A stretch of 36,942 nt of DNA from Bacillota bacterium (lineage in GTDB: Bacteria > Bacillota > Limnochordia > Darwinibacteriales > DTU012), in the NCBI GenBank assembly GCA_012521185.1, contig JAAYMV010000054.1, positions 1-36,942 of the forward strand, in the 5' to 3' direction. Under the pieces are notes generated by a model that saw only the letters and a program-made list of their open reading frames with translations, did not search any database and was not told the DNA's origin. How positions within the stretch are numbered: position 1 is the stretch's first letter; every line of letters starts with the position of its first letter. Made by a program: the position numbers and the translations under genes. Below, piece after piece: positions 1 to 36,942 of this stretch.

Positions 1-115
1 AAGCTGTCAAATGAGCATTGAGCACTCTTTGGTGTAACTCCTTTGGCAAAAACTTAATCCCTGAAAAAGAACTGCCTAGATGTAAATCTGCTCCATGCAC
101 AAAACTAAAGCCCAT
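1..115 (-). CDS. SbcD/Mre11-like DNA repair exonuclease (N-terminal fragment)
   Basis: This is the 5' end of a minus-strand gene cut by the left window edge. About 38 codons are visible, starting at ATG 113-115 behind a good AGGAGG sequence with a 7-base spacer. The first residues, with FVHGADLHLGSSFSG, match the metal-binding start of calcineurin-like metallophosphoesterases of the SbcD/Mre11/YhaO group, where the Asp and His of ADLHL bind the catalytic metals. Family members are nucleases that process DNA ends and usually pair with an SMC-like ATPase, which is not visible here. The gene starts 28 bases after the terminator of the upstream dehydrogenase operon, so it may rely on read-through or on a promoter overlapping that terminator. 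The exact subfamily cannot be decided from this fragment. Confidence 0.72.
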   Translation of the reverse strand, partial: MGFSFVHGADLHLGSSFSGIKFLPKELHQRVLNAHLTA

Positions 116-142
116 TAGTAGCCTCCTTTCTATAAGATATGT

Positions 143-170
143 AAAAAAAGATCGGCCAAAAAGCCGATCT
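143..170 (-). terminator. Rho-independent terminator after bkdB
   Basis: On the minus strand an 8-bp stem (AGATCGGC/GCCGATCT, arms at 149-156 and 163-170) with a 6-base loop is followed directly by a run of T (143-149). It lies 39 bases past the bkdB stop codon and closes the dehydrogenase operon. Confidence 0.9.
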
Positions 171-208
171 GGTGTTTGCTTTTAGTATACTAATTTGAAA
201 AATTAAAG

Positions 209-1360
209 TCAACTATGATACTCATTAGCCTGTTTGGACAAATAACTACAGACAGCATGAAGAAAACGCCCAGCTGTTAAACCATCGGTTACCCGATGAT
301 CAAAACTAAAGCAAATATTCGCCATCGAACGAATAGCAATCATATCATCAATTACTACTGGGCGTTTAACAATTGATTCTAAAGTAATCATTCCTACTTG
401 TGGTGGATTAATGATCGGTTTAGAGCTTTGCGAACCAAATGAACCAGTATTATTGACCGTAAAGGTTCCTTTATCTACATCAGCTGGTGATAACTTACCT
501 GCTCTGGCTTTAGTGGCTAATTCATGGATTTTATGAGCTAATCCAGCTACCGAAAAACGGTCAGCATGATGAATTACAGGGGTAAATAACGCTTTCTCGG
601 TAGCTACTGCAATAGAAATATTATAGTTTTTATGAATTACAATATGGTCATCTGTGAAGCTGGAATTCATAATTGGATAATCCTGCAAGGCATGAACTAC
701 TGCTTTGATGAAAAATGGTAAATATGTTAGCTTAACACCTTCTTTTTGAAAAAAGGCATCCTTAATTTGCTCTCGTAAGGCGACTAAATCCGTCAGATCC
801 ACTTCCATCATAGCCCATGCATGTGGAATGGTAGTTACAGAGGATACCATTTTCTGTGCAATTATTCTTCGCACAGGATCAATAGCAATTAGTTCGTCTT
901 CTGAATCTTGCCAAATACTATAATTAGCTACTCCGGTGCCCTTACCTGACTCTTTAGCCGAATTTGCTAAGTGTTGTAAAACATCTTTACGGGTAATCCG
1001 TCCGCCTTTGCCGCTACCGACTAACTCATTGAGATCCAGCTTATTTTCTGCTGCCAATTTCCTTACTGCTGGTGATAAACGTATTTTTTCCTTAACTGCT
1101 TGAACTATTTGCGAATTATTTTTCTCCTGAGTTGAAATGAGACAAATAGTGGTACCTACCGGTACTGTAGTTCCAGCATCAACTAGAAGTTCTTGAACTA
1201 CGCCAGCTTCAGTGGAAGGAATTTCTACATTTACTTTATCAGTAATTACTTCACATAGGGGCTGATATTTTTCAACATAATCACCCTCTTTAACTAGCCA
1301 GCTATCGAGTGTAGCCTCAACAACACTTTCTCCTAATTGAGGCATTAATATTTTTTGCAT
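209..1360 (-). CDS. bkdB: Branched-chain 2-oxo acid dehydrogenase E2 (dihydrolipoyl acyltransferase)
   Basis: E2 is the core subunit that moves the acyl group from lipoamide to CoA. Three expected parts are visible in 383 residues. The lipoyl domain spans about 1-75, with the lipoylated lysine at K42 in ITDKVNVE. The peripheral subunit-binding domain is at about 95-132 (LSPAVRKLAAEN...GRITRKDV). The catalytic domain runs from about 160 to the end, with the active-site motif DHRVTDG (H355, D359). There is one lipoyl domain, as in Bacillus BkdB. The start ATG has an AGGTGA Shine-Dalgarno sequence. It is the last gene of lpd-E1alpha-E1beta-E2. The branched-chain assignment rests on the very Bkd-like E1 subunits and the divergent liv operon; pyruvate or acetoin as substrate is less likely but not excluded. 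Confidence 0.9.
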   Translation of the reverse strand: MQKILMPQLGESVVEATLDSWLVKEGDYVEKYQPLCEVITDKVNVEIPSTEAGVVQELLVDAGTTVPVGTTICLISTQEKNNSQIVQAVKEKIRLSPAVRKLAAENKLDLNELVGSGKGGRITRKDVLQHLANSAKESGKGTGVANYSIWQDSEDELIAIDPVRRIIAQKMVSSVTTIPHAWAMMEVDLTDLVALREQIKDAFFQKEGVKLTYLPFFIKAVVHALQDYPIMNSSFTDDHIVIHKNYNISIAVATEKALFTPVIHHADRFSVAGLAHKIHELATKARAGKLSPADVDKGTFTVNNTGSFGSQSSKPIINPPQVGMITLESIVKRPVVIDDMIAIRSMANICFSFDHRVTDGLTAGRFLHAVCSYLSKQANEYHS

Positions 1361-1379
1361 CTTAAGTCACCTCCGTTAA

Positions 1380-2366
1380 TTAAAACTCTGCCAATTCCAG
1401 TGCTTTATTGGCAATCTCCGTCGGCGAAATCATATAAAAACTTTCCAATGTGGGGCTGTAGCCCATTGCTGGAATATCAGGTCCACAAAGACGCATTATT
1501 GGTGCATCAAGCTCAAATAAGGCCTCTTCAGCAATAATTGCTGCTACTTCTGCACCAATTCCGTGAGTCTTATTATCCTCATGCACAATCAGTACTTTAC
1601 CTGTTTTGACTGCTGCCGAAAGAATTGTCTCTTTATCCAAAGGTAGCAGTGTTCTTAAATCAACAACTTGACATGAGATACCTTCTTTGGCTAATAAATC
1701 AGCAGCAGTTAAAGTATAATGAACCATTAATCCATAAGTAATAATAGTCAGATCATCGCCAGTGCGAACTACTTTTGCCTGTCCAATTGGAATTATATAA
1801 TCACCATCAGGCACTTCACCTTTAATTGAGCGATAACATTTCTTATGTTCAAAAAACAAAACCGGATCAGGATCACGAATGGCACTTAATAGTAAACCTT
1901 TAACATCCTCTGGTGTAGACGGCACCACTATTTTTAAACCAGGAATATTAGTAAATAATGCTTCCATACTTTGAGAGTGATATAAAGCTCCATTGATCCC
2001 CCCGCCAAAGGGAGACCTAATCACTATCGGACAATGGAAATCCCCATTAGAACGATATCTTATTTTCGCAGCCTCATTTATAATCTGATTAACTGCTGGT
2101 AAAATAAAATCAGCAAATTGAATTTCTGCAATCGGTAACATACCATTTATGGCGGCACCAATAGCTATCCCTACGATTCCAGACTCAGCTAAAGGTGCAT
2201 CAATTACCCGAGCTTCACCAAATTTTTCTAACAATCCCGTGGTTGCCCGAAATACACCGCCGCGTACTCCTACGTCTTCACCAATGACAAATACTCGTGG
2301 ATCTTGTTCCATAGCAATTTCAATAGCTTCCGTAACAGCTTCTATATAGCTTAAATATGACATCAT
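1380..2366 (-). CDS. bkdAB: Branched-chain 2-oxo acid dehydrogenase E1 beta subunit
   Basis: The beta half of the thiamine-diphosphate-dependent E1 enzyme decarboxylates the oxo acids of valine, leucine and isoleucine. The protein starts MMSYLSYIEAVTEAI and contains the family signatures GEDVGVRGGVF, DAPLAESGIVG, QFADFILPAVNQI and KIRYRSNGDF. It is close to my recollection of Bacillus BkdAB over its full length, including the end GPDIPAMGYSPT. The start is ATG 2364-2366 (or the adjacent ATG 2361-2363) behind GGGAGG. This ATG overlaps the E1 alpha stop by four bases (ATGA), which suggests translational coupling that keeps the two subunits equimolar. A TTG 12 bases further upstream stays in frame but lies inside the Shine-Dalgarno region and is rejected. 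Confidence 0.92.
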   Translation of the reverse strand: MMSYLSYIEAVTEAIEIAMEQDPRVFVIGEDVGVRGGVFRATTGLLEKFGEARVIDAPLAESGIVGIAIGAAINGMLPIAEIQFADFILPAVNQIINEAAKIRYRSNGDFHCPIVIRSPFGGGINGALYHSQSMEALFTNIPGLKIVVPSTPEDVKGLLLSAIRDPDPVLFFEHKKCYRSIKGEVPDGDYIIPIGQAKVVRTGDDLTIITYGLMVHYTLTAADLLAKEGISCQVVDLRTLLPLDKETILSAAVKTGKVLIVHEDNKTHGIGAEVAAIIAEEALFELDAPIMRLCGPDIPAMGYSPTLESFYMISPTEIANKALELAEF

Positions 2367-3367
2367 TTCGCCTCCCAATCTCCATAAACATGATCCAACG
2401 CAGATTCTGGTGCTGGATTCTCGGCAGCTTCAGCTACTTCTGTTGCCTGATCTACAATAACAGTAATTTCTTTGAGTAATTCTGATTGTTGCTCAAAAGT
2501 AAACAACTTTTGTTCTTGAAGATATTTGCTTAAACGTAATAGCGGATCATTAGCTTTTGCTTTCTCTACTTCTGCAGGTGAACGGTACACAGAATCATCA
2601 TCGTCGCTAGTGTGCGGTAATAGTCGATAGGTTATCGCCTCAATTAGAGTTCCACCTTGACCAGATCTAGCCCGTTGAACTGCTTCCTGAACAACTTTAT
2701 AAACTGCTAAAACATCATTTCCATCGACAACTTCCCCAACTAAACCATATCCCACGGCTCTAGCAGCAACTGAACCTCCTCCGATTTGTTTATTTAAAGG
2801 CGTAGAAATGGCGTATCCATTATTTTGGCAGAAGAGAATTACTGGTAATTTATAAAGACCAGCAAAGTTTGCTCCTTCATGAAAATCCCCTTGATTAGCG
2901 CTGCCATCACCAAAACAGGTTAAGACCACACTTTTTTCATCCTTCATTTTAGCTGCTAAGGCAACTCCAACCGCATGAGGTACTTGGGTCGTTACTGGAC
3001 TAGAGCCAGTAATAATTCGTAATCTTTTGCAGCCAAAATGTCCTGGCATTTGGCGTCCTCCACTATTTGGATCCTGTGCTTTAGCAAAATTTGATAACAT
3101 AATCTCTGTGGGTGTCATGCCAAAATACAGAACCATTGCTAGATCTCGATAATATGGTAATAAGATGTCTATTTTCCGATCCAAAGCAAATGCTGCTCCA
3201 ATTTGAGCTGCTTCATGTCCTTGACAGGAAACAACAAAAGGTATTTTTCCAGCTCGATTCAAAAGCCATGCCCGTTTATCTAATTCTCGAGCCAATAACA
3301 TATAGCGATACATATCAATAACCTGTTGGTCAGTTAAGCCTACCTCATGATGTTCAAAAGCTAACAT
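2363..3367 (-). CDS. bkdAA: Branched-chain 2-oxo acid dehydrogenase E1 alpha subunit
   Basis: The alpha subunit of E1 binds thiamine diphosphate. The cofactor motif begins GDGS at 153-156 and ends with NN at 182-183. Other landmarks are NRAGKIPFVVSCQGHEA near 37-53, QDPNSGGRQMPGHFG at 98-112 and the acidic serine-containing loop HTSDDDDSVYR near 265-280, where mammalian enzymes are phosphorylated. The length of 334 and the order of motifs match BkdAA of Bacillus more closely than PdhA as I recall them. ATG 3365-3367 follows AGGAGG with an ideal spacer. It sits directly downstream of lpd and is coupled to bkdAB by the ATGA overlap. Confidence 0.92.
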   Translation of the reverse strand: MLAFEHHEVGLTDQQVIDMYRYMLLARELDKRAWLLNRAGKIPFVVSCQGHEAAQIGAAFALDRKIDILLPYYRDLAMVLYFGMTPTEIMLSNFAKAQDPNSGGRQMPGHFGCKRLRIITGSSPVTTQVPHAVGVALAAKMKDEKSVVLTCFGDGSANQGDFHEGANFAGLYKLPVILFCQNNGYAISTPLNKQIGGGSVAARAVGYGLVGEVVDGNDVLAVYKVVQEAVQRARSGQGGTLIEAITYRLLPHTSDDDDSVYRSPAEVEKAKANDPLLRLSKYLQEQKLFTFEQQSELLKEITVIVDQATEVAEAAENPAPESALDHVYGDWEAK

Positions 3368-3378
3368 TGTCGTCCTCC

Positions 3379-4767
3379 TTATCCATGAATTGCTCCAGAA
3401 TTTAGAGCTAAAGCAGCTTCTCCAAGAGCCTCAGATACTGTCGGATGAGGATATATCACTCTTGATAATTCCCAACTACTAGCATCTAAAAACATCCCAA
3501 CACTTATTACGCTAATTAATTCGGTGGCCTGTGGTCCTATTAAATGGGCACCTAACAGATCATCAGTTTCTGCGTCAGCAATTAATTTGACAAATCCACT
3601 TTCATTAGCAACTACTGCTTTTCCATTAGCTTGCAAAGAAAATTTACTGACTTTAATTTTATAACCTTGTTGATTTGCTTGATGTTCTGTTAATCCGATA
3701 CTAGCTATTTCTGGATTAGAATAAATACAAGCTGGTATAGGAGCTTGCCTACTATCATGCGGATCTAAAACCCCTGCTAGGTATTCCATAACTCGGATCC
3801 CCTGATAACTAGCAGCGTGAGCTAACATTTTTCCCCCTATTACATCGCCAATGGCAAATAGGTTTGGTTCTGATGTCTGGTAAACTGAATTCACTTTGAC
3901 AAAACCATTAGTCAGTTCAATATTCAAGTATTCTAAACCTAAATTATTTATATTAGCTTCTCTTCCAATACAAATTAGGCAATAATCTCCTATAACTTCT
4001 TGTTCATGTTGATTATCTGTGGTAACAATAATTTGTTGCTTTTGCTCTTGAATATCAGTAATCGAAGTGTTTAATAATACTTTAATTCCTCGATTAACAA
4101 ACTGTCGGTAGATTTCCTTTTGAATTTCTTGATCGCCATGTACCAATAACGAATCCTCTTGTTCTATTAAAGTTACAGGTATTCCTAAGTCACTGTATAG
4201 AGAAGCAAATTCGACACCGATCACACCGCCACCAACTATTATTATACTTTTTGGCTGCTTTTCTAGCTTTAAAGCTTGATCGGTAGTTAATACTCTTTGA
4301 CTATCCGTACGAGTTAGATGAATGTTGCGTGGTTTAGAACCAGTGGCTAACACTAACGCTTGCTCTGCTTCCAAGGATATTTTACCGCCATAGGGTTGAG
4401 CAATTTCAATCACTTTATTGTTTAATAACCTAGCAATACCAGAATAGACTGGAATTCTTTCTCGCTTAAAAATATTATTAAGACCCTGATGAAGATGTTT
4501 CACTACTTGATTTTTATAAGCTTGAATTTTTGCAAAATCTATTTGGACGTTATCACACAAAATACCAAAGGTTTTGCCTTTTAATATTGTTCGAAAGGTT
4601 CGGGCACTTTCAAGTAAAGCTTTAGTAGGAATGCAGCCTCTATGTAAACAGGTGCCGCCTAGTTTGTCAGACTCGACAACTGCCACATCTAGACCCAATT
4701 GTTTGCCCCGAATAGCTGCAACATAACCGGCTACACCGCCTCCTATTATAATTACACCATGTTTAAT
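3379..4767 (-). CDS. lpd: Dihydrolipoamide dehydrogenase (E3)
   Basis: This FAD flavoprotein reoxidises the dihydrolipoyl group of E2 with NAD+. Visible motifs, counted from the proposed start, are the FAD fold IIIGGGVAGY near 6-15, the redox disulfide GGTCLHRGCIPTK (C40, C45), the NAD fold IIVGGGVIGVEF, the second FAD motif near the end of the NAD domain (FAIGD), and the C-terminal His-Glu pair in YPHPTVSEALGE. The open frame continues upstream through the trxA terminator, so it cannot begin there. No ATG or GTG lies in frame near the N-terminus. A strong AAAGGAGG (4777-4784) sits 9 bases before an ATT codon at 4765-4767, giving 462 residues and a normal N-terminus. A TTG at 4774-4776 touches the Shine-Dalgarno sequence and is too close. 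Function is certain; the start is tentative. Confidence 0.92.
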   Translation of the reverse strand: MKHGVIIIGGGVAGYVAAIRGKQLGLDVAVVESDKLGGTCLHRGCIPTKALLESARTFRTILKGKTFGILCDNVQIDFAKIQAYKNQVVKHLHQGLNNIFKRERIPVYSGIARLLNNKVIEIAQPYGGKISLEAEQALVLATGSKPRNIHLTRTDSQRVLTTDQALKLEKQPKSIIIVGGGVIGVEFASLYSDLGIPVTLIEQEDSLLVHGDQEIQKEIYRQFVNRGIKVLLNTSITDIQEQKQQIIVTTDNQHEQEVIGDYCLICIGREANINNLGLEYLNIELTNGFVKVNSVYQTSEPNLFAIGDVIGGKMLAHAASYQGIRVMEYLAGVLDPHDSRQAPIPACIYSNPEIASIGLTEHQANQQGYKIKVSKFSLQANGKAVVANESGFVKLIADAETDDLLGAHLIGPQATELISVISVGMFLDASSWELSRVIYPHPTVSEALGEAALALNSGAIHG

Positions 4768-4784
4768 TTGAACCAACCTCCTTT
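4765..4784 (-). promoter_or_regulatory. lpd ribosome binding site with probable ATT start
   Basis: AAAGGAGG at 4784-4777 is followed by 9 bases and then ATT (4767-4765), the first in-frame codon at normal spacing. The only other candidate is TTG immediately after the Shine-Dalgarno sequence. An ATG at 4758-4760 is out of frame and meets a stop after one more codon. Confidence 0.5.
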
Positions 4785-4796
4785 TTTGGTAATAAA

Positions 4797-4822
4797 AAAA
4801 TCCCCCAGAACAGGGGGATTTT
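4797..4822 (-). terminator. Rho-independent terminator between trxA and lpd
   Basis: A 10-bp stem (AAAATCCCCC/GGGGGATTTT on either strand) with a 6-base loop lies just after the trxA stop. The minus-strand 3' arm runs into a T-rich tract reaching 4794. It should end most trxA transcripts, so the bkd genes downstream would depend on read-through or another promoter. Confidence 0.88.
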
Positions 4823-4828
4823 ACTGTA

Positions 4829-5149
4829 TTAGCCAAGATGCTCGTCTAGCTTGTCTACTAATTGAGCCTTTGGAGCAACTCCAACCATTTGATCTACAAC
4901 TTCACCATTCTTAAAGATTAGCATTGTTGGAATACTCATGATTCCATACTTGCTGGCGGTAGCTGGATTATCATCTACATTTAGTTTACCAATTTTGGCT
5001 TTGCCTTGATACTCACTAGCCAATTCATCAATAATTGGACCAACCATCCGACAAGGGCCACACCAAGGTGCCCAAAAATCTACTAATACAACTCCTGAAT
5101 CATCTAGTACTTCTGTATTAAAATTCTTATCAGTTAACTCTACGGTCAT
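4829..5149 (-). CDS. trxA: Thioredoxin
   Basis: This is a 106-residue thioredoxin with the active site WCGPC (C30, C33), the cis-proline segment SIPTM and the usual ending. It reduces protein disulfides in the cytoplasm with electrons from thioredoxin reductase, whose gene is not in the window. The start is ATG 5147-5149, 8 bases after AGGAGG; a TTG two codons upstream is less well placed. The gene has its own promoter, whose -35 box overlaps the stop codon of the upstream methyltransferase gene and whose spacer contains a CsoR/CstR-like operator. It is followed at once by a terminator and then by lpd, an unusual neighbour that suggests redox-linked control. Confidence 0.96.
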   Translation of the reverse strand: MTVELTDKNFNTEVLDDSGVVLVDFWAPWCGPCRMVGPIIDELASEYQGKAKIGKLNVDDNPATASKYGIMSIPTMLIFKNGEVVDQMVGVAPKAQLVDKLDEHLG

Positions 5150-5189
5150 TTGCAAAACCTCCTATTTCAAATAACTTTTACCTATCTCT

Positions 5190-5218
5190 ATATTATACCC
5201 CCCACAGGTATATGTCAA
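5190..5218 (-). promoter_or_regulatory. trxA promoter with CsoR/CstR-like operator
   Basis: TTGACA (5213-5218) is followed by TATAAT at 15 bp (5192-5197) or TAATAT at 17 bp (5190-5195). The spacer holds ATACCCCCCACAGGTAT (plus strand, 5195-5211), of the form ATACCCC-N5-GGTAT. The same pattern recurs at 15604-15620. From memory it matches the Bacillus CsoR copZA operator on one strand, so a DUF156-family repressor is a reasonable inference. Confidence 0.6.
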
Positions 5219-5862
5219 GAGTTTTTATCTTTTTCTGCAATTGTTATTCCATGACCAATTGGTAATATAAAACTTTTTAATCTTGGATGAGCAAAAACAG
5301 CCTGATTAAAGCGATTCACCGCTCTTTGGCTTTTCTGATTCCGTTCAGGTAAATCCATCGCCGGAAAGAGAGTATCATCAGCAATCAGCAATCCGCCAGG
5401 ACGTAGCAGACGAACTAAATCATCTAGCAATGGTAAATAGGTCTGTTTGCCAGAATCTTGGAATATTAGATCAAAGTCACCTTGTAAATTTGGAACTACT
5501 TCAGTAACATCCCCCAGAATTTGGGTAATTTTATGGTTTAATTTAAAATTTTCAAAGTTCTTTTCTGCCTCAGCTACAAACATGTGACCCCGTTCAACAG
5601 TTGTAATCTGCCCATTTTCCGGTAAAACTAGCGCCATTGTAATCGTAGAGATCCCAACTGCAGTTCCTAATTCTAAAATCTTTAACGGTTTTTCCCGCTG
5701 AATGATAAATTGCAAGAAACAAGCAGTATCACGTTGAATACATGGCAAAACATCAGTTCTTTGGTTTGTTTCCTCCATTAGTTTTTCCAACGCTGGATTT
5801 AATTTATTAAACATTTTAGTATAACGGATAATATCCTCATTAGTAACAGCTGGTATATTCAA
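5215..5862 (-). CDS. Class I SAM-dependent O-methyltransferase (caffeoyl-CoA OMT / YrrM-TrmR-like)
   Basis: This protein of about 215 residues has a Rossmann-type methyltransferase fold. Motif I is ILELGTAVGISTITMA, which binds S-adenosylmethionine. An acidic residue ends the next strand (TTVERG), and DFDLIFQDSGK with LLRPGGLLIADDTLF follows the pattern of methyltransferase family 3. Close bacterial relatives include YrrM/TrmR, which methylates 5-hydroxyuridine in tRNA, and small-molecule O-methyltransferases; the sequence alone does not decide. Two TTG codons could start it. TTG 5860-5862 lies 7 bases after GGAGG and is preferred over TTG 5866-5868, which nearly touches it. It precedes trxA, whose -35 box overlaps this gene's TGA stop. 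Confidence 0.8.
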   Translation of the reverse strand: MNIPAVTNEDIIRYTKMFNKLNPALEKLMEETNQRTDVLPCIQRDTACFLQFIIQREKPLKILELGTAVGISTITMALVLPENGQITTVERGHMFVAEAEKNFENFKLNHKITQILGDVTEVVPNLQGDFDLIFQDSGKQTYLPLLDDLVRLLRPGGLLIADDTLFPAMDLPERNQKSQRAVNRFNQAVFAHPRLKSFILPIGHGITIAEKDKNS

Positions 5863-5914
5863 CTTCAAACCTCCATGCTTCTATTCTCTAATTACACATT
5901 CTATAGCATTATCC

Positions 5915-5943
5915 TTGACACTTGAGAATCATTCTGGTATGAA
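5915..5943 (+). promoter_or_regulatory. Probable SigA promoter of the liv operon
   Basis: TTGACA (5915-5920) and TATGAA (5938-5943) are separated by 17 bp and point toward livJ. The implied leader is about 140 bases. I see no convincing riboswitch or T-box in it. Confidence 0.6.
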
Positions 5944-6090
5944 TTTTTATGCTCATTCCTTTCCCGAGCTTTTTGGCCGATATTTTTACGAAAAGAATAC
6001 AAGATAAAGAAGGAAATTTGTGCTATTCGTAGAATTTATAGAAAAAGTTTAAGAGAAAAACCATAAATACTAGGGAAAGGTGGATCATTA

Positions 6091-7236
6091 ATGAGTAAAC
6101 TCAAATTCAGCAAGAAATTCGTATTAGGAGTAACAATGTTTTTTTTAATGTCTTTGATTAGTTGGCCTAGTCTGGCAGCAGAACCAATTAAAATTGGATT
6201 AATTACACCGCTAACCGGTCCAGTATCTACTTATGGTCAATCAGTTCGTGACGCAGTTGTAATGGGTATTGATGAAATTAATGCTGCTGGAGGAATCAAT
6301 GGTCGTCAAATTCAATTGATTGTCCAAGACGACAAGGGAGATCCAACAGAATCAGCCAATATTGCCAGGCGACTTATTGACCGGGATCAAGTAGTATTAA
6401 TTCTTGGCCCAGTCATTACTCCCTGTGTTATGGCTGTAGCCCCTATTTGTCAAACTGCAAAAGTTCCAATGATGACTCCAACAGGTACTGGCGATCAAAT
6501 TACAGCTATAGGCGACTATATTTTCCGTGCAGCCTATAAAGACTCATTACAAGGCAGTTCAATGGCTAGATTCGCTATTGAAAATTTAGGTCTTAAGACA
6601 GCAGCTATTATTTATGATATTGCCAGTGATTATTCTACTGGATTAATGAATGCATTCAAAAATACTTTCGAAGAATTAGGCGGTCGAGTAGTAACTGTAC
6701 AATCCTATTCTACAAACGATAGTGATTTCAGTGCTCAACTAACTTCAATTGCCTTAAGAAATCCTGAAGCCTTATATATCCCTGACTACTATTCTACTGC
6801 AGGTCCAATCCTACTGCAAGCTAATCAATTAGGAATTGATGCAGTAATGTTAGGTGTTGATGGCTGGGATTCGCCAGATATTTTTGAGCTTGCAGCTGGT
6901 AATGAAGAAGGCGGTTACTTTATCAATCACTATTCTCCGTTAGATACACGGGAAGCTACTGTGGAATTTGCCAACAAATTTACTGAAATATATGGTAGAG
7001 CTCCTGATGCTCTAGCAGCTCTTGGCTATGATGCTGTAAAAATTGTAGAAGCAACCCTTAAAGAAGTTAAGAATATAACTCGTGAAGAAATTAAGGTAAC
7101 CATGGGTCAAGTTAAGAACGTAGTAGCTGCTACCGCTACAATTGACATGGATCCAGAAGGTACTCCTTATAAACCGTTAGTTATTCTACAATATCAGAAT
7201 GGTGTTGCCCAAGTTATTGACCGGGTATATCCATAA
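6091..7236 (+). CDS. livJ: Branched-chain amino acid ABC transporter substrate-binding protein
   Basis: This is a periplasmic-binding-protein type I (Leu/Ile/Val receptor family) of 381 residues. An N-terminal signal peptide occupies about 1-30, with a basic start, a hydrophobic core and a likely cleavage at SLA/AEP. Mature motifs include IKIGLITPLTGPVSTYGQ, EINAAGGINGRQI and QDDKGDPTESANIARRLI, typical of LivJ/LivK. No lipobox cysteine is present, which is unusual for a Gram-positive binding protein. It leads the operon livJ-livH-livM-livG-livF, and an intercistronic hairpin follows it. The exact ligand (Leu, Ile, Val or another amide) cannot be read from sequence, but the adjacent Bkd operon supports branched-chain amino acids. 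Confidence 0.92.
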   Translation: MSKLKFSKKFVLGVTMFFLMSLISWPSLAAEPIKIGLITPLTGPVSTYGQSVRDAVVMGIDEINAAGGINGRQIQLIVQDDKGDPTESANIARRLIDRDQVVLILGPVITPCVMAVAPICQTAKVPMMTPTGTGDQITAIGDYIFRAAYKDSLQGSSMARFAIENLGLKTAAIIYDIASDYSTGLMNAFKNTFEELGGRVVTVQSYSTNDSDFSAQLTSIALRNPEALYIPDYYSTAGPILLQANQLGIDAVMLGVDGWDSPDIFELAAGNEEGGYFINHYSPLDTREATVEFANKFTEIYGRAPDALAALGYDAVKIVEATLKEVKNITREEIKVTMGQVKNVVAATATIDMDPEGTPYKPLVILQYQNGVAQVIDRVYP

Positions 7237-7243
7237 GAGAAGC

Positions 7244-7270
7244 TAGGGTTGTACGTTTAGTGCAACCCTA
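7244..7270 (+). other. Intercistronic hairpin after livJ
   Basis: TAGGGTTG (7244-7251) and CAACCCTA (7263-7270) form an 8-bp stem with an 11-base loop between livJ and livH. Only a weak T-rich stretch follows. It probably acts as a partial terminator or 3' stabiliser giving more binding protein than permease. Confidence 0.65.
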
Positions 7271-7302
7271 CCCATTTTATTAAGTATAAAGAAGGTGACC
7301 AA

Positions 7303-8190
7303 GTGGAGTGGCAAATACTTTTAGCTCAAATCATTAATGGAATAGCCCTCGGAAGTGTATACGCTTTAATTGCTTTAGGTTATACCATGGTTTATGGAAT
7401 TATTAAATTAATAAATTTTGCTCACGGCGAGGTTTATATGTTAGGTGCTTATTTTGGCTTTTTTGCAATTACCATGTACAACCTGCCTTTAATTCCAGCA
7501 ATGATTGTCTCAATGATTCTAGCAGCCATTGTTGGGATGCTTATCGAACGAATTGCTTATCGACCATTAAGGAATGCTCCCCGAATTGCAGCCCTTATTA
7601 CAGCAATTGGGGCTTCCCTTTTATTACAGAGTACAGCTCAATTAGTATTTGGTGCATCTTTTCGCTCCTTTCCGCAAAATGTAATTCCATTAAAAAGAAT
7701 CACTTTAGGTTCTGTTTTTATAACTAATCGGCAATTAATTATTTTCCTTACTTCCATATTCTTAATGATCATTCTTCATCTAATTGTTAATTATACTAAG
7801 TTAGGTAAAGCGATGAGAGCTGTTTCTATGGACCAAGAAGCAGCTAAATTAATGGGTATAAATGTGGATCGAATCATCTCCTTTACTTTTGCCCTTGGTT
7901 CGGCTTTGGCAGCAGCTGGAGGCATCTTAGTTGGAATGCTTTATAATAGAATAGATCCTTACATGGGAGTTTTACCAGGCTTAAAAGCTTTCGTAGCAGC
8001 CGTATTAGGCGGAATTGGAATTATCCCTGGGGCTGTTTTAGGCGGATTTCTTATGGGAGTAGCAGAAAATTTGGTTGTTGCCTTTGGTTCATCAACCTAT
8101 CGTGATGCAGTGGCTTTTGCCATTTTGATTATTGTTTTACTAATTCGACCCAGCGGGCTTTTAGGTAAACGCACTACTGAGAAAGTGTAG
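7303..8190 (+). CDS. livH: Branched-chain amino acid ABC transporter permease LivH
   Basis: This is an integral membrane permease of 295 residues with about eight hydrophobic segments. It starts at GTG behind GAAGGTGA. Family motifs include ALGYTMVYGIIKLINFAHGE near 24-43 and the C-terminal ABC-interaction segment around GMLYNRIDPYMGVLPGLKAF followed by AAVLGGIGIIPGAVLGG. It forms the transmembrane heterodimer with LivM. Its TAG stop is followed at once by the ribosome binding site of livM. Confidence 0.93.
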   Translation: MEWQILLAQIINGIALGSVYALIALGYTMVYGIIKLINFAHGEVYMLGAYFGFFAITMYNLPLIPAMIVSMILAAIVGMLIERIAYRPLRNAPRIAALITAIGASLLLQSTAQLVFGASFRSFPQNVIPLKRITLGSVFITNRQLIIFLTSIFLMIILHLIVNYTKLGKAMRAVSMDQEAAKLMGINVDRIISFTFALGSALAAAGGILVGMLYNRIDPYMGVLPGLKAFVAAVLGGIGIIPGAVLGGFLMGVAENLVVAFGSSTYRDAVAFAILIIVLLIRPSGLLGKRTTEKV

Positions 8191-8199
8191 GTGTTATCA

Positions 8200-9198
8200 A
8201 TGGTATCTTTACGTGATAAAAGGAGAATGTTAAATTTTGCAACTAGCGCTTTATTAGTTTTAGTCTATCTAATCATAGAAGGATTGCAAAAACTAGACAT
8301 TTTAACTTCATACGACATGCAAATTATTAGTTTGGTGAACATTAATATCATTTTAGTTGTTAGCCTTAACTTAATTAATGGTTTTACTGGCCAGTTTTCC
8401 ATTGGACATGCTGGATTCTTTGGGGTTGGAGCTTATTTATCGGCTTATTTGACCAAATATATAGGCGTTCCCTACTTTTTAGCCTTGCTTTGTGCTGCGG
8501 CAGCTGCTGCATTAATCGGAATTGCAATTGGTTTACCAGCTTTAAGACTACGAGGTGACTATCTAGCAATTGCTACTCTAGGTTTTGGAGAAATCATTAG
8601 AATTATAATTCTTAACATCCCATCTGTTGGCGGTGCGCGAGGATTTTCAGGAATTCCTAACTACACTAGTTTCGGATTAACCTATTTATTGGCCATTATT
8701 ACTGTGGTAGTAATCAAGAATTTTATTCAAAGCAAACACGGGAGAGCCTGTGTTGCCATACGGGAAGACGAAATTGCTAGTGAGTCCTTAGGGATTAATA
8801 CAACCTATTATAAAGTTGTTGCCTTTGCTATTGGGGCTTTATTTGCTGGCTTAGCTGGCGGTTTATTTGTTCACTATATGCAATACATCTCCCCTACTAC
8901 AGGACAAATTGGCTTCTTAAAGTCGATTGACATTTTAATCATGCTGGTATTCGGTGGTTTAGGCAGTATTACTGGCTCAATTGTTGCAGCAATCGTGTTA
9001 ACATTACTGCCCGAATTACTTCGTGGATTCGCTGAATACCGAATGATTATTTATCCGATTATCTTAATCATTATGATGATCTTTCGTCCAAGTGGGCTCT
9101 TAGGTGGTAAAGAACTGTCTTATGACTACTTGATAAAAGTTTATCAGAAACTGCAGAATAAATTAAAAAAACAAGAGGTGACAGCCGGTGGCAACTAA
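8200..9198 (+). CDS. livM: Branched-chain amino acid ABC transporter permease LivM
   Basis: This is the second permease, with about 332 residues and multiple hydrophobic segments. The LivM motifs are NLINGFTGQFSIGHAGFFGVGAY, GLPALRLRGDYLAIATLGFGEIIR and LVFGGLGSITGSIVAA. ATG 8200 lies 6 bases after AGGTG and is preferred; a GTG at 8191 directly after the livH stop is an alternative adding three residues. It overlaps livG by 11 bases, consistent with coupled translation. Confidence 0.93.
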   Translation: MVSLRDKRRMLNFATSALLVLVYLIIEGLQKLDILTSYDMQIISLVNINIILVVSLNLINGFTGQFSIGHAGFFGVGAYLSAYLTKYIGVPYFLALLCAAAAAALIGIAIGLPALRLRGDYLAIATLGFGEIIRIIILNIPSVGGARGFSGIPNYTSFGLTYLLAIITVVVIKNFIQSKHGRACVAIREDEIASESLGINTTYYKVVAFAIGALFAGLAGGLFVHYMQYISPTTGQIGFLKSIDILIMLVFGGLGSITGSIVAAIVLTLLPELLRGFAEYRMIIYPIILIIMMIFRPSGLLGGKELSYDYLIKVYQKLQNKLKKQEVTAGGN

Positions 9199-9964
9199 TC
9201 CATGTTTAGATGTTAATGCGCTTTCCGTTCACTTCGGGGGGCTTAAAGCCGTATCAGATGTAAGTTTACAGATCAATACCGGTGAACTGATTGGGCTAAT
9301 TGGACCCAATGGTGCTGGAAAAACTACTTTTTTTAATGCCATCACTGGTCTTTGTCACCTAACCGGCGGACAGGTATTGTTTAATGGAGTTAACTTAACA
9401 AATAAGCCTGCTCATTTCATTTGCCGACAAGGCTTAGCCCGTACTTTCCAAAATATCCGTCTTTTTAAAAGCTTAACTGTGCTGGAAAATCTGTTAATCG
9501 CTTACCATCAAAATATGAACTACTCTATTTTAGGCGGAATTTTAAAAAGTAAAAAGTCACTCAAACAAGAGGCGGAGGCTTTACAGCAAGCAATGGAAGT
9601 TTTAAAGATTGTTGGTTTAGATTGTAAAGCACAAGAGAATGCTGTAAGTCTTCCTTATGGGGAACAACGTAAATTAGAAATAGCCAGAGCGTTAGTGACT
9701 AAACCTTCCCTACTTTTATTAGATGAGCCAGCAGCAGGAATGAATCCAAATGAAACCAACGAATTAATCGAGTTAATTCATCGCTTACAGTCAGACTTCA
9801 AATTAACGATCTTATTAATTGAACACGATATGAACTTGGTAATGAGTGTCTGCGAGCGAATTTATGTCCTGGACTATGGTATCTTAATAGCTGAAGGTAC
9901 AGGCGAAGAAATCCGGGAGAACCCTAAAGTTATTGAAGCTTATTTAGGGGAGGAAATCAAATGA
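9188..9964 (+). CDS. livG: Branched-chain amino acid ABC transporter ATPase LivG
   Basis: This ATP-binding subunit has 258 residues. The Walker A motif is GPNGAGKTT near 39-47, the Q-loop region is RTFQNIRLF, the LivG-type signature is LPYGEQRKLEIARAL, and the Walker B is LLLLDEPAAGMNP, followed by the switch histidine in LLIEHDMNLVM. The start is GTG, read within the end of livM, with AGAGGTGA upstream. Its TGA overlaps the ATG of livF by four bases. Confidence 0.95.
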   Translation: MATNPCLDVNALSVHFGGLKAVSDVSLQINTGELIGLIGPNGAGKTTFFNAITGLCHLTGGQVLFNGVNLTNKPAHFICRQGLARTFQNIRLFKSLTVLENLLIAYHQNMNYSILGGILKSKKSLKQEAEALQQAMEVLKIVGLDCKAQENAVSLPYGEQRKLEIARALVTKPSLLLLDEPAAGMNPNETNELIELIHRLQSDFKLTILLIEHDMNLVMSVCERIYVLDYGILIAEGTGEEIRENPKVIEAYLGEEIK

Positions 9965-10671
9965 CAGTATTAAAAGTAACTGATTTAAATGTCTACTACG
10001 GTGTTATCCATGCCTTAAAAGGGATTAGTTTTGAGATCAATGAAGGTGAAATTGTGACTCTGATTGGATCAAATGGTGCTGGAAAATCTACAACATTAAG
10101 AGCAATTTCTGGATTAGTCCCTCAGACTAGCGGTTCAATTGAGTTTCTTGGACAAAACATTTCTGGAATGCCAGCCGAAAAAATTGCGGGCCTAGGCTTA
10201 ATCCATGTACCAGAAGGTCGACGAATTTTTCCAGAATTAACAGTAGAAAACAACCTTCAATTAGGAGCTTATTTGCGAAAAGACAAAAAATGGATTGCCG
10301 AAGATCTAGAAAAAGTCTATAACTTTTTCCCTCGTCTATTGGAGAGACGAAAACAATTAGCCGGCAGCTTAAGTGGTGGCGAACAGCAAATGTTAGCTAT
10401 GGGTAGAGGCTTAATGAGTCGCCCTAAGCTGTTATTACTTGATGAACCGTCTATGGGATTAGCTCCTTTATTGGTTCGGGAGATATTCAATATCATCCGC
10501 GAGATTAATGCCTCAGGCACCGCTATTCTCTTGGTAGAGCAAAATGCCTATATGGCTTTAGATATTGCTGATCGAGCCTATGTCTTAGAGACAGGAACTC
10601 TACCGTTAGCTGGTTCTGCGAAAGAATTATTACAAGATACACGGGTCAAAAAAGCATATCTTGGTGGATAA
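9961..10671 (+). CDS. livF: Branched-chain amino acid ABC transporter ATPase LivF
   Basis: This is the second ATPase, with 236 residues. Walker A is GSNGAGKST, the signature is LSGGEQQMLAMGRGLM, Walker B is LLLLDEPSMGLAP, and LLVEQNAYMAL carries the LivF-type Q/N switch region. It is coupled to livG by an ATGA overlap and ends the operon. Its last codons and stop lie in the left arm of a perfect 25-bp inverted repeat, which also encodes the C-terminus of the convergent exonuclease gene. Confidence 0.95.
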   Translation: MTVLKVTDLNVYYGVIHALKGISFEINEGEIVTLIGSNGAGKSTTLRAISGLVPQTSGSIEFLGQNISGMPAEKIAGLGLIHVPEGRRIFPELTVENNLQLGAYLRKDKKWIAEDLEKVYNFFPRLLERRKQLAGSLSGGEQQMLAMGRGLMSRPKLLLLDEPSMGLAPLLVREIFNIIREINASGTAILLVEQNAYMALDIADRAYVLETGTLPLAGSAKELLQDTRVKKAYLGG

Positions 10672-10715
10672 AGCTAAAGTCAACCTATGTGGTTGACTTT
10701 AGCTTTATCCACCAA
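10661..10715. terminator. Perfect 25-bp inverted repeat between convergent livF and exonuclease genes
   Basis: Bases 10661-10685 are the exact reverse complement of 10691-10715, with a 5-base loop TATGT. The repeat contains the livF stop codon and the last ten or so codons plus the stop of the minus-strand gene. The transcript of either strand would fold into a very stable hairpin. On the minus strand a T6 run follows 7 bases after the hairpin; on the plus strand there is no T run. It probably works as a bidirectional terminator or end-protecting hairpin. Confidence 0.75.
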
Positions 10716-11363
10716 ACGAAGTTGACAACTACATACTAGTTCTCTTCGCTCATTTCTATTTATTAAATTCATGGCTTTACCACATTCTGGACAACCATGG
10801 GTCATTGCCAGAGGATACTGCCCTAATCTACCCTGAGCATACCTTTCTAAATGACGATAAACTTGAACGAGTAGCTTCACGTCATCTTTAGCTCGATGTG
10901 AATTAGCAAATTCTTTTTCTAAACCAAAGTGGTACATTAAATTCTTTAAGCGGTGGCTGCCGCCTCCATCAGGATAAATACAAAGCTTAGGGAAAAGCTT
11001 TTTACTAATTACTAGCGTATCAATTCCGTGATTATTTATAGTTGCCAGCTGATTTCGATGAAATAACTCGTTTAAAAAGCGTAAATCGAAAGCTAAGTTA
11101 TGTCCAACAGGTACTGCTTGATCAAAAAAGGATCTAATCTTTGAGGCAATCTCTGTTTCCGTTGGCGCCTCCCTAACAGTTTCATCATCTATTCCAGTTA
11201 TTTGGGTAATTCTTTTTGGAATAGGACGCTTAGGATTAACTAAACTATAATATTCCTGTACATCACCGTTTATAAAAACCTTAAGCAAATATATTTCAAT
11301 AATCCGATCAGATTTAGCACTAAGTCCGGTAGTTTCTACATCTAAAAACACTAAACTTTTCAT
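10680..11363 (-). CDS. DnaQ-like 3'-5' exonuclease with C-terminal zinc-ribbon-like motif
   Basis: This is a DEDDh-type exonuclease of 227 residues. The metal ligands are visible: D8 and E10 in FLDVETTGL, D93 in GHNLAFDLRF, then H156 and D161 in SHRAKDDVKLL. Such proteins trim 3' ends of DNA or RNA and are related to the proofreading subunit of polymerase III. After the exonuclease fold there is CPECGKAM (C191, C194) and CSC (C211, C213), which looks like a small zinc ribbon. The ATG follows GAGGTGA. The gene is convergent with livF and divergent from the DUF2600 gene, and its final residues DKAKVNHIG are encoded inside the long inverted repeat. The physiological substrate is unknown. Confidence 0.82.
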   Translation of the reverse strand: MKSLVFLDVETTGLSAKSDRIIEIYLLKVFINGDVQEYYSLVNPKRPIPKRITQITGIDDETVREAPTETEIASKIRSFFDQAVPVGHNLAFDLRFLNELFHRNQLATINNHGIDTLVISKKLFPKLCIYPDGGGSHRLKNLMYHFGLEKEFANSHRAKDDVKLLVQVYRHLERYAQGRLGQYPLAMTHGCPECGKAMNLINRNERRELVCSCQLRLVDKAKVNHIG

Positions 11364-11436
11364 TTCTTCACCTCGATTAGTTAATTCTGGTTAAGATTTC
11401 TATCTCCTGCAAAGAATAACTATGGAGGTAGTAATC

Positions 11437-12471
11437 ATGAAGAACTTTCGTAAGCTTTCCTTGCTCGCTAAATATATAAGCAGTTTTAAAGAAACCAAGA
11501 AATTATTAAAAAGTTGGTGGCAACATACTCTGTTGATACCCCAGCCGCTTCAAGAACAAGCGCAAGCTAGTCTTCGGGACAAAGCCTTTCACTGCCTTGG
11601 CGGTTCAATCTATGCTTTGTATCCAGGAGTAAATCAACGTGTGGTCTTACAAGCTATAGTCGCTTTACAGACCATTAGTGATTATCTAGATAATCTCTGC
11701 GATCGAATGGAAGTAAATAGTCAACAGGCTTTTAGTCAACTTCATTTAAGTTTTAGCGAAGCACTTGATCCCGAAATATCAATTTCTAATTATTATCAAT
11801 ACTATCCATATCATGAAGAACATTACTTGCCAGCTTTAGTCAAAGCCTGTCGTCAAGCAATCTGTCAACTGCCCAATTACCAAAAGCATAAACCCTTGGT
11901 CTTAGAATTAGCTAATCATTATTGTCAACTGCAAGTACTTAAGCATTTGCAGCCGAATGGCGAAACTAAGCTGAAACAGTGGATAAATAACAATTTTACT
12001 GATTCTGAGTTAACTTGGAATGAATGGGCAGCTGCTACAGGTTCAACTTTAGGTATTTTTATGTTATTGGCAGCCAGCTATCATAATTATGACCTCAAAC
12101 TAATCAAAGGTATCTTCGCATGTTATTTCCCATGGATTCAAGCCCTACACATTCAATTAGATTATCTAATCGATGCTAATGAGGATATCCAACACAATGA
12201 TTTAAACTTCACTTTTTATTATCAAAATACTGCGGAAGCAATAAGCAGACTCCAATTTTTATATCAAGAAAGTAAAAAAAGAATAGGGATGCTTCCCTAT
12301 TCCCATTTTCATGAACTAATAATTGAGGGATTGATCTGTTTATATGGTTCAGATCCAAAGGTCAAAAGTTCTTTTCTGTATAATGATTATCGCACTTTGT
12401 TACATGATCGCTCAACACATTTGATGTATCAAGCCTGTAGAGCTTTACGCAAAGCCAAAGTGCTAATTTAA
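11437..12471 (+). CDS. DUF2600 family protein (YtpB-like C35 terpene synthase)
   Basis: This protein of 344 residues resembles Bacillus YtpB, which cyclises heptaprenyl diphosphate to tetraprenyl-beta-curcumene. The acidic clusters DYLDNLCD (82-89) and DYLIDANED (242-250) are spaced like the metal-binding helices of an all-alpha terpene synthase fold, and GSIYALYPG near 56-65 is typical of the family. The start ATG 11437 lies 8 bases after GGAGGT; an in-frame ATG at 11422 overlaps the Shine-Dalgarno sequence. The gene faces and overlaps by four bases a long-chain polyprenyl diphosphate synthase gene, which could make its substrate. The product in this organism is inferred, not shown. Confidence 0.82.
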   Translation: MKNFRKLSLLAKYISSFKETKKLLKSWWQHTLLIPQPLQEQAQASLRDKAFHCLGGSIYALYPGVNQRVVLQAIVALQTISDYLDNLCDRMEVNSQQAFSQLHLSFSEALDPEISISNYYQYYPYHEEHYLPALVKACRQAICQLPNYQKHKPLVLELANHYCQLQVLKHLQPNGETKLKQWINNNFTDSELTWNEWAAATGSTLGIFMLLAASYHNYDLKLIKGIFACYFPWIQALHIQLDYLIDANEDIQHNDLNFTFYYQNTAEAISRLQFLYQESKKRIGMLPYSHFHELIIEGLICLYGSDPKVKSSFLYNDYRTLLHDRSTHLMYQACRALRKAKVLI

Positions 12472-13427
12472 TAACTACGGCGACAAACAAATTCTGCAAT
12501 TTGTTGCAATTTCAGCTTGGCTGGATGCTCTGGAAAGCTATCTAACAGAGCTAAAGCCCGCTCAATATAATGTTCTGCTTCCTGATAGATTTCCTGCAAA
12601 ATACCTGCCTCTTCCAATAACTTAGTTATTTCAGCACGCGAATAATCTGTGCGCCAACTACGGGTTAAATAACCTTGAGCTACTCCCCGAATAATAGGTA
12701 AAGTCCAGAGACCTTCCTGATAATCATCACCAATCTCCTTACCTAGGCGATCACTAATTGGCAGATAGTCTAAAATATCATCAACCAATTGAAAAGCATA
12801 TCCTAAATAATGACCAAAGCTCTCTAGGTTAGCGATCAATTCCTGAGAGATATTCTTGCCCAGTAAAGCACCAGCTTTACATGCTGAACCAATTAAACAG
12901 GCTGTTTTTTTAAAGATGTAGCGCCAGTAATAAGCTTCAGTTTGGCCAGGTTTAACTAATTGCTCTATTTCACCAGCGCACATCTGACAAATAACATCGG
13001 TCATTAAACTCAATATTTTATATTCATTATAAGTTGTGAATACGGAGAAGGCTTTAGCAAAAAGAAAGTCTCCTGCTAGAACAGCTACAGATACTCCGTA
13101 ACGACTATGAATAGTTTGTGTACCTCGTCTTAAGTTTGATTGATCAATAATATCGTCATGGATTAGTGAAGCAATATGAATTAACTCAACTCCACTAGCT
13201 ACATCAACTACCGCATTAAGATCGTCACCATTACATAGCTGATAGACTAAATAAACTAACATGGGTCGAAGCATTTTTCCACTATTTTGCTGAATATAAT
13301 CAAATATTTCCTGTGGTGGCCCGCTACTGATAAGTAATTCTTTAATCCGCTTTTGTATTAAATTCAAAAACGCTTGATCAGTTAATAAGCGGGCATCTTT
13401 TTCTAGAGTAATCTGTAGATGGCTCAT
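12468..13427 (-). CDS. Long-chain polyprenyl diphosphate synthase (HepT/component II-like)
   Basis: This is a trans-prenyltransferase of 319 residues. The first aspartate-rich motif is HDDIIDQ (D91, D92, D95) followed by RRG, and the second is QLVDDILDY (D216, D217, D220). The residues just before the first motif are small (A86, S87), which in this family allows long products such as C30-C40 menaquinone side chains. The catalytic subunit of Bacillus heptaprenyl diphosphate synthase needs a HepS partner, and none is seen here. It is convergent with the DUF2600 gene with a 4-base overlap. The ATG lies 7 bases after GGGGGA. The exact product length is not determinable. Confidence 0.87.
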   Translation of the reverse strand: MSHLQITLEKDARLLTDQAFLNLIQKRIKELLISSGPPQEIFDYIQQNSGKMLRPMLVYLVYQLCNGDDLNAVVDVASGVELIHIASLIHDDIIDQSNLRRGTQTIHSRYGVSVAVLAGDFLFAKAFSVFTTYNEYKILSLMTDVICQMCAGEIEQLVKPGQTEAYYWRYIFKKTACLIGSACKAGALLGKNISQELIANLESFGHYLGYAFQLVDDILDYLPISDRLGKEIGDDYQEGLWTLPIIRGVAQGYLTRSWRTDYSRAEITKLLEEAGILQEIYQEAEHYIERALALLDSFPEHPAKLKLQQIAEFVCRRSY

Positions 13428-13448
13428 ATGCTTCCCCCATTACTAGTT

Positions 13449-13463
13449 GATACTATTAGTATC
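13449..13463. repeat. 15-bp palindrome upstream of the prenyl synthase gene
   Basis: GATACTATTAGTATC is a perfect dyad around a central T, between the DUF438 stop (13466) and the prenyl synthase start (13427). It could be an operator or a small hairpin. No function can be assigned. Confidence 0.45.
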
Positions 13464-13465
13464 TT

Positions 13466-14719
13466 CTAGGCGCCATCATATATTCGTTTTTCACCGGAAA
13501 TTTCTTGTAATGGCTTAATATTTTGCGTTACTTCCAGGGTTCCCATGTATTCACCATTATCATCATATAATGCAAAGTAACGAATATAAACAAACATATC
13601 TTTTACTGGCAGCCAAAACTCAGCAGAATCACGCTTTTTAGTTTTAAAATCATTAAGGATATCTTCAACAATATTAACACTTGAAGGAGGATGACAGTTT
13701 TGTACATGACGGCCAATTACTGACCGAGTGCGTTGGAATATTCTTTCCTTACCTTCAGTAAAGAAGCGAACTCGATCATCCTTGTCAACAAATGTGACAT
13801 CAAGCTGCAAGTTATTAAAAATAGCTACGATCTCTTCTAAGGACAATAGTCCGCTTGGTAAGCGCAATAAGCCCTCAGGTGTTGCACTTGCGACTTCTTC
13901 CTCGACAGATTGATCCCGCTCTGCTTTATAAGTTCCGAAATTTCCTTCAACTAAGGTAAAACCTACTTCTGGACTATCTGCAGAGATTTTTTCCCATTCA
14001 TCAGCTGTTAATGTTTCCATGCACATTGGAAATAGAATATTTTCCTCTTTGTAGATCATTTCCGAGATGGCATGAAGAGCAGGTTTTACTAAATCACCTA
14101 TTTTACTAATTAAAGTTCGATCTGCTAGCCGATCAGTAGTTTCTAATAATTGCGAGATTTCTTTTAATTGTCCGCGGATTTCATCATGAATACCCCACAT
14201 TACTGAGGGCGGTCCTGTAATACCATTTTTCTCTAAAAATGGAAAGAGAATGTTTTCCTTACGTAGATAGTGATTATCAATAGTTAAAAGGTCTCTATGT
14301 AATTCTTTCCAACGATTAAGTTGCTCACTAATATCTTCTCCAATTTTTGCTTCAGTGATTTCCGCTAAGATACTCTCAATTTGATCAAGTACATTAGTAA
14401 TAGCTTCATTTTCCATTTTAAACACATTAACTGGATGTTCTGCTTGTTCACTTTTAGCCATAGCCTCATCAAATTGTTTATCTAAGGACTCTCTAAAAAC
14501 TGCAACGTGAACGTCACACAATTCTTGAATCTCTTCTACAGGCAGACCCTCATTAATTAGTGCTTGCTCTAATTCTGAGATTTCTGTAGCCCCTACCTGA
14601 TCCAATAATTCTGCAAAACGTTGTTTAATGTCCTCTGGATCATGGCCAGCATGTAAATCACGAATAATACTTTTTAAGATTTCTTGTCGGTGCTCTCTAT
14701 TGTTAATTAATTCGCTCAT
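13466..14719 (-). CDS. DUF438 – hemerythrin (HHE) – PAS domain protein
   Basis: This cytoplasmic protein of 417 residues has three recognisable parts. An N-terminal helical DUF438 domain covers about 1-80. A hemerythrin-like four-helix domain covers about 95-240, with candidate iron ligands in HPVNVFKMEN, DNHYLRKENILFPFLE, WGIHDEIR and KEENILFPM. A C-terminal PAS-like domain covers about 290-405 (VDKDDRVRFFTEGKERIF...GRHVQNCHPP). This architecture is known in anaerobic Firmicutes and is thought to sense oxygen, nitric oxide or a related signal through a di-iron centre, but the output is unknown since no catalytic domain follows. It has its own promoter. A DUF2249 gene, often linked to this family, is found separately at 20.1-20.3 kb. 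Confidence 0.86.
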   Translation of the reverse strand: MSELINNREHRQEILKSIIRDLHAGHDPEDIKQRFAELLDQVGATEISELEQALINEGLPVEEIQELCDVHVAVFRESLDKQFDEAMAKSEQAEHPVNVFKMENEAITNVLDQIESILAEITEAKIGEDISEQLNRWKELHRDLLTIDNHYLRKENILFPFLEKNGITGPPSVMWGIHDEIRGQLKEISQLLETTDRLADRTLISKIGDLVKPALHAISEMIYKEENILFPMCMETLTADEWEKISADSPEVGFTLVEGNFGTYKAERDQSVEEEVASATPEGLLRLPSGLLSLEEIVAIFNNLQLDVTFVDKDDRVRFFTEGKERIFQRTRSVIGRHVQNCHPPSSVNIVEDILNDFKTKKRDSAEFWLPVKDMFVYIRYFALYDDNGEYMGTLEVTQNIKPLQEISGEKRIYDGA

Positions 14720-14801
14720 GCTCTCATCCTCCTAGTTTTTTATAGCTTACCCATTTCATCGGATTTTATAATTATAACCTATCTGCTAAGTTATTATCTT
14801 T

Positions 14802-14831
14802 ATGATATCGTAAACTACCAATTTTTGTCAA
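14802..14831 (-). promoter_or_regulatory. Promoter of the DUF438 gene
   Basis: TTGACA (14826-14831) and TATCAT (14802-14807) are 18 bp apart and point to the DUF438 gene. Downstream, within the leader, TTATAATTATAA (14766-14777) is a perfect 12-bp palindrome that might be an operator. Confidence 0.6.
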
Positions 14832-14844
14832 GAAAAACTTAAGC

Positions 14845-15576
14845 TCATGCTATTCTCTCAACAGATTCAAGCGAAAGCAGCCTTAATGGACAGTTATCTA
14901 CACATACACTGCATTTTATACAAGCTGCATTACTAAATACCCCATGTTGAATAATTTCTTGATAAGGTACTAACTGCATCGGACAGACGCTAGCACAAAG
15001 ACCACATTCCCGGCATTTGGCAGGTTCACTCATGGTAATTTTCTTTTCTGATTTTTTGTTTATTCCTAACTTCTTCCCTAACTGATATGCAATGGACTGC
15101 ATAGTTCCCATCGGACAAAAAGTACACCAAGTTCTTGGATTAATGGTAAATCCAAGAAGTAAGCCGATAATTGTAGGCATTAAATAGTTCATAGAAAAAA
15201 TCGAACCTAATTTATCCCAGAAATCATAAGTACCGCGTAATCCTAACACATTAAATAATCTGAGACTGAACATAGTCATAAAAAAGATAAAAAAGATTGC
15301 TCGCCATGGTAAGCTTCTAAAAACCTTAGGAATCCTTTTCAATGGTGCAATTGGCAAGATTACATAATCAAACAAACTAGCATGAGGACATAAATTCCCG
15401 CACCAATATTTACCATTAAAAAGGCTTAAACCAATTAATAAAAGCATAATAGGGATTAATAATAGACCTAGCTTTGGATAAAATAATCCCCCTACTGCTA
15501 TCAGCAAAACCATTAACCAAGAGTATTTTTTAATTGGTGAAAAAACACGATTGACCTTCCTAAATTTAATCGGCAT
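14845..15576 (-). CDS. Membrane-bound 4Fe-4S protein (NapH/YccM-like)
   Basis: This protein of about 243 residues has four or five hydrophobic segments and four cysteine clusters. Two membrane-proximal pairs, CGNLCPHAS and CTFCPMGTMQ, are of the NapH/NosR type. Two C-terminal ferredoxin motifs, CRECGLCASVCPM and CIKCSVCVDNCPL, should bind two 4Fe-4S clusters on the cytoplasmic side. Relatives pass electrons across or along the membrane, often to metal-containing reductases or for metal-centre maturation. There is no operon partner, so the acceptor is unknown. ATG 15574-15576 is 8 bases after AGGAGG; an ATG two codons upstream is only 2 bases away from it. The promoter is overlapped by a CsoR/CstR-like operator, pointing to copper or sulfane-sulfur control. 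Confidence 0.8.
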   Translation of the reverse strand: MPIKFRKVNRVFSPIKKYSWLMVLLIAVGGLFYPKLGLLLIPIMLLLIGLSLFNGKYWCGNLCPHASLFDYVILPIAPLKRIPKVFRSLPWRAIFFIFFMTMFSLRLFNVLGLRGTYDFWDKLGSIFSMNYLMPTIIGLLLGFTINPRTWCTFCPMGTMQSIAYQLGKKLGINKKSEKKITMSEPAKCRECGLCASVCPMQLVPYQEIIQHGVFSNAACIKCSVCVDNCPLRLLSLESVERIA

Positions 15577-15603
15577 TGACATTACCTCCTTGTATTATAC
15601 CCT

Positions 15604-15620
15604 ATACCCCTATTAGGTAT
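15604..15620 (-). promoter_or_regulatory. CsoR/CstR-like operator at the Fe-S protein promoter
   Basis: ATACCCCTATTAGGTAT (plus strand) has the form ATACCCC-N5-GGTAT and is identical outside the five central bases to the element in the trxA promoter. It starts at the end of the -10 box, so a bound repressor would block initiation. Confidence 0.6.
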
Positions 15621-15648
15621 TATATGGGATAATTACGGTTAATGTCAA
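15619..15648 (-). promoter_or_regulatory. Promoter of the membrane 4Fe-4S protein gene
   Basis: TTGACA (15643-15648) and TATAAT (15619-15624) are separated by 18 bp, a near-consensus SigA promoter reading toward the minus-strand gene. The leader is short, about 35 bases. Confidence 0.75.
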
Positions 15649-15728
15649 CATTTTTCCAAAATCAGCTATTAGTAAAAATTTGAAACCAGGATAAACTAAC
15701 ATAGACAACATGTATTAGGAGGGATTTA

Positions 15729-16004
15729 ATGTACCAAACCTATCAAGAAACTACACAAGGACGAGTCAACGAACCACCGAAAACAATAACCAAGAAAGAT
15801 TTATTGTACCTACAGGATGCTTTGTCTTGGGAGTTATTAGCTTGCAAAAAAGCCAATCATTTTGCTGAAGAATGTCAAGATCCGAAACTCAAAAAATGTC
15901 TCGTGGAAATCGGAAAAAGGCATCAACAAAATTATCAGGTGCTATTAAATCACGTTCAACCTCAATTTGCTCAGCAACAATACAATCAATTTAGCCAAAT
16001 CTAA
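15729..16004 (+). CDS. Small spore coat-associated protein, CotF-like
   Basis: This 91-residue protein consists of a predicted helical hairpin (about 21-78, KKDLLYLQDALSWELLACKK...KRHQQNYQVLLNHV) with a Gln/Asn/Tyr-rich tail (FAQQQYNQFSQI). This arrangement is seen in small ferritin-like coat proteins encoded next to CotF in spore-forming Clostridia. ATG follows TAGGAGGGATTTA. It is cotranscribed with the next gene, 16 bases away, which has an almost identical ribosome binding site (TAGGAGGGATTTT). I see no convincing SigK promoter; CATAGACA near 15700 is only a weak match. Assignment as coat protein is by resemblance and context. Confidence 0.7.
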   Translation: MYQTYQETTQGRVNEPPKTITKKDLLYLQDALSWELLACKKANHFAEECQDPKLKKCLVEIGKRHQQNYQVLLNHVQPQFAQQQYNQFSQI

Positions 16005-16020
16005 CACTAGGAGGGATTTT

Positions 16021-16437
16021 GTGAATCAAAATTATCAGCAACGATATCCATCACAACCACAATATCAGCAACAAAACCAATATCAACAGTCGAATCAATA
16101 TCAAACAAATAATTTTTCTCAAGCAAAAAGTACACAAATGAGTGATAGAGATCGAATCAATGATATGCTAGCGACCGAAAAGCATTTAACCGATGCTTAT
16201 AATGTTTTTGTACGGGAAGCTAGCCATCGTGAGCTATATCAAGACACTTTGCAAATTCTAAATAATACCCATCAATCAGCTCGCGATTTATTTAATGAAA
16301 TGTACAGCCAAGGCTGGTATAACGTTCAGGCTGAAACAGCCCAAGAAGTCGCAAAAGTACAGCAAAAATTCTCCAATTATCAAACACAACTTCCAAACAC
16401 AAATAGTTTCCAAACTTATCAAAATCAAATCTATTAG
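16021..16437 (+). CDS. Spore coat protein CotF family with Q/N/Y-rich N-terminus
   Basis: This protein of 138 residues starts at GTG, 5 bases after GGAGGG. The open frame extends further upstream through the previous gene, but there is no initiation signal there. Residues 1-45 or so are dominated by Gln, Asn and Tyr with repeated YQQ/NQYQ units. The rest (SDRDRINDMLATEKHLTDAYNVF...ETAQEVAKVQQKF) matches the CotF domain, a ferritin-like helical bundle found in the spore coat of Bacillus and Clostridia. A bidirectional terminator follows directly. Confidence 0.82.
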   Translation: MNQNYQQRYPSQPQYQQQNQYQQSNQYQTNNFSQAKSTQMSDRDRINDMLATEKHLTDAYNVFVREASHRELYQDTLQILNNTHQSARDLFNEMYSQGWYNVQAETAQEVAKVQQKFSNYQTQLPNTNSFQTYQNQIY

Positions 16438-16440
16438 AGC

Positions 16441-16477
16441 AAAAAAAGGCTATTGGTCAAAACCGATAGCCTTTTCT
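16441..16477. terminator. Bidirectional terminator between cotF-like and tkt
   Basis: A 9-bp stem with one G·U pair (GGCTATTGG 16448-16456, CCGATAGCC 16463-16471) has a 6-base loop, a 7-base A run on the left and TTTTCT on the right. It can end the plus-strand coat operon and the minus-strand transketolase transcript. Confidence 0.88.
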
Positions 16478-16486
16478 ACATTACAT

Positions 16487-18463
16487 TTATTCGTTTAATA
16501 AGTCTTTAGCCGCTTCGGCAACTTTTTCTGGAACAAAGCCAAAGAACTCACCAACGGCTTTAGCTGGTCCACTAACACCAAAGCGATCTAAAGAGAACAC
16601 CCTAATATTTGCTCCAGGGCTAATGCTATACCAACCACTACCAACACCAACCTCCATAGCCAAAATTGGTTTTGATGGTGGAATAACACTATCTCTGTAA
16701 GCCTTATCTTGTTTCATAAACTCTTCACGACATGGTACAGAAACTACTCTGACACCATACCCTTCTGCCTCTAAAAGTTTAGCAGTATCAATGGCTAAAC
16801 TAACTTCACTTCCAGCAGCAACTAAAGTAATATCCAAGTTATCCTTTTCATGATAAATCACATAGCCGCCTTTAGAAAAGTCAAGGTCAGCCGGTTTTGG
16901 CAGTACAGGTAATCCTTGACGAGTAAGAATTAATGCACTTGGTCCATCTAAACGCTTGATTACTTCTAACCAAGCGTAGACAGTTTCTTCAGCATCTGCT
17001 GGACGGTAAACGTTAACATTAGGAATGATCCGCAACGCTTCAATATGCTCAATTGGCTGGTGAGTAGGTCCATCTTCGCCTACATAAATAGAATCATGAG
17101 TTAAGACATAAATAACTGGTTGATTCATTAAAGCAGATAATCGAACGGCAGGTCGCAAATAATCTGAGAAAACCAAAAAAGTTGCCCCAAATACACGTAA
17201 ACCACCAGCTAAACTCATACCATTTAAAATCGCAGCCATAGCATGCTCACGCACACCGAAATTAAAGTTTCGACCAGAAAAGTCGCCAGCTTTAATATTG
17301 CTATATCCTTCTAAATGGGTGTTGTTAGAAGGTGCTAAGTCGGCAGAGCCACCGACAAGATACGGAATTTCTTTTGCTAAAGCATTTAACACCTTACCAC
17401 TAGCTGCTCTTGTTGCTAGTGAAGTACCAACTTCAAACTTAGGCAATCTATCTACTAAGTCATCAGGTAAAGTGTGATTAAATGCTTCATCCCAGGCAGC
17501 TCTTAGTTCTGGATATTCTGTGCTCCATTTTGCAAACATTTCTTCCCATTCTTTTTGCAAAGCTGCTCCTTTTGCTAGCACTTGTTTTCTGGCTTCTTTG
17601 GCTTCTTCAGAAACATAGAAGTCCTCATCAGGCAAGCCAAGAGCCTGCTTCATAGCTTTAATTTCATCTTCACCTAATGGAGCACCATGAATTGAAGCAG
17701 TTCCAACTTTATTAGGAGCTCCTTGACCAATCTTAGTTTTAGCAATAATTAAACTTGGTGCCTCTTCATTTGCTTTTGCATTTTCGATAGCTTGTTTAAT
17801 TTGAGCAAAATCATGTCCATCAATTTCTTGCACATGCCAACCATATGCTAAATAGCGATCTTTGACTGATTCACTAAATGCTAAATCAGTGCTTCCTTCA
17901 ATAGTAATGTTATTAGAATCATAAATAACGATCAACTTATCTAATTTCAAATGACCAGCTAAGGATGCAGCTTCGGAAGTAATACCTTCCATCATACAGC
18001 CATCCCCAGATAAAACATATGTATAATAATCGATAATTGGGAAGCCTGGTCGATTAAAACGAGCAGCTAACATTTTCTCACTAATAGCCATTCCAACGCC
18101 ATTAGCAAAACCCTGTCCTAAAGGTCCTGTTGTTGTTTCCACACCTTCTGTATGTCCATACTCTGGATGCCCTGGTGTTAATGAGTTAAGCTGTCTAAAT
18201 TGTTTTAGTTCTTCATATGGTAAATTGTAACCTGATAGATGCAATAGTGAATATAGTAGCATGGAACCATGACCAGCTGAAAGAATGAAACGGTCTCTGT
18301 TTGCCCACTTAGGATCTTGTGGATTATGTTTTAAGCAGTCAAAATAGATTGTCGTTCCTATTTCAGCGCAGCCTAAAGGCAAACCAGGATGTCCTGATTT
18401 CGCTTTTTCAACTGCATCAGCTGATAAACCACGGACAATATTCGCCACATTAGCTAAGTTCAT
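16487..18463 (-). CDS. tkt: Transketolase
   Basis: This thiamine-diphosphate enzyme of the non-oxidative pentose phosphate pathway is full length at 658 residues. Visible landmarks are [31 protein letters not shown], the cofactor motif [19 protein letters not shown] with the NN ending, and the pyrimidine-domain segments [14 protein letters not shown] and [21 protein letters not shown] is behind AAAGGTGG. The leader contains a perfect 13-bp inverted repeat about 26 bases before the start. It stands alone between terminators, which suggests its own promoter, but I could not pick a convincing one. Confidence 0.97.
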
Positions 18464-18488
18464 CTTCTAACCACCTTTTACATGTTAT

Positions 18489-18522
18489 TTTCGTAACTTA
18501 ATTTCAACCTTAAGTTACGAAA
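18489..18522. repeat. 13-bp inverted repeat in the tkt leader
   Basis: TTTCGTAACTTAA (18489-18501) and its exact complement TTAAGTTACGAAA (18510-18522) are separated by 8 bases. No T run follows on the minus strand, so it is not a standard terminator. It may be an operator or an mRNA hairpin controlling tkt. Confidence 0.6.
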
Positions 18523-18570
18523 GTCCTGCCTTAAAAGAACCATTTTATGTTAGTTTTACCATCTAGATAA

Positions 18571-18592
18571 TTTTAAACTCCCCGAAGGGAGT
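18571..18592 (-). terminator. Weak terminator after pduL
   Basis: On the minus strand ACTCCC-TTCG-GGGAGT (arms 18577-18582 and 18587-18592) forms a UUCG-capped stem followed by TTTAAAATT, a poor T tract. It lies 8 bases past the pduL stop and could be a partial terminator before tkt. Confidence 0.6.
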
Positions 18593-18600
18593 CTAATTTA

Positions 18601-19185
18601 TCAATTACTATAAACTTCTACTTCTTGGTTATTAGCAAGACCTGCTGCATTTGCTTCGTCAGTATCAATATGGAATTCTAAAACGAAGTCATCACGAACT
18701 CTAACTAAGACATTCTCAAAGACTAAACCTCTTTCACCATCTACTTTAACGGTTACTATATCTTTATCTTGTACGCCAAATTGCTCAGCATCAGCCGGAC
18801 TCATGTGAATATGTCTTAAAGCAATAATTACACCTTCGTCTAATTTGATTGAACCTTCTGGGCCAATGATTGTAACTCCTTCAGAACCTTCTAAAGCGCC
18901 AGAATCACGAACTGGTGGTCTTAATCCAAGAGCAAATGAATCAGTGCGTGAAATTTCCACTTGAGTTTTTGATCTGGTAGGTCCTAAGACCCGAACATTT
19001 TGAATAACACCTTTTTTTGTAGCAATGGTCAAAGTTTCTTCAGCAGCAAATTGACCTGTTTGCTTTAAATCTTTTACTGGTGTTAATTGATATCCTTTAC
19101 CAAATAATGTTTCTAAGTCTTCCTGGGATAAATGGATATGTCTATTTGAGATCCCGACAGGAACTTTTCCTATAAGTTTTGCCAA
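18601..19185 (-). CDS. pduL: PduL-type phosphate acyltransferase (phosphotransacetylase)
   Basis: This 194-residue zinc enzyme interconverts acyl-CoA and acyl phosphate. Zinc-binding histidines are visible in SNRHIHLS (H16, H18) and ALRHIHMSP (H125, H127), and the end VEVYS is typical. It lacks the N-terminal extension that targets PduL to bacterial microcompartments, so it should be a free housekeeping Pta. The start is TTG, 7 bases after GGAGG. No acetate kinase gene is adjacent. In this window it is the only enzyme that could turn the acyl-CoA products of the Bkd complex into acyl phosphates, but its preference for acetyl or propionyl over branched acyl groups is unknown. Confidence 0.9.
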   Translation of the reverse strand: MAKLIGKVPVGISNRHIHLSQEDLETLFGKGYQLTPVKDLKQTGQFAAEETLTIATKKGVIQNVRVLGPTRSKTQVEISRTDSFALGLRPPVRDSGALEGSEGVTIIGPEGSIKLDEGVIIALRHIHMSPADAEQFGVQDKDIVTVKVDGERGLVFENVLVRVRDDFVLEFHIDTDEANAAGLANNQEVEVYSN

Positions 19186-19218
19186 ATTACTTCCTCCTCA
19201 ATTTTGTAACTTTTTTCA

Positions 19219-19247
19219 CATTAATTATTCTACGACAATAATTAATG
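19219..19247. repeat. 11-bp inverted repeat upstream of pduL
   Basis: CATTAATTATT (19219-19229) and AATAATTAATG (19237-19247) are exact complements separated by 7 bases, about 35 bases before the pduL start codon. It is AT-rich and could be an operator for pduL. Confidence 0.5.
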
Positions 19248-19319
19248 GATTCCTGCAAAATTGCAGCACCATCACATATCATTTTACCATTCTTTTCTGT
19301 TTTTGGCTAGAATCAGATA

Positions 19320-19551
19320 AAAAAAGTAGACCTGGAACATCTCATTAACCTACTTAGGTTACAATTGAAATAGCAAGAAGGACAGGACTTGAACCAGCTC
19401 TCTAGTTCTGAGTTAAGCACTTCTGCTTGCATCCTCAACCCTTTTAGCTGGAGATATGTCTCATTATTTGACTTTACCAACAATAATATGTAAGTGATTT
19501 ACTAGGTCTTTTTAAAATTATAGGTTATAGTTTTGCCCTATTTTACCAACT
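19320..19551 (-). other. Non-coding stretch with tRNA-like fragment and terminator-like end
   Basis: There is no gene on either strand. On the minus strand GGTTCAAGTCCTGTC (plus 19383-19397) repeats exactly the T-arm segment of the tRNA-Trp gene 530 bases away. Around it a stretch of about 75 bases can be drawn as a badly mispaired tRNA cloverleaf. The strong local stem AAGCA-GAAG-TGCTT lies upstream, and CTACTTTTTTT with a distant AAGTAG could terminate a transcript near 19322-19360. This may be a decayed tRNA, an attachment-site remnant or an undescribed small RNA. Confidence 0.4.
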
Positions 19552-19719
19552 CTAAAATCTATTCGAAGAATCATGAGACTTATAACCATTATTCACTTCA
19601 TCAAATCCTATTGAGGTAATTAAATCGTCAATTAAAAGAAGGAGAGCATTTACATCATCAGATTTGATAAATTTATCAATATTGATAGCGTTTATGATAT
19701 TTTGGGCTTGTACAAACAT
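19552..19719 (-). CDS. Possible small or remnant protein of unknown function
   Basis: A frame open from 19755 to a TAG at 19552 encodes a sequence with ordinary amino acid composition and helical periodicity (KVMFVQAQNIINAINIDKF, then NALLLLIDDLITSIGFDEV). The only ATG in it, 19717-19719, gives 55 residues and has no Shine-Dalgarno sequence. The frame upstream of the ATG also reads like protein (SLAYRDAKV) before a stop at 19756-19758, which suggests a truncated gene rather than an intact small one. I do not recognise the family. It lies downstream of the tRNA-Trp terminator and between the tRNA and the tRNA-like fragment, consistent with a relic of an inserted element. Confidence 0.4.
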   Translation of the reverse strand: MFVQAQNIINAINIDKFIKSDDVNALLLLIDDLITSIGFDEVNNGYKSHDSSNRF

Positions 19720-19805
19720 AACTTTGGCATCCCGATACGCCAGTGAATGATCATTTTATAACAAATACTGTGAATCAGTAAATCAAACTGAAAGTCCGTC
19801 TCACT

Positions 19806-19837
19806 AAAAAATAAAAAAGTCCAGATTGATTCTGGAC
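19806..19837 (-). terminator. Terminator of the tRNA-Trp transcript
   Basis: On the minus strand a 7-bp stem (GTCCAGA/TCTGGAC, 19819-19825 and 19831-19837) with a 5-base loop is followed by TTTTTTATTTTTT. It lies about 70 bases past the 3' end of tRNA-Trp. Confidence 0.85.
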
Positions 19838-19907
19838 CTAAAATAACTTATTAATTTAATTGATTTGCCTAATTTTGCCATGGGCTTATCAAACAACCAA
19901 AACTAAA

Positions 19908-19983
19908 TGGCAGGGGAGACAGGACTTGAACCCGCAGCCCTCGGTTTTGGAGACCGATGCTCTACCAATTGAGCTACTCCCCT
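19908..19983 (-). tRNA. tRNA-Trp (anticodon CCA)
   Basis: This is a 76-base cloverleaf on the minus strand. The acceptor stem is AGGGGAG/CTCCCCT with discriminator G and an encoded CCA. The D arm is GCTC...GAGC. The anticodon stem TCGGT/ACCGA closes the loop CTCCAAA, with anticodon CCA. The T loop is TTCAAGT. It has its own promoter and terminator. Confidence 0.97.
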
Positions 19984-19994
19984 AACACAAAGTC

Positions 19995-20023
19995 AGTATA
20001 CCATACCTGTTAGTGCAGGTCAA
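19995..20023 (-). promoter_or_regulatory. Promoter of tRNA-Trp
   Basis: TTGACC (20018-20023) and TATACT (19995-20000) are 17 bp apart, ending 11 bases before the mature tRNA 5' end. Confidence 0.85.
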
Positions 20024-20073
20024 GGGGTTTTCTAATAAAATCCATTTTTTTCCGCCTTCTAACTGCAAATTTG

Positions 20074-20298
20074 TTATTTTATCCTAGTAATCTTTACCTT
20101 CCAATCAACAGGCCCTTCTTGTAAATATTCAAATTCATAAGAAGCTGAACGATCAGCTGCTAATTTGACTTTTAAAGGTTTGGGATCATGATCGTTGATA
20201 ATCAATACACTATCCCCTGGCTGTAGCTGATTAATTGAGCCAAAGATTAAGGGATGTTTTTTTAGTAAGGAAAGATTGCGGGCATCAACTGTCTTCAT
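20074..20298 (-). CDS. DUF2249 domain protein
   Basis: This small protein of 74 residues has the DUF2249 pattern: VDARNL near the start, a GxxxxLQPGDSVLIINDHDPKPL core, and FEYLQEGPVDWKVKI at the end. The fold is related to the SirA/TusA-like proteins, and family members are usually found with hemerythrin, DUF438 or nitric oxide/denitrification genes, but no activity is established. ATG 20296-20298 lies 9 bases after AAAGG; an ATG three codons upstream directly touches that sequence. It has a near-consensus promoter with an inverted repeat at the start region and stands alone. Confidence 0.85.
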   Translation of the reverse strand: MKTVDARNLSLLKKHPLIFGSINQLQPGDSVLIINDHDPKPLKVKLAADRSASYEFEYLQEGPVDWKVKITRIK

Positions 20299-20370
20299 CC
20301 TTGTCATCCTTTCTGATTTCCACCTAACGATAGGTTGTCCACGGTCAATAGTAATTTATACCTAAAGATT

Positions 20371-20421
20371 TATAACTACCTCGCTTAGTTATATTATATC
20401 TAAGGATAACAATACTGGCAA
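20371..20421 (-). promoter_or_regulatory. Promoter of the DUF2249 gene with overlapping inverted repeat
   Basis: TTGCCA (20416-20421) and TATAAT (20393-20398) are 17 bp apart. TATAACTA (20371-20378) and TAGTTATA (20386-20393) form an 8-bp inverted repeat with a 7-base centre that begins at the last base of the -10 box, the position of a typical repressor site. Confidence 0.65.
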
Positions 20422-20437
20422 GACTTTCCTAATAAAA

Positions 20438-20806
20438 TTATTCAGCAAATATTCCGCCGACAACACTACCTACAGCACCGATTATCCCCACTAAAATTAT
20501 CTTTTTGAATACCAACCAATCGGTAAGCAAATCTAATCTAGCTCGTAAGAGTGTCAACAGTAATACGTAAGCTATGCCAACTAGTGCTCCATTTAACCAG
20601 ATTTTCGTTGTTGATTTTTGACCTACATAAAAACCAGCCAATAATACACTAAAATAATTAAAGATGAGTAAAAGCCCTTCTGTCTCCTGCCAATCACTAA
20701 AGAATATTAAAATGGCCAGCAATATAGAAAAAAGAAGCATTGCTAAAAAGGCCGCGCAAAGCCCTTGAATTAACAAAGAAATTCTTAAGGCACTTTCGTT
20801 TTTCAC
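20438..20806 (-). CDS. TIGR04086-like small membrane protein (YrzE family)
   Basis: This protein of 122 residues has four predicted membrane helices (near residues 7-40, 46-60, 70-87 and 101-120) with short loops and a glycine-rich last helix (GIIGAVGSVVGGIFAE). The layout matches the TIGR04086/YrzE family of spore-forming Firmicutes, whose function is not known. GTG 20804-20806 is 7 bases after GGGGAGG; the open frame extends upstream through that ribosome site and is not the true start. It lies downstream of the EF-G-like gene but behind that gene's strong terminator. Confidence 0.72.
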   Translation of the reverse strand: MKNESALRISLLIQGLCAAFLAMLLFSILLAILIFFSDWQETEGLLLIFNYFSVLLAGFYVGQKSTTKIWLNGALVGIAYVLLLTLLRARLDLLTDWLVFKKIILVGIIGAVGSVVGGIFAE

Positions 20807-20852
20807 TTTAATTCCTCCCCTACTCAATCTTACTAAGGACTATGAGGAAAAA

Positions 20853-20887
20853 TAAAAAAATATGCAACTCCGAATGGAGTTGCATAT
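20853..20887 (-). terminator. Terminator of the EF-G-like gene
   Basis: A 12-bp perfect stem (ATATGCAACTCC/GGAGTTGCATAT) with a 4-base loop is followed on the minus strand by T7 and ATTTTT. It lies 11 bases past the stop codon. Confidence 0.95.
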
Positions 20888-20897
20888 TATCGTTTGC

Positions 20898-22967
20898 TTA
20901 AGATACGCTTTGATTGCTTTCCGCAATAATTTGTTCTGCTATTGGTTGGGGAACTTCTTCATAATGACTAAATTCTGTTGTAAATGAACCTCTTCCTTGA
21001 GTTATAGAACGTAAATCTATGGCGTACTTAAACATCTCAGCCATTGGCACTTGTGCTCTTATGACCTGATTACCATTTTGTGGATCCATACCTAAAATTC
21101 GTCCACGCTTTTTATTTAAGTCACCCATCACATCGCCCATATAGTGCTCAGGTACTATGATACTGACGTTTAAAATTGGCTCTAACAGAATAGGATTAGC
21201 TTCCATGAAGCCTTTCTTTAAGGCCATTGAAGCAGCAATTTTAAAGGCCATCTCTGAAGAGTCCACACTATGGTATGAACCATCATATAGTGAAACTTTA
21301 ATATTGACAATGGGATAGCCTGCTAAAATACCTTCTTCCATGGTTTCACGTATACCTTTTTCTACAGCAGGGATATATTGTTTTGGAACAGCTCCACCAA
21401 AAATATTATCGATAAATTCTAATTCATCATCTTCGTTATTGGAACCAGGGGAGATTTCAATCCAGACATGCCCATATTGACCACGACCACCAGATTGTTT
21501 TTTATGTTTACCTTCAACCTTAGCGGTGCCGGTAATTGTTTCACGATAAGGTACAGATGGAGTAGACAACTCGACTTGTGCACCAAACTTGCTTTCTAAA
21601 CGACTACACATAATCTCTAAGTGAAGTTCACCTAAACCAGAAATTAAAATCTCACTAGTCTCCACACTTTTCTCAACAGTAAAAGTTGGATCTTCTTCGG
21701 CAAGTCGTGCTAAACCACTTCCAATTTTATCCTCATCGCCTTTAGCTTTAGGCTGAACGGCCATAGTCATTACTGGTTTCGGGAATTCAATACCTTTGGC
21801 CACTACGGAGGCTTTTTTACTAGTTAATGTATCATTTGTATTGGTGTCTTGCAGCTTGGCAACTGCACCAAGATCACCAGGGCCAAGTTCATCAACTGGA
21901 ATATTTTCTTTCCCTTTCATGATAAACAGCTGGCCGATTCTCTCGTCTTTACCGGTGGTTGCATTATAAACGACACTGTCAGATTTTATTGTACCAGAGA
22001 GGACTTTGAAGAAAGTAAGTTTTCCAACGTAGGGGTCGGCTAGCGTTTTATATACTAATGCGCATAGACCTTCATCTGCGGTAGTAATTTTGACTTCTTC
22101 ACCATCTTTATTAATGCCTGTATATTCAACTTCTGCAGGACTTGGCATACAATAAACAATATAATTTAATAGCTGAGCTACACCTACATTACTAGTAGCA
22201 GAACCGCATAAAACGGGTACTACTTCACCTGTTTTAGTTCCAACTGCTAAGGCCTTTTTAATCTCTGCATCTGTTACTTCTTCGCCTTCTAAGTATTTCA
22301 TCATTAATTCATCGTCAGTGACTGAAACTGCTTCAATTAAAACATCACGAGCGCTTTCTATGTCACTAGCCATCTCGTCTGGAATAGTACCCTCAGCTAC
22401 ATTGTCACCATCCCAGAGATAAGCCTTTTGTTCAATTAAATCAACAAATCCTTTAAAATTCTCTGCATTACCAATTGGTAGTTGGACTGGAACAACCTGA
22501 GGCCCGTACATTTCTCTTAATTCATCAACTGCCTTAGCGAAGTTGGCATTTTCGCGCTCTAATTTATTAACAAAGACCATCCTAGGTAACTGGTATTGTT
22601 CAGCATAGTCCCAGGCTTTTTCCGTACCTACTTCAACACCAGAGGAAGCACAAACCACAAGTACTGCTCCGTCAGCTACCCGCAGAGAAGCAATTAAATC
22701 ACCTGCAAAATCAAAGTAACCTGGAGGATCCAAAATATTTATTTTATTTCCTTGCCATTCACAAGGAGCAGTGGCTAGATTTATACTAATCTGGCGTTTT
22801 ATTTCTTCAGCGTCAAAATCCATAATGCTTGTTCCATTGTCTACTCGTCCTAAGCGTTTACTAGATTTAGCTTCAAAAAGCATTGCCTCAGCTAAAGACG
22901 TCTTTCCTGCACCACTATGTGATACTAAAGCCACATTGCGTAATTGATCAGTCCTAAATTTGTTCAC
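20898..22967 (-). CDS. Elongation factor G paralogue (EF-G-like translational GTPase)
   Basis: This protein of 689 residues shares the five-domain EF-G layout. The P-loop is SHSGAGKT (16-23) in place of the usual AHIDAGKT. Switch I reads RQISI. G3 is DPPGYFDF (80-87) where EF-G proper has DTPGHVDF. G4 is NKLE (134-137) where NKMD is normal. Domain IV carries GGRGQYGHVWIEI and domain V the expected MGDVMGDLNKKRGRILGM. The histidine-to-tyrosine change is shared by the EF-G-2-like subfamily, but the proline in DPPG and the glutamate in NKLE are odd. GTG 22965-22967 lies 7 bases after GGAGGAG. It probably is not the main EF-G, as no rpsL, rpsG or tuf genes are adjacent. Its role is unknown. Confidence 0.85.
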   Translation of the reverse strand: MNKFRTDQLRNVALVSHSGAGKTSLAEAMLFEAKSSKRLGRVDNGTSIMDFDAEEIKRQISINLATAPCEWQGNKINILDPPGYFDFAGDLIASLRVADGAVLVVCASSGVEVGTEKAWDYAEQYQLPRMVFVNKLERENANFAKAVDELREMYGPQVVPVQLPIGNAENFKGFVDLIEQKAYLWDGDNVAEGTIPDEMASDIESARDVLIEAVSVTDDELMMKYLEGEEVTDAEIKKALAVGTKTGEVVPVLCGSATSNVGVAQLLNYIVYCMPSPAEVEYTGINKDGEEVKITTADEGLCALVYKTLADPYVGKLTFFKVLSGTIKSDSVVYNATTGKDERIGQLFIMKGKENIPVDELGPGDLGAVAKLQDTNTNDTLTSKKASVVAKGIEFPKPVMTMAVQPKAKGDEDKIGSGLARLAEEDPTFTVEKSVETSEILISGLGELHLEIMCSRLESKFGAQVELSTPSVPYRETITGTAKVEGKHKKQSGGRGQYGHVWIEISPGSNNEDDELEFIDNIFGGAVPKQYIPAVEKGIRETMEEGILAGYPIVNIKVSLYDGSYHSVDSSEMAFKIAASMALKKGFMEANPILLEPILNVSIIVPEHYMGDVMGDLNKKRGRILGMDPQNGNQVIRAQVPMAEMFKYAIDLRSITQGRGSFTTEFSHYEEVPQPIAEQIIAESNQSVS

Positions 22968-23003
22968 TAAATCTCCTCCTCTATCCCTCTGACGAATTTG
23001 GAA

Positions 23004-23041
23004 ACAATGTGAAACCCAAAACATTGTCCGAAAACAATGTT
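23004..23041. repeat. Three ACAATGT repeats in the EF-G-like leader
   Basis: AACATTGT (23020-23027) and ACAATGTT (23034-23041) form an 8-bp inverted repeat, and a third ACAATGT lies at 23004-23010. They sit between a possible -10 box (TATAAT, minus strand, 23065-23070) and the GTG start. This could be an operator cluster or an mRNA structure. Confidence 0.5.
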
Positions 23042-23171
23042 AACTGATACTTAACAAGTCCATTATTATATTCAACAAAATGACGCTTTGCTCCTTCTTC
23101 TGTTAAAAAAATTATCATCCCTAATTAATAGTATTGTATGCATAATGTGGAAAAATACACTACCGATGCAA

Positions 23172-24542
23172 TTAAAACCAAATCCGCCGAATTGGAGTAT
23201 AAACTAATTCAAATGTTAGAGGATTAAAATTAACATTATAACCTAAGATTTTAAAGAAATCAGTAGAAAGATAAATTCTAGAACCATGTCTAATCATATT
23301 TACACTAACAGGAACCGGCAAATTATTCCAAATTATACCGGAATTATTCGGTTCAATAATAATATAGTCAAGATTTTTGGTAATAAACAGTCGCCGATTT
23401 CCAAGAACTTCCCAGCCTAAAAATTTAGCCGTTTCTTTAAGGGGTAAATAAGTCTGACCGCCAATATAGATTATTTCTGGGGTTACATTCTGCAGCTTTC
23501 CATCTAGCAGCACTGTAACTCGATTAATATCAAAATCATCCAACCAATAATAATCTGAATTACTATCTTTAACTAATTTTCGCCCATTTACCTGATAAAT
23601 CTCAACTAATTTAAGTCCAATTACTTCCCATTGCTTTGTTAAGCTGTCAGAATTAACTCGATATAAATTTAGCCCTTGATCCTTTGAGAAATTGATCAAG
23701 CCAATTGATTCTAAATAAAGTGACTTTCCTTCTAACGTTTGAGCAAATCGTCGAGTTATAGTATAGTCAACGCCTGACCACTGCCAGCTATAGAACATTC
23801 CTTGACTGGTAGTCACCATTATTTCAGGATACCGTTGATTAGCATTAATCTTGCCAACCATTAACCCTTCTACACTTCCCCAAGGGTAATTTTCCCACAT
23901 TAATTCTAATTGACTATCATGCCAACTCAAAACACTAATTTGATTAGACTGATGGGCCAAGACAATTTCAGCTGCACCATCACCATTTAAATCAGCTAAT
24001 TCGACCATCTTAACATTATTACCCGTCTGTGAACGCCAAAAAATGTCTAGTTCACCTTGAAAAGATAGAAAAACGAACAACTCTCCTCTAGAGTTCATAA
24101 CCACTAGATCGCCCCAGCCATTGCCAGTAATATCATTGACTAGCAAACGACTAATCGGTGCCCAAAAATACCGATGTTCATCAATACGTTTCCAAAGCCC
24201 CTCTTGATATTGATAAATATAAACTACTGAATTCTCTGTTCCAATAATTAATTCAGAGCGGAAGTTGCCAGTTAAGTCACCTGTTATCAAAGCAGTTACA
24301 TTACTGGTTAAATCAGTTATACTACTAACTACCTGGCCATCGACATAAATATCAATACGGGTACCATTAGCTGCAATAATTTGATCTTCTCCAATATGAA
24401 GAACATCGCCAACTGTGACAAGGGAATTGGATAATTCCGGCACCTGATGCAATAGATGACGATTACCTGCGTAAACATTACTACTAATGATTAAAACTGT
24501 AAAAATGATCAGCATAATTTGTCTAATATAACGTTTATTCAC
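23172..24542 (-). CDS. Secreted protein with FG-GAP/VCBS-like repeats and a copper amine oxidase N-terminal-like domain
   Basis: This exported protein of 456 residues has a signal peptide at about 1-25 (hydrophobic core, cleavage near VYAG). The middle (about 70-270) shows repeats of FG-GAP/VCBS type, such as ITGDLTGNFRSELIIG, VNDITGNGWGDLVVM and LADLNGDGAAEIVLA, expected to build a beta-propeller that may bind calcium. The C-terminus (about 335-450) has two units of the copper-amine-oxidase-N-like fold (VTVLLDGKLQNV...GGQTYLPLKETAKFLGWEV...), a non-enzymatic domain common in cell-surface proteins of Clostridia. The start is GTG with AAGGA upstream. It may act in cell-wall or spore-surface binding; no enzyme is implied. 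Confidence 0.72.
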   Translation of the reverse strand: MNKRYIRQIMLIIFTVLIISSNVYAGNRHLLHQVPELSNSLVTVGDVLHIGEDQIIAANGTRIDIYVDGQVVSSITDLTSNVTALITGDLTGNFRSELIIGTENSVVYIYQYQEGLWKRIDEHRYFWAPISRLLVNDITGNGWGDLVVMNSRGELFVFLSFQGELDIFWRSQTGNNVKMVELADLNGDGAAEIVLAHQSNQISVLSWHDSQLELMWENYPWGSVEGLMVGKINANQRYPEIMVTTSQGMFYSWQWSGVDYTITRRFAQTLEGKSLYLESIGLINFSKDQGLNLYRVNSDSLTKQWEVIGLKLVEIYQVNGRKLVKDSNSDYYWLDDFDINRVTVLLDGKLQNVTPEIIYIGGQTYLPLKETAKFLGWEVLGNRRLFITKNLDYIIIEPNNSGIIWNNLPVPVSVNMIRHGSRIYLSTDFFKILGYNVNFNPLTFELVYTPIRRIWF

Positions 24543-24645
24543 TAGTGATTTTCCTTTCCTATTAAAGGTTTCATTTTAATTATTAGCTATTTAGACCACT
24601 ATTTCCTTCCAAATCACCCTGACTCTAAATAGGCAAAAGGGTAAA

Positions 24646-24673
24646 TAAAAAACCGCTCCTAAGTTGAGCGGTT
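24646..24673 (-). terminator. Terminator of the tRNA-Pro transcript
   Basis: On the minus strand AACCGCTC/GAGCGGTT (24651-24658 and 24666-24673) with a 7-base loop is followed by TTTTTTATTT. It lies 30 bases beyond the tRNA 3' end. Confidence 0.9.
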
Positions 24674-24702
24674 AAACAAACATGGTAAAATTGATGATAA
24701 AC

Positions 24703-24780
24703 TGGTCGGAGCGACAGGATTCGAACCTGCGGCCTCTACCACCCCAAGGTAGCGCGCTAGCCAAACTGCGCCACGCCCCG
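24703..24780 (-). tRNA. tRNA-Pro (anticodon GGG)
   Basis: This is a 78-base cloverleaf with encoded CCA. The acceptor is CGGGGCG/CGCTCCG with one G·U pair and discriminator A. The anticodon stem CTACC/GGTAG closes the loop TTGGGGT (anticodon GGG). The T arm is GCAGG-TTCGAAT-CCTGT. Confidence 0.97.
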
Positions 24781-24791
24781 ACTACCTTCAG

Positions 24792-24820
24792 ATAATAACA
24801 CATTTTACCTGCAAAATCAA
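24792..24820 (-). promoter_or_regulatory. Promoter of tRNA-Pro
   Basis: TTGATT (24815-24820) and TATTAT (24792-24797) are 17 bp apart and lie just upstream of the tRNA, after the hup stop codon. Confidence 0.7.
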
Positions 24821-24833
24821 GACCAACTAATGG

Positions 24834-25109
24834 TTAATCTGCGACCGCATCCTTCAATTGTTTACCAACTTTAAAGGCAGGTACCTTGCGAGCTGGTATA
24901 ACCATCTCTTCACCGGTTTGTGGGTTACGCCCAACACGCTCTGCTCGTTCACGTACTTCAAACGTACCAAATCCAATTAGTTGTACTTTTTCCCCAGCAG
25001 CCAATTGCTCAGTTATTGTAGAGAAAACTGCTTCTACAGCTGCATGTGCATCTTTTTTAGTCAGATTTGTTTTATTTGCCACCTCATCAATTAAATCTGA
25101 TTTTGTCAT
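24834..25109 (-). CDS. hup: DNA-binding protein HU
   Basis: This is a 91-residue histone-like protein with the family's start ([21 protein letters not shown]), the [18 protein letters not shown] signature of the DNA-bending arm and the ending [15 protein letters not shown]. It coats and bends DNA as a dimer. ATG follows AAGGAGG. TTGATA with a TAAACT 18 bp downstream, in the gap after spoIVA, may be its own promoter. The position next to spoIVA is as in many Firmicutes. Confidence 0.96.
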
Positions 25110-25173
25110 AGATATCCTCCTTCGAATCGTACTAGGGTTAGTTTAACCACTATTCATGGGGAATATCAAAAAA

Positions 25174-26652
25174 TTACAAGATAATACAAATTAATCCTCC
25201 ACTACCCTCATTAATGATCTTAGTGAGAGTCTCTTGTAATTTTTCTTGAGCATTTTCTGGCATCCGATGTAATTTTGCTTGGATTCCTTCTTTAACCATA
25301 TCCTGCAAGGATCGTCCAAGAAAATCTCTACTCCATAAAGCATCGGGGTCTTGTTCAAACTCTTCGCTTAAAGAATGCAATAATTCTTCTCCTTGTTTTT
25401 CCGTGCCAACTAATGGAGTTACTTCAGTCATAATATTCGCCCGGATCATGTGAATTGATGGGGCACTTGCTGTTAGTTTTATACCAAAATGCCGTCCTTG
25501 TTTGATTAACTCTGGATGTTCAAAGGTTATGTCTTCTAATTCTGGATTGACAATCCCATAACCAGTTTCTCGCACTTGGCGTAAGGCGTCAGCCAACTTG
25601 TCATACTCTGCTTTAGCAACTGACAAATCGTTCATTAAACGCATTAAATGATGATCGCCTTCTACTTCGAGGCCAGTCATTTCCGCTAGAACATTATAAA
25701 ATAGACAACGTGAAGTTGTTAATTCAACTAGTGCCATACCAGTACCCATCTCCATAGCACTAATAAAGGCCCGTTCCACTGACTCACTTTCCTGAAGATA
25801 ATCGATGGCTTTCTCAACGTCCCGTAAACGATTGATTCCCATTACCACATCATAAGCAGCTGTTTCAAACTCTTGTCGTAACCAATGATCGCTTGGCAGT
25901 TCATCTACCCAACTAGGCAACCGAAAACTAACTTCACGAATAGGAAATTCATATAAGACAGCTCTAAGCAATTCCATTATGTCTTGCTGCGTCATCCGTA
26001 GACAATCGAGAGGTACCACGCGGACGTCATATTGGTTTTCAAGTTCCTTTGCTAATTGTAAAGTGTCTGAGCTTTGGGGTTGTGCTGAATTAAGAATCAC
26101 TATAAATGGTTTTTGTAACTCTTTTAACTCTGAAATAACTCTTTCTTCTGCTTCAAGATAATCTGATCGCTCAATATCTGTGACAGAACCATCGGTTAAA
26201 ACAACCAAGCCAATTGTTGAATGTTCACTAATTACTTTTCTGGTACCCAACTCAGCTGCTTCTTGGAAGGGAATTTGGTGTTCAAACCAAGGCGTCATCA
26301 CCATTCGTGGTCCCTCTTCATCAGCATACCCTTTGGCCCCAGGTACTGTGTAGCCAACACAGTCTACCAGTCTAACTTTAAACCTAATATTATCTTGTAA
26401 AACGATTTCGATTGGTTCATCTGGGACAAATTTCGGCTCAGTGGTAGTGATCATTTTTCCAGCTCCACTTTGTGGCAACTCATCTTTTGTTCTTTCCTTG
26501 ACGTGTACATCCTTAATATTTGGCATAACTAATAGATCCATAAATCGTTTTATAAAAGTGGATTTACCTGTACGTACGGGACCAACTACTCCCAAATATA
26601 TACTGCCTCCGGTGCGTTCAGTAATATCAGCGAAGATGTCAAATTTTTCCAT
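25174..26652 (-). CDS. spoIVA: Stage IV sporulation protein A (coat morphogenetic ATPase)
   Basis: SpoIVA polymerises on the forespore outer membrane, using ATP, to make the base layer of the coat. With ATG 26650-26652 behind AAAGGAGGG the protein is 492 residues, the usual family length. The P-loop GPVRTGKST places the Walker lysine at K30, the same position as in Bacillus. The C-terminus ends GSGGLICIIL, a conserved hydrophobic tail needed for membrane docking. The longer open frame upstream covers the promoter. The sequence upstream matches a SigE promoter. Confidence 0.97.
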   Translation of the reverse strand: MEKFDIFADITERTGGSIYLGVVGPVRTGKSTFIKRFMDLLVMPNIKDVHVKERTKDELPQSGAGKMITTTEPKFVPDEPIEIVLQDNIRFKVRLVDCVGYTVPGAKGYADEEGPRMVMTPWFEHQIPFQEAAELGTRKVISEHSTIGLVVLTDGSVTDIERSDYLEAEERVISELKELQKPFIVILNSAQPQSSDTLQLAKELENQYDVRVVPLDCLRMTQQDIMELLRAVLYEFPIREVSFRLPSWVDELPSDHWLRQEFETAAYDVVMGINRLRDVEKAIDYLQESESVERAFISAMEMGTGMALVELTTSRCLFYNVLAEMTGLEVEGDHHLMRLMNDLSVAKAEYDKLADALRQVRETGYGIVNPELEDITFEHPELIKQGRHFGIKLTASAPSIHMIRANIMTEVTPLVGTEKQGEELLHSLSEEFEQDPDALWSRDFLGRSLQDMVKEGIQAKLHRMPENAQEKLQETLTKIINEGSGGLICIIL

Positions 26653-26692
26653 CAAGGCTTCCCTCCTTTTGAATTGGGTTTTGGACATTATA

Positions 26693-26722
26693 ACTATATT
26701 AGGAGGTAAGCAAAAATATAAC
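26693..26722 (-). promoter_or_regulatory. Candidate SigE promoter of spoIVA
   Basis: GTTATATT (26715-26722) and AATATAGT (26693-26700) are 14 bp apart, close to the mother-cell SigE pattern of an ATATT-type -35 and CATACANT -10. The transcript would start about 30 bases before the ATG. Confidence 0.5.
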
Positions 26723-26732
26723 ACCTTAAATT

Positions 26733-26758
26733 AAAAAATCACCGTAAATAACGGTGAT
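26733..26758 (-). terminator. Terminator after plsY
   Basis: An 8-bp stem (ATCACCGT/ACGGTGAT, 26738-26745 and 26751-26758) with loop AAATA is followed on the minus strand by a T run to 26733. It separates the der-plsY transcript from spoIVA. Confidence 0.92.
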
Positions 26759-26767
26759 TATACCAAC

Positions 26768-27379
26768 TTAATTTTTATTAACTTTTTGACCTACTTTAAA
26801 CTCCTTACCAGCTATCAATCGTTGAATGTTAGCACGATGGCGATAAATTACAAAAATAGATATAAAAAGTCCAAGAACAAAAAAACTTAGCGGATGATCA
26901 TAAATCCATAGTAAAATTGGAAAAGCAACTGCAGCAGTAATTGATGATAAAGAAATATAACGACTAATTGCCAAAGTTATCACCCAAATTATAATCAGCC
27001 AAAAAGCTACCATGGGAATCAACGATAGCAACACACCAAAAGTGGTGGCTACTCCACGCCCACCTTTAAAATTTAAAAAGATAGGCCAATTATGACCAAT
27101 AATTGCCATAAACCCAGCTAATAGCCAAAGAGTCTCATTAGGAAACATTTGTTTCGCTAACAATACAGGGAGTGCCCCTTTGCCAGCATCCAACACTAAT
27201 ACAATAATGGCTGGAACCAATCCAACAGTACGCAACACATTCGATACTCCAATATTCCCACTACCGTGTTCTCGTACATCAACTTTACCAATCAATTTAC
27301 CAATAAATAGGCCAAAAGGAATAGAGCCTAGTAAATAAGCTCCAATGAAAAATAAGATTTTTAAACTCAAATCAATCAT
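26768..27379 (-). CDS. plsY: Acyl phosphate:glycerol-3-phosphate acyltransferase
   Basis: This membrane enzyme makes lysophosphatidate from acyl phosphate and glycerol 3-phosphate, the first step of phospholipid synthesis. It has 203 residues and about five helices. Conserved loops are AYLLGSIPFGLFIGKL, REHGSGNIGVSNVLRTVG and NFKGGRGVATTFGVLLSL. ATG overlaps the der stop by 8 bases, so the two are cotranscribed and probably coupled. A gpsA gene that often follows in relatives is absent here. Confidence 0.96.
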   Translation of the reverse strand: MIDLSLKILFFIGAYLLGSIPFGLFIGKLIGKVDVREHGSGNIGVSNVLRTVGLVPAIIVLVLDAGKGALPVLLAKQMFPNETLWLLAGFMAIIGHNWPIFLNFKGGRGVATTFGVLLSLIPMVAFWLIIIWVITLAISRYISLSSITAAVAFPILLWIYDHPLSFFVLGLFISIFVIYRHRANIQRLIAGKEFKVGQKVNKN

Positions 27380-28691
27380 TACCTTGCCTCTCTTTCACAC
27401 TTAGGATAATTGGAGTACCAATAAATTCATATTCTTCTCTAATTTGATTTTCTAAATAACGTAAATATGAAAAATGCATTAACTCTTTATAATTAACATA
27501 AATCAAGAATACCGGCGGTTTTACCTGTGCTTGAGTAACATAATAAATCTTTAGTCTAACTCCTTTATCGGAAGGAGCTTGATTCATGGCCACCGCATCT
27601 TGGATTAACGTATTTAACCTGCCTGTCGAAATCCGTAAATTTTGGTACTCAGATACTTGATCAGCTAAATCTAAGACTTGATGTACTCGCTGACCAGTTA
27701 AAGCCGAGATAAAGACAATTGGTGCATAACTTAAAAACTGTAAGCCAGCCCTAATCTCTTGCTCAAAATCTCGCATCGTATTACTATCTTTTTCTACTAA
27801 ATCCCATTTATTAACCACAATAATCATGCCTTTTCCACCTTCATGGGCGTAACCGGCAATTTTCTTATCTTGTTCGGTTAAACCTTCGGTAGCATCGAGC
27901 ATCAAAATAGCAATATCACTACGGTCAATAGCTCGTAAAGTACGAATTACACTATACCTCTCTACTTCTTCTTCAATTTTTTTGCGACGTCGCAAACCAG
28001 CCGTATCAATTAATAAATATTTTTGTTCTCCTCGAGTAAAATACGTATCGATGGCATCTCGAGTAGTTCCCGGAATATCAGAAACAATAACTCTGTTCTC
28101 ACCAAGGAACTTATTAACTAATGAGGATTTACCTACATTAGGGCGACCAACAATAGCAAGCTTAAGTAAATCTTCATCTTCAGTTTCGGATACTTTTGGC
28201 AAGGCTACAACAATTTGATCTAGTAAATCTCCAATATTACGACCATGTTCAGCAGAAACTGCAACGGGATCACCTAATCCAAGAGCATAGAACTCCCAGA
28301 CATGGGCTTCAGCTGCCAAATGATCATCGATCTTGTTAACACATAGAATCACTTTTTTATCGGTTTTTCGCAGCACATTAGCGACATCTTCATCAGCTGC
28401 AGTTAAACCTTCTCGACCATCAACTACGAAAACAATCACATCTGCTTCTTCAATAGCAATCTGTGCTTGTTCCCGCACTTGACGAGTTATAATATCCTCA
28501 CCGATGTCAATTCCACCGGTATCAATCAGAGTAAAATGATTATTTAACCATTCAACATCACAGTATAAGCGATCTCTAGTAACACCAGGCTCATCTTGCA
28601 CAATAGCAATACGCTGCCTAGCAATCCTATTAAATAATGTACTTTTACCGACATTTGGTTTACCTACTATAGCTACAATTGGCTTTGCCAT
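27372..28691 (-). CDS. der: Ribosome assembly GTPase Der (EngA)
   Basis: Two tandem GTPase domains and a C-terminal KH-like domain fill 439 residues. P-loops are GKPNVGKST (near 10-18) and GRPNVGKSS (near 183-191). Each has its DTGG/DTAG and NKxD motifs (LIDTGGIDI, VNKID; LIDTAGLRR, VNKWD). Der is needed for 50S subunit maturation. It heads the der-plsY unit. Confidence 0.97.
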   Translation of the reverse strand: MAKPIVAIVGKPNVGKSTLFNRIARQRIAIVQDEPGVTRDRLYCDVEWLNNHFTLIDTGGIDIGEDIITRQVREQAQIAIEEADVIVFVVDGREGLTAADEDVANVLRKTDKKVILCVNKIDDHLAAEAHVWEFYALGLGDPVAVSAEHGRNIGDLLDQIVVALPKVSETEDEDLLKLAIVGRPNVGKSSLVNKFLGENRVIVSDIPGTTRDAIDTYFTRGEQKYLLIDTAGLRRRKKIEEEVERYSVIRTLRAIDRSDIAILMLDATEGLTEQDKKIAGYAHEGGKGMIIVVNKWDLVEKDSNTMRDFEQEIRAGLQFLSYAPIVFISALTGQRVHQVLDLADQVSEYQNLRISTGRLNTLIQDAVAMNQAPSDKGVRLKIYYVTQAQVKPPVFLIYVNYKELMHFSYLRYLENQIREEYEFIGTPIILSVKERQGND

Positions 28692-28768
28692 TTTGCTTAC
28701 CTCTTTCTACACTCCATACACTTACACTCCTGTTACATTCGCTATTTGGATGAAATTCCCTTTATTTA

Positions 28769-29230
28769 TCAGCCATTAGTTAAGCTGGATTTAGTTTGTT
28801 CAACTATCTTTACTAGCTGAGGAAAAGCCCTCAGAGTACCAATTACCACCAGAGGTCTGCCAAGGCTAACTAGTTTCAGCTTACGTGAAAGAAATCCCCC
28901 GATCCTCATCCAGAAATTAACTGCTGTAAGAGTATTTACAAATAGAACCTGTTCTACATTACCCCCAGCTAACCTAATTCCACTTAAAACAGCTTGTTCG
29001 ATAGCTCGTCTTTCACTACCCCGTCCACAAATATACACCTGATTACCGTATTCGTCAACTCCCATAGGTTTAACAATTCCTCGCTCTAGTGAATCGCCTT
29101 GGTCATAATATGGTACTGAAAGAAGTTCAGCTTTTGTTGGTATTTTGCTCCTAGCTAATTGTCCAATATGTATGGCAGCTGCTACTGGAGATGAATGACT
29201 TCCACCATAGCAACAATATATAATTACCAC
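28769..29230 (-). CDS. DUF3189 family protein
   Basis: This is a 153-residue protein of unknown function found in spore-forming Clostridia. It begins VVIIYCCYGGSHSSPVAAAIHIG from GTG 29228-29230. The early CxxGxHSS-like segment, with a small-residue loop after a beta strand, could be a phosphate or metal-binding site. The rest is alpha/beta in character. It is the third gene after YIEGIA, which points to a shared, probably sporulation-linked role. Confidence 0.75.
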   Translation of the reverse strand: MVIIYCCYGGSHSSPVAAAIHIGQLARSKIPTKAELLSVPYYDQGDSLERGIVKPMGVDEYGNQVYICGRGSERRAIEQAVLSGIRLAGGNVEQVLFVNTLTAVNFWMRIGGFLSRKLKLVSLGRPLVVIGTLRAFPQLVKIVEQTKSSLTNG

Positions 29231-29251
29231 AAAAATCCCCCTAGATAATTG

Positions 29252-29443
29252 CTAATGCTTAACTATTATATAGACGCCGTTGCCTAAATCATGAATAGCA
29301 GCCATAAAAACTCTAGCAAGATAAGTGGCAATTTGAGCCGTTTCTTCCTGGCTTTCAGTATAAAAAATAGGAGCTTGGCCGCCGACTTTCTCTCGATGCA
29401 TAGTCACAACAGCTAAGATTTGCCCTGCAGCGCGCACCTTCAT
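29252..29443 (-). CDS. Capping complex subunit for YIEGIA
   Basis: This is a 63-residue protein (MKVRAAGQILAVVTMHREKVGG...) that matches the small partner always encoded after YIEGIA proteins. ATG follows TAGGAGG. It is 12 bases downstream of the YIEGIA gene and 21 bases before the DUF3189 gene. Its role is known only from the name of the family. Confidence 0.72.
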   Translation of the reverse strand: MKVRAAGQILAVVTMHREKVGGQAPIFYTESQEETAQIATYLARVFMAAIHDLGNGVYIIVKH

Positions 29444-29455
29444 CTTTATATCCTC

Positions 29456-30358
29456 CTAATCCATCATTCTTCCAGCTACAGAACGCAGTGGTTTGCGAAT
29501 AGCTCCTTCTAATACCGGTACATTTGAAATTGCTTCTAAGAATGCCTGTTCATCATCTTCCGAAGGTACTATTACAATTACTAGCTTGCCGCTAACCGGA
29601 TCTCGTCTAACCAATGGAGTATATTCCTGTTCACCTACATCCATTCGCACACCCACCATCGATGAAACATCATGAGCAATCGCTTGCATTTGTCCAATAT
29701 TACTTAAAGTAGCCTTCGCATCGGGATCTTTTGGATGAATCTCAGCCGCTACACCATACTTTTGATAGATCTCCCGAACGGAATCTAAGCCTACGTTAGA
29801 AACTTTTACTCCACCTATATCAAGAATTGGTCCATCAAAATTAATTTCTGCCAACTTAATATCAGCAATGTCAGAAATAGAAGGACCACGCATTAAATAA
29901 TTTAATAAACCAGCAGTAAGTAGCCCAGTGGCTGTAGAACCTATTAAACGTAAAGTCAAATTAAACTTTAATAGTTCGGAAACAATGGAAATAAATAACG
30001 AAGTAATAATCGACAAATAATTTCTGGCTTCAAAAACTCTAGCAATACCTTCAATGTAGGCAGAACCCCTAACAACTAGCTCTGTAGCTTCTATTTTTTC
30101 TAAACTGCTTCGTTCAATATTACGAACTTCCCGAAACTGAGAAGCAGCTAATAAGAGAAATGAAACAGCAGCAAATTCTTGCTCTAAAACAGAAGGTACA
30201 ATAATTGAACCCAAAAAAGCGCCGATAAAACCGATAAATAGATGGATTGCCCAACCTTGGGGATAACTCGGATACTGACGATAATCCCTGCGCAGCATGT
30301 AAAAGCGAGCTAGCAGTCCTCCAATAGTTCCAAGAATGATCGTTAATAAATACTGCAT
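29456..30358 (-). CDS. YIEGIA domain membrane protein
   Basis: This 300-residue membrane protein carries the diagnostic YIEGIA hexapeptide at residues 101-106 (GSAYIEGIARVFEARN). Hydrophobic helices lie near 1-18, 36-58 and 113-160, and a soluble C-terminal domain covers about 165-300. The family occurs in spore formers and its function is not established. ATG follows AAGGAACG. It is cotranscribed with the capping partner and DUF3189 genes, and an intercistronic hairpin separates it from the spoIIP-like gene. Confidence 0.82.
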   Translation of the reverse strand: MQYLLTIILGTIGGLLARFYMLRRDYRQYPSYPQGWAIHLFIGFIGAFLGSIIVPSVLEQEFAAVSFLLLAASQFREVRNIERSSLEKIEATELVVRGSAYIEGIARVFEARNYLSIITSLFISIVSELLKFNLTLRLIGSTATGLLTAGLLNYLMRGPSISDIADIKLAEINFDGPILDIGGVKVSNVGLDSVREIYQKYGVAAEIHPKDPDAKATLSNIGQMQAIAHDVSSMVGVRMDVGEQEYTPLVRRDPVSGKLVIVIVPSEDDEQAFLEAISNVPVLEGAIRKPLRSVAGRMMD

Positions 30359-30380
30359 CTAAGATATCGTTCCTTTCAGT

Positions 30381-30403
30381 ACAGGGCGGAAATTCCGCCC
30401 TGT
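30381..30403. other. Intercistronic hairpin between the spoIIP-like and YIEGIA genes
   Basis: ACAGGGCGGAA and TTCCGCCCTGT are perfect complements around a single A. No T run follows on the minus strand, so it is more likely an mRNA-processing or stabilising hairpin than a full terminator. It starts 5 bases past the spoIIP-like stop. Confidence 0.65.
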
Positions 30404-30407
30404 TAAT

Positions 30408-31421
30408 TTAGATTCGTTGTCGATTTAGAAAAATAAATCCAATACCAAGCACTGCTACAATAGCTAGAATCCAAACAATTGAACGAGCACTAGCGAAACC
30501 TACATTATCCTGAGCAGTATCTTCCTTTGTTATTCCAGCAGCAGCTGGAATTACTTTGGCAAAAAACTCTGCCGCCTGTTCTGCCATTTCCAATGGATTG
30601 GTATGAGCACCAAATTCTAGTAGAATAATTCGCGGACCAATATCCTGGTTGTAATTTCCGCGAGCATCAAAAATTCCCTCAATAATACCAGGATACTCTT
30701 GATCAGCAACTGCTTTTAACCGTTTAGCATATTCTAAATTAGCCTCTCGATTTTGATTTTGCCGTCCTACGACAATCCGTACTTTAGTTGTTGGGACGCC
30801 CTCGATTTCAGTTTCATACACTTCAGGTGGAGTAGCATCCCGATGTACATCTATTAACGTAGCAGGTTGATGTTGTAATAACTCCATCACGGTTCGCCTT
30901 GAACGTGTATAGGCTTGACCATCATGGGGCAAATGACTATTATCTGACCAAATTACCTCAAAACCTTGTTCCTTTAAGGCATTTGCGAGAGTTTTTCCTA
31001 CTTCCATAATGTCTCCGCCTTCAATTTCAGAATCTACTCCACTAGTAGGAACGTAAGATTCCGCATTATGGGTATGATAAATCCCAATTGTATTCCATTT
31101 ATTACCAGTATTTTCTTTAGCTGCTTGTGTAGTTAGCCATTCATTAATATCTGGTAAGGTGATTTGTTCTTTAAGCTCCACTTGAACAATATCTCCATCA
31201 AATCCAACTACTTCATAGCGATTATTTTTTGCATCAATGTAAGAATCACCAATATCCAAAATCCTTGCAGTCATCGTAATTACTTCTCCATCTTTAGTCT
31301 GCAAAGTAAAATAATTACCATCATCACGTTCGAAGATGTCTAAATCTAGCCAAGAGCTAGCGTAAACCTGATTTGAGAGGCTTAACAGTACAATAAGCAA
31401 AGCCAATGCATAACGTTTCAT
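30408..31421 (-). CDS. spoIIP: Stage II sporulation protein P-like N-acetylmuramoyl-L-alanine amidase
   Basis: This is an exported cell-wall amidase of 337 residues. The N-terminal signal sequence is residues 1-21 (cleavage near VYASS). The SpoIIP amidase domain covers about 105-295, with zinc ligands expected at H116 or H118 in GIYHTHNAESY, E121, H193 in LIDVHRDA and the glutamate E269 in LLEFGAHTN. A hydrophobic segment at 313-332 followed by NRQRI forms a C-terminal membrane anchor, while Bacillus SpoIIP is anchored at the N-terminus. SpoIIP works with SpoIID and SpoIIM during engulfment. This copy sits beside DUF1614 and YIEGIA rather than after gpr, so it may be a paralogue. ATG overlaps the previous stop by four bases. 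Confidence 0.85.
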   Translation of the reverse strand: MKRYALALLIVLLSLSNQVYASSWLDLDIFERDDGNYFTLQTKDGEVITMTARILDIGDSYIDAKNNRYEVVGFDGDIVQVELKEQITLPDINEWLTTQAAKENTGNKWNTIGIYHTHNAESYVPTSGVDSEIEGGDIMEVGKTLANALKEQGFEVIWSDNSHLPHDGQAYTRSRRTVMELLQHQPATLIDVHRDATPPEVYETEIEGVPTTKVRIVVGRQNQNREANLEYAKRLKAVADQEYPGIIEGIFDARGNYNQDIGPRIILLEFGAHTNPLEMAEQAAEFFAKVIPAAAGITKEDTAQDNVGFASARSIVWILAIVAVLGIGFIFLNRQRI

Positions 31422-32095
31422 TCTCGATCCTCTCCTTTAACAAAGTCTTCATTAGCTAGAATTCCAGCATCTTCTCTTGGTTCAGGTCCACCTTGCAGCC
31501 TTTCTCTGCTTTCGCCTACTAGTTCAGCCAAAGCTACACCTATCAAGCCTGCTAGGATCACAGTATCGAAGACTCCAGCCCCTCCAAAAGCAACTCTAGT
31601 AGGCAATTTTACACTAACCGAACGTACCAGATGAATAAAATCCGTTAGCAAAATTCCTAATACTCCAGCTATAAATGAAGCTCGTCTAGAGCGGCCTGAT
31701 AAATAACCTACTACACCAGCAATAATCCCAAACAACCATAACGGATCCACAAACATATTTTGGTAGGGATCAAAATCTGTCAATTGACTAACACCAAAGA
31801 CGACCGCAGCTGTCACCACTGAAGCCGCTAAAGCTCGAAATCGTTCACCACCAGTATCTGCTTTAATCAATAGATAAATTACTAATGCTAAAGGCACAAC
31901 GGCACCACCGACGTTAATACTTACTTCTGTTTTACCTTGCATTAGTGGAATTTGCAGATAACTACCGCCAATCATTAACCCGATAAATAATAAAGCTTGT
32001 GAATCTGTTAAGCGCATTCTATCTAAAATTCGCTGAGCAACACCGAAATATACTAGAGCTGCAACAACTAACAGTAAAATCATACCCGTTGGCAT
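31418..32095 (-). CDS. DUF1614 family membrane protein
   Basis: This is a polytopic membrane protein of 225 residues with about seven hydrophobic segments between 1 and 195. The segment IGGSYLQIPLMQGKTEVSINVGGAVVPL and the ending VAFGGAGVFDTVILAGLIGVALAEL are typical of DUF1614. The cytoplasmic tail is acidic. Function is unknown. ATG follows GGAGGGG. It heads the operon with the spoIIP-like gene, to which it is coupled by a 4-base overlap. Confidence 0.78.
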   Translation of the reverse strand: MPTGMILLLVVAALVYFGVAQRILDRMRLTDSQALLFIGLMIGGSYLQIPLMQGKTEVSINVGGAVVPLALVIYLLIKADTGGERFRALAASVVTAAVVFGVSQLTDFDPYQNMFVDPLWLFGIIAGVVGYLSGRSRRASFIAGVLGILLTDFIHLVRSVSVKLPTRVAFGGAGVFDTVILAGLIGVALAELVGESRERLQGGPEPREDAGILANEDFVKGEDRE

Positions 32096-32154
32096 AAAAC
32101 CCCTCCTATATTGTATCTTTTTCTAGTGTTCCCCAGCTCTTTATCTATATGTAA

Positions 32155-32187
32155 GAAAAAACCTTACCATTCGGTAAGGTTTTTTTG
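32155..32187. terminator. Bidirectional-looking terminator after ispH-rpsA
   Basis: ACCTTACC (32161-32168) and GGTAAGGT (32173-32180) form an 8-bp stem with loop ATTC, with A6 before and T7 after. On the minus strand it closes the ispH-rpsA transcript 8 bases after the stop. Confidence 0.93.
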
Positions 32188-32194
32188 ATGATTT

Positions 32195-34276
32195 TTAATT
32201 GTTGTTTTTGAATAAATCTCCGAAGACATCACCAAGTGTAGTAGTAAGTTCTTCAGTGACAGTAGTTTCTTCTACTTTTTTGTTTTGTTTACCGGATTTT
32301 GCAGCGGGTCTACTAGGAGCTTCAGGTTTAGGTTCTAGCTCACGAATACTTAAACCAATTCGACGAGCTTCTGGATCTAAGCTAATAATTTTAACTTCTA
32401 CTTCATCGCCAGGCTTAACAACATCTTCAGCTTTAGCTACATGTCTATGAGCTAGCTGACTAATATGTACTAAACCTTCCACACCATCTTCAATTTTCAC
32501 AAAGGCACCAAAATCAACTACACGAGTTACTGTACCTTTTACCTTATCACCTACAGAATAACGCTCTATTAAAGTATCCCATGGGCTAGGCAAGGTTTGT
32601 TTTAATCCTAAGGAAATTCGTTCTTGTTCTTTATCTAAGCCAAGAACCATCACTTTAATTTCTTGACCTTCAGTTAACACATCTGAAGGATGATCTACCC
32701 GAGTATGAGCAATTTCAGACACATGTAAAAGTCCTTCAACACCGCCGCCGATGTCAACAAAAGCACCAAAATCTGTGATTCTACGAACCACACCGTCAAC
32801 AACAGCATTTTCTTCTAAAGTACTAAAGACACGTTCTTTAGCTTGTTCATAAGCCTCGTCAAGAACTTTACGATGAGATAATACCACGTTGTTCTTGCTT
32901 CTGTCTAACTCAATTATTTTTAATTCTAAAGTTTGACCAACAAATTTCTCTAAATCATCAACAAATTCACGAGAAACTTGGCTGGCTGGGATAAAACCTC
33001 TCACACCCAAATCTACTAATAAACCACCTTTAACAACTTGTGTTACTGTGGCTTCAATAGTTTCATCATTAGCATGAACTTTTTCTAGTTTTTCCCAAAC
33101 CTCCACCATATCAGCAAGACGTTTGGATAATGTAACTGTACCTTCAGCTTCATCAACGCTAAGTACCCATACTTTGATTTCTTGATCAACACTTACTACA
33201 TCTGCAGGCGTTTGATTAGCTTTTAGTCCTAATTCGTGAAGTGGAATTTGTCCCTCAGATTTATAGCCAATATCCACTAATACCTCGTCGGTACCAACCT
33301 GGGCAACTTTTCCAGTAATAATAGTACCAGGTTCTGGTGTTGGCATGGTTGTATAATCTGCCATACCAGGTTCTCCTACAGTTTCTTCCACATTTGTTTC
33401 AACTTTTTCTTCTACTTCAACCATTACTTTTTCTTCATTAAACTCACTCATTCTTTTAATAACCCCCTCGATTAACCAGTTTGGAGTAGATGCACCAGCA
33501 GTAACTCCCACTTTTTTTGCACCAATGAACCAGTCTTTTTGCAACTGTTCAGGTTTTTCTATATGGTACGTATGGGCTGCACCATTTTCCTGACAAACTT
33601 CCACTAACCTTTGTGTATTAGCACTATTGAAACCGCCAACCACTATCATTACATCCACTATCGAGGCGAGCTTACGGGCAGCTGCCTGTCGTTGTTCTGT
33701 CGCAGTACAGATAGAGTTTAAAACTTTCAGTTCAGCTGTCCGATCTACAAACCGGCTAACACACTCACGGAAATTAGCTGTAGATTGAGTCGTTTGGGCA
33801 ATAATACCAATCCGTCTTGTCTCGGGAAGCTCATCGATTACTCGAGGTGAGTCTATTATCCAAGCTGTCTCGTCTGAAGCACCGTAGATCGCTTGGACTT
33901 CAGGATGAGACTTATCTCCAACAACAACAACCTGATACCCTTCATCTTTCAACTGTTTTGCCCAATCCATTGCTCGACGCACGAAGGGACATGTAGCATC
34001 AACGACTTCAATACCTTTTTCTACAAGCTGTTCCATAGTCTTTGGCGGCACACCATGACTACGGATAATCACAACTCCATCATCTATATCTCCTGGATTA
34101 TCCAGAACTTTTATTCCTCTACCCCTCAGTTCCTCAACAACCTGTGGGTTATGGATTAGTGGACCTAAAGTATATATTTGGCGTTCTGCTGCTTGGCTTG
34201 ACGTGTTTAGCGCTGTTTCAAGTGCTCTTTGTACTCCAAAACAAAAACCTGCAGCCTCCGCTAATATTATCTCCAC
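32195..34276 (-). CDS. ispH: IspH – ribosomal protein S1 fusion (HMBPP reductase + four S1 domains)
   Basis: One frame of 693 residues joins two proteins. Residues 1-280 are 4-hydroxy-3-methylbut-2-enyl diphosphate reductase, the last step of the MEP isoprenoid pathway, with iron-sulfur cysteines C12, C96 and C190 and catalytic E126 in SHPEV. An acidic linker (281-311) follows. Four S1 RNA-binding repeats cover about 315-385, 405-470, 490-558 and 576-645, then a Pro/Lys-rich and acidic tail. The S1 part resembles RpsA of Firmicutes. The same fusion is known in several Clostridia. The start is GTG 34274-34276 with GGGAGGGTGA upstream. An extended -10 (TGGTATACT) lies in the gap after plsC. Confidence 0.95.
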   Translation of the reverse strand: MEIILAEAAGFCFGVQRALETALNTSSQAAERQIYTLGPLIHNPQVVEELRGRGIKVLDNPGDIDDGVVIIRSHGVPPKTMEQLVEKGIEVVDATCPFVRRAMDWAKQLKDEGYQVVVVGDKSHPEVQAIYGASDETAWIIDSPRVIDELPETRRIGIIAQTTQSTANFRECVSRFVDRTAELKVLNSICTATEQRQAAARKLASIVDVMIVVGGFNSANTQRLVEVCQENGAAHTYHIEKPEQLQKDWFIGAKKVGVTAGASTPNWLIEGVIKRMSEFNEEKVMVEVEEKVETNVEETVGEPGMADYTTMPTPEPGTIITGKVAQVGTDEVLVDIGYKSEGQIPLHELGLKANQTPADVVSVDQEIKVWVLSVDEAEGTVTLSKRLADMVEVWEKLEKVHANDETIEATVTQVVKGGLLVDLGVRGFIPASQVSREFVDDLEKFVGQTLELKIIELDRSKNNVVLSHRKVLDEAYEQAKERVFSTLEENAVVDGVVRRITDFGAFVDIGGGVEGLLHVSEIAHTRVDHPSDVLTEGQEIKVMVLGLDKEQERISLGLKQTLPSPWDTLIERYSVGDKVKGTVTRVVDFGAFVKIEDGVEGLVHISQLAHRHVAKAEDVVKPGDEVEVKIISLDPEARRIGLSIRELEPKPEAPSRPAAKSGKQNKKVEETTVTEELTTTLGDVFGDLFKNNN

Positions 34277-34294
34277 TTATCACCCTCCCCTAAT

Positions 34295-34303
34295 AGTATA
34301 CCA
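34295..34303 (-). promoter_or_regulatory. Possible extended -10 promoter of ispH-rpsA
   Basis: TGGTATACT on the minus strand fits the extended -10 pattern, about 19 bases before the GTG start. No good -35 is visible 17 bp upstream (ATTATT). Confidence 0.4.
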
Positions 34304-34347
34304 TTTTTACCAAAAAATAATATTACCCTTAATTTAGTTCGGCATGG

Positions 34348-34929
34348 TTATGGAGATTCCTTCCTGTTCAGCAAACTAAATTGCTCAGCTATCTGATTAC
34401 TAATTGCTAAAAGCTCAGTCTTATTAGTTTTGGCATCTGCTTTTGGAATTATAGGTTGTCCAATATAAACGGAAATCTTACGTCGAAACTTTAAAAAATC
34501 CGTATTGTGCATATATACCGGAATAATAGGCACATTAGCTTTTAAGCCAAATAGAGCCGCACCATTATGGATTTCTTGTAATTCCTTACTCCGAGTTCCT
34601 TCCGGAAAAACACCTAATAGATTACCTAATTCTAAACGCTGAATGGCTGTGCGAATGGCTTCCCGATCTGCCATACCACGCCTAACAGGAAAAGCATATA
34701 ACTTACTAAACAACCAATTCAGAAAGGGATTCTTAAACAGTTCAGCCTTAGCCATAAAGTGAATTGGACGTTTAATACTACAACCTAAAACAACAGGATC
34801 TAAAAGACTTACATGATTGGCGGCAATCACCGCTCCGCCTTGATCGGGAATATTCTCCAGCCCATGCACCTCTAAACCAGAAAACAAAATAATAATTCCC
34901 CGTAACAATCTAACAAAAAAACTATACAC
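34348..34929 (-). CDS. plsC: 1-acyl-sn-glycerol-3-phosphate acyltransferase
   Basis: This membrane enzyme makes phosphatidate from lysophosphatidate. The catalytic NHVSLLD has H39 and D44 (HX4D), and FPEGTRS at 108-114 binds the substrate phosphate. It has 193 residues with an N-terminal hydrophobic helix. The GTG start overlaps the cmk stop by 8 bases. It complements plsY in the same window. Confidence 0.94.
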   Translation of the reverse strand: MYSFFVRLLRGIIILFSGLEVHGLENIPDQGGAVIAANHVSLLDPVVLGCSIKRPIHFMAKAELFKNPFLNWLFSKLYAFPVRRGMADREAIRTAIQRLELGNLLGVFPEGTRSKELQEIHNGAALFGLKANVPIIPVYMHNTDFLKFRRKISVYIGQPIIPKADAKTNKTELLAISNQIAEQFSLLNRKESP

Positions 34930-35596
34930 TCTTTTCCCTCCGACTGACTAAAGTAAGAACCAACTCCACCACTTGGTCAACAGTTAAATGAGTAGTATCT
35001 ATCTCGATGGCATCGTCAGCCTTACATAAAGGAGAAATTTTTCTAGTTGAATCAAGAAAATCTCGATGAGAGATTTGCTCAATTAATTCCTTTAAACTCA
35101 CGTTAACTCCCCTGGCAAGTAATTCTTTTTGCCGACGTTTAGCCCGTTCTTCAACAGAAGCATTAAGATAGATTTTTAAATCTGCATCTGGCATAACAGC
35201 TGTTCCAATATCTCGTCCATCCATTACTACATTACCGTTTTTAGCTAAACCCTTTTGTAAACCCACCATTGCTTTTCTAACGGATAAATGACTAGATACT
35301 GCTGATACATTCTGAGAAACTTGCGGCTCTCTTATTTGCTCGGTAATTTCTTGAGCCCCAAGAAATACTCGGTTAATCCCCTCGGAGGAAGCAGTTTCTA
35401 ATCTTAAATTTAAAGTATCTAAAGCGGATTTTACTTGTTCTTCATCTAAAGGATCTAAGCCTTGCGCTAAGACATGATAGGTTAAGGCACGATACATAGC
35501 ACCTGTATCTATATATAAATAACCTAGTCCTGCAGCTACTTTCCGAGCAATGGTACTTTTCCCAGCGCCTGCTGGTCCATCAATTGCTATTTTCAC
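34922..35596 (-). CDS. cmk: Cytidylate kinase
   Basis: This enzyme phosphorylates CMP and dCMP. From GTG 35594-35596, 9 bases after GGAGG, it is 224 residues, the usual length. The P-loop is GPAGAGKST, and IDTGAMYRALTY and VMDGRDIGTAV are the nucleotide-binding signatures. A TTG one codon earlier is also possible. The longer open frame reaches back into hisC and is not the start. It overlaps hisC by 17 bases and plsC by 8 bases. Confidence 0.96.
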   Translation of the reverse strand: MKIAIDGPAGAGKSTIARKVAAGLGYLYIDTGAMYRALTYHVLAQGLDPLDEEQVKSALDTLNLRLETASSEGINRVFLGAQEITEQIREPQVSQNVSAVSSHLSVRKAMVGLQKGLAKNGNVVMDGRDIGTAVMPDADLKIYLNASVEERAKRRQKELLARGVNVSLKELIEQISHRDFLDSTRKISPLCKADDAIEIDTTHLTVDQVVELVLTLVSRREKSV

Positions 35597-36683
35597 CAAC
35601 CAGTACCTCCTTAAGTGCTCGAATAAAGCTTTCATTTTCTTCCATGGTTCCAATAGTTAAGCGGATATAACTTGGCATGTTAAAAATACTGCCTGAACGA
35701 ATAATAATTCCTTTTTTAAGCAATTCTTCGAATAGGGTATTTGCATCACGCCTAACATTAAACATTATAAAGTTTGCTTCTGTCGGAATATATTCTAAAC
35801 CAAGTTTTTCAAGTTCTTGATAAAGATAAAGTTTACCTTGCTCGTTAACAGTAACGCTCTTGGCTAAATGTTCTTGATCTCGTAAACTGGCAATCGCAGC
35901 TACCTGAGCCAACGAATTAACATTGAATGGTTCCTTGACACGATTTAAATTAGCAATAATTTTTGGATGTGCAATACCATATCCAACCCGCAAGGATGCT
36001 AAACCATGTACCTTCGAAAAAGTTCTAGTTATAATGATATTCTCAAAATCTTTTAGCAATGAAATAGTTTGCGGATAATCGCTGGCCTGAACATACTCAT
36101 AATATGCTTCATCAATAACCACTAAAATATTCGATGGCACAGCTTTTAAAAACTCTACTAACCGATCTTGATTAACAATCGTCCCAGTTGGGTTATTTGG
36201 GTTGCAAATGAATATAATTTTAGTTTGTGGAGTTATTCGCTGTAACATTTCTTTTAGATTATGTTTATGGTCTTTTAAAGGAACCAATTCTTCGGCTGCA
36301 CCCATTAATCTAGCGACATACTGGTACTCGGAAAAAGTCGGATCAGCCATAATAACCTGATCGTCTGAAGTCAAATAAGCCTCACCAATTAATTTTAAAA
36401 CCTCATCAGATCCGTTGCCAATAATAATTTGGTCATGATCTATCTTAAGATTTTTAGCCAATTCTGCCTTTAATTCAGTACAATTACCATCTGGATAAAT
36501 ACTTAGCTTGCTAAAATGATTGCTGATTGCTTCCATAGCTTTAGCTGATGCTCCTAAAGGATTTTCATTAGAAGCTAGTTTAATTACTTTGCTTAAACCA
36601 TATTCTTTTTGAACTTCTTCAATTGGTTTACCTGGTATGTAAGGCTTAATTGCCAGAATCTCTCTTCTTGTTTCTATACTCAT
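35580..36683 (-). CDS. hisC: Histidinol-phosphate aminotransferase
   Basis: This is a class II pyridoxal phosphate aminotransferase of 367 residues. LASNENPLG near the N-terminus, NPNNPTG, VVIDEAYYEY and the cofactor lysine in TRTFSKVHGLASLRVGYG are all present. ATG 36681-36683 lies directly after the stop of the upstream aroH with AGGGTG before it; a GTG three codons earlier overlaps that gene. Family members may also transaminate aromatic oxo acids, and the position next to chorismate mutase suggests a possible role in tyrosine or phenylalanine synthesis. Confidence 0.93.
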   Translation of the reverse strand: MSIETRREILAIKPYIPGKPIEEVQKEYGLSKVIKLASNENPLGASAKAMEAISNHFSKLSIYPDGNCTELKAELAKNLKIDHDQIIIGNGSDEVLKLIGEAYLTSDDQVIMADPTFSEYQYVARLMGAAEELVPLKDHKHNLKEMLQRITPQTKIIFICNPNNPTGTIVNQDRLVEFLKAVPSNILVVIDEAYYEYVQASDYPQTISLLKDFENIIITRTFSKVHGLASLRVGYGIAHPKIIANLNRVKEPFNVNSLAQVAAIASLRDQEHLAKSVTVNEQGKLYLYQELEKLGLEYIPTEANFIMFNVRRDANTLFEELLKKGIIIRSGSIFNMPSYIRLTIGTMEENESFIRALKEVLVGENSN

Positions 36684-36684
36684 C

Positions 36685-36942
36685 TTATTCACCCTTTACT
36701 AAGTCTGGACGTAAAGACACTGCATCTCTTAGATAAATGTGCTTTACTTGCTCTTTACTCAAATTACTATAACAATGTACTAAAACTCTGATACATTTAG
36801 GTAAACTGCCAGGTACCGGAATTTCAGTTGCACACATTAAGGGAGTTTGAGTAATCCCGCAATTTCGAGCTGCTACAGCTGGAAATGCTTGATCCAAATC
36901 GGTAGTTACAGTAAAAATCAAGCTAATTAAATCTTTTTCTTC
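36685..36942 (-). CDS. aroH: Chorismate mutase AroH type (C-terminal part)
   Basis: The frame is open to the right window edge. About 85 residues are visible, from EEKDLIS to the stop at 36685. They match AroH: TVTTDLDQAFPAVAARNCGI, then VPGSLPKCIRVLVHC with the active-site arginine of the KCIRV motif, and HIYLRDAVSLRPDL at the end. The enzyme converts chorismate to prephenate. About a third of the protein, including the N-terminal active-site arginine, lies outside the window. It ends one base before the hisC ATG. Confidence 0.9.
   Translation of the reverse strand, partial: EEKDLISLIFTVTTDLDQAFPAVAARNCGITQTPLMCATEIPVPGSLPKCIRVLVHCYSNLSKEQVKHIYLRDAVSLRPDLVKGE

Follow-up and report, generated by a model that had tools for sequence, protein, structure and literature searches.

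Two G-tract palindromes in the window, by which we mean the whole stretch of 36,942 nucleotides analyzed here, are probably operators of a copper-sensing CsoR encoded on contig C41 of the same genome, and the thioredoxin gene and NapH-like gene that they precede would form the redox arm of a copper regulon. The operators, the promoters, their conservation, the membership of the regulon and the signature of the sensor are all read from sequence. In the following, G000 denotes the window's own genome and other G numbers the genomes of relatives, while L and C numbers denote loci and contigs.

Operator copies and promoters in the window

An exact search of the whole window for the pattern ATACCCC-N5-GGTAT yielded exactly two copies, at positions 5195-5211 and 15604-15620, as the sequence-only reading had counted, and none of 400 dinucleotide-preserving shuffles of the window contained a match. 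Both copies are intergenic and each is placed on a TTGACA promoter, which bears out the statement that they lie on promoters and outside genes. They had also been called identical, which is true of the pattern but not of the copies, as they differ in their central bases and have in common the symmetric core ATACC-N7-GGTAT. Both sites fit the rule for type 2 CsoR operators, TAC-X9-GTA in an inverted repeat around G-tracts. The features at the two sites are as follows.

4797..4822, minus strand: intrinsic terminator between trxA and the downstream lpd/2-oxoacid dehydrogenase genes (10-bp stem and T-run)
4829..5155, minus strand: trxA, thioredoxin (TIGR01068, 135 bits against a cut-off of 96.8; PF00085)
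5190..5218, minus strand: trxA promoter TTGACA-17-TAATAT from a promoter scan, with the operator within the -35/-10 spacer
5195..5211, no strand assigned: CsoR-type operator ATACCCCCCACAGGTAT on the trxA promoter (exact match, conserved at trxA)
14845..15582, minus strand: gene for a NapH/COG0348-like polytopic membrane protein of 245 aa (Pfam Fer4_5 and Fer4 domains)
15597..15613, minus strand: weaker half-site ATAGGGGTATAGGGTAT, overlapping the 15604 operator (one-mismatch match)
15604..15620, no strand assigned: CsoR-type (type 2) operator ATACCCCTATTAGGTAT on the NapH-like promoter (exact match, conserved in orthologues)
15619..15648, minus strand: sigma-A-type promoter TTGACA-18-TATAAT of the NapH-like gene (promoter scan, 12/12 consensus bases)

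The operator at 15604 abuts the -10 box of the NapH-like promoter with an overlap of 2 bp, and this promoter, which had been described as near-consensus, is a perfect one. The half-site at 15597..15613 is possibly a second predicted CsoR contact. At the other site, the ATG at 5149 matches the orthologues and is a likelier start of trxA than that at 5155.

The genes surrounding the two sites were rejected as further targets. Co-transcription of the lpd and 2-oxoacid dehydrogenase genes with trxA was dismissed in view of the strong terminator in between. The neighbor of the NapH-like gene, which encodes a DUF438-hemerythrin-PAS protein (13466-14719, minus strand), has a strong TTGACA-18-TATCAT promoter of its own that lacks the operator. 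Two small genes, the second with a Coat_F spore-coat domain, are divergent from the NapH-like gene (15729-16437, plus strand); they were dismissed as the true target because the site abuts the NapH-like promoter and different genes are found there in relatives.

Published CsoR operators have the form TAC-X9-GTA around G-tracts, with the consensus ATATACCCCTNAGGGGTATAT in S. lividans (PMC3902906), and the operator at 15604-15620 matches this consensus. In the relative G007, the site of the NapH-like gene, GTACCCCCTAGGGGTAT, is letter for letter the CsoR operator of S. lividans copZA1.

The loose core ATACC-N7-GGTAT is not over-represented in the whole 2.11 Mb genome (five sites against four for the reversed control), and a genome scan that allowed one mismatch gave 93 matches against 94 for the control, which is uninformative except for the sites of csoR and copZ. 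The full-genome motif scan that had been suggested as a check thus showed no excess of the loose core but gave further sites on the promoters of csoR and a CopZ-like gene. Since the loose frame shows no genome-wide excess, function is argued here from placement, conservation and co-targets. The loose-core count would also agree with the two window copies being chance matches that have no regulatory role. We give this reading practically no weight, as the shuffles did not yield even one exact copy, both copies sit on strong promoters, and their conservation at the same genes in relatives already contradicts it. Further exact or near-exact sites in G000 were discarded, four of them because they fall within coding sequence (L001, L004, L005, L009) and two because they have no backing from conservation (L008, L010).

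The DUF156 regulator and its sites in relatives

G000 contains one DUF156 gene, located on contig C41. Its product keeps the full Cu(I) Cys-His-Cys signature together with the Tyr residue (YC...HTRNC, that is, Tyr-Cys...His-x3-Cys), and its closest solved structure is that of Geobacillus CsoR (E 4.5e-26). A CstR would have two sensor cysteines without the CsoR histidine, which is present in this protein. The csoR promoter holds ATACCCATACCCTGTAT between the -35 and -10 boxes, as expected of an autoregulated gene, and variants of this autoregulatory site occur in family f1. On contig C56, a CopZ-like gene has ATACCCCCATGGGGTAG just after TTGACA/TATAAT. Because the operator is found on all four promoters, the predicted regulon of G000 consists of csoR, copZ, trxA and the NapH-like gene. 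The sequence-only reading had named metal or sulfur stress as the signal; copper is favored over this general reading in G000, since its sole DUF156 protein carries the full Cu(I) signature and the operator also lies on the CopZ-like gene and on csoR.

A CPC-type CopA with an operator was not found in G000, the genome being 98.24% complete, and this counts against copper. The P1B ATPases of G000 comprise a CadA-like pump, whose gene adjoins an ArsR gene, and a pump of the CPG type. The latter (contig C120, L325:104-2539) is followed by a gene for a separate HMA protein and preceded by a small gene, and it lies outside the operator regulon. Contig C120 also contains a recurring palindrome, GCACCC-N5-GGGTGC (L325:5870-5886, 6002-6018 and 6069-6085), which is found on contig C56 as well (L326:22-38) and is possibly a repeat family.

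Most of the genomes compared are drafts, so the absence of a gene is weak evidence. Among 11 relatives with a strong orthologue of the NapH-like protein, the palindrome lies just upstream of the gene in nine, in one of them as a 16-bp variant. The two exceptions are G014, in which the protein is fused to a reductase, and G045, in which the gene starts at the contig end. Site positions upstream of thioredoxin orthologues were tallied by hand in 61 genomes, and the site precedes trxA in 32 of the 37 that belong to the same order (G000 included) and in none of the 24 from other orders. An exact search of the 61 genomes with ATACCCNNNNNGGGTAT returned 72 sites, as compared with seven for the reversed control. 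Conservation of the motif, the failure of which had been named beforehand as a refutation, is thus upheld at both genes. In related orders, copA is preceded by the same operator pattern.

For tests of upstream regions, 80 NapH-like loci were taken from GTDB genomes, and a scoring matrix was built from eight NapH-like sites, namely that of the window and those of seven relatives. Scores of at least 12 were obtained in 34 of 79 NapH-like upstream regions and in 9 of 1,482 background stretches, with the limit that locus L252 is the matrix-training genome G002 and hence not independent. Cultured organisms with the site at their NapH-like gene include Dethiosulfatibacter aminovorans, Lutispora thermophila, [Clostridium] ultunense and Clostridium homopropionicum. 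A G-tract inverted repeat of 15-19 bp is present within 130 bp of the matched start at 43/80 NapH-like loci, against 29/1,535 controls. The NapH-like sites are mostly located about 40-90 bp ahead of the start.

Three groups, here called classes A, B and C, can be told apart among the relatives' DUF156 proteins in a tree that was built from 85 columns and has many unresolved forks. Class A, to which the protein of G000 belongs, has 33 members in the order and forms a clade with support 90/97. Class B clusters with CsoR of M. tuberculosis and is mostly encoded in copA-copZ-csoR operons, and class C clusters with SpCstR. Four relatives (G002, G003, G012 and G015) have one DUF156 gene each and no class B; each of them has the operator or a variant of it ahead of copA, and G002, G003 and G012 also ahead of copZ, so class A is able to serve as the copper regulator. 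Many relatives have a second DUF156 gene, of class B, that takes charge of the copper genes, and in most genomes with class B the trxA site stays with class A, a division of targets that would count against copper as the class A signal. Class A proteins that occur alongside class B have often lost the second-shell Tyr, and in four genomes the ligand His, which may represent a ligand change under way and would likewise count against copper. In three of the four genomes without the His, the trxA operator is intact (examples of altered class A proteins are L179, L169, L173 and L147).

The class A gene of family f3 is itself without the operator, as might be the case if the sites belonged to another regulator family and their likeness to CsoR operators were convergent. 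That reading is very improbable in view of the near identity to proven CsoR operators (PMC3902906), the autoregulatory, copA and copZ sites in genomes with a single DUF156 gene, and the existence of operons that join DUF156 and NapH-like genes. The proposal that a single regulator of the CsoR/CstR family acts on thioredoxin and the NapH-like gene is well supported by these comparative data.

The NapH-like membrane Fe-S protein

The NapH-like protein contains two Cys pairs in its membrane domain (C61/C65 and C153/C156) and two C-terminal [4Fe-4S] motifs, and all 12 of its Cys residues are invariant among 34 homologs. The membrane Cys motifs and the two [4Fe-4S] motifs are those expected of CcoG. 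The AlphaFold model is confident (pLDDT 87.5); a fold comparison of this model with the PDB gave nothing at E 0.001 or better, and ferredoxin domains were the sole matches when the sequence was compared with solved structures. The protein scores 18.8 bits with the CcoG model TIGR02745 (cut-off 316.7), and 41.5 and 48.4 bits with the NapH models TIGR02163 and NF007013 (cut-offs 213 and 234, respectively). With scores this far under both sets of cut-offs, it belongs to neither family by the model test, and its distance from CcoG would count against copper.

The protein resembles the NapH quinol dehydrogenase subunit in its overall layout, a Fer4_5 membrane part followed by two ferredoxin motifs, but differs from it in falling under the NapH cut-offs and in that no partner nap or mau genes were seen among the window genes near it. 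With the CcoG/YccM cupric reductases it shares a polytopic membrane protein architecture, membrane Cys motifs, two [4Fe-4S] clusters and a link to copper handling. In contrast to these, it is too short for the C-terminal Ig-like domain, there are no cytochrome oxidase genes near its gene in the window, and the proteins of its relatives are often fused to a reductase. NapH-like proteins of at least 450 residues are encoded at 47 of the 80 GTDB loci. At L245 and about 46 other loci, and at L035 (G014), the NapH-like domain continues at its C-terminus into a ferredoxin-reductase region of the FAD/NAD(P)H-binding kind, which gives fusion proteins of about 490 aa. The FAD/NAD-binding region of the fusions makes NAD(P)H a plausible source of electrons.

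The related membrane Fe-S protein CcoG is a cupric reductase, and sensitivity to copper increases when it is lost (PMC7558416). By analogy, a CcoG-like role as a cupric reductase under the control of CsoR is reasonable for the NapH-like protein, and the main alternative role would be the reduction of sulfane sulfur or disulfides. It is a possibility, if a doubtful one, that the NapH-like proteins, many of them with a fused FAD/NAD(P)H reductase part, are widespread but unrecognized NAD(P)H-driven membrane oxidoreductases (cupric or persulfide) for soft-metal and sulfane-sulfur stress, controlled by DUF156 regulators across Firmicutes and beyond and with thioredoxin as their cytosolic partner.

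Copper and sulfur as signals

In the copper mechanism that we favor for G000, apo-CsoR would bind the G-tract palindrome and block transcription, positioned either across the -35/-10 spacer (trxA, csoR) or just past the -10 box (NapH-like gene, copZ). Cytosolic Cu(I), or a thiol-reactive mimic acting at the sensor cysteines, would take CsoR off the DNA through the Cys-His-Cys site, and more CsoR, CopZ-like chaperone, thioredoxin and NapH-like membrane Fe-S protein would be made. Thioredoxin would restore and buffer thiols, while the Fe-S clusters of the NapH-like protein would carry electrons at the membrane, where it plausibly reduces Cu(II) like CcoG or keeps copper and thiol systems reduced. 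NAD(P)H would be the likely ultimate donor, given the reductase fusions in many relatives. CsoR binding, the response to copper and the reductase activity of the NapH-like protein are inferences.

The regulon may instead answer reactive sulfur, in the form of persulfide or polysulfide, with the DUF156 protein acting in a CstR-like manner through two cysteines and with thioredoxin and the NapH-like oxidoreductase clearing sulfane sulfur and protein persulfides. The co-occurrence of NapH-like genes with DUF156 regulators, which the sequence-only reading had put forward for checking, was found as shared operons in some lineages. At L299 (3687-6782) and L302 (3683-6779), an operon of trxA, a NapH-like/FAD-NAD reductase gene and a CstR-like DUF156 gene that lacks the CsoR His is divergent from trxB, and the intergenic region contains ATACCCTACGGGGTATGGTA and ATACCTCCCTAGGTAT, one operator at each end. 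In the tree, the DUF156 products of L278, L301 and L302 cluster with SpCstR, and in L278 and L301 the NapH-like gene is paired with the CstR-like gene. In operons that contain both a NapH-like and a DUF156 gene, the regulator is CstR-like, which would count against copper and keeps sulfur stress a live rival. The operator also lies ahead of a two-gene YeeE/YedE (Sulf_transp) pair in G012 (L202), G014 (L203), G020 (L231) and G027 (L232). The class A proteins that stand beside a separate copper CsoR, with their retained trxA site, frequent loss of Tyr and occasional loss of His, point in the same direction. For G000 we consider a sulfur signal unlikely, as its sensor retains the Cu(I) signature, the operator is present on the CopZ-like gene, no Sulf_transp (YeeE/YedE) protein was found in the genome, and the single-DUF156 relatives place copA (4/4) and copZ (3/4) under a similar site.

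Two further arrangements were observed in relatives. In G002 (L227), G014 (L224) and G016 (L204), the operator is placed ahead of two genes for a split ArsP_1-like permease, and CstR-like DUF156 genes are located directly beside a thioredoxin gene in G039 (L188) and G049 (L183).

The CsoR regulons of B. subtilis are also induced by polysulfanes (PMC6943732), an observation that favors sulfur but also means that copper and sulfur signals need not exclude each other. Copper is favored as the signal in G000 on the basis of its sequence features, and a sulfur-responsive version of the regulon probably exists in other lineages.

The predicted regulon shares with the CsoR copper regulons of B. subtilis, S. 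lividans, Listeria and gut Firmicutes a Cys-His-Cys DUF156 repressor, a type 2 operator that overlaps the promoter, autoregulation, a CopZ-like chaperone as target and, in close relatives, copA as target. In gut Firmicutes, the published CsoR meta-regulon (Hobbs et al. 2016; PMC4938975) comprises csoR, copA, HMA proteins and membrane proteins of the DUF2318/DsbD_2 type. It does not include trxA or the NapH-like gene, which are among the targets predicted here, and copA was not found in G000. The likeness to CstR persulfide regulons, such as that of S. aureus, lies in the protein superfamily, the style of the operator and the CstR-like/NapH-like operons of some lineages. However, the regulator of G000 has both the His and the Tyr of CsoR and does not cluster with SpCstR, and no YeeE/YedE (Sulf_transp) gene was found in the genome.

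A literature search, with most subscription journals outside its coverage, returned no paper that brings together CsoR, copper, 4Fe-4S binding and anaerobes. The suggestion of an undescribed system stands for the membership of trxA and the NapH-like gene, which appears to be new to the literature covered, and less so for the remainder, as both the operator and the type of sensor are already known. The finding is a new regulon make-up and not a new mechanism. The operator wiring of trxA and a membrane Fe-S gene, conserved across many anaerobes, suggests that the copper response has a redox arm of which little is known. If true, thioredoxin and a membrane Fe-S electron carrier would join the CsoR copper response of anaerobes, and the widespread, uncharacterized NapH-like family would gain its first regulatory handle. 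The reductase fusions, together with the exchange between CsoR-like and CstR-like regulators at the same genes, offer a testable link between copper and sulfane-sulfur stress. Since bacterial Cu(II) reduction is poorly known, a copper-regulated family with a CcoG-like architecture would be a useful set of candidates.
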